Source: a virus. Taken from it: 41,998 nt of DNA. The DNA is taken from positions 1-41,998 of IMG/VR virus record IMGVR_UViG_3300046780_000305. One strand, written 5' to 3'. The position numbers and the translations under genes were made by a program. The notes beneath the pieces are model-generated. The model was not told where the DNA came from. It made no database searches and worked only from the letters and a program-made list of their open reading frames with translations. Of this stretch, positions 1 through 41,998 are shown one piece after another (position 1 is the first letter of the stretch; every line of letters begins with the position of its first letter).

Positions 1-482
1 AGGCCCGGCGCGATGGCAGGATACCGCCCGAGCTCGTGAAGAAGCAGGGCAGGCAGGTCCTGATCCATCGCTCGGCGCTCGAGCTGCTCAAGGCGAGCAC
101 CGACCCGGCGGCCGCGGCGAAGAACGAGCTGTCCGAACCCGGAGAGCTCCCGCTGGTCGGGAAGGATCCGCACAGCTACCAGCTCGAGCGCGCGAAGCGC
201 GAGAAGTTCGCGGCGCTCTCGGCCGAGCTCGACTACAACAGGGCGATCGGGCGCGTCGTGGAGGTCGACGCGATGAACGAAGCGCAGCGGCGTCTCTTCC
301 GGGACGCTCGGGACAAGCTGCTCAACCTGGCGGATCGGCTGACGCCGATGATCACGCCGGACATGGATCCGGCCCGACGCCATGCGACGATCAAAAGGGA
401 GCTCGAGAAGGTGCTGAATGAACTCTCCGATGATGCACGCGCCGAGTCTTCCGAAGGGGCTGCCGAACGCCTGGCGGCTTAG
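1..482 (+). CDS. Terminase small subunit (5' end cut by window edge)
   Basis: The small terminase recognises the packaging site and loads the large subunit onto phage DNA. The frame is open from base 3, and the residues before the first possible start (GTG at 36) read DGRIPPELV, which looks like the end of a Nu1-type winged-helix DNA-binding domain. I therefore infer that the true start lies outside the window and the HTH is largely missing. The rest is charged and helical (about residues 50-140), as expected for the oligomerisation and large-subunit-binding part. The 3' end overlaps the large terminase gene by 65 nt, so the two are probably translationally coupled. Function rests on position and HTH residue pattern, not on a strong motif. 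Confidence 0.75.
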   Translation, partial: ARRDGRIPPELVKKQGRQVLIHRSALELLKASTDPAAAAKNELSEPGELPLVGKDPHSYQLERAKREKFAALSAELDYNRAIGRVVEVDAMNEAQRRLFRDARDKLLNLADRLTPMITPDMDPARRHATIKRELEKVLNELSDDARAESSEGAAERLAA

Positions 483-2487
483 CTGCAAGAATTTCGCCGC
501 GGCGATCCGTCCGGATCCGATCCTGACGGTCGACGAGTGGGCTGACCGCACCCGGATCCTCTCCTCGGACATTTCGAAGGAGCCCGGCCCCTGGCGTACC
601 GATCGCGTGCCCTTCGCGCGCGAGATCATGCAGGTGCTCTCGCCGAGCGATCCGACGCAGGAGGTGACCTTCGTCGCCGGCACGCAGGTTGCGAAGACCG
701 AGATCGGCAACAATTTCCTCGGCTACATCATCGACTGGGCGCCGGGCCCTGTGATGGTGGTGATGCCCACATCGAACACCGGCAAGCGCGCCTCGAAGAC
801 CAGGCTGTCGCGCATGATCGAATCGGCGCCGAGCCTGCGCGCCAAGATCAGCGATCACGCTCGCGACCGCTCGAACACGGCGACGATGAAGGACTTCCCG
901 GGCGGCGTCCTGGTGATCGCCGGTGCCAACAGCGCCGCCGAGCTGAAGTCGATGCCGGTGCGATATTTGTTCGAAGACGAGATCGACGAGTATCCGGACG
1001 ACGTCGACGACCAGGGCCCAGCCGACGAACTCGCGGAGAAGCGCACCGACACCTATTCGTACCGTCGGAAGATCTATCGCGCCTCGACGCCGAAGGCCGA
1101 CCGGCAGAGCTCGAAGAGCTGGAAGCACTGGCTGCGCTCCGACCAGCGCCGCTACCATGTCCCGTGCCCGCACTGCGCGCACGAGCAGGTGCTGCGGTGG
1201 GAACAGTTCAGATGGACCACGCGCAAAGTGTGGGAGACGATCGGCAAGGACGACGGCGAGATCCTCGAGGTCGACCCCGGCACCGAGGGCGCGATCGCGC
1301 GCGACACGGGCGAGCTGCTCGATGTCTGGTACGAGTGCGAGGCCTGCGCCGCGCGCATCGAGGAGCACCACAAGAACGAAATGCTCCCCCGCGGCCGCTG
1401 GATCAAGGGCAACCCGAGCTCGAGCCGCGCCGGCTTTCACCTGCCGTCGTTCTACTCGCCGCTCGGCTGGTTCTCCTGGTGGAGCGCCGTCGAGAAGCGC
1501 CTCGAGGCCGAGAAGGATCCAACGGGATATTCGCTCAAGGCCTGGACGAACACGGTCGCCGGCGAGCCGTATTCCGACAAGGGCGAGCAGCCCTCCGAGC
1601 TCGACCTCAAGGGTCGAGCCGAGGACTATCGCCGCGGCACGGTGCCGATGGGCGGGCTGCTGGTCACGGCTTCGGTCGACGTGCAGGCCGATCGGCTCGA
1701 GGTCAAGGTTAAGGCCTGGGGGCGCGGCGAGGAATCCTGGCTCGTCGATCACCAGGTGATCCACGGCGATACCGAGACCACGCAGCCGTGGGTCGAGCTC
1801 GACGAATATCTGCAGAAGCAGTTCCCGCACGAGTGCGGGGCGACGCTGCGGATCAGTGCGACCGCCGTCGATGCCGGCTATCGCACCCAGACCGTTTATG
1901 CCTTCTGCCGGCCGCGAACGCACCGGCACGTGTTCCCGGTGCGCGGCCAGTCGCAGCCAGGCAAGACGGTCCTCGGCCGGCCGAGCGACCAGGACATCGA
2001 CCACAACGGCCAGAAGATCCACGGCGGCATCAAGCTGTGGCCGATCGGCGCCGACACGGCGAAGTCGAAGATCTACGCCCGGCTCAAGATCGTCGAGGCG
2101 GGTCCGGGGCGGATGCATTTCCCACTCGGGCTGCCCGACGAGTACTTCAAGCAGCTGACCGCCGAGCGCCTGGTGACGAAATACGTGCGCGGCTACCAGA
2201 AGCGCGTCTGGGAAAAGGAAGCGGGCGAGCGCAACGAAGCGCTCGACCTCGAGGTGTACGCCTACGCCGCGGCGATCTACTACGGCATCACACGCGCGCC
2301 GTGGGACAAGATGGAAGCGACCCTGCGCAGCACCGGGCAGGATTTGTTCGTGAAAGCGCAGTCGGGAACGGATAACTCGCAAGTCCAGTCGCCGGCGAGC
2401 GCGGGCGTGCAGACATCTGCACCGCCCGCGCGCCAGTCCGCGCCTGGGCGATCGAGAACGAGCTTCGCGCAGCGCTGGAAGAACTGA
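418..2487 (+). CDS. Terminase large subunit (GpA family)
   Basis: This is the DNA-packaging motor and headful or cos nuclease that pumps the genome into proheads. The 689-aa protein has the GpA-family layout. A Walker A-like loop FVAGTQVAKTE lies at about residues 85-95, and a Walker B strand YLFEDEID at 183-190. A zinc ribbon follows, with CPHC near 250-253 and CEAC near 307-310. A nuclease region follows, with the acidic strand SVDVQADRLEV near 420. The length is close to lambda gpA (641 aa). The start overlaps the small terminase gene. A hairpin-forming stretch at 2401-2429 lies inside the 3' coding part. The family call is secure. Confidence 0.96.
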   Translation: MNSPMMHAPSLPKGLPNAWRLSCKNFAAAIRPDPILTVDEWADRTRILSSDISKEPGPWRTDRVPFAREIMQVLSPSDPTQEVTFVAGTQVAKTEIGNNFLGYIIDWAPGPVMVVMPTSNTGKRASKTRLSRMIESAPSLRAKISDHARDRSNTATMKDFPGGVLVIAGANSAAELKSMPVRYLFEDEIDEYPDDVDDQGPADELAEKRTDTYSYRRKIYRASTPKADRQSSKSWKHWLRSDQRRYHVPCPHCAHEQVLRWEQFRWTTRKVWETIGKDDGEILEVDPGTEGAIARDTGELLDVWYECEACAARIEEHHKNEMLPRGRWIKGNPSSSRAGFHLPSFYSPLGWFSWWSAVEKRLEAEKDPTGYSLKAWTNTVAGEPYSDKGEQPSELDLKGRAEDYRRGTVPMGGLLVTASVDVQADRLEVKVKAWGRGEESWLVDHQVIHGDTETTQPWVELDEYLQKQFPHECGATLRISATAVDAGYRTQTVYAFCRPRTHRHVFPVRGQSQPGKTVLGRPSDQDIDHNGQKIHGGIKLWPIGADTAKSKIYARLKIVEAGPGRMHFPLGLPDEYFKQLTAERLVTKYVRGYQKRVWEKEAGERNEALDLEVYAYAAAIYYGITRAPWDKMEATLRSTGQDLFVKAQSGTDNSQVQSPASAGVQTSAPPARQSAPGRSRTSFAQRWKN

Positions 2488-2694
2488 GTGGGAGCGTCCG
2501 GCAGCAACGAGTTTCGCAATGGCCGCAGGAAGCGGAAGACCGGCGTGTTGTTCCTGGGGTTGTGCGCTACCTGCCCGGCGTCCGTGTATTGGCCGGCGAA
2601 GCTGGTCCCGCAGCGGAACGGGATGAATCTGCTCGTATGCGATCGCTGCCACGGCGCGAGCAACGCCACGGCACAACGAAGGGAAATGGCATGA
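2488..2694 (+). CDS. Small zinc-ribbon-like protein
   Basis: This 68-aa protein starts with GTG directly after the terminase stop, and its stop overlaps the next ATG by 4 nt (ATGA). Two CxxC pairs (CATC and CDRC, about 25 residues apart) suggest one bound zinc. It occupies the place where lambda carries gpW, but it does not resemble gpW. No catalytic motif is visible. I do not recognise the family. The tight junctions on both sides support a real gene. Confidence 0.65.
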   Translation: MGASGSNEFRNGRRKRKTGVLFLGLCATCPASVYWPAKLVPQRNGMNLLVCDRCHGASNATAQRREMA

Positions 2695-3449
2695 AGAGCT
2701 GGCTAGTCATCGCGGTCCTCGCTGCGCTATGCGCGGACGCGCGAGCGCAGTATGTGGTCGACGCGCCGGCGGCGTCTCTGAGGGCGCCATTCTCCGAAAT
2801 GCAGGCGGCGACCATCAATATCAGGGTCCAGCTTGAAGCTCCCAACTCAGGCGGAGCGATCACTCTGGTAGGTACTTCGGTCCAGTTGGCATTCAACATT
2901 CTGACCGACTCGGTGATTCTGGTAGATCTCCCGGGCAGCAAAACTACTACGACCAATGCGACCTCAGTGCGGGCGACCGTCACCATCGCTGGAATCGTAG
3001 GGTGGCAACAGATGGCGGCGATGACTTGGCGGTTCCCTTTTGCAGCGCCGATCGCCATCCCGGCAGGGAAGAAACTAGGCTGCCGGTACGACGTCCCCGG
3101 TCAGGGCTTTTTGAATTTCGACGTCGCGACGTTGAAAGTCTCGTGGTCTCCGGCGGGTCAAGGCAGGTTTAGGTGCGCGCAACCGGGTGTACTCGCTTCG
3201 ACCATTCCGGACATCGCTGCGGCGCCGCCTCCGCCTCCGCCGCTGCCTACCGGCACGACGTGGACCACGATCGCGACGCAGCACCAGGCGTTCACGCTGG
3301 CGAGCTCGACGGTAGTGCGTTACGGCGAGATCGCGACGAACCGATTCGCTCAGCAGACGCTCGCCGCCGGCAGCTATACCTGCGATAACGCGCAATTCAC
3401 CGACCCGGCCGTGGGCGTCGATGCCAAGGTCTGTCAGACGCAGAAGTAG
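2691..3449 (+). CDS. Exported protein with C-terminal VRYG-type domain
   Basis: The chosen ATG overlaps the previous stop (ATGA). The product begins with a typical Sec signal peptide (MKSWLVIAVLAALCADARAQ, cleavage expected after ARA). A beta-rich domain of about 170 residues follows, then a proline linker (AAAPPPPPPLP), then a C-terminal domain of about 60 residues. That domain has the pattern VRYGEI...SYTCDNAQFTDP..GVDAKVC, which resembles a small two-cysteine domain found at the ends of exported bacterial glycan-active proteins. The resemblance is from memory and the carbohydrate-binding role is inferred. An exported protein inside the head operon is unexpected. It may act on the host envelope or be carried on the virion. 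Confidence 0.75.
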   Translation: MKSWLVIAVLAALCADARAQYVVDAPAASLRAPFSEMQAATINIRVQLEAPNSGGAITLVGTSVQLAFNILTDSVILVDLPGSKTTTTNATSVRATVTIAGIVGWQQMAAMTWRFPFAAPIAIPAGKKLGCRYDVPGQGFLNFDVATLKVSWSPAGQGRFRCAQPGVLASTIPDIAAAPPPPPPLPTGTTWTTIATQHQAFTLASSTVVRYGEIATNRFAQQTLAAGSYTCDNAQFTDPAVGVDAKVCQTQK

Positions 3450-3455
3450 CAGGCC

Positions 3456-4166
3456 GTGTCCTACACGGTGCAGAGGACGTCGAGGCGGGGGTCGGTAGCG
3501 TCGGCCGCATTCTACGACACGCTCTTCCCGCTAACTGAGAACCCAATAGGGGGAACCGACTGGTTTCGCGGTCTGGCGGACGGCGGCAATTGGACGGACC
3601 CGCAGACAGGCCTCGCGTCTGACGGCACGACGCACATTGCATTTGGTACGCAGGTCGCGAGCCCAGCGCCGCCCTTCGACGATTCGGTCGCGTGCCTTCG
3701 CATGCTGTTCCCCCAGAACCAATATGCGCAGGGGGTGATCTTCAACGCTGCAGCCGATCAGATCGAGGTCGAGCTGACGGTTAATTCGACCATTGTCAAC
3801 GGCCGCATTCAGCTCTACGAGAAGGACTTGATCTTCTCGGGCACCAACACTTGCGACGTGAAATTGGTTCGTTGGAATGGGGCGCTCAACTCGTTCACGC
3901 CGCTTAACGGCGACGTCCCTGTCGTGACAGGGTTGAACATCAGCACAGGCACCACGCTCCGCTTGTCCCGCATCGGGAATACTCTGGTCGGAACGAGAAA
4001 CGGTTCGACGATTTACACCTACGACCTCGCGGCGAACTTCGTCGCAGACGGTTCGAACATCTTGACCGGTGGTACCCCAGGCCACGCATATTGGGACCGC
4101 AGTCTCACGAGCGGAGCTAACAGGAACACTATGGGCTGGTCCAGGTTCACGGCGGGTGCGCTGTGA
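3456..4166 (+). CDS. Hypothetical beta-rich protein, possible virion decoration
   Basis: A 236-aa protein with a GTG start 6 bp after the previous stop; its end overlaps the next gene by 4 nt (GTGA). It is rich in G, T, N and alternating hydrophobic residues. Stretches such as GTTLRLSRIGNTLVGTRNGSTIYTYD look like strands of a concanavalin/laminin-G-like jelly roll. That fold is common in phage adhesion and decoration proteins, but no specific family was recognised. GC content is visibly lower than in the neighbouring terminase gene. The placement between terminase and portal genes suggests a structural or accessory virion role. Confidence 0.75.
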   Translation: MSYTVQRTSRRGSVASAAFYDTLFPLTENPIGGTDWFRGLADGGNWTDPQTGLASDGTTHIAFGTQVASPAPPFDDSVACLRMLFPQNQYAQGVIFNAAADQIEVELTVNSTIVNGRIQLYEKDLIFSGTNTCDVKLVRWNGALNSFTPLNGDVPVVTGLNISTGTTLRLSRIGNTLVGTRNGSTIYTYDLAANFVADGSNILTGGTPGHAYWDRSLTSGANRNTMGWSRFTAGAL

Positions 4167-4888
4167 CGATCAGCGTCCTGCAGGAAACACCCGCCGAGTC
4201 TCACGGATCGTTGCACAGTACGCAAGCGGTGACGCAGGCAGGAAACACAGCCGGGAGCAGCTTCCATCTCGGCCTGACGTTCGACACGAGCAACGGGACG
4301 ACCACTGCGACGATCACCTCCGTCCCATCGATGACGTGGACGCGGAAGGGCACCCAGACTGACGCGGCTGATACAGAGCGCACCACGCATTACGTCGCTG
4401 ACGGCGCGGCTTCTGGGTCGATTACTGTCACCGCGACCTTTGACGTGCAGACCGGGCACTCGGCGATTCTCCTCAAGGAGATAGGAGGAACCAGCGGATA
4501 CGACGCCACTGCCGACGCGAACGCCTCGAACCAGCAGGCCACGCCAGGAACCGGAGCCGACGGAGTAACAACTACCAACACCGCCGCCCTGAGCGCGCAG
4601 CCTGCGCTCATCTCCGCGTTCTGCATGGACAGCGCGGGCGGCGGTACTCCTGCGGCCGGGACGGGATTCACAAGCGACGGCACAGGCTGGAGCGGGTTCA
4701 CGGGCACTGCGCTGATGCGCTCGGAGAGCAAGCGCGTGGCCTCAACTGCGGCGCTCGCAGCGACATTTACGGCGGCAGCAAACGACACGAATCAGTCCTT
4801 CGCTGCGGTCTTCACCGAAACAGGCGGAGGAGCCGGACCGGCACAACGCGCGCCGCTCGGGCGGCGCTATATAGGGTGGACCTCGTGA
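4163..4888 (+). CDS. Hypothetical beta-sandwich structural protein
   Basis: A 241-aa protein with a GTG start coupled to the upstream gene. Composition is dominated by T, A, G and S, with many short predicted strands (GSITVTATFDVQTGHSAILLKEI). This resembles the Ig-like or adhesin-like domains often found in phage surface proteins. There is no signal peptide, transmembrane segment or catalytic motif. It overlaps the next gene by 13 nt. Together with the genes at 3456 and 5750 it forms a run of beta-rich proteins that probably sit on the virion. Function is unknown. Confidence 0.75.
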   Translation: MTISVLQETPAESHGSLHSTQAVTQAGNTAGSSFHLGLTFDTSNGTTTATITSVPSMTWTRKGTQTDAADTERTTHYVADGAASGSITVTATFDVQTGHSAILLKEIGGTSGYDATADANASNQQATPGTGADGVTTTNTAALSAQPALISAFCMDSAGGGTPAAGTGFTSDGTGWSGFTGTALMRSESKRVASTAALAATFTAAANDTNQSFAAVFTETGGGAGPAQRAPLGRRYIGWTS

Positions 4889-5178
4889 TCATCACGCAGA
4901 ATTTGCAGGACTACATGCGCCGGCGCGGCGAGCAGACTCACATCACCGAGTCTTACGTCTCCTCGCCGCCCGCGCTCACGATCACCGACGAGGCCGGAGA
5001 TCTGTGGTGCCTCGGCTTCACTTACGGCGCGGCCCCGCGGGGCGAGTTTGCTTTCAACGTCCTGCGGAATGGCGTCGAGACCGGCGAGCTCGCCAGCCGC
5101 ATCGAGAGGCGCGGCGGCCGAGTTCGCATCTTCACATCGAGTGGCTGGAAACGCTGGACCGGCAGTTCTTTCATCTGA
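4876..5178 (+). CDS. Small hypothetical phage protein
   Basis: A 100-aa protein. GTG 4876 is used here; GTG 4885, just upstream of the previous stop at 4888, is an equally plausible start. The N-terminal part is polar (ITQNLQDYMRRRGEQTH). The centre reads like a short beta-domain (SPPALTITDEAGDLWCLGFTYG), and the C-terminus ends GWKRWTGSSFI. It overlaps the upstream gene and is followed 15 bp later by a gene with its own good ribosome-binding site. No family was recognised. Confidence 0.65.
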   Translation: MDLVIITQNLQDYMRRRGEQTHITESYVSSPPALTITDEAGDLWCLGFTYGAAPRGEFAFNVLRNGVETGELASRIERRGGRVRIFTSSGWKRWTGSSFI

Positions 5179-5193
5179 CAAAGGAGCATCACC

Positions 5194-5682
5194 ATGCTTG
5201 GACAGTATTCGGTATCGGTCGGCGGCGTCACTCCCACCGCGGCCGCGGTCACCCTCGCGTTCGTGAATCCGGGCACTTCGCGCTCGCTCGAATTTCTGCG
5301 CGCGTGGGCGGGGCAGTCGGTCAACGCCACGAGCGCGCAGCAGCGCGTCCAGCTCAACACGCAGGTCACCGCGTTCCCGACGCTCACCTCGACCGCGCCC
5401 GTGCCGCATACGCTCAGCGATGCGGCTTCGGTGATCACCGGCGGCACCGCCGGCGCCGCGGGTACTTCCGGAACGAATGCCTCTGCCGAGGGCGGCGGCG
5501 CGAAGACCATCATCTACAACGACACGTTCAATGTGCTCAACGGCTGGCTCTGGGTGCCGACCCCGCGGGACACAATCATCCTGAACGCGAGCGCGGCGTC
5601 CGGGTTCGGCCTGCACTTTCCGGCCACGCCTTCTCCGGCCGGCGCCTGGTCGTGGGGCGTCACCTTCAGCCAGCTCGGCTAA
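5194..5682 (+). CDS. Phage virion-associated beta-sandwich protein
   Basis: A 162-aa protein preceded by AAAGGAG at a normal distance from ATG 5194. The C-terminal half carries the pattern FNVLNGWLWVPTPRDTIIL and ends with a W.WGVTFSQLG strand. I associate this pattern with a group of about 160-residue proteins in proteobacterial phages of GC-rich hosts, usually annotated as hypothetical. The central part is Gly/Ala/Thr-rich and probably flexible. An intrinsic terminator follows 18 bp after the stop. A role as head fibre or decoration is inferred from its beta-rich character and late-operon position. Confidence 0.8.
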   Translation: MLGQYSVSVGGVTPTAAAVTLAFVNPGTSRSLEFLRAWAGQSVNATSAQQRVQLNTQVTAFPTLTSTAPVPHTLSDAASVITGGTAGAAGTSGTNASAEGGGAKTIIYNDTFNVLNGWLWVPTPRDTIILNASAASGFGLHFPATPSPAGAWSWGVTFSQLG

Positions 5683-5700
5683 AATGCCGAAGTAGAAGGC

Positions 5701-5736
5701 ACCCGGCCTCCGAGCGAGGCCGGGTTCATTCTTTTT
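5701..5736 (+). terminator. Rho-independent terminator inside the late operon
   Basis: The arms ACCCGGCCT (5701-5709) and AGGCCGGGT (5717-5725) form a perfect 9-bp stem with a 7-nt loop. TCATTCTTTTT follows. Because essential head genes lie downstream, it must be read through, bypassed by antitermination, or used to lower downstream expression. Confidence 0.8.
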
Positions 5737-5749
5737 CAAGGAATCAATC

Positions 5750-6298
5750 GTGGCCACTGGCTATCGCGCTCTAATACTCCCATCGCACATCATCGCCGAC
5801 GAGAGCCCGGTCACGCTTGCGACGACGATGAAAGCGTTGTGGCCGGCAGCGAAGACGCTCATGCCCGTCGGATTCTGGTCGGTCGGCAAGATCGTCAAGG
5901 TCACAGCTTTCGGCAAGATGACCACCGATGGCACCGCGGGCAACTACGTCTTCGAAATGGGGTACGGCTCGGGCGACGCGCCGACGCCGAAGGCCTCCGG
6001 CGCCACGGTGGCGGGAACGGTCTCGCAGACCGACATCAGCTGGTGGGCCGAGGGCTATATGGAGTGCAAGACGCTCGGCACCTCGGGAACCTGCCGCATG
6101 TGGGGCATGTGGAGCCCCGCAGTCGCGGTGCTCGCGTCGACGCTGCAGCCGTATCTTTTCCCGAATAGCGCGCCGACGGATATCACGATCGACACCACGG
6201 TCGGAACGAATGCGATCACCTTCCAGCTCCAGCGGTCGAGCACCGGGGTCTGGACCGCGACCACTACGAATTTGATCGTCGAGGAAGTAGGCCCGTAG
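5750..6298 (+). CDS. Hypothetical structural protein
   Basis: A 182-aa protein with a GTG start behind AAGGAA, directly after the terminator. The sequence is beta-rich and hydrophobic without membrane spans (FWSVGKIVKVTAFGKMTTDG, NAITFQLQRSSTGVWTATTT). It looks like a compact jelly-roll or Ig-like domain. The next gene starts 2 nt after its stop. I do not recognise the family; a virion surface role is inferred from context. Confidence 0.75.
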   Translation: MATGYRALILPSHIIADESPVTLATTMKALWPAAKTLMPVGFWSVGKIVKVTAFGKMTTDGTAGNYVFEMGYGSGDAPTPKASGATVAGTVSQTDISWWAEGYMECKTLGTSGTCRMWGMWSPAVAVLASTLQPYLFPNSAPTDITIDTTVGTNAITFQLQRSSTGVWTATTTNLIVEEVGP

Positions 6299-6299
6299 C

Positions 6300-7676
6300 A
6301 TGCCGCGTCGTATCGGGCCCGGCGGACCTTTTCTCACCGGACCGCGCTCGAACGACCCGATCATAGTCCGGCCTCGCCGCCCGGGCGATCCCTGGCTGAA
6401 CATAGTCCTGGCGAGCTGGGCAGCGAGCGTCGCCTTCTCGCCGCTGTTCATCGGCAGCTTCACGCCGGAGCAGAATCAATGGGACAACCCGCCGTTCGGC
6501 GCCAGGCCCTGGCTCGAGCAGGTCGTCTATTCGTGGCAGCCTGGGCCGCCGGAGCCTTATCAGCGCCGGACGATGCTGGTGCAGGGCGGAGTTTCTGCGG
6601 ATCAGCCTTACGGATCCGGCGTCACCGTCATCGAGGGCGATTGGGATCAGGACCAGCCGGCGCGGCAGGGTCGCCGGCTCATCCCGCAAGACGGCAGTAT
6701 CGTCGTATCGCAGCCGACGCCAAGCGATTCGCTTGGCGTCGTGCGGTTGTGGTGGCAGCTTCCGGACGAACCGCCGCGCCAGCGCGAGCTCGGCCAGATC
6801 GTATCGGTCGACAACCCGCCGTTCGCGCAGCGGCGCGCACCGCTGGCGCTGCTTTGGGATGCGCCGGTCTGGGACGCTCAGCGGCGCGATCCGCTGCTGG
6901 TGCTGGTCAACGACGACCCTCCCTATGCATCGCGCAGGCCTCCCGCCGCGCTGGCATGGGACGACGTCACATGGAGCGCGCAGCGGCGGCCCATCGTTCC
7001 GCAGACCCCAGCGGCAGCGGTCAACGATCCGCCGTTCGCGCAGCGCAGGAATCCGCCGGCGCTGCTGTGGGATGCGCCGGTCTGGGACGCTCAGCGGCGC
7101 GATCCGCTGCTGGTGCTGGTCAACGACGACCCGCCCTATGCATCGCGCAGGGCGCCGGCCGCGCTGGCTTGGGATACGCCGGCATGGAACGCGCAGTCGG
7201 CGCCGCGAACGCCGCAAACGCCGGCGTCAGCGGTCAACGATCCGCCGTTCGCCTCCAGGCGAGCGCCGCCGGCGCTGGCGTGGGAGCAGATGTGGTGGAA
7301 CGCGCAGACGCGCGATCCGCTGGTCGTTCTAGTCAACGACAACCCGCCTTTCGGGGCGAGGCCTTGGGTCAGCAGGCTGGTAGCGTTGTGGCAGCCAATT
7401 CCGCCGGAACGGGTGATCGTCCGGCACTACACCGCGGACAACCCGCTCGTCCCGGGCGTGTTTCCGCCGGAATCGCCGGTGCATTTCCGCATCAGCGCGC
7501 CGACGAGGCGCCTGGGCGAGCCTAACGAAGCGCCCGAGCCGGAGCGGCTCGGCAACTCGAGCGAATCGCCGCAGCCGAGCAGGCTGGGCGAGGCGAACGA
7601 ATCACCCGAAAGCGAGCGGCTCGGCAGCGCGAACATCACGCCGCCGCCGCGCAGGCTTGGAGAAGAGAACACGTGA
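6300..7676 (+). CDS. Proline/tryptophan repeat protein, function unknown
   Basis: A 458-aa protein made mostly of repeats. The middle (about residues 170-350) alternates units of roughly 35 residues built on DPPFAxRRxPxALxWD, W.AQRRDPL and VLVND. These form a 71-residue double unit that is repeated almost identically. The C-terminal 60 residues carry four exact 12-residue units beginning RLG (RLGEPNEAPEPE and variants), then a fifth partial unit. The N-terminus has a short hydrophobic stretch (WLNIVLASWAASVAFSPLF) that may be a membrane segment or a buried helix. The protein is basic, proline-rich and probably extended. No known function; a fibrous or scaffold role on the virion is a guess. 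Confidence 0.8.
   Translation: MPRRIGPGGPFLTGPRSNDPIIVRPRRPGDPWLNIVLASWAASVAFSPLFIGSFTPEQNQWDNPPFGARPWLEQVVYSWQPGPPEPYQRRTMLVQGGVSADQPYGSGVTVIEGDWDQDQPARQGRRLIPQDGSIVVSQPTPSDSLGVVRLWWQLPDEPPRQRELGQIVSVDNPPFAQRRAPLALLWDAPVWDAQRRDPLLVLVNDDPPYASRRPPAALAWDDVTWSAQRRPIVPQTPAAAVNDPPFAQRRNPPALLWDAPVWDAQRRDPLLVLVNDDPPYASRRAPAALAWDTPAWNAQSAPRTPQTPASAVNDPPFASRRAPPALAWEQMWWNAQTRDPLVVLVNDNPPFGARPWVSRLVALWQPIPPERVIVRHYTADNPLVPGVFPPESPVHFRISAPTRRLGEPNEAPEPERLGNSSESPQPSRLGEANESPESERLGSANITPPPRRLGEENT
6855..7151 (+). repeat. 213-bp-period direct repeat inside the repeat-protein gene
   Basis: Bases 6855-6919 are identical to 7068-7132 (65 bp). After a single mismatch the identity continues for another 18 bp (6921-6938 against 7134-7151). 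The 213-bp offset is exactly 71 codons, so a whole double repeat was duplicated in frame. Synonymous positions have hardly diverged, which points to recent duplication or gene conversion. Confidence 0.95.
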
Positions 7677-8239
7677 ACACGCTGGGGCTCGATACGATCA
7701 TCGTCGGCGATACGCTCGATTTCACTACGAGCGTAAACGGCTATCCGGCCACCGACGGCTGGACGCTGAAATACCGCGTCATCCCGCGCGTCCTCGGCGT
7801 GGGATCGCCGATCCTGCTCACGGCTGCCACCGCGAGCGACGGCACGAGCTATCGCGTGCAGGTTGCGCCGTCGACCACGGCGGGCTACGCGGCGGCCGAC
7901 TATACCTGGGAAGCCTGGGTCGAGAAGACCGGCGCTCGCGTCACGATCGACGACGGCCTGGTCACCGTCAAGGGCGACCCATCGACGCTGACGTCGCTCG
8001 ATGGCCGCAGCCATGCGCGCAAGGTCCTCGACGCGATCGAGGCCCTGATCGAAACGAAAGGCACCGCCGACGTGCTCGAGTACTCCATCGGCGGCCGCAG
8101 CATCAAGAAGATGACGACGACGGAGCTCTTGCCCTGGCGCGACCGTTATCGCTGGGAAGTCGCCGACGAGGTCGCCGCGGAGCGCGTCGCCGACGGCCTG
8201 GGCAATCCGCGCCTGGCGGGCGTGAGGTTCAATCGATGA
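7673..8239 (+). CDS. Putative head-tail joining protein with gpW-like C-terminus
   Basis: A 188-aa protein with a GTG start overlapping the previous stop (GTGA). The first 100 residues are beta-rich and Ig-like. The C-terminal 75 residues (HARKVLDAIEALIETKG, then YSIGGRSIKKMT..ELLPWRDRYR) and the tail GNPRLAGVRFNR follow the helix-hairpin-helix pattern and the glycine/arginine-rich tail of lambda gpW. It lies immediately before the portal gene, where lambda has W. I infer a connector role. The N-terminal domain is an addition to the usual 68-aa gpW. Confidence 0.65.
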   Translation: MNTLGLDTIIVGDTLDFTTSVNGYPATDGWTLKYRVIPRVLGVGSPILLTAATASDGTSYRVQVAPSTTAGYAAADYTWEAWVEKTGARVTIDDGLVTVKGDPSTLTSLDGRSHARKVLDAIEALIETKGTADVLEYSIGGRSIKKMTTTELLPWRDRYRWEVADEVAAERVADGLGNPRLAGVRFNR

Positions 8240-8260
8240 GCTCATTTGCGAAAGGCGACC

Positions 8261-10003
8261 GTGCTTGAGGCGTTGAGAAAATCGATCGCGCGCGCGCTCC
8301 GTCCGGCGAAGAAGCCCTCGCTCGAGGCCGCAATGCGTCGCGCGTTGCGCAAGGAGCTCGCGGCACGGGCGCCGGCGAACGCGGCTGGCTCGGCCGGCTT
8401 CCGCATGTATCAGTCCGCGCGCCCCTCGCGCCTGAACTCGCCGGGCTTCGTCTCGACGACCTCCGCAGACTCGGAGCTCGTCTCGAGTCTCACGAATCTG
8501 CGCAATCGCAGCCGGCAGCTGGTGCGCGATGCGGCCTACGCCAAGCGCGCGAAGGTGATCATCCAGAACAACGTGGTCGGCTCGGGCATCGGCCTGCAGG
8601 CGAAGGTGATGGCGACGCGCGGCCAGCTGCGCGAGACGGTCAACGACGACATCGAGGAGGCCTGGGAGGACTGGGCCTGCGGCGAGTACTGCCATACCGG
8701 CGGGGCGCTGCATTTCTCCGACCTCGAGCGCGCCATCATGGCGCAGGTGTTCGAGGCGGGCGAGGCGTTCATACGTCTGCACTTCAGCGCGTTCGGCGGC
8801 TCCGAGGTCCCCCTGGGCCTGGAGCTGATCGAGGCCGAACGCATCGCCGACGAGCTGCAATATCCGATCCCGGCGCCCTACGCGACCAGCCCGAAGGGCG
8901 CGGTGGTGCGCATGGGCGTGGAGGTCGACCCGTTCGGCCGCCCGATCGCCTACTGGATCCGCGAGCAGCACCCGGCCGATCTGCGCTGGATCGTCGGTCA
9001 GCCGAATCGCGTCGAGCGCGTGCCGGCCGAGCAGATCATCCATCTGCGCCTGATCGATCGCTGGCCGCAAACGCGCGGCGAGCCCTGGCTGCACGCGACG
9101 GCCGGGAAGCTGAACGACATGGACGGCTATTCCGAGGCGGAAATCGTCGCGGCGCGCGCCGGCGCGTGCATCAGCGGCACCATCGAGACGCCGAACCCGA
9201 ACTCGGCGCTCGTCACGCAGATCGACGGGTCCGGCGCCGGCCTGGGAGCCGAGGTCCAGCTCGAGGCGGGCACCTTCCAGCGCCTGGCTCCGGGCGAAGA
9301 GCTCAAGCCATTCATGCCGAACCGGCCGAACTCGGCGTTCGAGCCGTTTATGCGCGCGATGTTGCGTGAAATGGCCGCAGGCACGGGCTACGGCATCAGC
9401 TATGAGGCGCTGTCGCGCGACTATTCGCAGCACAACTACTCGTCGCAGCGCGCGGCGATGCTGGACGATCGCGACTCGTTCAAGGTCCTGCAGCAGTGGT
9501 TCATCCGCAACTTCCGCTGGAAGGTGCACAAGATCTGGCTCAAGCAGGCCGTGCTGGCGCGCGCCGTGAGCACAATCGGCATCGCGGAATACGCGCTCGA
9601 CCCGGAGAAGTTCGAATGCTGCGCGTTCAAGGCGCGCGGCTGGGGCTGGATCGACCCGACGAAGGAGGTCCAGGCCTACGAGGACGCGATCAAGGCTGGC
9701 CTCACCACGCGCGCGGACGTGATCGCCGCCACGGCCGATGGCCGCGACATCGAGGACGTCGACCAGCAGCGGGCGCAGGAGCTGCTGGACGAGGAGCAGC
9801 TGCAGCTCGAGTTCACCACATCGCCCAGCGTCTATATCCCGGCCGTCACGGGCTCGGAGCGTGGCACGGGGCAGCCCGTCCCGCAGCAAGGCGAGCCTGG
9901 CGACTCGGAGCCTTCGGTCGCCGAGGGAGAAGCCGCAGCCGGCGGCGGATCCAGTCCAAGCGGCGGCCAGCCCGCCGGTCGCGTCGTCAAACTTCGGAGG
10001 TAG
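8261..10003 (+). CDS. Portal protein (lambda family)
   Basis: The portal forms the dodecameric ring at the head vertex through which DNA is packaged and ejected. The protein has the lambda gpB family pattern. Examples are SRQLVRDAAYAKRAKVIIQNNVVGSGIGLQ near the N-terminus, the FRMYQSARPSR region before it, and YSQHNYSSQRAAMLDDRDSFK in the second half. I chose GTG 8261 because AAAGG lies 6 nt upstream; an in-frame TTG at 8246 would add five residues. The C-terminal 60 residues are Gly/Pro/Gln-rich. Length (580 aa) fits the family (533 in lambda). Confidence 0.95.
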   Translation: MLEALRKSIARALRPAKKPSLEAAMRRALRKELAARAPANAAGSAGFRMYQSARPSRLNSPGFVSTTSADSELVSSLTNLRNRSRQLVRDAAYAKRAKVIIQNNVVGSGIGLQAKVMATRGQLRETVNDDIEEAWEDWACGEYCHTGGALHFSDLERAIMAQVFEAGEAFIRLHFSAFGGSEVPLGLELIEAERIADELQYPIPAPYATSPKGAVVRMGVEVDPFGRPIAYWIREQHPADLRWIVGQPNRVERVPAEQIIHLRLIDRWPQTRGEPWLHATAGKLNDMDGYSEAEIVAARAGACISGTIETPNPNSALVTQIDGSGAGLGAEVQLEAGTFQRLAPGEELKPFMPNRPNSAFEPFMRAMLREMAAGTGYGISYEALSRDYSQHNYSSQRAAMLDDRDSFKVLQQWFIRNFRWKVHKIWLKQAVLARAVSTIGIAEYALDPEKFECCAFKARGWGWIDPTKEVQAYEDAIKAGLTTRADVIAATADGRDIEDVDQQRAQELLDEEQLQLEFTTSPSVYIPAVTGSERGTGQPVPQQGEPGDSEPSVAEGEAAAGGGSSPSGGQPAGRVVKLRR

Positions 10004-10006
10004 CAG

Positions 10007-12307
10007 ATGGCCGTCAAAGTCAATGCGCCCGGCGTGGCGCATGCAAGGCAACTCATCGCCGAGGGAAAGATCAATTATGGCGCGTGGAGCTTCACCGCCG
10101 CGGACGGCGACAAGCTGCTCGGCCCGAACGGCGATGACTGGGCGAATTTCGCGAGCTACCACCTCGCGGAGCATCCCGATCAGCCGGAAAAGACGAAGGC
10201 GCGCTACGGATATCCCTACGGCAAATCCGGGGAGGTCTACGAGGACGGGGTCACCGCGGCGAAATCGCGGGCAGCGCAGCAAGGCGATGCCGAGGTCGAG
10301 GCGCGCGCGGCGGAACTCCTGGACCTGATCGACAAGAAAGAGCCGGCCACGCAGAAATCCTTCAAGATCGACGAAATCCGCGCGCGTCGCGATCTGCTCG
10401 AGGGGGTCTTCGAGCGTGCGACCGTTGACGACAAGGCGCGCACCGTATCGATGTCGTTTTCGTCCGAGGAGCCGGTCGAGCGCTTCTACGGGAACGAGAT
10501 CCTGTCGCACGACAAGAGCGCTGTGAATCTCGACCGGCTCAGCTCCGGCCGCGCGAATCTTCTGGTCAATCACGACCCCAGCGATTGGGTCGGCGTCGTG
10601 CAGTCGGCATCGGTCGGAGACGATCGCAAGGGCCGGGCGATCGTGAAGTTCGGCAGCAGCCAGCGCGCCTCGGAGGTTTTCCGCGACGTGCAGGACGGCA
10701 TCCTGACATCGGTCTCGGTCGGCTACATGCGCGACGACATGAAACTGACGGGCGAGAGCAAGGACGGCCCCGACACTTACACCGTCACCCGCTGGACGCC
10801 TTTCGAGGTGTCGCTGGTGACCGTGCCGGCGGATCAGACAGTCGGCGTGGGCCGGAGCGCGGCCGCGGAAGCGGCCGAGCGCGCCCGGATCCAGTCCGAA
10901 ACAGAGCAACAAGCTCTCGCGGAAACTGCGCGGCGAGCGGCTGCAGAAGTCCCCACCAAATCCGCGGCTTCTGCCGCTATCAAGGAGCATGCTATGACGC
11001 CCGAGGAACAAGCGGCTGCGGACGCTGCCGCCAGAACCAAGATCACCGCAGTTCAGGCCGAGAAGGAACGCCGGCAAGCCATCATCAACCTCTGCAAGGC
11101 GAGCAAGATCGATCCGCGGGTCGAGGACCAGTGGATCCGCGATGGCACCACGCTCACCGAGGTCGCCGACGGCATCCTCGAGGTCGAGGAGGAGCGCAGC
11201 AAGCAGCGTCCGCACGAGGCGGCGCGTCTCGGTCTGACGAGCCGGGAGAGCCAGCGCTGGAGCCTGTTCCGGGCGATGCGGCACCTGAACAAGCCGGCCG
11301 ACCCGAAGTTCCGCGAGGAGGCGGCATTCGAGATCGAGTGCACCGCCGAACTGGAGAGGAAGAACCCGGGCCTGGCGTCCGGCCAGACGAAGATTCTCGT
11401 GCCCTCGGAGATCCTGCATCGCGAGCTTCCGGAAGAGGCGGCCAGGCGCGCGATGGGCATGCGCGCCATGGACATCACGCCGGGCTCCAAGGGCGGCTAT
11501 CTGGTCGCGGTCGACCAGATGGACTTCATCGGGATCCTGCGCAACCGCTCGGTGGCGATGCGCATGGGCGCGCGCGTGCTCTCCGGCCTGCAGGGCAACC
11601 TCGTCTTCCCGCGGCAAACGGGCAAGCCGAGCGTGACCTGGCAGGGCGGCGGCGGCACCAGCGTCTCGGCGGCCGATCAGACCCTCGGCCAGCTCTCCAT
11701 GACGCCGAAGACCGCGATCGTGATCACCGACGTCTCGATCCAGCTGCTCCAGCAGGCGTCGCCCTCGGCCGAGGCCTTCGTCATGGCCGACCTGGCTGCG
11801 GACATCGCGATCGACGGCGTGGACAATGCCTCGATCAACGGCACGGGCGGCGCGCAACCGCTGGGCATCAAGAACACGACCGGCATCACCAGCGGCCAGG
11901 ATGCGTCATCGGCGACCTATGCCAAGATCCTCGCCTTCCCGCAGACCGCGGGCAGCGCGAACGCGATCCTCGGCAATCCGGGCTTCGTCACGAACACGGC
12001 CGGCGCGTCGCGGCTCATGCAGGTGCAACGCTTCACCTCGACGGACACCCCGCTATGGGTCGGCAACATGCTCGATGGCATGTGCGTCGGCTTCAACGCG
12101 ATGTCCTCCGAGCAGCTCGCATCGGCCAACCTCATCTTCGGTTCCTGGGACACCCTGGTGATCGGCGAGTGGGGCGTCCTGCAGCTCGACACCGACACCG
12201 GCGGCACGCGCTTCAACCAGGGGCAGGTCGGCATCCGCGCGCTGTGGATGGTCGACGTGATGCTGCGCTACCCGACGGCCTGGGTGGTCGGCACGAACCT
12301 CTCGTAG
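10007..12307 (+). CDS. Fused prohead protease and major capsid protein
   Basis: A single 766-aa frame holds three parts. Residues 1-110 form a small domain (NAPGVAHARQLIAEGKI..) seen at the front of other phage proteases. Residues about 125-280 are an HK97/U35-type prohead serine protease, with the catalytic His in LLVNHD (H189) and Ser in TSVSVGY (S235 or S237). From residue 330 onward comes an HK97-fold major capsid protein, with a charged helical delta-like region and then a shell domain ending LRYPTAWVVGTNLS. A strong Shine-Dalgarno and ATG at 10994 inside the frame can give a separate 437-aa capsid protein. The protease would cut the fusion and remove the scaffold during maturation. Confidence 0.93.
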   Translation: MAVKVNAPGVAHARQLIAEGKINYGAWSFTAADGDKLLGPNGDDWANFASYHLAEHPDQPEKTKARYGYPYGKSGEVYEDGVTAAKSRAAQQGDAEVEARAAELLDLIDKKEPATQKSFKIDEIRARRDLLEGVFERATVDDKARTVSMSFSSEEPVERFYGNEILSHDKSAVNLDRLSSGRANLLVNHDPSDWVGVVQSASVGDDRKGRAIVKFGSSQRASEVFRDVQDGILTSVSVGYMRDDMKLTGESKDGPDTYTVTRWTPFEVSLVTVPADQTVGVGRSAAAEAAERARIQSETEQQALAETARRAAAEVPTKSAASAAIKEHAMTPEEQAAADAAARTKITAVQAEKERRQAIINLCKASKIDPRVEDQWIRDGTTLTEVADGILEVEEERSKQRPHEAARLGLTSRESQRWSLFRAMRHLNKPADPKFREEAAFEIECTAELERKNPGLASGQTKILVPSEILHRELPEEAARRAMGMRAMDITPGSKGGYLVAVDQMDFIGILRNRSVAMRMGARVLSGLQGNLVFPRQTGKPSVTWQGGGGTSVSAADQTLGQLSMTPKTAIVITDVSIQLLQQASPSAEAFVMADLAADIAIDGVDNASINGTGGAQPLGIKNTTGITSGQDASSATYAKILAFPQTAGSANAILGNPGFVTNTAGASRLMQVQRFTSTDTPLWVGNMLDGMCVGFNAMSSEQLASANLIFGSWDTLVIGEWGVLQLDTDTGGTRFNQGQVGIRALWMVDVMLRYPTAWVVGTNLS
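10982..10996 (+). promoter_or_regulatory. Internal ribosome-binding site and start codon for capsid protein
   Basis: AAGGAG at 10982-10987 is followed 6 nt later by ATG (10994-10996), in frame with the protease-capsid fusion at the protease/capsid junction. Initiation here would produce the 437-aa capsid subunit in excess over the protease fusion. It resembles nested head genes such as lambda C/Nu3. Confidence 0.7.
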
Positions 12308-12318
12308 CAAAACCCTCC

Positions 12319-12351
12319 GGCGGCGCGGGGAAGGTCCTCGCGCCGCCTTTT
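12319..12351 (+). terminator. Intrinsic terminator after capsid gene
   Basis: GGCGGCGCG (12319-12327) pairs perfectly with CGCGCCGCC (12339-12347) around an 11-nt loop. Only TTTT follows, so it may be leaky. It would reduce transcription of the tail genes relative to the capsid unless the polymerase is antiterminated. Confidence 0.65.
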
Positions 12352-12371
12352 CATCGATCAAGGAGAAAGAC

Positions 12372-12578
12372 ATGCAAGTCAGAGCACTCAGGGGCGTCTG
12401 CGTCGGCGTCGGCCAGAACATGAAGGGTCCGGTCAAGGACGAGAGCGGGAAGATAGTCACTCCCGGCGAGATCCGCGGCCTCGACGACGACACAGCGAAA
12501 TACCTCAAGGCCATCGGAGCCGTCGAGGACGCGCCCGCCGATCGCACCGGCCAGGACTCGGCCGGCAAGTCGAAGTAA
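12372..12578 (+). CDS. Small head-region protein A (first copy)
   Basis: A 68-aa protein behind AAGGAG with an ATG start. Its core RGVCVGV...GEIR.LD..TAKYLKAIGAVEDAP is shared with the protein at 13630-13875, so the window carries two copies of this family. Proteins of this type sit just after the capsid gene in lambda-like phages, in the place of lambda FI. A role in head completion or packaging assistance is inferred from position only. The copy has an extra 13-residue loop (GPVKDESGKIVTP) relative to its partner. Confidence 0.85.
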   Translation: MQVRALRGVCVGVGQNMKGPVKDESGKIVTPGEIRGLDDDTAKYLKAIGAVEDAPADRTGQDSAGKSK

Positions 12579-12621
12579 TTCCACCATCACGCCGGCACGC
12601 CGGCAGGAAAGGAGAAGTGGC

Positions 12622-13122
12622 ATGAGAATCTTCACCGATATCGTTCTTCTCGCGGTGTTCATCACCATCGTGGTCTTCGCGCTCGCGCACCGCCGCGAGC
12701 TGATCACGATGGCCGAGAACGCCTTTACCGGCGCCCGGCTGCTTCTGAACCAGGCCTCGGCGGCCTCGGGGGCGTCACTCATCGACGCCGTTTCGGCTGC
12801 GAACACCGCCGCTGCCACCAGCGGCAGCGGCAAGTGGCTCGACGTGCGCCCCTACGACGGGGAAATGCTGGTCATCCAGCAGGTCGGCGCCGTGACCGGC
12901 TCGATTACCGGCAAGCTGCAGTCGGCGAGCGACGCCAACGGCACGGGCGCCGCGGACATCACTGGCGCGACGTTCACGATCGTGAGCTCGTCGAACAACA
13001 CCCAGTCCATCGCGGTCGATCCGAGAAAGGTCACCGGCGGCTTCCTGGGCTACGTGGGAACGATCGCCACCGGCCCGTCGCTGGTCAGCATTACGGCGTT
13101 CGGGAAAAAGCACACGGTCTGA
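12622..13122 (+). CDS. Head-region protein B with N-terminal membrane segment
   Basis: A 166-aa protein with a strong AAAGGAGAA ribosome-binding site and ATG at 12622. From residue 36 it is homologous to the protein at 13202-13597, sharing SGSGKWLDVRPYDGEMLVIQ, GTGAADITG and the GKKH.V ending. The first 28 residues form a hydrophobic helix plus charged flank (IFTDIVLLAVFITIVVFALAHRR) that the other copy lacks. An internal ATG at 12709 would give a form without this helix. The beta-rich core suggests a small virion domain, but no family function was recognised. A membrane anchor on such a protein is odd. Confidence 0.8.
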   Translation: MRIFTDIVLLAVFITIVVFALAHRRELITMAENAFTGARLLLNQASAASGASLIDAVSAANTAAATSGSGKWLDVRPYDGEMLVIQQVGAVTGSITGKLQSASDANGTGAADITGATFTIVSSSNNTQSIAVDPRKVTGGFLGYVGTIATGPSLVSITAFGKKHTV

Positions 13123-13137
13123 GAACGCGGCTTCGAG

Positions 13138-13161
13138 AGCGCCGCTGCGGCGGCGCTTTGT
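13138..13161 (+). terminator. Hairpin, possible attenuator between the two B copies
   Basis: AGCGCCGC (13138-13145) pairs with GCGGCGCT (13150-13157) around a 4-nt loop, followed by TTGTT. The stem is strong but the T run is poor, so termination is uncertain. Confidence 0.4.
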
Positions 13162-13201
13162 TGGACGCGCTTTGGCCGTCTCTTAACTAAAGGATCGGAT
13201 C

Positions 13202-13597
13202 ATGCTCCTCAGCCAGGCATCGGCCGCGACGGCGACATCGCTGATCGACGCCATTTCGATTTCCGCCAACGTCGCGAGCGGCTCCGGCAAATGGCTCGAC
13301 GTGCGGCCTTACGATGGCGAAATTCTCGTAATCCAGAACGTCGGCGTGCTCACGGGGACGAATCCGACCGTGGCCGGCAAGCTGCAGACGGCGACAGACG
13401 TCAACGGCAGCGGCGCGGCCGATATCAGCGGGTCGGCATACACCTCCGTATCATCGAACAACAACGTGCAGGCGCTCGTACTCGATCCGAAGAAGCTGGC
13501 CGCAGGATTCATCGGATACGCCGGCACGCTGGGCGGCACCGCGGGCCCGACAGCCCTGGTGAGCGTCGTCGCTGCCGGGAAAAAGCACGTCGTCTGA
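13202..13597 (+). CDS. Head-region protein B' (second copy)
   Basis: A 131-aa paralogue of the protein at 12622-13122 without its membrane helix. It begins MLLSQASAATATSLIDAI and carries the same SGSGKWLDVRPYDGEILVIQ block, GSGAADISG and a GKKHVV ending. ATG 13202 follows AAAGGAT at a usable distance. The Gly/Ala/Thr/Ser-rich strands suggest a compact beta-domain. Position after the capsid gene favours a head decoration or completion role, which is inference. Confidence 0.85.
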   Translation: MLLSQASAATATSLIDAISISANVASGSGKWLDVRPYDGEILVIQNVGVLTGTNPTVAGKLQTATDVNGSGAADISGSAYTSVSSNNNVQALVLDPKKLAAGFIGYAGTLGGTAGPTALVSVVAAGKKHVV

Positions 13598-13629
13598 GGA
13601 CATCGGAAAAACGCAAAGGAGCAAGGATC

Positions 13630-13875
13630 ATGAGAGTGAAAGCTACGCGCGGGGTCTGCGTCGGCGTTGAGGACAATCTGAAGGAAGGCGACATCCGGGA
13701 TCTCGATCCTGGCACGGCGGACTACCTGAAGCACATCGGGGCGGCGGTTGACGCTCCGGAGGAAGTCGCCGGCGCGCCCGCGACCGAAGCGAAGCCGGCG
13801 CTGGAAGAGGAAAAAGCAGCCGCAGCGCCCAGCGGTGAAGCGTCTGCCGCAGCCGGCGACGAACCGGCGGCCTAG
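13630..13875 (+). CDS. Small head-region protein A' (second copy)
   Basis: An 81-aa paralogue of the protein at 12372-12578, with a matching N-terminal 45 residues (RGVCVGV, GDIRDLDPGTADYLKHIGAAVDAP). The C-terminal 35 residues are a low-complexity Ala/Glu/Pro tail (EEEKAAAAPSGEASAAAG) that looks disordered. AAAGGAGCAAGG precedes the ATG. With the other copy it closes the A-B-B'-A' arrangement. Confidence 0.85.
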   Translation: MRVKATRGVCVGVEDNLKEGDIRDLDPGTADYLKHIGAAVDAPEEVAGAPATEAKPALEEEKAAAAPSGEASAAAGDEPAA

Positions 13876-13878
13876 CAG

Positions 13879-14157
13879 GTGTTCGCCGAGGACCTCGACG
13901 TCTTCTTCAACACGGCCGACTTCGCCACGGCTGCCACGCTGCAGGGCGGTGCGGTCGTGAACGTCATCTTCGACGCGGCTCACCTCGAGGTCCTGGGGGT
14001 GAGCTCGGCGAATCCGGTGGCGCTCGTCAAGGCCTCGGACGTCGCGGTGAGCGACGTCGGGAAGACGCTGACGATCAATGCGGTCGTCTACACGATCAAC
14101 GATCGTCAGCCGCAGGACGACGGGGCGACCGTGCTGCTGCAGCTTCAGAAAAATTGA
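13879..14157 (+). CDS. Head-tail connector, lambda FII-like
   Basis: A 92-aa protein with a GTG start 3 nt after the previous stop. It starts MFAEDLDVFFNTADFATAAT. Its middle and end (KASDVAVSDVGKTLTINAVVYTI..QPQDDGATVLLQLQ) follow the gpFII family, which finishes the head and provides the surface to which the tail joins. Length is close to lambda FII (117 aa). The gene lies between head genes and the tail terminator, as expected. Confidence 0.85.
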   Translation: MFAEDLDVFFNTADFATAATLQGGAVVNVIFDAAHLEVLGVSSANPVALVKASDVAVSDVGKTLTINAVVYTINDRQPQDDGATVLLQLQKN

Positions 14158-14160
14158 GCT

Positions 14161-14604
14161 GTGGCTGACCACCTCTCCGAGCAGATAGTCGCCGCGGCCG
14201 CGGCCGCACTGGCGGGCCTCGCCACGACCGGCGCTAACGTCTTCGCCTCGCGCGTGGATCCGCTTTTCGAGGCGAATCTTCCCTGCCTGCTGGTCGACCA
14301 GGGCAATGAGGAAGCCCAGCCCGGCGAGCTGTGGGGCTTCAGTCGTTCGCTCGAGCGGCGCATGGAGTTGCTGGTGGTCGCGAAGGTCGAGCAGACGACG
14401 GCCTATCGCACGACGGCGAACCAGATCCGCAAGGAGGTCGAGATCGCGCTCGCGTCGGCCTCGCTGCCCGGGGCGAAGTGGGTGCAGCCGATGACTTGCG
14501 TGCTCGAGCTCGCCGGCGACGGCGAGAAGCCGATAGCGTCGGCGACGATGACATTCAGTGTCCTTTACGTTACGGCGCTCGGCGCGCCGGACGTGCCACT
14601 CTGA
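14161..14604 (+). CDS. Tail terminator protein, gpU-like
   Basis: A 147-aa protein with a GTG start 3 nt after the connector gene. The pattern of an N-terminal amphipathic helix, then ANLPCLLVDQGNEEA, SLERRMELLVVA, a long middle helix and a final beta-hairpin (SATMTFSVLYVT) fits the gpU/tail-terminator family. Members cap the tail tube and set the joint to the head. It sits between the FII-like connector and the tail tube gene. Confidence 0.8.
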   Translation: MADHLSEQIVAAAAAALAGLATTGANVFASRVDPLFEANLPCLLVDQGNEEAQPGELWGFSRSLERRMELLVVAKVEQTTAYRTTANQIRKEVEIALASASLPGAKWVQPMTCVLELAGDGEKPIASATMTFSVLYVTALGAPDVPL

Positions 14605-14617
14605 GGAGCGCAATCAA

Positions 14618-15835
14618 ATGACTTTCGCCACCGGCGTCGCAAAGCAGCTCAAATACAAGGTCGAGGCTACCTGGGGCACGATTCCAGCGGCCGGTAGCTC
14701 GCAGTCTCTGCGGCGCGTGATGTCGAATCTCAGCCTGAAGAAGGCGACTTACGAGTCGAACGAGATTCTGTCGACTTATCAGCGATCGGATTTCCGTCAC
14801 GGGATCCGCTCGGTCGAAGGGGCGATCAACGGCGAGCTCTCGCCAGGCACCTACAAGGACTTCATGGCGGCCGCGTTGCGGCGCGCCTTCACGACGGTGA
14901 CGGCGATCACCGGCGCGTCGATCACGATCGCGGGCACGGGCCCGACTTGGACGGTAACGCGCGCCGCGGGCTCGTTCCTCTCCGACGGCATCAAGGCGGG
15001 CTATGTGGTGCGGCTCACCGCGGGCTCGTTCAATGCCGCGAACCTGAACAAGAACCTGATCGTGGTCGCGGTGACTTCCGCCACGGTGCTCACGGTGGCG
15101 CTCTTCCCCGCGGTTGCCGCCCTGGTGGCGGAGGGCCCGATCACCTCGGCGACGGTCACGATCCCCGGCAAGGTCACCTTCGCGCCCTCGAGCGGCTTCA
15201 CCGACCTGTCCTACTCGATCGAGCACTGGCATTCCGACCTGTCGCTCTCGCACGTCTATTCAGGCTGCAAGGTCAGCAAGATGGACCTGGCGCTGCCGCC
15301 GACCGGCATCGCGACCGGCGCCTTCAGCTTTCTGGGCAAGGACATCACCACCGCCGGCGCGGAGTATTTCACCTCGCCGACGGCGCAGACCTCGACTGGG
15401 GTTACCGCCGCGGTCAACGGCCTCCTGGTTGCGCAGAGCGGCCTCGCCGCGAATGTCACCGGCGCGACGATCGCCTACGACGGCAACATGACCACCGAGC
15501 CGATCGTCGGCTCGAACGTCTACGGCGACATCGCGGAGGGCCGCATCCTGTTCAGCGGGCAGCTCACCGCGGTGTTCCAGGACGCGGTGATGCGCGACTA
15601 CTTCATCAATGAGACCGAGGTCTCGCTCGCGATCGCGCTTTCGGCCTCGAGCGCCGTCGGGTCGGATTTCATTTCGTTCGCCCTGCCGCGCATCAAGTTC
15701 GGCGCGGCCGACATCGACGACGGCGACAAGACGCTGATCATCACGCTGCCCTATACCGCGCTCTACAACTTCGCCGGCGGCGCCGGCGTGCAGACCGAGC
15801 AGACCACCTTCCAGGTCCAGGACAGCCAGGCGTAG
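14618..15835 (+). CDS. Major tail tube protein
   Basis: A 405-aa protein. ATG 14618 is chosen because GAGGAG precedes it; upstream in-frame codons overlap the gpU-like gene. The N-terminus (MTFATGVAKQLKYKVEATWG) and the block SYESNEILSTYQRSDFRHG-type region, here TYESNEILSTYQRSDFRHG, are typical of siphovirus tail tube proteins. The long Ala/Thr/Val-rich centre may hold an extra Ig-like domain. It polymerises around the tape measure to form the tail shaft. Its length is larger than lambda gpV (246 aa). Confidence 0.88.
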   Translation: MTFATGVAKQLKYKVEATWGTIPAAGSSQSLRRVMSNLSLKKATYESNEILSTYQRSDFRHGIRSVEGAINGELSPGTYKDFMAAALRRAFTTVTAITGASITIAGTGPTWTVTRAAGSFLSDGIKAGYVVRLTAGSFNAANLNKNLIVVAVTSATVLTVALFPAVAALVAEGPITSATVTIPGKVTFAPSSGFTDLSYSIEHWHSDLSLSHVYSGCKVSKMDLALPPTGIATGAFSFLGKDITTAGAEYFTSPTAQTSTGVTAAVNGLLVAQSGLAANVTGATIAYDGNMTTEPIVGSNVYGDIAEGRILFSGQLTAVFQDAVMRDYFINETEVSLAIALSASSAVGSDFISFALPRIKFGAADIDDGDKTLIITLPYTALYNFAGGAGVQTEQTTFQVQDSQA

Positions 15836-15853
15836 CAGGCACGGTTCCAAAGG

Positions 15854-15901
15854 CGGGCCGGCTCCCGGCCCGCTTCGCATGCCGGTGCAGACATCTGCAC
15901 C
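15854..15901 (+). repeat. Two hairpins before the tail chaperone gene
   Basis: A GC-rich hairpin (GCGGGCCG pairing with CGGCCCGC, about 15854-15873) is followed by the palindrome GTGCAGACATCTGCAC at 15885-15900. Neither has a T run, so they look like mRNA processing or translation-control structures rather than terminators. The second motif also occurs at 2407-2422. Confidence 0.5.
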
Positions 15902-15921
15902 GTTCCCCAAAGGAGTTCCCC

Positions 15922-16356
15922 ATGCAAGGCAACGGCAGCATCGACCTGTCCGTCTTCGACACGAAGACGCAGGCCGACCAGGGCGTCGAGCTCGACATTC
16001 TGCATATCAAGACCGGCAAGCCGATCGGGTTCCGGATCCGCGTGCTGGGCGAGGATTCCGCTTTGATGCGGGCGCATGTCCGCGCCTATCGCGAGCAGGT
16101 CCTCGAGCAGGCGCGCGAACAGATGCGCGGCAGCCGCACCCACGAGGACATCGAGAACGAGGCGCTCGAGCGCCTGGTGCTCGCCACGGTCGGCTGGACG
16201 GATGGCGCGACCTTCTTCGGCGAGGCTTTCCCCTTCTCGCGCGAGAACGCGCGCCGGCTCTATACCGATCCTCGCGTCCCCGAGATCCGCGAGCAGGTCG
16301 AGCGTGGCATGGCGAAGCGCGCAAATTTCTTGCCGGCGAACGGCACCGGCTCCTAG
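15922..16356 (+). CDS. Tail assembly chaperone, gpG-like
   Basis: A 144-aa protein with AAAGGAG before ATG 15922. Its N-terminal beta-domain (SIDLSVFDTKTQADQGVELDI, GFRIRVLGEDSA) and central helices fit siphovirus tail assembly chaperones, which bind the tape measure while the tube is built. The stop lies 27 nt downstream of the slippery site at 16323. A fraction of ribosomes should shift and continue into the T domain. It lies between the tail tube and tape measure genes, the normal place for G/GT. Confidence 0.88.
   Translation: MQGNGSIDLSVFDTKTQADQGVELDILHIKTGKPIGFRIRVLGEDSALMRAHVRAYREQVLEQAREQMRGSRTHEDIENEALERLVLATVGWTDGATFFGEAFPFSRENARRLYTDPRVPEIREQVERGMAKRANFLPANGTGS
16323..16350 (+). 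promoter_or_regulatory. -1 programmed frameshift site for the G-T fusion
   Basis: In the G reading frame the bases are A AAT TTC (16323-16329), an exact X XXY YYZ slippery heptamer. A small stem (GCCGG 16332-16336 with CCGGC 16346-16350) starts 2 nt later, closer than usual. Shifting at 16329 gives ...ANF-LAGERHRLLAF and joins the long open frame that ends at 16682. Arrangement and phase match lambda G/T. Confidence 0.8.
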
Positions 16357-16682
16357 CCTTCGCCCGCCATGCCCTGGAGCTCGCGCTTCCGCAGGCCGAC
16401 GGATACACCCTTCGCCAGCATTACGAGGCGGCTGCGCGCCAGGGCAATCCCGAGGCCGGACGCCAGCTCGAGGGGCCCGAGCTCCCATATCTGCACGCCG
16501 AGCTGTGGGGCTGGTTTCTCGAGCTCGATCGCGCCCGCGGCCAGGGCCCTGCGGCGCTCGCGTATGAAAGCATCGAGGCGTGGGCGCGCCTCACGGGTCG
16601 GCGGCTTTCGCCGGACGATGTTGCATTGATCGTGGATCTCGACCGCCTGGGATTCCAGGTAAGCGCCGAGGCGAAGAAATGA
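16329..16682 (+). CDS. T domain of the frameshifted tail chaperone (gpGT-like)
   Basis: This open stretch of 117 codons has no suitable start of its own and is entered by the -1 shift at the end of the G gene, giving a fusion of about 253 aa. Its sequence (LAFARHALELALPQADGY, GPELPYLHAELWGWFLELDRARG, SPDDVALIVDLDRLGF) looks like a real helical domain and not an antisense shadow. In lambda, GT recruits tube protein to the tape measure. The stop overlaps the next ATG (ATGA). Confidence 0.82.
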   Translation, partial: LAGERHRLLAFARHALELALPQADGYTLRQHYEAAARQGNPEAGRQLEGPELPYLHAELWGWFLELDRARGQGPAALAYESIEAWARLTGRRLSPDDVALIVDLDRLGFQVSAEAKK

Positions 16683-17242
16683 TCCAGATCTCCGTCAAGC
16701 ACGACATGCACGCGATCGTCGTCGGCCTGGAGAACTACCGCAAAGAGCTCGTCGACGGCGCCGTGGTGCGCGCGCTGAACCGCACCGCGATCACGATCAG
16801 GGCGGAGGCCGCGCGCGACATCAACGGGGAATATCCGGGCCTGAAGATCGGCGCGATCAAGGACAAGATCGACATCCAGCGCGCGAACAAGATCACGCAG
16901 CGGGCGATCGTCTCGGTCTCCGGGCGCCCGATCCCGATCGTCGAATTCGCCGCCCGGCAGACCGCCGCCGGCGTCACGGTCAAGGTCAAGGGTACGCGCA
17001 AGCTCCTGCGGGGCGCGTTCCTGGCGACGATGCCGAGCGGTCATATCGGCGTGTTCTACCGCCGCGGCGTGGCTGGCTCCCGAGTCGGCCGCACGCCGAT
17101 CGACCAGGTCTTCTCGATCAGCCTGCCGGTCGCCTTCAGCAACCAGAAGGTCATGGACGCCGTGGTGCGCGCGGCCAAGGAGCGCTTCCCCGACGCGCTC
17201 TCCCAGGAAGTGCGCTTCATCAAGCTCAAGAAAGCCGCTTAG
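16679..17242 (+). CDS. Minor tail protein Z-like
   Basis: A 187-aa protein. ATG 16679 overlaps the GT stop. The order of elements fits the gpZ family of tail completion proteins: MIQISVKHDMHAIVVGLENY, RALNRTAITIRAEAARDI, a basic central part, a glycine-rich HIGVFYRRGVAG loop, and a C-terminal helix (VVRAAKERFPDALSQEVRFI). In lambda Z lies before U; here it follows GT. The next gene follows without a gap. Confidence 0.82.
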   Translation: MIQISVKHDMHAIVVGLENYRKELVDGAVVRALNRTAITIRAEAARDINGEYPGLKIGAIKDKIDIQRANKITQRAIVSVSGRPIPIVEFAARQTAAGVTVKVKGTRKLLRGAFLATMPSGHIGVFYRRGVAGSRVGRTPIDQVFSISLPVAFSNQKVMDAVVRAAKERFPDALSQEVRFIKLKKAA

Positions 17243-19021
17243 ATGGCCATCGAGAAAGCCGGCGTCGAGATCACCGCGATCGACAGCGCGACGCGCGTCT
17301 TCAACCAGATCGTCGCTGGCGGCAAGGCCGTCGAGAAGACATTCGACGGCATAAAGTCGTCGGTCGAAGGCTTCGCGGCCGCGTTTGCGGTCGACAAGAT
17401 CGTCGAGGAAACCATCCGATGGGAGCAGGCCTCGTTTCGGCTGAACGCGACGCTGAAAGCGACGGGGAATGCGGTGGGCCTGACGCGCAAGGAGCTTGAC
17501 GATCTCGCGCAATCGCTCGAGCGGACGACGCCTTTCGACTTGACCGATCTGCGCCAGGCCGAGGCGAATCTCGTCAAGTTCGGAAACATTCACGAGGATG
17601 TTTTCAAGGAGGCGCTGAAGCTCTCGGCCGATTATGCCGCCTTCACTGGCAGCACCGTGGCCGAGGCGAGCCAGAAGCTCGGGCGGGCGCTCCAGGATCC
17701 CGTGGCAGGTCTGAGGACGCTGCGCGAGGTGATCGGGAATCTGAGCTTCACCGAGAAGGAACGTATTGCCCAGCTCGAGGCCTCCGGGAATACGCAGGAA
17801 GCGCAGATCGTACTGATCGAAAAGCTCAAGACCGCAATAGGCGGGACAGGCTCCGCGGCGAACGCCGGTCTGACCGGGTCGGTCGGGCTCCTCAGAAAGA
17901 TCTGGGACGAGGTCGGTGAAGCCGCAGCTCACGCCGTCTCGAGCATCGAGAATGGCATCGCTGCCGCGGCGGCGGCGATGGACAAGTCAGGCCTGGGAAA
18001 TGCCGCTTCTAGATTCGTCGGGCCGCCGGCGCCGCCTCCGCCTCCGAGCTGGGAGGAGGCTTTCGCGCAACAGAACGCCCGCCTGGCTTCCAGCATGGCG
18101 CAGGTCGTCGAGCAGCAGGATCGCCAGCGCGAGGCCGCTGCCAAGGCCGCGCCCGTCGTCGCGCAGTGGACGAATCTGCTCAAGGACCAGACCAACGAGC
18201 AGCGCGCGCTCGATTTCGTGCTCGAGGGCCAGGGGCGCACGCTGGCGGATCTCTACAAGGTGAAGATCCTCAACGTCGCGGTCGAGCTCGACTGGCGCCG
18301 CGTTCAGAAGGAGAACATGGATCTCGCGGCGCGCTATGCCAAGGCGCTGCAGGACGAGACGCTCAGCGAGGAGGAGAACCTCGCAACCCGCGTGCAGCAT
18401 TTCGAGAGCGCCTGGATGGTCGGCACGCGGCAGGCCTTCCAGGACTACATCAAGAACGCAAAGGACGGCGCGCTGCAGGCGCAATTCTTCTTCAGCCGAA
18501 CCTTCCAGAACATGGAGGACGCGCTGGTCAGCTTCGTCACCACCGGCAAGCTCAAGTTTCAGGATTTCACGAACTTGGTGCTGGCGGATTTGGTGCGCAT
18601 TATCGCGCGCCAGGCGATTGCGTTCGGCGCGTCGCAGGCCGGCGTCGCTGCCTTCGCCGGCGGCCTGTTCGGCTCGGGCACTTTCGCGGATTCGCAGGCA
18701 GGCCTGGTGAGCCACTCGGGCGGGGTGATCGGCGTGGATGCTATGCCGACGCGCCGATTGCCGGCGTCGACCTGGCACGGCGCGCCGCGCATGCACTCCG
18801 GAGGCCTCGCTGGCGATGAGGTGCCGGCGATCCTGCAGCGCGGCGAGCGGGTGATTCCGCGCGGCGGCTCGGCTATGCCGGGCCTGGTGCAGCATTTTCA
18901 CATCGGCGGCAACGTCACGCGCGCGGATCTCGCGGCCGTGGCGCAGGCCGGCCGGGATTCCGCGATCGCGTTCGTCGCGGAGGCGCGACGGCGCAATCCG
19001 ACCGGGCCGTTCGGAGGCTAG
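17243..19021 (+). CDS. Tail tape measure protein
   Basis: A 592-aa protein whose length sets tail length. At about 1.5 angstrom per residue (general rule) the tail shaft would be roughly 90 nm. The N-terminal part is helical (VEITAIDSATRVFNQIVAGG). An Ala-rich helix and a poly-proline hinge (GPPAPPPPPSWEEAF) lie near the middle. The lambda-type C-terminal domain begins around AWMVGTRQAFQDYIKNAKDG, and HSGGLAGDEVPAILQRGERV is the typical end block. It starts directly after the gpZ stop. Confidence 0.95.
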   Translation: MAIEKAGVEITAIDSATRVFNQIVAGGKAVEKTFDGIKSSVEGFAAAFAVDKIVEETIRWEQASFRLNATLKATGNAVGLTRKELDDLAQSLERTTPFDLTDLRQAEANLVKFGNIHEDVFKEALKLSADYAAFTGSTVAEASQKLGRALQDPVAGLRTLREVIGNLSFTEKERIAQLEASGNTQEAQIVLIEKLKTAIGGTGSAANAGLTGSVGLLRKIWDEVGEAAAHAVSSIENGIAAAAAAMDKSGLGNAASRFVGPPAPPPPPSWEEAFAQQNARLASSMAQVVEQQDRQREAAAKAAPVVAQWTNLLKDQTNEQRALDFVLEGQGRTLADLYKVKILNVAVELDWRRVQKENMDLAARYAKALQDETLSEEENLATRVQHFESAWMVGTRQAFQDYIKNAKDGALQAQFFFSRTFQNMEDALVSFVTTGKLKFQDFTNLVLADLVRIIARQAIAFGASQAGVAAFAGGLFGSGTFADSQAGLVSHSGGVIGVDAMPTRRLPASTWHGAPRMHSGGLAGDEVPAILQRGERVIPRGGSAMPGLVQHFHIGGNVTRADLAAVAQAGRDSAIAFVAEARRRNPTGPFGG

Positions 19022-19651
19022 GTGACGATCAGCTTTCCCCTGTCGATGCCGTCGACGCGCGCACCTGCGCATATCGACTGGCGGCGCGAATCGAACATCG
19101 GAGTCGCTGCCTCGCCGTTCTCGTTCAGTCCGCAGACGTATGTCTGGGGCGCAGAGCGATGGCTGGCGACGCTGGTATGGGGAACCATGGGCCAGGTCGA
19201 TGCGAACGATGTCGAGGGCTTCCTGCTGGCCCTGAACGGCCGCGAGGGCAGTTTCCTGCTCGGGGATCCGATGCGGACGGCGCCGACTGGCACCTGGGCG
19301 GGGCAGTCGCCGCTCGTGAACGGGGCCTCGCAGGCGGGCAAGACGCTGGCGATCGACGGCCTCACGCCCACGACCACGACCGGCAGGAAGGGCGACTGGT
19401 TCCAGCTTGGCTCGGGCGCGACCGCGAGGCTCTACCGGCTGACGGCTGATTTCACGGCGAACGGCTCCGGCCAGGCGACGCTCGACTTCTGGCCGTCGCT
19501 GCGTGTCTCGCCCGCGGACAACGCCGCGCTGACGCTGTCCTCGGCCAAGGGGCTGTTCATGCTCGCGGGAAATGTCGACGGCTGGAGCCAGGAGGATGTG
19601 CGCGAGAGCGGGATCTCGCTCGCCTGCATCGAGGACTTGCGGGGGCTGTAG
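19022..19651 (+). CDS. Minor tail protein
   Basis: A 209-aa protein with a GTG start abutting the tape measure stop. It contains SPQTYVWGAERWLATLVWG and a DVEGFLLALNGREGSFLLGD block, as in tail-tip proteins that follow the tape measure in many siphoviruses (position of lambda M/L). The second half is beta-rich (ATLDFWPSLRVSPADNAALTL). It probably forms part of the distal tail ring. The exact lambda equivalent is uncertain. Confidence 0.78.
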   Translation: MTISFPLSMPSTRAPAHIDWRRESNIGVAASPFSFSPQTYVWGAERWLATLVWGTMGQVDANDVEGFLLALNGREGSFLLGDPMRTAPTGTWAGQSPLVNGASQAGKTLAIDGLTPTTTTGRKGDWFQLGSGATARLYRLTADFTANGSGQATLDFWPSLRVSPADNAALTLSSAKGLFMLAGNVDGWSQEDVRESGISLACIEDLRGL

Positions 19652-19653
19652 AG

Positions 19654-19770
19654 ATGAGGCGCAGGATCCTCTCCGACTTCATGCGCGGTCTATCCACGAT
19701 CGGCCTGGCGCGCAAGTATGGCCGCACCAAGCTCTCGATCGAGAACACGATTCGCAGGGCAATGAGATAG
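19654..19770 (+). CDS. 38-residue HTH-like microprotein
   Basis: ATG 19654 to TAG 19770 encodes 38 residues that read as one helix-turn-helix unit: RILSDFMRGLSTIGLARKYG then RTKLSIENTIRRAMR. The pattern (GLSTIGLARKYG, turn, SIENTIRRA) resembles the recognition helices of sigma-region-4 or resolvase-type HTHs. The gene starts 2 nt after the upstream stop and ends 3 nt before the next ATG, so it fits the operon exactly. A tail operon is an odd place for a DNA-binding peptide; a regulatory role is inferred. Confidence 0.65.
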   Translation: MRRRILSDFMRGLSTIGLARKYGRTKLSIENTIRRAMR

Positions 19771-19773
19771 GCA

Positions 19774-20367
19774 ATGACAACGCGCGACCTTACCTCAGGC
19801 CTCGCGACCGCGGTCCAGGCTGGCACGGTCTATCCGGCGATCCTGTACGAGGGCGAGTTCGACGATGGCGCCGGCGGCTCGGCCTTTCTGCGGCTGTGGA
19901 GCGGCATCGGAACGCTTTCGTGGAATTCCCTCTCCTGGACCGGGGCAGGGAACCTGATCGGCATCAACGCGATCGCTGAATCGACCGATCTACGAGCCAA
20001 CGCCTTCGAGATCTGGCTCTCCGGGGTGAGCTCGGCGCTCGTCGCGACCGCGCTGACCGCTGCGCGCAAGAATCGATCGGGCAAGCTATGGCTCGCGCTT
20101 TTCAACGCGGGCAATTTCGTCACGCCGATCGCGGATCCGTATTTGCTCAAGCGAGGCCGCTTCGACACGATCCCGATCGACGACTCTGGCGACACGGCCA
20201 AGATCACCGCGCGCTATGAAGACCGCCTGGCGACGCTCAGCATTCCGCACGAGCGGCGCTACACGAATGCCGACCAGCAGCTGCGCGCCCCTGGCGATGG
20301 CGGGTTCCGATATCAGGAGAGCCTTCAGGACGCTCAGTTCCTGCTGCCCGTCACGAGCTCGGGATGA
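19774..20367 (+). CDS. Minor tail protein (tail-tip region)
   Basis: A 197-aa protein with ATG 19774 close behind the small HTH gene. The pattern LTSGLATAVQAGTVYPAILYEGEFDDG, GNLIGINAIAES, and FEIWLSGVSSALVATAL fits tail-tip proteins that precede the NlpC/P60-like gene and the J homologue in many siphoviruses. Its C-terminus (TIPHERRYTNADQQL-like region, SIPHERRYTNADQQLRAPGD) is also typical. It overlaps the next gene by 4 nt (ATGA). Confidence 0.8.
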   Translation: MTTRDLTSGLATAVQAGTVYPAILYEGEFDDGAGGSAFLRLWSGIGTLSWNSLSWTGAGNLIGINAIAESTDLRANAFEIWLSGVSSALVATALTAARKNRSGKLWLALFNAGNFVTPIADPYLLKRGRFDTIPIDDSGDTAKITARYEDRLATLSIPHERRYTNADQQLRAPGDGGFRYQESLQDAQFLLPVTSSG

Positions 20368-20792
20368 GCACGGTGCTTCCGTCACGCCTTCCCGGCTGGG
20401 AGGATCGCCTTTTCGCCACGATCGAGGCAGCGCGCCAGCGGCCCTACAAACTGGGCGAGCACGATTGCTTTCGCCTGGCCTGCGCGACGGTCGAGGCCTT
20501 GACCGGCGTCAATCCCTGGGAGCCATGGGCGGGATCCTATGCTTCCAAGCGCGAGGCGCTGCGGCGCATCGCCGAGTTCGCAGGCGATTTCACAGCGGCG
20601 GCCTCGAAGTTCTTCGGCCGCGAGCCCCAGCGCATGGAATTCGCGCGCCGCGGCGACATCTGCGAGTTCGTCGATGTCGATGGCGAGCAGCACCTGGGCG
20701 TGATGCTGGGGATCCACGTCGCGCTGCTCGGGCCGGAGGGCCTGTCATTCGCGCCGCGCGAGGCGTGCAAGCACTTCTGGAAGATCGGCTAG
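20364..20792 (+). CDS. NlpC/P60-like tail protein
   Basis: A 142-aa protein whose N-terminal half has the short motif YKLGEHDCFRLACATVEALTG, a Cys in a helix start as in NlpC/P60-type cysteine peptidases. A downstream EQHLGVMLG strand carries the candidate His. It resembles the DUF6950-type group usually found just before the J-like tip gene. In lambda the equivalent gene K has a peptidase domain used in tail-tip maturation or cell-wall penetration. Peptidase activity is inferred. ATGA overlap with the previous gene. Confidence 0.78.
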   Translation: MSTVLPSRLPGWEDRLFATIEAARQRPYKLGEHDCFRLACATVEALTGVNPWEPWAGSYASKREALRRIAEFAGDFTAAASKFFGREPQRMEFARRGDICEFVDVDGEQHLGVMLGIHVALLGPEGLSFAPREACKHFWKIG

Positions 20793-20795
20793 GCC

Positions 20796-23700
20796 ATGCC
20801 CTCCTCTGTAATCGCATTTCTCGTCGTAGAGGCGGTGACGCTGGGCATAGGCGGTCTGCGCGGCGCGAGCGGCAGGGATTTACTGCTGGGCTTGGCGACA
20901 GGCGGACTGAGCCTGGTCGTCCGAGGGATCCAGCAGCTGCGAAAGAAGCCCGACGGCGCGCAGGCGATTGTCAGCAACGGAACGCTCTCGATCCGTCAGG
21001 CCATATCGCCCTGGCAGGTGATTTTCGGGCAGCGCCGCGTGGGCGGTGTCCTGAGCTTCATCTTCCTGACTACCGACAAGAAATATCTGCACATCGTCGC
21101 GACGCTGGCAGGGCATGTGAGCGAGGAGATCGGCGACATCCAGCTGGACGACGAAGTGATCACGCCGGCCATGCTCGACGGTTCAGGGGTTGTGAGCTCG
21201 GGCAAGTTTTCCCGGGTCGATCAGACGCCGCATGTGGAGACAACGACCTCCACGCCGTACACGAGCGCATTCCCGGTGGGCGCCGTCACGATCGTCGTCA
21301 TGACCTTCTCCGACAACCCGGACAATCCGCAGCAAGCGATCTTCACGGATGTGAGCCCGGCGGCTCCGAGCGGCGCTCAATACAGCAGATCGGGGAATGT
21401 ATTCACGTTCGACGCGAGCGAGATCGCGCTCGGCACCGTGAGCATTACGTACCTCGAAAACGTCGCGCAGCCGGTGTGCAGGATCAAGAAATCGCTCGGC
21501 GCCGAGGCCGGGCAGCCGTTCCCGGATCTGGTGTCCGAGAGCGAAGGCAAGTGGGTCGATACCGACCGGCAGACCGGGCACACGAAGATCTACATCCGCT
21601 TCGATACGTCGCTCCTGCAGGGCAATGCGCCGAACATCAGCGCGGTGGTGAAGGGCCTCAAGCTCTACGATCCGCGCACGACGCTCACGGCCTGGAGCGC
21701 GAACCCGGCGCTCGCGATACTGACCTATCTGACGAACACTGAGTTCGGCATGGGCGCGGCGCTTTCGGAGACCGGCTCGGCCGAGTTCATCGCCGCGGCG
21801 AACAGCTGCGAAGAGCGGGTGCAGCTCGTCGGCGCGACCACGACCTTCACGGCCGACGCCTCGACCGACGCGATCGCGTTGGCCTCCGGATCGCGGGCGC
21901 CGGCGATCGGCGATGGTGTGCGCGTCTCATCGAGCGGCACGCTGCCGGCGGGCCTGGCTGCTGCGACGACTTATTACGTTTTTTACGCCGCCGGGTTGAT
22001 GAAGCTCGCGACTAGCTTTGCGAACGCGCTCGCCGGGACGCCGGTCAATATCACCGACGCGGGCACCGGTACGCACACGCTGACATATTTCGACGAGCAG
22101 CGCTATACGGCCAATGGCGCGTTCCTGACCTCCGAGCGGCCGGTGGACGTGATCCAAGTGCTGCTCTCGTCCATGGCGGGCACGCTCACGCAGGTCTCGG
22201 ATACCTGGCGGGTCTTCGCAGGGGCCTACGAGGCGGCGACGCTGACGCTCACGGCAAGCGACTTCGCCGGCCCGATTCAGATCGAGCCGATGCAGGCGCG
22301 CGACAAGTGGGCGAACGGGGCGAAGGGCGTCTTCTGCGACCCGAACTCGAGCTGGCAGCCGACCGACTTCCCGCCGCAGACGCCGACGGCCACTTATCTG
22401 GCGGAGGACGGCGGCGAGACGATCTACGCGGACATGGATTATTCCGCGTTTGTCACCTCGAGCGGCCAGTCGCAGCGCTTGGCGCGGATCGCGGTGCGGC
22501 AGGCGCGCAGCGGCCTGGTAGTGACGGCGAGCTTCAAGCTGACGGCCTGGCGCTCGTTCACGGGGCACTCGGTGGCGCTGACCTTCGCCAAGTACGGCTG
22601 GAGCGCGAAGGAATTCACCATCGTCCAGTCCGGGTTCGCAGTGATCGACAGCAACGGAGGCCCGGCGCTGGGCGTGCAGCTTACGCTGCGCGAGACGTTC
22701 TCCTCGATCTTCAGCTGGTCGGCCGAGGACACCGCGCAGCCCACGCCGCCGCGCTCGAGCCTGCCGAATCCGTTCGCGGTGGCGGCGCCGGGCACGCCGA
22801 CCGTGACCGAGACGCTCTATTCGACGAGCGGGTCGGCGGGGGTTAAATCTCGGGCGACGGTGGCATGGACGGCGGTGGTCGACCCGCTCATCAAGAGCTA
22901 CGAGGTAAGCTGGAAGGCCGTCGCGGATGCCGACTACGCGATCGTGCAGGTGCCGATCGGCACATCGCTCGATATCGACGATCTGGCCGCGGGGCTTTAC
23001 CTGTTCGCGGTGCGATCGTGCACCACGATCACCAAGAGCGTGTGGTCGACTTATGCAGTGAAGGAGCTGCTCGGGCTGACGGCGCCTCCGTCGGATCCCG
23101 CGGGTTTCTCGCTGACCGCCTCGAACGGCTTCGCGATCGCGCGGTGGACCCTCTCGCCCGACCTGGACGTGAGGATCGGCGGCCATGCGATCATCCGGCA
23201 TTCGCCGCTCACGACAGGGGCGGGATGGGAAGACGGAATCCTGATCTCCGGGACTGTGGACGACCCCGGATTCCCGGGCGACACGATCACCTCGCCGCCG
23301 CTGCCGCTCAAGACCGGCACCTACCTGCTCAAGTTCCAGGACTCGAGCGGGAACTACTCTGTGAACGAGGCGAGCTTCGTCGTCACCGAGGGCACGCTGT
23401 TCACGCTTACTACCGCGGTGACCATCACCGAGGATGCGGCCTTCAGCGGAACGAAGACGGACGTCGTGGTGAGCGGGTCCAGCCTGCAGCTGGCGAGCGT
23501 GAACATGGCGCTGCGGAGTGAGGATATCGCGAGCGCGCCCTGGTCCGATATCGCGACGCCGACGGTCACGAGTGCGTTTGCGACCTTCGGCTCGATCTCG
23601 CTCGATAAGATCCTCGACAACGATGCGGCGAGCTTCGAAGGCCGCCATCAGACTTTCACGGTTGCGAGCGACGGGCAGGCGTATGTTTTCTCGATCCATG

Positions 23701-24407
23701 TGCAGAAGACCGTGGGAGGAACGAGCCCGACGTTCGGAATCAATTTTGCGCTGACAGGCGGCTCGACGGTCACGATAAATTCGCGCCTGAATACTGACAC
23801 CGGAGCGACGGGCGGCTCCGCAGCGGTGCAGGATCTTGGCACTGTGTGGCGCCTTTCCGGGAGTGTGACCAATAATTCGAGCGGAAATACAACGCTCGAC
23901 ATTCAAGTGTATCCGGCTACGGCAGCGTTCGGATCATTCGCCGATGTCGTCACGGCGACCGGGTCCGCGGTCTGCGGCGGCGTCCAGGTGGAGAAGGGCA
24001 CGTCGCCCAGCTCCTACGACAAGCTGGTCTCGACCCGCGTCGGGAACGTCGTCATGGCGACCGGCAGCTATCTTTTCAACGCGAATCCTGACGACCGCGC
24101 CTCGGTCGCAGCGCGTCGCTATGAGGCCACGGTCCAGGCGCTCAGCTTCGATACCGGGCTGCTGATCGATTCTCTGCTCGACCTGATCGACGACTGGGAT
24201 TCTATCGACGGTTCGGGCGCGGTGAATGATTGCAACGCACAGCTGATGGCGAGCGTGAGCGACGACAACATTACCTACCAGCCTTTCGTGCCCTTCCACG
24301 TTGCCGATTTCAAGGCGCGCTATTCGAAGTTCCGGATGGATTTCACCTCAGGAAATCAGACGCACAACATCGCGGTGTCGCAGCTGCGGGTCGCGATCAA
24401 GACGTAA
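20796..24407 (+). CDS. Tail tip attachment protein, J-like
   Basis: A 1203-aa protein with a hydrophobic N-terminus (VIAFLVVEAVTLGIGGLRGA). A phage-tail-3-type core with ISPWQVIFGQRRVGGVLSFI comes first, and then YLTNTEFGMGAALSETGSAEF. An inserted Ala/Thr-rich beta-domain near residues 345-425 splits that core. Fibronectin-III-like repeats cover about 680-870. A C-terminal CBM-like region begins near LQLASVNMALRSEDIASAPW and has a Cys and a long beta-sandwich pattern. J homologues form the central tip and often bind the receptor. A CBM-like C-terminus points to a sugar receptor, which is inference. Confidence 0.92.
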   Translation: MPSSVIAFLVVEAVTLGIGGLRGASGRDLLLGLATGGLSLVVRGIQQLRKKPDGAQAIVSNGTLSIRQAISPWQVIFGQRRVGGVLSFIFLTTDKKYLHIVATLAGHVSEEIGDIQLDDEVITPAMLDGSGVVSSGKFSRVDQTPHVETTTSTPYTSAFPVGAVTIVVMTFSDNPDNPQQAIFTDVSPAAPSGAQYSRSGNVFTFDASEIALGTVSITYLENVAQPVCRIKKSLGAEAGQPFPDLVSESEGKWVDTDRQTGHTKIYIRFDTSLLQGNAPNISAVVKGLKLYDPRTTLTAWSANPALAILTYLTNTEFGMGAALSETGSAEFIAAANSCEERVQLVGATTTFTADASTDAIALASGSRAPAIGDGVRVSSSGTLPAGLAAATTYYVFYAAGLMKLATSFANALAGTPVNITDAGTGTHTLTYFDEQRYTANGAFLTSERPVDVIQVLLSSMAGTLTQVSDTWRVFAGAYEAATLTLTASDFAGPIQIEPMQARDKWANGAKGVFCDPNSSWQPTDFPPQTPTATYLAEDGGETIYADMDYSAFVTSSGQSQRLARIAVRQARSGLVVTASFKLTAWRSFTGHSVALTFAKYGWSAKEFTIVQSGFAVIDSNGGPALGVQLTLRETFSSIFSWSAEDTAQPTPPRSSLPNPFAVAAPGTPTVTETLYSTSGSAGVKSRATVAWTAVVDPLIKSYEVSWKAVADADYAIVQVPIGTSLDIDDLAAGLYLFAVRSCTTITKSVWSTYAVKELLGLTAPPSDPAGFSLTASNGFAIARWTLSPDLDVRIGGHAIIRHSPLTTGAGWEDGILISGTVDDPGFPGDTITSPPLPLKTGTYLLKFQDSSGNYSVNEASFVVTEGTLFTLTTAVTITEDAAFSGTKTDVVVSGSSLQLASVNMALRSEDIASAPWSDIATPTVTSAFATFGSISLDKILDNDAASFEGRHQTFTVASDGQAYVFSIHVQKTVGGTSPTFGINFALTGGSTVTINSRLNTDTGATGGSAAVQDLGTVWRLSGSVTNNSSGNTTLDIQVYPATAAFGSFADVVTATGSAVCGGVQVEKGTSPSSYDKLVSTRVGNVVMATGSYLFNANPDDRASVAARRYEATVQALSFDTGLLIDSLLDLIDDWDSIDGSGAVNDCNAQLMASVSDDNITYQPFVPFHVADFKARYSKFRMDFTSGNQTHNIAVSQLRVAIKT

Positions 24408-24414
24408 GGACACC

Positions 24415-24747
24415 ATGGCAAAGATCAAAATCGCGAAACTGGGCGAGGGCGATGTTTTCCTCGGCGAGGCCGAGATCGAGGAGGAGGCCTTCGACCCGGC
24501 CGCCCAGGTTCTCGCTTCGGAATACGGCGGGGGCTGCGACAACGCGCCGGGGCGATATCGCTGGAATCGCGCGGCGAAGCGCTTCGAGCCGCTCCATCAT
24601 GAGCAGGAGGCTTTCGCGCGCGACATGCAGCGGATCGTCGAATTCGCCGCGGAGCAGGGGCTCGAGCATCCCGAGATCGGCCCGATTGTGAAGAAGCATT
24701 TCCCCGCGGAGCATAGAGCCGCGCGGCTGAAGAAAGGCGGGGCATGA
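24415..24747 (+). CDS. Small hypothetical tail-region protein
   Basis: A 110-aa acidic protein; ATG 24415 follows AAGGA. The N-terminal half reads KIKIAKLGEGDVFLGEAEIEEEAFDPAAQVLASEYGGG. The middle has a GRYRWNRAAKRFEPLHHEQE segment, and the C-terminal helices are charged. It overlaps the fibre gene start by 4 nt. Location between the tip and the fibre suggests a fibre assembly helper, but the family was not recognised. Confidence 0.75.
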   Translation: MAKIKIAKLGEGDVFLGEAEIEEEAFDPAAQVLASEYGGGCDNAPGRYRWNRAAKRFEPLHHEQEAFARDMQRIVEFAAEQGLEHPEIGPIVKKHFPAEHRAARLKKGGA

Positions 24748-25706
24748 GCCAGCATTCCTTCGTCGAGCCGAACGAGGCCGGGGCGGCCTATCGCGCTGGC
24801 ATCAACAACGCACTGCAGGCGCTCGCCTCGAGGTCCTCGGGAGCCAGCGCGCCAGCGACGACCTACGCCTATCAGCCCTGGTGCGACACGACCAACGGGG
24901 TGCTGAAGCAGCGCAATGCCGCCAACTCGGCCTGGATCATCCGCGACACGCTGGCAGAGACGCGGGTGATCTCGCGCAGCTCGAACACGATTCTCGGCAT
25001 CGGGGATTACGGCTGCACGTTCCTGTTCTCCTCGACCTTCACGCAGACGCTCACCGCGGCCGCGACGCTGGCCGACGGCTGGCACTGCTACGTGCGGAAC
25101 AACGGCTCGGGCGTGATCACGGTCGACCCGAACTCGACCGAGACGATCGACGGCGGCCTGGTGCTGACGCTCAATCCGGGCGAGGGCTGCAGGATCTCGT
25201 GCAATGGGACGACGTTCACGACGCAGGGGCTGGCGTGGAAGATCGTGAAGCGGAAAACTGCGGATGAGTCAGTAGCATCGTCCACTACAGTTCAAGATGA
25301 TGATCACCTTTTCTTTCCGATCGGAGCAAACGAGGAATGGGTTGCTGAATTTTCTATTGGAGCTCTTGCTGTCGTAGCTGGCGTCGTGACGGGCGTCAAG
25401 ATTCAGGTATCGGCGCCATCGGGGTCGGCTATGGAGACGGACCTTGTCATGCATGCTACGGGAAGTAATCTTTCTCCGACGACCCAGACCTTCATGGCCC
25501 ATACAAGTAGCTTTAGTCCCGGTTTTGGTTGGACGCCAGCAGGATCGGCATCCATCGAGGATGACTATGTGATCACGATTCGAGTGTGGGTTCTCGCATC
25601 TTCAACAGCTGGAAATGTGCAACTCAAATGGGCGCAAAATCAGTCGGATTCCCACAACCTCACGTTCGCCAAAGGCTCGCATTTGGTCGCAGATCGCGTG
25701 GCCTAA
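24744..25706 (+). CDS. Tail fibre / receptor-binding protein
   Basis: A 320-aa protein. The N-terminal 85 residues (SQHSFVEPNEAGAAYRAGIN, SSGASAPATTYAYQPWCDTT, LKQRNAANSAWI) are of the type that attaches short fibres to the tail tip. From about residue 170 (base 25255) the sequence becomes a beta-sandwich tip domain beginning RKTADESVASSTTVQDDDHL. Base composition drops to about 45-53% GC by hand count, against mid-60s upstream. The C-terminus is homologous to the orphan frame at 25707-25979. This indicates exchange of the receptor-binding tip. Confidence 0.88.
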   Translation: MSQHSFVEPNEAGAAYRAGINNALQALASRSSGASAPATTYAYQPWCDTTNGVLKQRNAANSAWIIRDTLAETRVISRSSNTILGIGDYGCTFLFSSTFTQTLTAAATLADGWHCYVRNNGSGVITVDPNSTETIDGGLVLTLNPGEGCRISCNGTTFTTQGLAWKIVKRKTADESVASSTTVQDDDHLFFPIGANEEWVAEFSIGALAVVAGVVTGVKIQVSAPSGSAMETDLVMHATGSNLSPTTQTFMAHTSSFSPGFGWTPAGSASIEDDYVITIRVWVLASSTAGNVQLKWAQNQSDSHNLTFAKGSHLVADRVA

Positions 25707-25979
25707 CGACGATCGAACGGCGCACTGCCGACGCCGGACCCTACGAAAAATCAGGCGGTGGTCAAGAGAACAGCGACCATAGCAGGCGCGCTCGATTTCA
25801 CCACCGCGATATTTCACGCGACCGGCACGGGTGTCGATTACAGCATCTCGATTGCCATATGGGTCCTGAATTCCACCAATGCCGGCAACGTCACCCTTCA
25901 ATGGACCTGCTCTACAGGCACGGGAAGCACTCTGACGTTCCGCAAGAGCTCGCACATGGTCGCCAACCGTCTGGCATAG
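25707..25979 (+). pseudogene. Orphan copy of a fibre tip domain
   Basis: After the fibre stop (TAA 25704-25706) the same reading frame stays open to the stop at 25977-25979. The last 55 residues (GVDYSISIAIWVLNSTNAGN, LTFRKSSHMVANRLA) match the end of the upstream fibre (VITIRVWVLASSTAGN, LTFAKGSHLVADRVA). GC is back to the level of the neighbouring genes. I read it as the truncated older tip left behind by replacement. A GTG at 25758 could start a 73-aa product, and stop-codon readthrough would give a longer fibre; neither has support beyond the open frame. Confidence 0.7.
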
Positions 25980-26001
25980 CAACTCGAAGAGGGGAAAAAC
26001 G

Positions 26002-26478
26002 ATGCTCAAGGCTCGCCTGCTGGAAGATCTGAGTGGCCATGATGTCGCGAGCTGCGCAGGCGCCGCGGTGACGGCCGCGGGAACTTGGTGGTCGCTGATC
26101 GGCGATGTCGCCGTGCAGCTGCTCGGGGTGCCGCTGCCGGTGGCGCTCGCGGCTTCGACCGGGGCGTTCCTCGCGCGCACTTACCAGCCCGCCGCGGCGT
26201 TGTGGCGCGCGTTCGCCGGGTCCGCATGCTGGGTGGTGGGCGCGTGCGCGCTCGCGCCGCTGGCCGCGCCGATCGCGCAGAAGTATGCGGGTGTCGAGCT
26301 TCCCGCCGGCGCGCTCGCCGGGGTTGCTTTTGCGATCGCGCTGGCCGGACCGTTCGCGCTGGCGCACGGCATTGAGTATCTGCGCAACAGATTCGGGCAG
26401 ACGCCGCCGCCGGCGGGGCCGGCATCGAGCACGCCCGGGGCTACGGGAGCCGCTTCGGACTCGAAAGGAACTCCATGA
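26002..26478 (+). CDS. Holin-like membrane protein
   Basis: A 158-aa protein behind GAGGGG with ATG 26002. Three or four hydrophobic segments are visible (around AAVTAAGTWWSLIGDVAVQL, LPVALAASTGAFLA, SACWVVGACALAPLAAPIA and ALAGVAFAIALAGPFALAHG). The tail is Pro/Ser/Gly-rich and hydrophilic. It opens the lysis cassette, so a holin or antiholin role is inferred. It overlaps the next gene by 4 nt (ATGA). Confidence 0.75.
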   Translation: MLKARLLEDLSGHDVASCAGAAVTAAGTWWSLIGDVAVQLLGVPLPVALAASTGAFLARTYQPAAALWRAFAGSACWVVGACALAPLAAPIAQKYAGVELPAGALAGVAFAIALAGPFALAHGIEYLRNRFGQTPPPAGPASSTPGATGAASDSKGTP

Positions 26479-26819
26479 TTTCCACGTCGATGCTGAACTT
26501 CTTCAACGCGGCGTTCGCTTTCTCGACGGCGCTGCTGATCTTCCGCGCGATCAACCGCATGAACCGCGGCACGGATCACGCCCTGCGCGTGTCGTTCACG
26601 CTGGTCTGCGCTGGCCTGATCGGCGAGGCCTTCTCCAGCGTGCTGACCGAGAGCTGGCAGCAGAGCGTCGACGCGTTGCTGTTCGGCGGGCTGATGGCGG
26701 CCTTCCTCGGGACGCGGCGCGTGAGCGAGGCGGTCCTGCTCACCAACGAATGGCGCATGCGGGTATCGCTGGGGGTGAGCGCGGTCACGTTTCTCATATT
26801 CTTGGCGGGGATCGCGTGA
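26475..26819 (+). CDS. Second small membrane protein of the lysis cassette
   Basis: A 114-aa protein with three hydrophobic segments: residues about 6-24 (LNFFNAAFAFSTALLIF), 38-55 and the C-terminal VSLGVSAVTFLIFLAGIA. It lies between the first membrane protein and the endolysin, and its stop overlaps the endolysin GTG. Either it is the holin and the upstream gene its partner, or the reverse. The sequence alone does not decide. Confidence 0.72.
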   Translation: MISTSMLNFFNAAFAFSTALLIFRAINRMNRGTDHALRVSFTLVCAGLIGEAFSSVLTESWQQSVDALLFGGLMAAFLGTRRVSEAVLLTNEWRMRVSLGVSAVTFLIFLAGIA

Positions 26820-27247
26820 CGCCCGAGCAGCTCGCCGCGCTTCGCGATCAGCTGATCGTCGACGAGGGCTTGCGCCTCAAGCCATACAAGGACACGAAGG
26901 GCATCCTGACGATCGGCGTTGGCAGGAATCTCGACGACGTCGGGATTTCGCACGATGAGGCGATGGCGCTCCTCGACAACGACATCGCCTCGCATGCCGC
27001 GGATCTCGATCGCGAGCTGCCCTGGTGGTCGAGGCTCGACGCTGCGCGGCAACTGGTGCTCGCTAATATGGCGTTCAACCTCGGGATCCAGCGCCTGCTG
27101 ATGTTCAAGAAGATGCTCGATCACCTGGCGCGCGGCGAGTGCGACGCGGCTGCGGACGAAATGCAGGCCTCGGCATGGGCCGGGCAGGTCGGGCCGCGCG
27201 CGGCAAGGTTGATCGCGGCGATGCGCGGGACCGCCTCCGGTGCTTAG
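26816..27247 (+). CDS. Endolysin, T4-lysozyme type (GH24 muramidase)
   Basis: A 143-aa enzyme that hydrolyses the peptidoglycan glycan strand. GTG 26816 overlaps the upstream stop (GTGA). The GH24 catalytic triad is complete and correctly spaced: Glu17 in VDEGLRLKPY, Asp26 in YKDT and Thr32 in ILTIGVG (9 and 6 residues apart, as Glu11-Asp20-Thr26 in T4 lysozyme). There is no signal peptide or SAR helix, so it should depend on the holin for release. It overlaps the i-spanin start by 8 nt. Confidence 0.95.
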   Translation: MTPEQLAALRDQLIVDEGLRLKPYKDTKGILTIGVGRNLDDVGISHDEAMALLDNDIASHAADLDRELPWWSRLDAARQLVLANMAFNLGIQRLLMFKKMLDHLARGECDAAADEMQASAWAGQVGPRAARLIAAMRGTASGA

Positions 27248-27761
27248 CCTTCTCGGCTTCGTCGTTCCATGGTGGGGTCGATGGCTCGCGATCGCCGGGA
27301 TCCTGGCCGCGGCCGCGGCCTGGGGCGCGGCGAAGATGCACGCGCATGACGAGCGCGAGTTCGACGCATACCGCGAGGAGGTCAAGCTCGCCGGCGACCG
27401 GCAGAACGAGCTCACGCGGCAGGTCACGACCGCGCAGGCGCAACTCAAGGAGATCTCCGATGCGGAATGGAAAACGAAGCATGATGCTGCTGTCGGCGCT
27501 CTTGCTGCTGCCCAGCTGCGCCTCGATCAGGCCCGACGCGATCGCCGCCTCGTGCCCGCCGCCCCCGCCGGCGCCGGCAGCGGTGACCGCCTATGTCTCT
27601 CCCGCGACGAGCTTGATCGAGGACTCCGCGAAGCTATTGGAAGACTTCAGCAACGAGCTCTCGCAGTCGCTGCGGAAGGCCAGCGGGGAATCGATATAGC
27701 GAGCACCTGCTCGAGCTGGGCGCGCGGGCTGCAGGGGCCTCACTCCGGGGGCGGCAGGTAG
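27240..27761 (+). CDS. Inner-membrane spanin, Rz-like
   Basis: A 173-aa protein with an N-terminal membrane anchor (WLAIAGILAAAAAWGAAKMHA). A long charged helix follows (EFDAYREEVKLAGDRQNELT, AQAQLKEISDAEWKTKHDA), as in Rz proteins, which span the periplasm to fuse the inner and outer membranes at lysis. The o-spanin gene lies inside it in another frame. Its C-terminus runs beyond the o-spanin stop and overlaps the convergent regulator gene by 22 nt. Confidence 0.88.
   Translation: MLSLLGFVVPWWGRWLAIAGILAAAAAWGAAKMHAHDEREFDAYREEVKLAGDRQNELTRQVTTAQAQLKEISDAEWKTKHDAAVGALAAAQLRLDQARRDRRLVPAAPAGAGSGDRLCLSRDELDRGLREAIGRLQQRALAVAAEGQRGIDIASTCSSWARGLQGPHSGGGR
27460..27699 (+). CDS. Outer-membrane spanin lipoprotein, Rz1-like (embedded)
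   Basis: A 79-aa lipoprotein fully inside the Rz-like gene. ATG 27460 follows AAGGAG by 7 nt. The signal peptide (MRNGKRSMMLLSALLLLPSC) ends in a lipobox with Cys20. The mature part starts ASIRP and includes the proline run CPPPPPAPAAV typical of Rz1 proteins. It is longer than lambda Rz1 (60 aa), with an extra helical C-terminus. Nested Rz/Rz1 organisation is standard in lambda-like phages. Confidence 0.88.
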   Translation: MRNGKRSMMLLSALLLLPSCASIRPDAIAASCPPPPPAPAAVTAYVSPATSLIEDSAKLLEDFSNELSQSLRKASGESI

Positions 27762-28042
27762 ATCCCCAGGCGCTTCACCAGGTCGGCCGCGATCGCGCCG
27801 TCGGCAAGCAGCTTGCGCGCCCTCACCTTGATGTTGAAGAGCTCCCAGGTCGACGGGTGCATGCGCCGGTTCTCCGGCCCGTCGGCTTCCCAGTTCTGCC
27901 AGCTCTTGAGCGCGGAGTGCACGAGCTCGCCCGCCTCGGTCTGGGTGAGGCCTGCAGCCTCGCGGGCGCGCAGGATCTCCGCCGGTCTGGGATTGCCGGC
28001 GGGGCTCGGGTTGCTCTTGCTGCGATTCGGGTGGTTCGCCAT
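27740..28042 (-). CDS. XRE-like HTH regulator
   Basis: A protein of about 100 aa with the helix-turn-helix AEILRAREAAGLTQTEAGELVHSALKSWQNWE in its first half and HPSTWELFNIKVRARKLL after it. This arrangement is common in small phage regulators. I place the start at 28042, behind GAGGGCG. A GTG at 28090 overlaps the upstream stop (GTGA) and would add 16 residues, so that start is also possible. It is the last gene of the leftward set read from the promoter near 29440. Autoregulation of that promoter is possible but not shown. Confidence 0.82.
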   Translation of the reverse strand: MANHPNRSKSNPSPAGNPRPAEILRAREAAGLTQTEAGELVHSALKSWQNWEADGPENRRMHPSTWELFNIKVRARKLLADGAIAADLVKRLGIYLPPPE

Positions 28043-28086
28043 GTTCGCGCCCTCGAAGATCTCGGGCCGGGAGTATACGCCGCCCC

Positions 28087-28410
28087 TCACGATGCATCCT
28101 CGGCCGTCCTGGCCTCGAGGTCCTTCACCAGTTGGTCGACGTCGACGGGCCCCAGTGGCGTCATGACGACGCCTGCGGCCGGCTGTGCCTTTGGGATCTT
28201 GATCTTGATCGGCCAGCCGAGCGACTCGAGGACCTGGCGCACCGTCACGCTGCGCGTGTGTTTCGTCGAGCTCGTCCCCTTGAGGCGGAAGTGCAGGGTC
28301 TCGAGCTCGCCCTTCGTCGGATCGCCCGGCAGGATCTCGAGCAGGATCTGGCGGCCTTCATAGGTGAGGGTGAGCTCGCGGACGATCGGCTTGTCGAGTT
28401 TGGTGGTCAT
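28087..28410 (-). CDS. Hypothetical phage protein
   Basis: A 107-aa protein with ATG 28410 behind AGGAGAA. Beta-rich N-terminus (PIVRELTLTYEGRQILLEIL), a basic middle (KGTSSTKHTRSVTVRQVLES) and a C-terminal helix. No family or catalytic motif was recognised. Same leftward transcription unit as the flanking genes. Confidence 0.75.
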   Translation of the reverse strand: MTTKLDKPIVRELTLTYEGRQILLEILPGDPTKGELETLHFRLKGTSSTKHTRSVTVRQVLESLGWPIKIKIPKAQPAAGVVMTPLGPVDVDQLVKDLEARTAEDAS

Positions 28411-28447
28411 GCTGTTCTCCTGTTGCCCCTGATTTCCCGAGGCGCGG

Positions 28448-28738
28448 TCAAGCGATGACGTAAGGGTGATGGAACTCCTCGAGCTGCAGCAGCTCGGCGA
28501 GCTCGATCGCGCGTTCAGACGTCTGCACTATGCGCGACCGGTCCATGATGGCGTTGCCGACGATGGCCCAGCGCACCGCGGCCAGCGGGTTGCGATCGGT
28601 GCGCGCCAGGTGGTGCTCGAGCGCCGTCGCGCGCGCGGCCGCGCCGGTGGAGTCTTCAATCTGGTACTCGGCGAGCCGATGCTCGAACTTGTCGTCGCGC
28701 CTGCGGATCGTGTCGACGATCCTCACTATGTAGAACAT
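28448..28738 (-). CDS. Hypothetical phage protein
   Basis: A 96-aa protein with ATG 28738 behind AAGGAGAA. It is mostly helical and charged (YIVRIVDTIRRRDDKFEHRL, ATALEHHLARTDRNPLAAV, SERAIELAELLQLEEFHH). No motif was recognised. A CAGACGTCTG palindrome lies inside the gene at 28516-28525. Confidence 0.75.
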   Translation of the reverse strand: MFYIVRIVDTIRRRDDKFEHRLAEYQIEDSTGAAARATALEHHLARTDRNPLAAVRWAIVGNAIMDRSRIVQTSERAIELAELLQLEEFHHPYVIA

Positions 28739-28828
28739 TTTGATTCTCCTTCCCGCTGGTCCCGCGGTGGGGTCGGCGAGGCTCGCCGTTGGAGCGGCCG
28801 CTTTCGCGGCCGCTCGTGCCGCAAGCCT

Positions 28829-29308
28829 CTACAGCAGTCCGCGCTCGGCGAACGACATGGTTCTCCCTTCCGCCACGATGAAGTGATCGAGCACCTGCAC
28901 GTCGACCAGCGCGAGCGCCTGCTTGAGCGAGCGGGTCAGGACTTCATCCGCATGGCTCGGCTCGGCGACTCCCGACGGGTGGTTGTGCGCGAAGATGACA
29001 GCGGCGGCGTTGTGTCGCAGCGCGGCCTTCACGACTTCGCGGGGATACACGCTCGTCTGCGTCAGCGTGCCGCGGAAAAGCTCTTCGGCGGCAACCACGC
29101 GATGCTGCGCATCCACGAACACGCACCAGAAAACCTCGTGGCCGAGGTTCTCCGTGAGCGTGATGCTCAGATACTCGCGCACGGCGCGCGGGCTGTTGAG
29201 TGCCCGGCGCGCGCTCATGCGGTTGCGAAGGATCTCCAGCGCCGCGGCGATCACGGCGTCCTCGCTTCCATAGGTGGCGATTTGCTTCAGGACTTCTGAC
29301 TTCTTCAC
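28829..29308 (-). CDS. RadC-like JAB-domain protein
   Basis: A 159-aa protein with GTG 29308 behind AGGAG. It carries the MPN/JAB metalloprotein signature. Glu58 lies in [11 protein letters not shown], the His pair in FAHNHPSG (H108, H110), and Asp121 in [10 protein letters not shown]. It lacks the N-terminal HhH part of full-length RadC (about 225 aa), as do many plasmid and phage copies. The biochemical role of RadC proteins is unsettled. It is the first gene after the strong promoter and tRNA-like RNA at 29360-29468, with a leader of about 120 nt containing that RNA. Confidence 0.92.
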
Positions 29309-29359
29309 TTGCTCTCCTGGCCCCTGATCCCCGAGGCGCGGTGCTGCGGGTCTTGCTTG

Positions 29360-29428
29360 TGGAGGCGGCGGGAGTCGAACCCGCTTGGTAGGATCCAGAG
29401 CCCAACCTTGGTTACCGAACCCGCCCCC
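29360..29428 (-). tRNA. tRNA-like RNA, anticodon loop fits Gln(CUG); possibly degenerate
   Basis: Read on the - strand, a 69-nt sequence folds as a compact cloverleaf. The acceptor GGGGGCG pairs with CGCCTCC (one G-U). The T arm is perfect: GCGGG, loop TTCGACT, CCCGC. The anticodon arm has a 7-bp stem with one U-U mismatch and the loop CTCTGGA, with U33 and purine 37 in place. The D arm is a small hairpin GGTT-CGGT-AACC, shorter than normal. Position 8 is G instead of U, and no CCA is encoded (ACAAG follows). It lies 10 nt after a -10 box. It may be a phage tRNA, a regulatory tRNA mimic, or a tRNA fossil. Confidence 0.55.
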
Positions 29429-29433
29429 GACAG

Positions 29434-29463
29434 TTCGTATAGTACGCTCAATGAGCGTATATT
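29434..29463 (+). promoter_or_regulatory. Candidate rightward promoter opposite the tRNA promoter
   Basis: On the + strand TTCGTA (29434-29439) and TATATT (29458-29463) are 18 bp apart, overlapping the leftward promoter around the same palindrome. The -35 is weak. Transcription would run to the terminator at 29523-29554. Confidence 0.4.
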
Positions 29464-29468
29464 GTCAA
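29439..29468 (-). promoter_or_regulatory. Strong sigma70-type promoter for tRNA-like RNA and radC operon
   Basis: On the - strand TTGACA (29468-29463) and TACTAT (29444-29439) are separated by 18 bp. The predicted start is near 29432, a few bases before the acceptor stem of the tRNA-like RNA. The spacer holds a 17-bp palindrome, so repression by a bound protein is likely. Confidence 0.75.
29443..29459. promoter_or_regulatory. 17-bp palindromic operator TACGCTCAATGAGCGTA
   Basis: Perfect 8-bp arms (TACGCTCA / TGAGCGTA) flank one central base. The site occupies the spacer of the leftward promoter and of the weaker rightward promoter. It differs from the CTAC..GTAG operators of the immunity region, so another repressor, perhaps the XRE-like gene at 27740-28042, may bind it. 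Confidence 0.6.
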
Positions 29469-29554
29469 GGACTATTTTCAAGGGTAAGATTTGCCTGTCT
29501 GGATCCAGAGCCCGTCCTTGGGCAAACCCCCGCCGCGCGCGGGGGTTTGTTTTT
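29466..29554 (+). ncRNA. Candidate small RNA with antisense match to the tRNA-like anticodon arm
   Basis: This stretch of about 85 nt lies between a candidate promoter and a strong intrinsic terminator and has no plausible ORF. CAAGGAC (29466-29472) can pair with GTCCTTG (29514-29520), enclosing the palindrome TCTGGATCCAGA. Bases 29501-29513 (GGATCCAGAGCCC) and CCTTGG (29516-29521) are complementary to the anticodon-arm region of the tRNA-like RNA made from the other strand. It could be an antisense regulator, or simply a decayed duplication. Confidence 0.4.
29523..29554 (+). terminator. Strong rho-independent terminator
   Basis: CAAACCCCCGC (29523-29533) pairs perfectly with GCGGGGGTTTG (29539-29549) around a 5-nt loop, followed by TTTTT. 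It ends + strand transcription. The - strand lacks a matching T run, so it does not obviously stop the lipoprotein transcript. Confidence 0.88.
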
Positions 29555-30033
29555 CAGTAGGTGATCTTCAGGCCGAGGCTGTGGTTGTCGAGCACGACCT
29601 TGGTTTCGTAGGCGCCCGTGCCGATCTGCCAGCCCTCGCGCCAGCCTCGAGGCAGCACCCAGGCGACCAGGCCATTCAGGACGACGCTCGCGGCGAAGTA
29701 GTTATTGACCTGGCCGACCGATGGATGCTCCCCGATGGTATGGCTCGCCAGGCCGCGCTCATAGTGATGCACTTCACAGTTCGGGCCCGCGACGCATGGA
29801 TTCTTGACCATGTCGCGGGTCTGGAGCCAGTCGGCGGCGAGCAGCCCGGTCACGACGGCCTGGGCTGCGGTATCGCGCGGCAGCCAGGGATCCCTGGTCG
29901 TGGCGCAGCCGGCCGCCAAGGCGATCGCCGCTAGGCTTGCTAGGCCGCGCCAGGAGCGTTTGAGGGTACACTTACCCCCATGGACGAGAATAGAGCGCAG
30001 CGGCGCCCGGTTTCCTGCAGCCCAGCGGTGCAA
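29554..30033 (-). CDS. Putative lipoprotein with unclear start
   Basis: The frame encodes a hydrophobic stretch and lipobox (RSWRGLASLAAIALAAGC). A mature domain of about 115 residues follows, with VADW/LLAADWLQTRDM, CVAGPNCEVHHYERG, IGEHPSVGQVNNYFAASVVLN and WVLPRGWREGWQ. Short lipoproteins of this layout occur in other phages and prophages; function unknown. No ATG or GTG lies in a sensible place in frame. TTG 30033 gives an unusually long n-region, and ATT 29991 would need a non-standard start. The 5' end may have been lost or altered next to the attP-like site. Confidence 0.55.
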   Translation of the reverse strand: MHRWAAGNRAPLRSILVHGGKCTLKRSWRGLASLAAIALAAGCATTRDPWLPRDTAAQAVVTGLLAADWLQTRDMVKNPCVAGPNCEVHHYERGLASHTIGEHPSVGQVNNYFAASVVLNGLVAWVLPRGWREGWQIGTGAYETKVVLDNHSLGLKITY

Positions 30034-30160
30034 ATTCGCGGTTTCAGATCTACCGGAGACCGTGCCGCGCCTGTGACGCCGTTGTGACGCGCCGGGGCAC
30101 AATCTGGCGAGAGCTGTCACCGCTCTCTCTATGAGAAAACAGGGAGTTAGGGCTACACCG

Positions 30161-30208
30161 AGGGACTCATAATCCTTTGGTCCCTGGTTCGAATCCAGGC
30201 GGGCCCAC
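30161..30208 (+). other. attP-like site: 3' half of a CAU-anticodon tRNA gene
   Basis: The bases form an anticodon arm (AGGGA, loop CTCATAA, TCCTT), a variable region TGGTC and a perfect T arm (CCTGG, TTCGAAT, CCAGG). The acceptor half CGGGCCC with A follows. No 5' half (expected GGGCCCG) is present upstream. The T-stem and variable-region pattern is closer to tRNA-Ile2(CAU) than to tRNA-Met. It lies 16 bp beyond the integrase stop. A phage carrying a tRNA 3' half next to int restores the host gene on integration, so this is the likely attP core. Confidence 0.85.
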
Positions 30209-30223
30209 TTACAAAACAAGGAC

Positions 30224-31219
30224 TTAGGCATATTTCTTCTTTCTCTGTGACGCAGTTGTGACGCGGAATCGCGGGAGTCGCTCGACGGCCCGCTCAAGGT
30301 GTTCATCCAGCAATAGCGCATAGTGTCGCGCTGTGATGGCGATATTCTGATGCCCGAGCAGGTCCTGGGCGACTTTCAAATTCTTGGTTTTCTGCACGAT
30401 CCAGCTGCCGAAGGTGCGCCGGATATCCCGCTGCTGTAGCCAGGGCATGCCGGCGCGATCGCGCGCGCGCTCGAAGGCGTAGCGCAACCAATCTGGCGTG
30501 ACGGCGATCGGCAGGGCCCGCTTGGCCACCGCGAGCGCCGCCGGCGTGAGGGGGATGCTGCGCTCGCGCCCGGTCTTGGAGGCGACCAGCACCAGGCGCC
30601 GGCCGCGCAGGTTGCCGGGCTCGAGGCCGATGAGCTCGCCTGGGCGCAGGCCGGTGAGCGCATCGAGCAGGACCAGATCGCGGGCCTTGGCGTCGGCCCG
30701 AGGAAACGCGGCGAGGAAGGCGCGCATCTGCTTCGGGCTTAGCCGCACGGTGCGCGGCTCTTCGCGGCCGGCCATCTTGATCTTGACCGGCCGGTCGAGC
30801 CAGCGCCAGGTGTCGAACGCCAGGGCTGTCACGCGCCGCAGCGCGGCCAGGCGCCGGTTGATGGTGATGACGGTAAGCCCGGCCTCGCGCCAGGCAGCCT
30901 TGGCGTCCTCGGCGACATCGGCGGCCGCGGCGAGCTGCCGGCCCTTGAGGTGGGGCTCGAACGCGGCGACCTTGTTGACGATGTCATTGTAGAAGGCGAG
31001 GCCCTTGGCCTCGCCCTTCAGCCAGCGCGTGAAGGCTTCGGAAACGGTATGACTCGCCGCCCGGCCGGCGCGGCCGGCATGGGCGTCCGCGCGGAGCTTC
31101 GCTTCGAGCTCGAGCGCCTGTTCCCGCGTCGCACCTCGGCCAGCAGTAAAGCGAGCTCGCGATCCGCCTGGGACGGTGATATCGATGTGCCAGGTCTTGC
31201 CGCGTTTTCGGATGGGCAT
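30224..31219 (-). CDS. int: Tyrosine-recombinase integrase
   Basis: A 331-aa site-specific recombinase for integration at the tRNA site next to its 3' end. The N-terminal arm-binding part starts RKRGKTWHIDITVPGG. Catalytic residues are Arg192 (TGLRPGE), Lys215 (SKTGRER), Arg267 (DIRRTF), His290 (LLGHQNI) and the nucleophile Tyr300 (ARHYALL). The usual His of the HxxR box is Arg264 here (RDIR). ATG 31219 lies inside the upstream excisionase-like frame, so translation is probably coupled. It is the last gene of the leftward operon. Confidence 0.96.
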   Translation of the reverse strand: MPIRKRGKTWHIDITVPGGSRARFTAGRGATREQALELEAKLRADAHAGRAGRAASHTVSEAFTRWLKGEAKGLAFYNDIVNKVAAFEPHLKGRQLAAAADVAEDAKAAWREAGLTVITINRRLAALRRVTALAFDTWRWLDRPVKIKMAGREEPRTVRLSPKQMRAFLAAFPRADAKARDLVLLDALTGLRPGELIGLEPGNLRGRRLVLVASKTGRERSIPLTPAALAVAKRALPIAVTPDWLRYAFERARDRAGMPWLQQRDIRRTFGSWIVQKTKNLKVAQDLLGHQNIAITARHYALLLDEHLERAVERLPRFRVTTASQRKKKYA

Positions 31220-31407
31220 GAGCGCTGCCGGCGTTTGTAGGCCTCGAGCTCGGCCGGCTCGAACAGCACGCGGCCGCGGATTCTAACCACGTGCACGCGG
31301 CCGGCGTCAACTTCGCGGCGGAGCGTGCGCGGCGAGATCCCGAGGCGCCGCGCGGCCGCGGCGTAGGGGATGAGGTCGGGGAGCTCGGCGGGGGCGGGGG
31401 AGATCAT
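31018..31407 (-). CDS. Excisionase-like HTH protein overlapping integrase
   Basis: A 129-aa protein whose first 65 residues form a MerR/excisionase-type winged helix: LIPYAAAARRLGISPRTLRR, then EVDAGRVHVVRIRGRVLFEP and AELEAYKRR. The last 67 codons lie within the integrase coding region in another frame, a 202-nt overlap. That tail is Ser/Arg/Pro-rich and may be only the by-product of overlap. ATG 31407 overlaps the previous stop (ATGA). Position before int and HTH type make it the likely Xis, which is inference. Confidence 0.75.
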   Translation of the reverse strand: MISPAPAELPDLIPYAAAARRLGISPRTLRREVDAGRVHVVRIRGRVLFEPAELEAYKRRQRSCPSENAARPGTSISPSQADRELALLLAEVRRGNRRSSSKRSSARTPMPAAPAGRRVIPFPKPSRAG

Positions 31408-32081
31408 GCGGGCTTGAACTCCACGACCCAGACCCAGGGGTTCGTCTGCCAGCTGTAGCCGCGGATGGCGTTGAGCGAATCCCAGAGGCTGGCATAGTGC
31501 GCGCGCAGCCACATGGAACTTTTCCCAGCTGCTCGAGCATCATCCATGCCCTCTGTTGGAAAATAATTCGCTGGCGGATATGGCCCCGTGATGCGCAACA
31601 GAGGTCGCTTCGTCTCTGCGCTCATCGGGATCTGGATGCCTTCGGCGAGACAGTCGGCCTCGCTGATGTTTTGCACGCGCTCGACGCGCACGTCGATGAC
31701 CACGAGGACGAGGCGGCAACGGTCGCGCGGCATGTGGATAGACGGTCGCCATGGAGGCAATGCTTCTCCTGGCTTCGCGTCGGCCTTGTAGAAGGTCGGT
31801 TCGTCGGCGTCCTTGATGTATTGCGGGTAAAGCACAGACCAACTCTCGCGCACCCACAGCCGATCGCCGGGCTGGCCGTAGGGGCAATGGACAGGTGTCA
31901 TTCGATGCCCGACGAGTTTGCCGTGATCATGAACCTCGCGGCGGCTCAAATGCGTGCCATGCTTCGCGGCTCCTAGATCGATAGGGCTCTGATCGCGCAG
32001 CGCGCGCCGCGTCTGCGTCTTGCGGCCCTCGAGGATCGCGCGCACCATCGGCGCGGAGAAGAGGATCGGGCGCTCTTTCAC
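31404..32081 (-). CDS. ASCH/PUA-like phage protein
   Basis: A 225-aa protein starting MKERPILFSAPMVRAILEGR, with KTQTRR, CPYGQPGDRLWVRESW, WRPSIHMPRDRCR and WQTNPWVWVVEF. This pattern is of a widespread phage family that I place in the ASCH/PUA-like superfamily from its strand and basic-residue layout. The superfamily binds RNA or modified bases; a specific role is unknown. Linked by 4-nt overlaps to both neighbours (GTGA, ATGA). Confidence 0.8.
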   Translation of the reverse strand: MKERPILFSAPMVRAILEGRKTQTRRALRDQSPIDLGAAKHGTHLSRREVHDHGKLVGHRMTPVHCPYGQPGDRLWVRESWSVLYPQYIKDADEPTFYKADAKPGEALPPWRPSIHMPRDRCRLVLVVIDVRVERVQNISEADCLAEGIQIPMSAETKRPLLRITGPYPPANYFPTEGMDDARAAGKSSMWLRAHYASLWDSLNAIRGYSWQTNPWVWVVEFKPA

Positions 32082-32308
32082 TTCCCCGCCTTCTTGCTCG
32101 CAGCCGCATTCGGCTCGCGATTGCCCCGATCCCAGCGCGCGACATCAGCCTTCGGGCAGGCGCTGCAGACGCCTAGGCCTGCGGCGGGATCGACCCTCAC
32201 CCAGCTGCAGGGCTGCTCGAGGGCGTCGACGCAAGCATGATAATCATCGCAGCCGCAGCCGATGCAGACCATCGGACTCATGGGATCCCGGATGCTGCGC
32301 GCGGTCAT
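32078..32308 (-). CDS. Small cysteine-rich zinc-binding protein
   Basis: A 76-aa protein with the pattern CIGCGCDDYHAC, then CSW, then GVCSACPK, giving six or more Cys and one His for metal binding. Similar short proteins are common in phage early operons and have no established function. It overlaps the genes on both sides by 4 nt. Confidence 0.78.
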   Translation of the reverse strand: MTARSIRDPMSPMVCIGCGCDDYHACVDALEQPCSWVRVDPAAGLGVCSACPKADVARWDRGNREPNAAASKKAGK

Positions 32309-33819
32309 TTCTTCTTCCCCTTCGCCTTCACCAGCGGCGAGGCCTTCGCGAGCTTGGCTTTCACATTCGCGGTGTCGGCCTGGTCCTTGCGCTTAGCCGC
32401 GGCCGCGGCCGTGAGATCCTTCGTGATCTTCGCGACGTTCACCCCGTAGCGTTTCGCGGCGGCCGTGAATTCCTTCTCCGAGCCTGCGCACTCGCCCTGG
32501 TCATCAAGACAATAGATACTGTCGAGGACCTCATGCACGAGCTGGCGCTCGGTGCACTTGTCCAGCGATTTCGGCGGAGGCGCCAGCTCGCGGTCCTGAT
32601 TGTAGGGAACGCCGTCCGACATGAGATCGAGCGCCTCGAGCAGCTCGGGCTTGCCGAGCTTGGTCGGATATCTGGCTCGCATCGCCTTGAACACCGCGAT
32701 CCGGATCTCGGCCTCGAGGCGCTGCTTCTCCGCCAGCTTCGCCGCGGAAGCCCTATCCCGGGCAGCAGCTGCAGCGTTCTTCACCGGCGCCACATAGCGG
32801 CCGGTGTCGCGCGGCTGCAGCTCATTCGGCAGCGTGGCCTTCTTCTCCTTGAAGATCGCGATCGCGCGATCGCGCGGCAGGCACTTGGCCGCCTCGCCGG
32901 TGCGCGGGTTCTGGATGAGCACCACGCCGGCGGGGTTGTCGCCCAGGGTCTTGGAATAGGGCATGCGCTTGTTGCCGCTCCAATAGCTCTCTCCCAGCTC
33001 GACGTATCCCGTCGGGCCGCCATAGGAGTTCTTCCAGATCGCCTCGGCGTCCTTGCCGGCGATGATCGCCGTGCCCTCGGCCTTCGCTTTGCTGATTGCT
33101 GCACTACCCTCGAGCCGCGTGGTGAACTCTTCGTTGATATATTTCTCGGCCTGTTCGTGCGTCAGTGGGACGCCGTTGTCGCCGTAATATTCGAAGTTGC
33201 CATGCGCGGTTTGGATGCCCATGCAGCCCTTGGTGGCCTTGGCCTGCATCGCGGGATCCGGCAGCCGGGCGATGAGGAGTGCGACGGAGGGCGAGAGCTT
33301 GCCAGCGTCGAGCTGCTCTTTCGCGGCCGGGACCAGGTCGAGCAGCTTGAGACGGTTGAACACTGTGGTGCGGCTGACGCCCAGCAAATCCGCGACCTGG
33401 TCGGCGTTGATCTTGCGCTCCTGGCGGAGCTCGGCATAGCCCTCGGCCTCCTCGAGCTGGTCGATGGTCTTGCGCTGCAGGTTCTCGGTGAGCTGCAGGG
33501 TGATGATGTCGGCGTCGGCGACGTCGCGCACGACGGTGGGGATCGCGGCCAGGCCTGCGATCTTGCCTGCGAGCCAGCGCCGCTCGCCGGCGACGATCTC
33601 ATACTTGATCGTATCCGACGGTTTCGGATGCGGCCGCGCGAGGATCGGCTGCATGACGCCGACGACCTTGATGCTGGCGGCGAGCTCGGCGAGCTCCTCT
33701 TTCGTGAAGCGTGCCCGCCGGCGGGCCTGCGTGCGCGTGGTGGAGGGCGCGAGCGCCGCGATCGGGATGATCTGGAATGCAGTGGGCGCGAGGGCGCCGG
33801 GCAGGGCGGGGGCGTTCAT
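32305..33819 (-). CDS. ParB/Spo0J-family protein
   Basis: A 504-aa protein starting at ATG 33819 behind GGAG. Residues about 15-125 are a ParB N-terminal domain (IPIAALAPSTTRTQARRRARF, ELAASIKVVGVMQPILARP, EIVAGERRWLAGKIAGL, LQLTENLQRKTIDQLEEA). An HTH follows (ADQVADLLGVSRTTVFNRLK). The large C-terminal half is Lys/Ala-rich with an acidic middle and a basic tail (KASPLVKAKGKKK). No ParA or obvious parS cluster is visible nearby, so plasmid-type partition is not supported. CTP-dependent DNA binding or gene regulation is possible. Confidence 0.88.
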   Translation of the reverse strand: MNAPALPGALAPTAFQIIPIAALAPSTTRTQARRRARFTKEELAELAASIKVVGVMQPILARPHPKPSDTIKYEIVAGERRWLAGKIAGLAAIPTVVRDVADADIITLQLTENLQRKTIDQLEEAEGYAELRQERKINADQVADLLGVSRTTVFNRLKLLDLVPAAKEQLDAGKLSPSVALLIARLPDPAMQAKATKGCMGIQTAHGNFEYYGDNGVPLTHEQAEKYINEEFTTRLEGSAAISKAKAEGTAIIAGKDAEAIWKNSYGGPTGYVELGESYWSGNKRMPYSKTLGDNPAGVVLIQNPRTGEAAKCLPRDRAIAIFKEKKATLPNELQPRDTGRYVAPVKNAAAAARDRASAAKLAEKQRLEAEIRIAVFKAMRARYPTKLGKPELLEALDLMSDGVPYNQDRELAPPPKSLDKCTERQLVHEVLDSIYCLDDQGECAGSEKEFTAAAKRYGVNVAKITKDLTAAAAAKRKDQADTANVKAKLAKASPLVKAKGKKK

Positions 33820-33823
33820 GGGA

Positions 33824-34279
33824 TTACTCCGTGGCGTTGAAGATCGACTCGGCGCGCTCGACGAAGGTGCGCAGCCTGGAGAAGGATTCGCGGTGCAGGT
33901 GGATGACGCTCTCGCCTTGCTTGATGGCGAGCACGCCCGAATCGGTGATGGAGAATTGATCGCGATCTGCGCCGTTGCCGTTGAGTGCGGGCGCGGCTGC
34001 ATCGGTCTCGGCGGCCCGCGCGCACCGGGCTTTCTTGCCGCGCGCTTTGCGCGCCAGGGGGGGGGTGTCACCGCCGCGGAGCGACTTCTCCGGCCAGTCG
34101 TCCATGGCATAGCTGGTCAGGCCGTCGATGCTGCCGACCGCCTTCACCTTGCCGTTGGTCTTGAGGGCCGAGAGGTTCTGCGCGGCCTGCTTGGCGGTGC
34201 AGTCGATGAGCTCCGCGATCTGTTTCGCGTTGTGCGGGCCTGCGGCAAGCACGCCACGAATATCGGCACTGATGGTCAT
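33824..34279 (-). CDS. Winged-helix regulatory protein
   Basis: A 151-aa protein with AAAGGAA before ATG 34279. Residues 1-60 form a winged helix (IRGVLAAGPHNAKQIAELID, TAKQAAQNLSALKTNGKVKAV). A low-complexity basic linker follows. The C-terminal segment (DQFSITDSGVLAIKQGESVI, LHRESFSRLRTFVERAES) may mediate dimerisation. Four bases separate it from the ParB-like gene. Probably a phage regulator of the leftward operon. Confidence 0.8.
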   Translation of the reverse strand: MTISADIRGVLAAGPHNAKQIAELIDCTAKQAAQNLSALKTNGKVKAVGSIDGLTSYAMDDWPEKSLRGGDTPPLARKARGKKARCARAAETDAAAPALNGNGADRDQFSITDSGVLAIKQGESVIHLHRESFSRLRTFVERAESIFNATE

Positions 34280-34289
34280 TGGATTCCTT

Positions 34290-34592
34290 TCAGAAAAACC
34301 GGTTGAGAATTCCCTGCACCCACACGCCGACGTAGAAGATCGCCAGCACGAACATGCCCCACTGGCGCGCGCGGTAGTTGGCGAGGATCCAAAGCGGCTG
34401 CGAAATTAGGCCGACAACGAAGCCCCACCGATGCAATGGGCCAGTGCTGGAGACCATGACGATCGCGGCGAATGAGAGCACCGCGATCGCGATCTGCAGG
34501 ATGACGTCGACGTCGAGCTCGGCCGCGAGGAAGGCCGCGATATCGCGGAGCGATGCGGGCTTGACCTTCTCGAGGTCGATCCAGTAGCTCAC
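34290..34592 (-). CDS. Small membrane protein
   Basis: A 100-aa protein. GTG 34592 is chosen because GGAGGAGA lies upstream and it overlaps the previous stop (GTGA). Three hydrophobic segments are visible (VILQIAIAVLSFAAIVMV, WGFVVGLISQPLWILA, MFVLAIFYVGVWVQGIL). No family was recognised. Early phage membrane proteins sometimes exclude other phages, but nothing in the sequence shows this. Confidence 0.72.
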   Translation of the reverse strand: MSYWIDLEKVKPASLRDIAAFLAAELDVDVILQIAIAVLSFAAIVMVSSTGPLHRWGFVVGLISQPLWILANYRARQWGMFVLAIFYVGVWVQGILNRFF

Positions 34593-34762
34593 TTGGCGTT
34601 CTCCTCCAGATATTGGGCGAGCCGCTCGCGGTAGAGCTTGTTGTGCTCGATTTCGTATTGGCGAACGAGCTGAGCGGCCTGGCGCATTCCGTCCTTGTAG
34701 GCGCGCATGACATGCGCGGTCCTGGCTACGCGGTTCGGGCACGGAGGGTCGCAGCGGATCAT
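34589..34762 (-). CDS. 57-residue hypothetical protein
   Basis: ATG 34762 to TGA 34589 encodes 57 residues beginning MIRCDPPCPNRVARTAHVMR and ending in a charged helix (YRERLAQYLEENAK). It overlaps the genes on both sides by 4 nt (ATGA upstream, GTGA downstream), which is the main evidence that it is translated. Two Cys near the start (CDPPC) could be half of a metal site. Confidence 0.7.
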   Translation of the reverse strand: MIRCDPPCPNRVARTAHVMRAYKDGMRQAAQLVRQYEIEHNKLYRERLAQYLEENAK

Positions 34763-35019
34763 CCCTGGATCTCCTCTCTGCTATCGGCAACCAGCCGCCG
34801 CAGCGCAGCGCGCTGGCCTAGGATAGTCAGCTTCGCGCGCAGCCGCGGCGGGAAGCGATCGCGGTGTTCCATCGCCCAAGCGCGGATATCGCGCAGAAGC
34901 AGGAGCTCGGCGAGGAGCGCAATCAGACGCTCCGGGTGCAGGTCGATCCCGGCCTGGAGCAGCTGCAGCTCCTCGCGTTCCTCATGAGTCAGGTCAAACG
35001 GCAGCGGGCTGATCGGCAT
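34759..35019 (-). CDS. Small helical hypothetical protein
   Basis: An 86-aa protein; ATG 35019 is chosen for the GAGG 6 nt upstream. A GTG at 35040 would add seven residues. It is nearly all helical and leucine-rich (HEEREELQLLQAGIDLHPER, LIALLAELLLLRDIRAWAME). No family was recognised. It overlaps its upstream neighbour by 26 nt and the downstream gene by 4. Confidence 0.7.
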   Translation of the reverse strand: MPISPLPFDLTHEEREELQLLQAGIDLHPERLIALLAELLLLRDIRAWAMEHRDRFPPRLRAKLTILGQRAALRRLVADSREEIQG

Positions 35020-35158
35020 CGGATGCCTCGCTTTCGCCACCGACTGGTTCGATAGTGAGCGCTGTGTAGAACGGCTTGCCGTCGCGGAAGATCATTTCCT
35101 TGCCAACGACGCGCATGGGCTTGCCGCCCGTGAAGATGATCTCGCCGACCTCGGTCAT
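34994..35158 (-). CDS. 54-residue hypothetical protein
   Basis: ATG 35158 to TGA 34994 encodes 54 residues. A compact beta-unit of two similar strand pairs is visible (EVGEIIFTGGKPMRVVGKEM and IFRDGKPFYTALTIEPVG), followed by an acidic tail. It overlaps the upstream gene by 4 nt (ATGA). The internal repeat FxxGKP suggests a tiny beta-sheet protein. Function unknown. Confidence 0.68.
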   Translation of the reverse strand: MTEVGEIIFTGGKPMRVVGKEMIFRDGKPFYTALTIEPVGGESEASDADQPAAV

Positions 35159-35352
35159 CGCAGCCAGGCCGTGATCGCTTCGGCCGCGCGCAGGGCGGCG
35201 ATGCCGATTGGCGTCCAGGCCGCGAAGGAAATCAGGAGGATCAGCGGGTAGGCGATACGCCGCGGCAGGCGGCCGATGAATCGCTCGGTCTTAGCCCGAT
35301 GCGTCAAGATCGCATCGGGTCCGCGGTAGAAGCAACTGTCATCCGGTGTCAT
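35155..35352 (-). CDS. Small single-span membrane protein
   Basis: A 65-aa protein with AGGGAGG before ATG 35352 and 4-nt overlaps at both ends. The N-terminal half is polar and basic (HRAKTERFIGRLPRRI). The second half is a single membrane helix (AYPLILLISFAAWTPIGIAA) with a short tail. Function unknown. Confidence 0.72.
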   Translation of the reverse strand: MTPDDSCFYRGPDAILTHRAKTERFIGRLPRRIAYPLILLISFAAWTPIGIAALRAAEAITAWLR

Positions 35353-35603
35353 GCAGCCTCCCTGCTGGCGAGGAAATCGACGTGGTGCGGCGCATTGGCG
35401 CAGTGATCGCATACGATGAAATTGCGCACGCCGGCGTCGGGGAGGCTCTCCTGCGTGTCGAAGTAGCGCTTGCCGGGCATGATCGCGTGGCGACAAACGG
35501 CGAGATCGCCGAAATAGTGGCTGCAGCGGCGCAGCGAATACGCGATGCGCCAGATGCCTTTGCGCTCGATCTGCTGGTGGTGCTCGGCGTTGGTGAGGCT
35601 CAC
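35349..35603 (-). CDS. Hypothetical Cys/His-rich phage protein
   Basis: An 84-aa protein with GTG 35603 overlapping the previous stop (GTGA). It includes RRCSHYFGDLAVCRHAIMPG and FIVCDHCANAPHHVDF, so Cys and His pairs are available for a zinc site. Similar short proteins are common in early operons of phages of GC-rich hosts. No known activity. Confidence 0.74.
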   Translation of the reverse strand: MSLTNAEHHQQIERKGIWRIAYSLRRCSHYFGDLAVCRHAIMPGKRYFDTQESLPDAGVRNFIVCDHCANAPHHVDFLASREAA

Positions 35604-35806
35604 GATTCGATCGTCGCGTAGAGGATCAGCGGCCGCCCGCCATGCGGCGCATTGGGCAGCGTGCCGGCGATCTTGACGAAACCAGCCTTGCGCATTTCGC
35701 AGAGATATGCCGACACGGCGCGCATGCGCAGCCCGGTGGCGTCGGCGATGTCGACCGAGGTCGCGGGACCTTGCTCGAGGACCTCGAGGATCTGCGTCTT
35801 CTTCAT
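35600..35806 (-). CDS. Small winged-helix regulator
   Basis: A 68-aa protein with a winged-helix pattern over nearly its whole length (KKTQILEVLEQGPATSVDIA, DATGLRMRAVSAYLCEMRKA), then a short wing (GFVKIAGTLPN). ATG 35806 overlaps the upstream stop. Its size and single domain suggest a DNA-binding modulator of the operon. Confidence 0.76.
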   Translation of the reverse strand: MKKTQILEVLEQGPATSVDIADATGLRMRAVSAYLCEMRKAGFVKIAGTLPNAPHGGRPLILYATIES

Positions 35807-36048
35807 GCGGCCTCGGGCCCGGGCCGCGTGTTGCGCTCGATCTCCTCGCGCAGCGCGCGGAGCAGGCGCTGCTTATGAAGCACCGTCGGCTCGACCGCGA
35901 TGCGCAGGTGCACCTCGCGCGGTGCAGACGTCTGGACGAGGATGATGCGATCGTGGTCGGTATGTGCGGCGGCGAGGCCTTCGCGGCGGCACACCAGGTC
36001 GCATTGCGCGGCGGTCATCGCCGGGTGGGGGAAGATCAGCGCGCTCAT
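35803..36048 (-). CDS. Hypothetical phage protein
   Basis: An 81-aa protein. ATG 36048 is chosen because it overlaps the stop of the small gene at 36045-36164 (ATGA); an earlier in-frame start at 36099 would bury that gene. It reads SALIFPHPAMTAAQCDLVCR, then a beta-strand pair and a basic helix near the end. No family was recognised. A CAGACGTCTG palindrome lies within it at 35925-35934. Confidence 0.74.
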   Translation of the reverse strand: MSALIFPHPAMTAAQCDLVCRREGLAAAHTDHDRIILVQTSAPREVHLRIAVEPTVLHKQRLLRALREEIERNTRPGPEAA

Positions 36049-36164
36049 GGCATCCACGGGAGCGAGCGGCCGGCGGAGAGGATCCACGACGTGCGCCACG
36101 AGTAGCGCAGCTTCGCGTCGCGCCAGTAGTACCAGGCGAGCTTGAGGCGGGTGAGGAAGACCAT
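36045..36164 (-). CDS. 39-residue leader gene of the leftward operon
   Basis: ATG 36164 (behind GGAGGG) to TGA 36045 encodes 39 residues starting MVFLTRLKLAWYYWRDAKLR and rich in Trp, Arg and Leu, an amphipathic or membrane-surface helix. It is the first gene after the PL-like promoter and overlaps the next start by 4 nt. Very short proteins of this composition recur in phage early regions; function unknown. Confidence 0.68.
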   Translation of the reverse strand: MVFLTRLKLAWYYWRDAKLRYSWRTSWILSAGRSLPWMP

Positions 36165-36192
36165 GGACCCTCCGCTTGTATAAACGGAAGGC

Positions 36193-36221
36193 ACACTACT
36201 ACCGAAAGTAGCTTAAGTCAA
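36193..36221 (-). promoter_or_regulatory. PL-like promoter of the leftward operon
   Basis: On the - strand TTGACT (36221-36216) and TAGTGT (36198-36193) are 17 bp apart. Operator CTACTTTCGGTAG fills the spacer up to the -10, and a second operator abuts the -35. The geometry is identical to the PR-like promoter at 37064-37092. The -10 is weak. Confidence 0.7.
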
Positions 36222-36234
36222 CAACCGAAAGTAG
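36199..36234. promoter_or_regulatory. Left operators (two 13-bp sites)
   Basis: CTACCGAAAGTAG (36199-36211) and CAACCGAAAGTAG (36222-36234) are 23 bp apart centre to centre. The first is the exact reverse complement of the site at 37074-37086. They are the likely binding sites of the CI-like repressor and Cro-like protein. Confidence 0.8.
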
Positions 36235-36284
36235 GCTAAGGCTGGCGGACGGGCGGGCGTAGGATGGCGCGGGGAGGTCAAATC

Positions 36285-36509
36285 ATGAGATATCTGTTCG
36301 GGATCGTCGGCGCTTTGTTCTTTTTCGTCGGGCTGTTAGGCGCGGGCGGGTCGAGCACGGCGGTGGGCCAGATCGGCTCGCTGATCGGTGTGCTGACCGG
36401 CGCCGTATTCCTGGTGGGCGCCGGCGTGCTTGCCGCGCTCGAGCACGAGGCGCAGGGCATCGGCAAGGCGCTCGCCTTGCGCGCCCAGGATCTCAAGGAT
36501 CCGAGCTGA
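36285..36509 (+). CDS. Small membrane protein in the immunity region
   Basis: A 74-aa protein; ATG 36285 is chosen for GGGGAGG 8 nt upstream (an in-frame ATG at 36264 has none). Two membrane helices are visible (LFGIVGALFFFVGLLGAGG and IGSLIGVLTGAVFLVGAGVLAAL), and then a charged tail. It lies between PL and the repressor gene, on the opposite strand, overlapping the repressor tail by 17 nt. That location is typical of lysogeny-expressed or exclusion genes. No clear promoter was found for it. Confidence 0.7.
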   Translation: MRYLFGIVGALFFFVGLLGAGGSSTAVGQIGSLIGVLTGAVFLVGAGVLAALEHEAQGIGKALALRAQDLKDPS

Positions 36510-37023
36510 ACAGCCGCAGCTGGCCACCGAGTCTTGCGAAGTCGCGCTGCACGGCGCGCTCGAACTCGGCGTAGCTCGAGCTGGCGGGCCTGTGCGTGCG
36601 CAGCCAGGGCAGCAGGCCGTGCACGACGGCCGAGCTGAAGATCACATCCTTGAATAGGGCGCGCCGGTCATCGGGCAGCAGCGACCAGACGCGCGCGAGC
36701 TCGAGGGCCTCCTCTGAGAGGACGGTGTAGGGGCCTGACTGCTCTTTAGCCGCTTGCACGGCGTGCTTCGCGCCCTCGCCGTCGCGCAGCCAGGCGACGC
36801 GCACGCCGAGATATTTCGCGATCGCGGCGATCTTATTGGTCTCGGGGATGGCGGCGCCGTTGACGTAGCGCCGCGCCATTTCCCGCGTGACGGTCGCGGC
36901 TTTGACCAGCGGGCCCACGTCGACTCCCGATTTCGCCCGGGTCGAGCCGTGACCGAGATCGCCCATGGCCTCCCGCAGACGTCTGCCGAAGGCCTCCTTG
37001 GTGGAATCGCTCACAAGATTCAT
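36493..37023 (-). CDS. CI-like phage repressor without peptidase domain
   Basis: A 176-aa protein that should maintain lysogeny. The N-terminal half has an XRE-type HTH (AFGRRLREAMGDLGH, VKAATVTREMARRYVNGAAI, ETNKIAAIAKYLGVRVAWLR). The C-terminal part (EEALELARVWSLLPDDRRAL and onward) is helical and lacks the S24 peptidase Ser/Lys motifs, so RecA-stimulated self-cleavage is not expected. ATG 37023 has no Shine-Dalgarno, which is also true of the divergent Cro-like gene. Three operators lie directly upstream. Confidence 0.88.
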   Translation of the reverse strand: MNLVSDSTKEAFGRRLREAMGDLGHGSTRAKSGVDVGPLVKAATVTREMARRYVNGAAIPETNKIAAIAKYLGVRVAWLRDGEGAKHAVQAAKEQSGPYTVLSEEALELARVWSLLPDDRRALFKDVIFSSAVVHGLLPWLRTHRPASSSYAEFERAVQRDFARLGGQLRLFSSDP

Positions 37024-37033
37024 TCTAAATTCG

Positions 37034-37086
37034 CTACTGATGGTAGTTGCCTATTTGCAGTAGTTGACTCTGGCTACTTTCGGTAG
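37034..37086. promoter_or_regulatory. Right operators (three 13-bp sites)
   Basis: CTACTGATGGTAG (37034-37046), CTATTTGCAGTAG (37051-37063) and CTACTTTCGGTAG (37074-37086) share the CTA(C/T)..GTAG dyad. Centre spacings are 17 and 23 bp. They lie between the divergent repressor and Cro-like genes, like lambda OR1-3. Confidence 0.82.
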
Positions 37087-37092
37087 CACAAT
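37064..37092 (+). promoter_or_regulatory. PR-like promoter
   Basis: TTGACT (37064-37069) and CACAAT (37087-37092) are 17 bp apart. One operator abuts the -35 and another ends exactly at the -10. The expected start near 37099 is only about 5 nt before the Cro-like ATG (37104), so the mRNA is nearly leaderless. Confidence 0.75.
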
Positions 37093-37103
37093 CGCGCCCT
37101 TCC

Positions 37104-37343
37104 ATGTCCCAGACCCCGATCGAGCGCGTTTTCGACATCCTGGGCGGCCCGGCGGCCGTGGCGAAGCATTTCGTCAGCGACAACGGCAAGCCGATCTTGC
37201 CGTGGGCGGTGTCCAAATGGCGCAAGCGGGTGCCGGCCGATCGCGTGCTCAAGCTCGAGGAGCTCACCGGCGGCCGCGTCACACGCTACGAGCTGCGGCC
37301 GGATATCTATGGTGAGGCGCCCAAGCGCCAGGCCGCTGCATGA
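37104..37343 (+). CDS. Cro/YdaS-like regulator
   Basis: A 79-aa DNA-binding protein divergent from the repressor. It has the YdaS/Cro pattern: IERVFDILGGPAAVAKHFV, then AVSKWRKR as recognition helix, then VPADRVLKLEELTGGRVTRY ending in ELRPDIYG. It should compete for the CTAC..GTAG operators and favour lytic growth. No Shine-Dalgarno precedes ATG 37104, and the promoter position implies a leader of only a few bases. Confidence 0.88.
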   Translation: MSQTPIERVFDILGGPAAVAKHFVSDNGKPILPWAVSKWRKRVPADRVLKLEELTGGRVTRYELRPDIYGEAPKRQAAA

Positions 37344-37406
37344 CGGTTCTCTTCTTCGCTGCCGGCTGGGTCTCCTCCCTCCCGTTCAGGCCGCTGCGAA
37401 GCCTCC

Positions 37407-37446
37407 AATCCCCCGGCGCACCCTCCCGCGTCCGGGGGATTTTTTT
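37407..37446 (+). terminator. Rho-independent terminator after the Cro-like gene
   Basis: AATCCCCCGG (37407-37416) pairs perfectly with CCGGGGGATT (37432-37441) around a 15-nt loop, followed by a run of T to 37446. It sits like lambda tR1 between cro and the replication genes, so an antiterminator or leakiness must allow downstream expression. Confidence 0.85.
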
Positions 37447-37512
37447 CATTCTCTTTTTTTGCCCGCACGGTGTCTGTCCGTGCGTGTCCGTGAATTACGG
37501 AAAGGAACGGAA

Positions 37513-37926
37513 ATGATCTCGCCCGAGGCCTCGCTGCCGCTGTACGAAGACATGCTCGACATGCTCGCCGACCTGGTGCGTCAGCTGGGCGGCCCCAAGA
37601 AGGTCGGCCCGCTGTTGCGCGGCTCGATGCCGATCGAGGCCGCCGCGCAGTGGATCCGCGATTGCCTGAACCGCGAGCGCCGCGAGCGGCTGGATCCGGA
37701 GCAGCTGCTGCACATTCTGCGCCTCGCGCGCGAGGCCGGGATCCACTCGGGGAAGTTCTGGCTCGACGCCGAGCTCGGCTATGAGCAGGGCAAGCCTGTC
37801 AACCCGCGCGATGAGGTCGCGGATCTGCAGCGCCGGTATATCGAGACGGTGCACCTGGCACGCGATATCGCAGACCGGATGGAGCGCCTGGCGCGCTCGC
37901 CGATACAGATCGCTACGAGCAGATAG
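37513..37926 (+). CDS. Conserved-looking early phage protein (CII position)
   Basis: A 137-aa protein with AAAGGAA before ATG 37513. It is helical throughout. It contains LADLVRQLGGPKKVGPLLRG, then AAQWIRDCLNRERRERLDPE and QLLHILRLAREAGIHSGKFW, which read like an HTH-containing unit with GGPKKVG as the turn region. The C-terminal helix ends the protein. Its place after cro and a terminator is that of lambda cII, but sequence similarity to CII is not evident. A regulatory role is inferred. Confidence 0.78.
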   Translation: MISPEASLPLYEDMLDMLADLVRQLGGPKKVGPLLRGSMPIEAAAQWIRDCLNRERRERLDPEQLLHILRLAREAGIHSGKFWLDAELGYEQGKPVNPRDEVADLQRRYIETVHLARDIADRMERLARSPIQIATSR

Positions 37927-37955
37927 AACGAACCAAACCTCTGGGGAGGGGGAGC

Positions 37956-38426
37956 ATGCCACGTTCGCGCGGGGTTTTGCCTGAGGGAGCACCTTCTGAA
38001 CTCTGGGATTTTTTCGAGGCCAAGCCGGGCTCGACGATCGACGAGGCGATCGCGCAGCTGCAGCTGGAGCGCTCGACCGCGTATTACGCCCTAGCGCGGC
38101 TCTCCGATCTCGAGCTGATCCAGCGATCGAACGATGAGCGGCCGCGGCGGTGGCAGATCCGCGGCGCGCCGCCGGTTCCGGTCCAGGCCGAGGCGCCCGG
38201 CCCCGAGCTGCTGGTGCGATCGCTCGGATGGCTATTCCAGCCCACCGGCATGCCTTACACGATCGTCGACGGCCGGATCCGGCCGCAACGCGGCGAGCTG
38301 CAGGTGATCTCGATCGCGGGCGCGAAAGGCAAGCAAGAGGGCGACGATTCGCGGCCCGGGCATCGGCGCAAGATCATCGGCGAGCACCCCTGGCGACCCG
38401 CGCATCTGACCAAAAGGGCGGCGTAA
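37956..38426 (+). CDS. Winged-helix protein preceding the primase
   Basis: A 156-aa protein with a GGGGAGGGGGAG ribosome-binding region before ATG 37956. Residues 12-65 form a winged helix (SELWDFFEAKPGSTIDEAIA, LQLERSTAYYALARLSDLEL). The C-terminal part is basic and probably flexible. It ends 15 nt before the primase-helicase start. A replication-initiator or loader role, like lambda O or a helper, is possible from position; a pure regulator is equally possible. Confidence 0.8.
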   Translation: MPRSRGVLPEGAPSELWDFFEAKPGSTIDEAIAQLQLERSTAYYALARLSDLELIQRSNDERPRRWQIRGAPPVPVQAEAPGPELLVRSLGWLFQPTGMPYTIVDGRIRPQRGELQVISIAGAKGKQEGDDSRPGHRRKIIGEHPWRPAHLTKRAA

Positions 38427-38440
38427 GCCTTAGCGCCCCG

Positions 38441-40924
38441 ATGGTCCCCGAGGCTCTCAAGAGCCGCACGCAGTGGCTGGTGTGGCGCTATGAATCGAAG
38501 GAAGGGCAGAAGAAGCCGGCGAAGGTGCCCTATTACGCGAGCGGCCGCCGGCGCACGGGCAAGCAGGGCGACGACGCCGACCGCCAGGCGCTGACAACCT
38601 TCGACTTCGCGCTGCAGACCAAATCCATCGGTACAACCGACGCCGGAGAAAAGTTCGACGGTATCGGCTTCGCATTCCTGCCGGGCGACGGCCTAATCGG
38701 CATCGATCTGGACAACATGATCGACACCACCACGGGCGAGCTCAACAAGCGCGGCATCGGCATCATCGAGTCGTGCTCGAGCTTCGCCGAGCGCTCGCCT
38801 TCGGGCAAGGGCGTGCACATCTACGTGCTCGGCGAGACGGAATCCTTCAAGTCGAACGACGCCGGCGTTGAGGTCTTCTGCGGCCGGCAGTTTTTCACGG
38901 TCACCGGCGATCACTTCCCGGGTACGCCCGACGTCGTCAATGCGATCGACGCGAAGACGCTCAAGCGCCTGCGCGCAACGGTCGACCAGGCGAAGGGCAA
39001 GCGCAGCGCGTCGCCGGCGAGGCCTGCGGCACCGATGGATCAGCGCAGCAAGGTCGAATCTGCGCTGGCGGTGATCTCGGCCGATTGCGGATACGAAGAC
39101 TGGATCTCGATCGGCATGGCGATCCACGCAGAGCTCGGCGATGCCGGCATGGCGACCTGGGATTACTGGTCATCGAAGAGCTCGAAATATCCGGGAGCGC
39201 GCGAGGTCGAGACGCATTGGAAATCGTTTCGGCCGGGCGGCGGCATCACCGGGGCGACGCTGTTCAAGCGCGCGAAGGATGCAGGCTGGCGCGCGCCCAA
39301 GGGCTCGCGCGAGCCGCGCTCGAGCAAGGACGCCAGCGGCGGCGATCGCGGCGAGGATCCTCCGTCGGGCGGCTCGAGCTCCTCGGGCGCGCCGCCGGAT
39401 GATCTGCCCGAGATCCGCTGGCAGCAGGGCAAGCTCCCCGAAGTGATCGACCAGGCCGAGGCCGCCTTGCTCAAGGCGGGCGAGCGGATCTATCAGCGCG
39501 CCGGGTTCCTGGTGCGTGTGGTGCGCCGCGATTCGCCGACTGTGCGCAACTACAAGCGGCCGCCGGGCGCCTTCGGGATCCTGATCGTCGACCAGCCGTT
39601 TCTTACCGAGACGTTCACCCGCGTTGCACGCTGGATGAAGTTCGATTCGCGCAAGGAGGATTGGCGGCGGGTGAACGCGCCGGAGCAGGCGGCCACGACG
39701 TATATCTCGCGCAGCGGTCACTGGAATGTGCCGCAGCTTTGGTCTGCGATCAGCGCTCCGACCCTGCGACCCGATGGGACGATTCTGCAGGAGCCCGGCT
39801 ACGACGCGGCGATGCATGCCTGGTATGACCCCTGCGGCGTGCAATTCCCGAAGATCCCAGAATCGCCGACGCGGGACGATGCCGACGCGGCGTTCGAGAA
39901 GCTGAACAAGGCCTTCTCGACCTTTCCCTTCGAGCATGAGCGCGATCGCGCGGTGGCGCTCGCGCTCGCCCTGACCGCCCTGGTGCGCAGGAGCTTGCCC
40001 GCGGCGCCGCTCGGCGGGATCAGCGCGCCGGCGCCAGGATCCGGCAAGACGCTGCTCGCCGATTGCATTTCGATCCTCGCCAGTGGCACGGCCGCGCCGG
40101 CGATGAAGTATGCGGACACAGACGAGGAGGCCGCGAAGACCGCGCTCGCGGTGCTGATGGAAGGCGATGCGGTCGTGCTGATCGACAACGTGGAGCGGCC
40201 GCTCCAGGGGGATTGGCTGTGCACGATCCTCACGAGCGAGATCTACCGCCAGCGCATGCTCGGCCGCACGGAAATGATGAGCGTGCCGACCACGACGCTG
40301 TGGCTTGCGACCGGCAATCAGCTCGTCGTCGCCGGCGATCTTCGCACTCGCGCTCTTTTATGCAGGATTGACTCGAAGGTCGAACATCCCGATCAACGCG
40401 AATTTGCACACGATCTTCGCGAATGGATGATGGCTCACCGGCCTGAGCTGGTCGCGGCGGGCTTGACGGTGATGCGTGCGTTCATCGCCACGGGTCAGCG
40501 GCTCGCGGATGTGGTGAAGCCGATGGGGCGATTCGAGCGCTGGTCTGAGCTCGTGCGCGCGCCGCTCGTCTGGCTCGGATGCGCCGATCCGTGCGAATCG
40601 CTGAAGGCGCTCGAGGATGAAGATCCGGAGCGAGGCCTGCACCTGCAGCTGATGCATGCCTGGTTCGGGGAATTTCAGGACAAGCCGCAAACCTCGCGCG
40701 AGGCCATCGAGGGCGCGACGCGGCATTCGATCCCCGGCGAGCCGCCGGGTCCGCTCGAGGCGGCGCTGCGGGAAATCGCGCAGGACCGCTCCGGCGCGCT
40801 CAATACCAGGCGGTTCGCGAAATGGCTGTTGGCCCACGCCGATCGGCGAGCTGGGGGCATGCGAATCGTGAAAGACGGAGAAAAGGACCATGCGGCGCGT
40901 TGGCGAATCAAACAGGGCGAGTAG
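38441..40924 (+). CDS. Primase-polymerase/helicase replication protein
   Basis: An 827-aa protein with two enzymatic parts. Residues about 1-200 fit a bifunctional primase-polymerase (AEP type): GIGFAFLPGDGLIGIDLDNM with the metal-binding D-L-D at 89-91, then SPSGKGVHIYVLG. A PriCT-2-type domain follows (YEDWISIGMAIHAELGDAGM, WDYWSSKSSKYPGAREVE). After a disordered Ser/Gly linker the second half is a P-loop ATPase with APAPGSGKTLLAD near 530-540 and VVLIDNVE near 575. ATG 38441 has a weak ribosome site, so coupling to the upstream gene is likely. It probably primes and unwinds phage DNA, perhaps at the inverted-repeat region just downstream. Confidence 0.9.
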   Translation: MVPEALKSRTQWLVWRYESKEGQKKPAKVPYYASGRRRTGKQGDDADRQALTTFDFALQTKSIGTTDAGEKFDGIGFAFLPGDGLIGIDLDNMIDTTTGELNKRGIGIIESCSSFAERSPSGKGVHIYVLGETESFKSNDAGVEVFCGRQFFTVTGDHFPGTPDVVNAIDAKTLKRLRATVDQAKGKRSASPARPAAPMDQRSKVESALAVISADCGYEDWISIGMAIHAELGDAGMATWDYWSSKSSKYPGAREVETHWKSFRPGGGITGATLFKRAKDAGWRAPKGSREPRSSKDASGGDRGEDPPSGGSSSSGAPPDDLPEIRWQQGKLPEVIDQAEAALLKAGERIYQRAGFLVRVVRRDSPTVRNYKRPPGAFGILIVDQPFLTETFTRVARWMKFDSRKEDWRRVNAPEQAATTYISRSGHWNVPQLWSAISAPTLRPDGTILQEPGYDAAMHAWYDPCGVQFPKIPESPTRDDADAAFEKLNKAFSTFPFEHERDRAVALALALTALVRRSLPAAPLGGISAPAPGSGKTLLADCISILASGTAAPAMKYADTDEEAAKTALAVLMEGDAVVLIDNVERPLQGDWLCTILTSEIYRQRMLGRTEMMSVPTTTLWLATGNQLVVAGDLRTRALLCRIDSKVEHPDQREFAHDLREWMMAHRPELVAAGLTVMRAFIATGQRLADVVKPMGRFERWSELVRAPLVWLGCADPCESLKALEDEDPERGLHLQLMHAWFGEFQDKPQTSREAIEGATRHSIPGEPPGPLEAALREIAQDRSGALNTRRFAKWLLAHADRRAGGMRIVKDGEKDHAARWRIKQGE

Positions 40925-40925
40925 G

Positions 40926-41132
40926 CGGGATTACCGGGCTTTGCGGGGTCAATTCCCTCCCGTATACCTGATTTGTCACTCTGTTTCATGCATTTATCTA
41001 CTTCTTCTTTTGTATACAGTGATCTATTTCTTTTCACACACGGAAAAGTGTCAAGAAAAGAGATGGAATGAAGAAGTAATGACAAAAAAGGTATACGGGG
41101 GGAAACAACCCCCGCAAAGCCCGCTATTCCCG
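40926..41132. repeat. Nested inverted repeat with AT-rich core; origin candidate
   Basis: Bases 40926-40978 and 41080-41132 are 53-bp inverted arms with 43 of 53 positions matching. Between them lies about 100 bp with only 32% GC. Inside it are a perfect 9-bp inverted repeat (40999-41007 and 41070-41078) and a central hairpin (CTTTTC 41030-41035, GAAAAG 41043-41048). GTATAC occurs three times (40962, 41012, 41091). It begins 2 bp after the primase stop. A short frame across it (40890-41174) looks accidental. Origin of replication is the favoured reading; a cruciform regulatory site or a small mobile element is possible. Confidence 0.75.
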
Positions 41133-41170
41133 TTCGCTTCGATAAGGCCCGCGCCAGTAGCGGGGCGGCA

Positions 41171-41428
41171 ATGAAGGTTTTCCCGGAATGGATGTATCGC
41201 GATCCCGCCGATGCAGCCTCAATCCTGGAGGGCATTGAAGTGCGCGCCGAGAAGCGAGCCCGTCAGCGGGAGAAGGAGCAGGTTCGGGAAGCAAAGGAAA
41301 GTCAGCGCGTGTTCTTCGCGCGGCTGCAGCTGGGGCTGAAGCGCACGATCGCCGCGCCGCCCGAGGTCCAGATCAAGCGGGCGCGCATCCGTGCGCTCGT
41401 GCGCCAGGCGTTGAAGGAGCGCAGATGA
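41171..41428 (+). CDS. Small charged hypothetical protein
   Basis: An 85-aa protein starting MKVFPEWMYRDPADAASILE. A long Arg/Lys/Glu helix (EKRARQREKEQVREAKESQR) and a basic C-terminus follow. It overlaps the next gene by 4 nt (ATGA). The ribosome site is weak. No family was recognised; the composition fits a nucleic-acid-binding or coiled-coil helper. Confidence 0.7.
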   Translation: MKVFPEWMYRDPADAASILEGIEVRAEKRARQREKEQVREAKESQRVFFARLQLGLKRTIAAPPEVQIKRARIRALVRQALKERR

Positions 41429-41835
41429 CACTGACCAAGGAACAGAAGCGTGAGATCGCTCGCCGGCTCGAGAACTGGGGACGCTGGTATTACGGGGGCG
41501 TCAACGTGCTGGCCATCGGCAGCGATCAGTCACCGTTCCCCGCTTATCGCCTGGCTGCCGACGACAGCTCGCGCGCGGAGAATCGAAAGATCCCCGTGCT
41601 GATGGGTGAAGCGCAGGATACCGACCGCGTGCTGCGTCGCATGCATCCCGAGCTGACGAAGGCGCTCAAGGTCCATCATCTGAGCAAGGGCACGCCCAAG
41701 GCCAAGGCGCGCAGGTGCAGATGTAAGGTCGTCAGAACCTACTATCGTCGGGTAGAGCGCGCCGAGCTGGTATTCAATCGCCTGTGCTATCCCAGGCCTA
41801 AGCAGCAAGGCGCACCAGTGAGCTTGGCGGCGTGA
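41425..41835 (+). CDS. Q-like late antitermination or activation protein
   Basis: A 136-aa protein starting MTLTKEQKREIARRLENWGR. Its C-terminal half reads as a sigma-region-4-like HTH: DRVLRRMHPELTKALKVHHL, then TYYRRVERAELVFNRL, with a CRC cysteine pair between. Several phage late regulators have this layout. It is the last early gene before the window edge. A weak promoter and a hairpin follow, as in Q-pR'-tR' regions. Assignment is by position and HTH pattern. Confidence 0.7.
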   Translation: MTLTKEQKREIARRLENWGRWYYGGVNVLAIGSDQSPFPAYRLAADDSSRAENRKIPVLMGEAQDTDRVLRRMHPELTKALKVHHLSKGTPKAKARRCRCKVVRTYYRRVERAELVFNRLCYPRPKQQGAPVSLAA

Positions 41836-41847
41836 AATCCAACCCAT

Positions 41848-41876
41848 TTGCATTGGTGTCATTTTTCAGTTAGCTT
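41848..41876 (+). promoter_or_regulatory. Weak candidate late promoter
   Basis: TTGCAT (41848-41853) and TAGCTT (41871-41876) are 17 bp apart, downstream of the Q-like gene. Both boxes match only half of the consensus, so this rests mainly on context. Confidence 0.25.
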
Positions 41877-41916
41877 CCCGCTACGCTGGGTTGTGGTGTC
41901 ACCAGCGAGAGCAAGC

Positions 41917-41954
41917 GAAGCCCGAGTGCGCTACTAGCACCGGGCTTCAGCATT
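41917..41954 (+). terminator. Strong hairpin, possible late-leader terminator
   Basis: GAAGCCCG-A-GTGC (41917-41929) pairs with GCACCGGGCTTC (41937-41948) with one bulged base and a 7-nt loop. AGCATTTC follows, so the T run is short. After circularisation it would lie between the Q-like gene and the terminase genes, the expected place for an antitermination target. The last 44 bases of the window hold no gene I can see. Confidence 0.6.
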
Positions 41955-41998
41955 TCTACGGGTCCTTCCTGCGCCCTGCACATCGCGGGCGCCAAGAC

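Follow-up and report, generated by a model that had tools for sequence, protein, structure and literature searches.

Introduction

Several described systems share part of what we report here. For alanyl-tRNA synthetase, as for tmRNA, the main identity element is the G3:U70 pair, and the tRNA-like domain of tmRNA (RF00023) combines an alanine-type acceptor (G3:U70, A73) with a reduced D arm. In type I toxin-antitoxin systems, a small antisense RNA with its own promoter pairs with the RNA that it regulates, a toxin mRNA. In CreTA, both partners are RNA and the toxin works through the tRNA and translation system; CreT, a small RNA with a mini-ORF, sequesters a rare tRNA, and CreA acts via a CRISPR effector (PMC8501985). 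The Bacillus cereus pseudo-tRNA tRNAOther is tRNA-like, is not used in translation and lies near mobile DNA, and its abstract mentions no antisense partner (PMC3399842).

We analysed a locus in the virus record IMGVR_UViG_3300046780_000305, whose whole length of 41,998 bp is called the window here and supplies the numbering of all positions. The locus combines a tRNA-like RNA, T, with a putative small RNA, A, that is complementary to it. T resembles the tRNA-like domain of tmRNA in its alanine-type acceptor, its T arm and its reduced D arm, but it measures about 69 nt, has no mRNA-like domain or tag, and has a dedicated antisense RNA. In contrast to CreT, T has the shape of a tRNA and can base-pair directly with A, which would make Cascade unnecessary. 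A resembles type I antitoxins as a dedicated complementary RNA with a promoter and a terminator of its own, both recognised by sequence only, but its partner is a non-coding tRNA-like RNA and not a toxin mRNA. tRNAOther is another RNA. The nearest functional analogues of the pair are CreTA and type I antisense RNAs, and the nearest structural ones are the tRNA-like domain of tmRNA and pseudo-tRNAs. We found no tRNA-like RNA with its own antisense RNA in the openly licensed literature, and a description elsewhere is possible; to our knowledge, no described system has a tRNA-shaped RNA with its own dedicated antisense RNA.

Results

Structure of the T RNA

The first-pass annotation had reported a leftward tRNA-like cloverleaf of 69 nt, and the covariance model R1, built without this sequence, recovered it (Table 1). 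Read from 29428 to 29360, it is GGGGGCG GGTTCGGTAACC AA GGTTGGG CTCTGGA TCCTACC AA GCGGGTTCGACTCCCGC CGCCTCC A. The third acceptor pair is G3:U70, and position 29360 is A73. T has almost no linkers or variable loop, positions 8-9 are missing, and CCA is not encoded. At this site ARAGORN called neither a tRNA nor a tmRNA, and Rfam at gathering thresholds gave no match, including tRNA (RF00005). The best Rfam score of T was to tmRNA at a relaxed threshold: 38.5 bits (E 2e-13) in the window and 20.7-34.4 bits in the relatives, below the cut-off of 47. In the tmRNA alignment of window T, about 29 nt replace 326 model positions and nearly the whole mRNA-like domain is absent. T is neither a tmRNA (no tag, score below the cut-off) nor a canonical tRNA (linkers and variable loop missing).

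Table 1. Features of the T/A locus and its first downstream gene in the window.
Feature	Position	Strand	Evidence or detail
T RNA, tRNA-like, 69 nt	29360..29428	-	covariance model R1 (built without window T): 53.5 bits, E 3e-9
Acceptor stem 5' strand, G1-G7	29422..29428	-	pairs with 29361-29367
Anticodon-like loop, 7 nt, CTCTGGA, anticodon position CUG	29394..29400	-	sequence and family alignment
T arm, GCGGG-TTCGACT-CCCGC	29368..29384	-	
T promoter -35, TTGACA	29463..29468	-	promoter scan; TTGACA in 6/6 phage copies, 37-41 nt before G1
T promoter -10, TACTAT	29439..29444	-	promoter scan
Palindrome TACGCTCAATGAGCGTA in T promoter spacer	29443..29459	.	arms covary in relatives around CTCA-N-TGAG or close variants
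A promoter -35, TTGTCA, overlapping T promoter -35	29462..29467	+	promoter scan; conserved in L095
A promoter -10, TAAGAT	29485..29490	+	promoter scan; TAGGAT in L095
A RNA, putative antisense small RNA	~29497..29554	+	5' end inferred from promoter
Antisense segment GGATCCAGAGCCCGTCCTTGG	29501..29521	+	against T positions 18-38 (29391-29411), 19/21 Watson-Crick
A intrinsic terminator	29522..29554	+	hairpin 29522-29550, then TTTTT; segment fold -23.2 kcal/mol
Hairpin/Shine-Dalgarno leader GCGCCTCGGG..CAGGGGCC..AGGAG before RadC	29312..29339	-	
RadC-like JAB-domain protein, first gene after T	28829..29308	-	E 3.8e-45

Our alignments of the relatives supported the fold. The refuting test put forward with the first-pass annotation, arms that decay uncompensated in related phages, did not refute it, since the arms covary strongly. 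The four members of R1, from which window T was left out, align without gaps and pair in 92 of 92 cells. Among 36 sequences, 95.7% of structure cells pair and 19 of the 23 pairs show double changes (190 such cells versus 57 in shuffles), in an alignment that was fitted to the structure and thus leans towards it, as the ungapped R1 alignment was not. Window T folded alone slightly prefers a non-cloverleaf (-33.0 versus -31.7 kcal/mol).

G3:U70 was found in 35 of the 36 family matches and A73 in all of them, which gives T the alanine identity of tmRNA. Pairs 4-69 to 7-66 change with compensation while G3:U70 stays. Since the first search patterns had required G3:U70, we built a further model, R3, with positions 3 and 70 masked; its antisense-bearing matches in Eremiobacterota all carry G3:U70. 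The anticodon positions, as read from the sequences, vary, GUC being the commonest beside GAU, CUG, CUA, UUA and others, and so indicate no single codon target. The canonical tRNA features (U8/A9 linker, variable loop, U33) do not hold for the T family as a whole. Real tRNAs have U at position 33; window T has it too, but about a third of the relatives have C. With C33 in so many copies and with positions 8-9 and the variable loop missing, decoding may not work.

Complementarity between T and A

The sequence GGATCCAGAGCCC occurs twice on the plus strand, opposite T (29391-29403) and inside A (29501-29513), where it is the exact complement of the T anticodon arm. This point was missing from the first-pass annotation. 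In A it is followed by a second block of 6 nt, CCTTGG, which pairs with CCAAGG of T. Co-folding joined the two RNAs through the antisense stretch, and A covers the D arm, the 5' anticodon strand and the loop of T, approximately positions 8-40. Most copies of A are complementary to T over almost their whole length up to the terminator.

The complementarity proved to be specific to each pair in a swap test of 33 T against 33 A regions, in which its own A was the best partner for 24 of the 33 T. The mean duplex energy was -46.1 kcal/mol for own pairs and -33.0 kcal/mol for mismatched ones. None of 100,000 random re-pairings bound as well as the own pairs; because the sequences are related, this should not be read as a strict probability, but the effect size is large. 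Several of the exceptions are near-identical relatives (window/L095, L087/L093, L257/L258), and L226 has no local A. T sequences diverge widely, yet almost all of them have a matching A of their own close by. In phages this A is encoded upstream of T on the other strand, in Eremiobacterota it follows T on the same one, and in G005 it is 1.5 kb off; complementarity is kept throughout. Most copies of A have a terminator, and a sigma-70-like promoter precedes A in both phages and Eremiobacterota. We also rejected tandem duplication as the source of the repeat: in Eremiobacterota A has the inverted orientation with respect to T, and elsewhere it is re-matched.

The idea of a regulated pair of non-coding RNAs, with the tRNA-like one as a mimic, is thus supported. 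The link originally drawn through a shared palindrome gives way to direct complementarity to the D/anticodon half of T, re-matched in each relative.

Promoters, palindrome and neighbouring genes

The two divergent promoters proposed earlier were both identified, as TTGACA-18-TACTAT leftward and TTGTCA-17-TAAGAT rightward. They are the only sigma-70-like sites in 2 kb, where 0.6 would be expected. The strong terminator of the plus-strand RNA was also confirmed; the RNA itself, previously put at about 85 nt, would measure about 58 nt from the conserved plus promoter. The palindrome had been placed in both promoter spacers. It does exist in that of the minus promoter, but our search found a single copy, which rejects a second one, and this copy lies upstream of the conserved plus promoter. 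It would fall inside a plus promoter only if the weaker TTCGTA..TATATT were used. Judged by sequence, the palindrome is likely a repressor operator.

T adjoins the RadC-like gene, which is DNA-repair-like, on its upstream side. The first-pass annotation was right about RadC downstream of T in the window, but this is not a general link: other phages have an SprT-like gene there, and what comes after T in Eremiobacterota is the A gene and no protein gene. RadC was likewise dropped as a defining neighbour, since among the 28 of 80 RadC loci whose upstream region was inspected, the RNA was found only in L001. A leader with a small hairpin and a ribosome-binding site, GCGCCTCGGG..CAGGGGC..AGGA, recurs before several genes of these phages: it was seen in the window before RadC and at about 28420-28445 (minus strand), and in L095, L087, L014 and L025.

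The window has an integrase gene at 30224-31219. Beside it, at 30142-30208, is a tRNA-Met 3' half (phage tRNA-Met genes match it at 91% over 46 nt), which is the probable attP core. A search of known phages with the region returned only tRNA-Met and unrelated matches, and the integrase and one doubtful ORF gave no informative matches as queries.

Relatives in phages

We found the T/A pair in five more phage groups besides the window. The closest RadC relative, at 93% protein identity, is in L001/L087, where the T sequence is different. There the TTGACA promoter is kept, the palindrome is changed, and a divergent A carries GGGTCCAGACCC, complementary to its own T loop. Pattern searches added the phage loci L093, L095, L226 and L230/L231. 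In L095 and L226/L230/L231 the gene downstream of T is SprT-like (HELGH motif, by inspection of the sequence) instead of RadC. In L226 there is no A beside T, but the same phage has one at a distance of 1.5 kb, with the promoter TTGACG-17-CATCAT, CTAGAGCCCGTCC that pairs with T, GTTACC that pairs with the D arm, and a terminator. The operator arms differ between the phage T loci, and the two arms of each palindrome vary together.

The T-carrying phage contig L093 also has, at 575-2005 and 587-801, a diversity-generating-retroelement-like reverse transcriptase with a YVDD motif and an Rfam RT-15 RNA (151.9 bits). In addition, many phage contigs contain apparent mini-tmRNAs, RNAs of 77-80 nt closed by a short hairpin, often CCGCAnGCGG (among them L105:7634-7712, L113:49-127, L121:5913-5991, L129:1884-1963, L156:2724-2801, L172:2668-2744 and L181:320-399). 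The seven tested scored 56-72 bits as Rfam tmRNA, with the mRNA-like domain absent. We rejected them as members of the T family, because those tested exceed the tmRNA cut-off and hardly any has an antisense partner.

Relatives in bacteria

In bacteria, T was recovered by pattern search from two genomes of Eremiobacterota and one of Acidobacteria. With the R1 model, the T/A pair was found in 18 of 149 Eremiobacterota genomes, a count that leaves out two more tRNA-like matches, L264 and L268. There are up to three copies per genome, some in tandem, and copies with differing loops in one genome fit orthogonal pairs. The pair is isolated and flanked by unrelated genes. A follows T at a distance of about 100-160 nt and has its own -10 box, and in nearly all copies the best complement to T is in this expected place.

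Upstream of T in Eremiobacterota there is an element TTG[AT]C ... GTGA, whose GTGA lies about 13-22 nt before T in 18 of 27 cases (shuffled mean 1.25). It differs from the A promoters, and T may therefore be conditionally expressed; the shared GTGA suggests a special sigma factor for T. Between T and A in L235, L248, L244 and L247 we also observed a hairpin right after T, for example GGCGGCG-TCGACGGGTCCAG-CGCCGCC in L235, whose loop is complementary to the T anticodon arm. This hairpin is possibly a second antisense element acting in cis. L264, in the Eremiobacterota genome G120, is a more canonical tRNA-like sequence of 73 nt with G3:U70; a near-complement of 19 nt lies 121 nt beyond the point where it starts.

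One convincing genome was found among 199 Acidobacteriota, with a 62.9-bit match; the other matches of model R2 there (39-47 bits) look like ordinary tRNAs by length and score and were set aside. Among 199 Actinobacteriota genomes, one (G414; L290/L291) has T-like RNAs, two in tandem, for which no A was found. They are preceded by TTGACA with a palindromic spacer (ACATACGTCCGATGTATGTA) and followed by a small ORF, ribbon-helix-helix-like.

Discussion

We propose, with a probability of about one half, that T mimics a tRNA, is charged with alanine and acts on translation, and that A is the antisense RNA silencing it, the two together forming an RNA-only toxin-antitoxin-like module. T combines the alanine identity elements (G3:U70, A73) with a non-alanine anticodon loop; alanyl-tRNA synthetase would charge it with alanine, and it would then misread or block in translation. 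A, short and separately transcribed, would pair with the D arm, the 5' anticodon stem and the loop, and because it covers these parts, binding would break up the cloverleaf and so inactivate T. In the phage, a repressor at the palindrome in the T promoter would additionally hold T. Release from this operator-like palindrome, for example on induction, would turn on T and the RadC operon at the same time, and A would keep stray T silent.

The complementarity of T and A is symmetrical, and the roles could thus be reversed, A being an active small RNA with host or phage mRNAs as its targets and T a stable tRNA-like sponge that titrates it away. Sponge RNAs made from tRNA spacers exist, and T has a regulated-looking promoter of its own. 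Such an A, however, would need a free seed, for which the nearly complete complementarity to T in most copies leaves little room, and a sponge would need no G3:U70, A73 or covarying acceptor stem, so that we consider this reading unlikely, if worth keeping in mind. Phages P4 and P1 have immunity RNAs, and by analogy the phage T might be a processed leader of the RadC operon, in which A causes premature termination or altered processing. The operator promoter does lead straight into T, we saw no evident terminator on the way from T to RadC or the SprT-like gene, and the differing operator arms recall immunity groups. In Eremiobacterota, however, the isolated pair has the A promoter and terminator directly after T, so that operon control cannot be the general role; a leader seems to us rather improbable.

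Some copies look closer to a working tRNA: ARAGORN called tRNA-Gln(CTG) in L001 and L093 and tRNA-Stop(tta) in L229, and stop anticodons (CUA, UUA) occur. But duplication of an ordinary suppressor or glutamine tRNA would not give an A that is inverted in one group, parallel in the other and equipped with its own promoter and terminator. ARAGORN was silent on window T, and the swap test makes an incidental A unlikely; we hold the chance of this explanation to be very small. Attachment sites are often tRNA pieces and the phage T locus is near the integrase, which might make T a tRNA remnant or an attachment site from integration. This is refuted by a fold that compensatory changes have kept across phages and phyla, and by the separate tRNA-Met half as the att-like sequence, and we regard it as next to impossible.

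The alanine-charged mimic silenced by its antisense could, more tentatively, represent a new RNA-only class of toxin-antitoxin system, although we lean against so broad a claim. The toxin would be a mischarged tRNA, with alanine on the anticodon of another amino acid or a stop anticodon, the antitoxin an antisense RNA unzipping the anticodon half, and many mutually orthogonal versions would exist in phages and bacteria. We found no known family that covers the T/A pair, Rfam giving only the sub-threshold tmRNA match, and each pair offers a clean, testable partner specificity. If T is alanine-charged, phages and a poorly known phylum would possess in it a natural device for mistranslation or stop readthrough that is controlled by an antisense RNA, and it would also provide a new RNA-only control tool.
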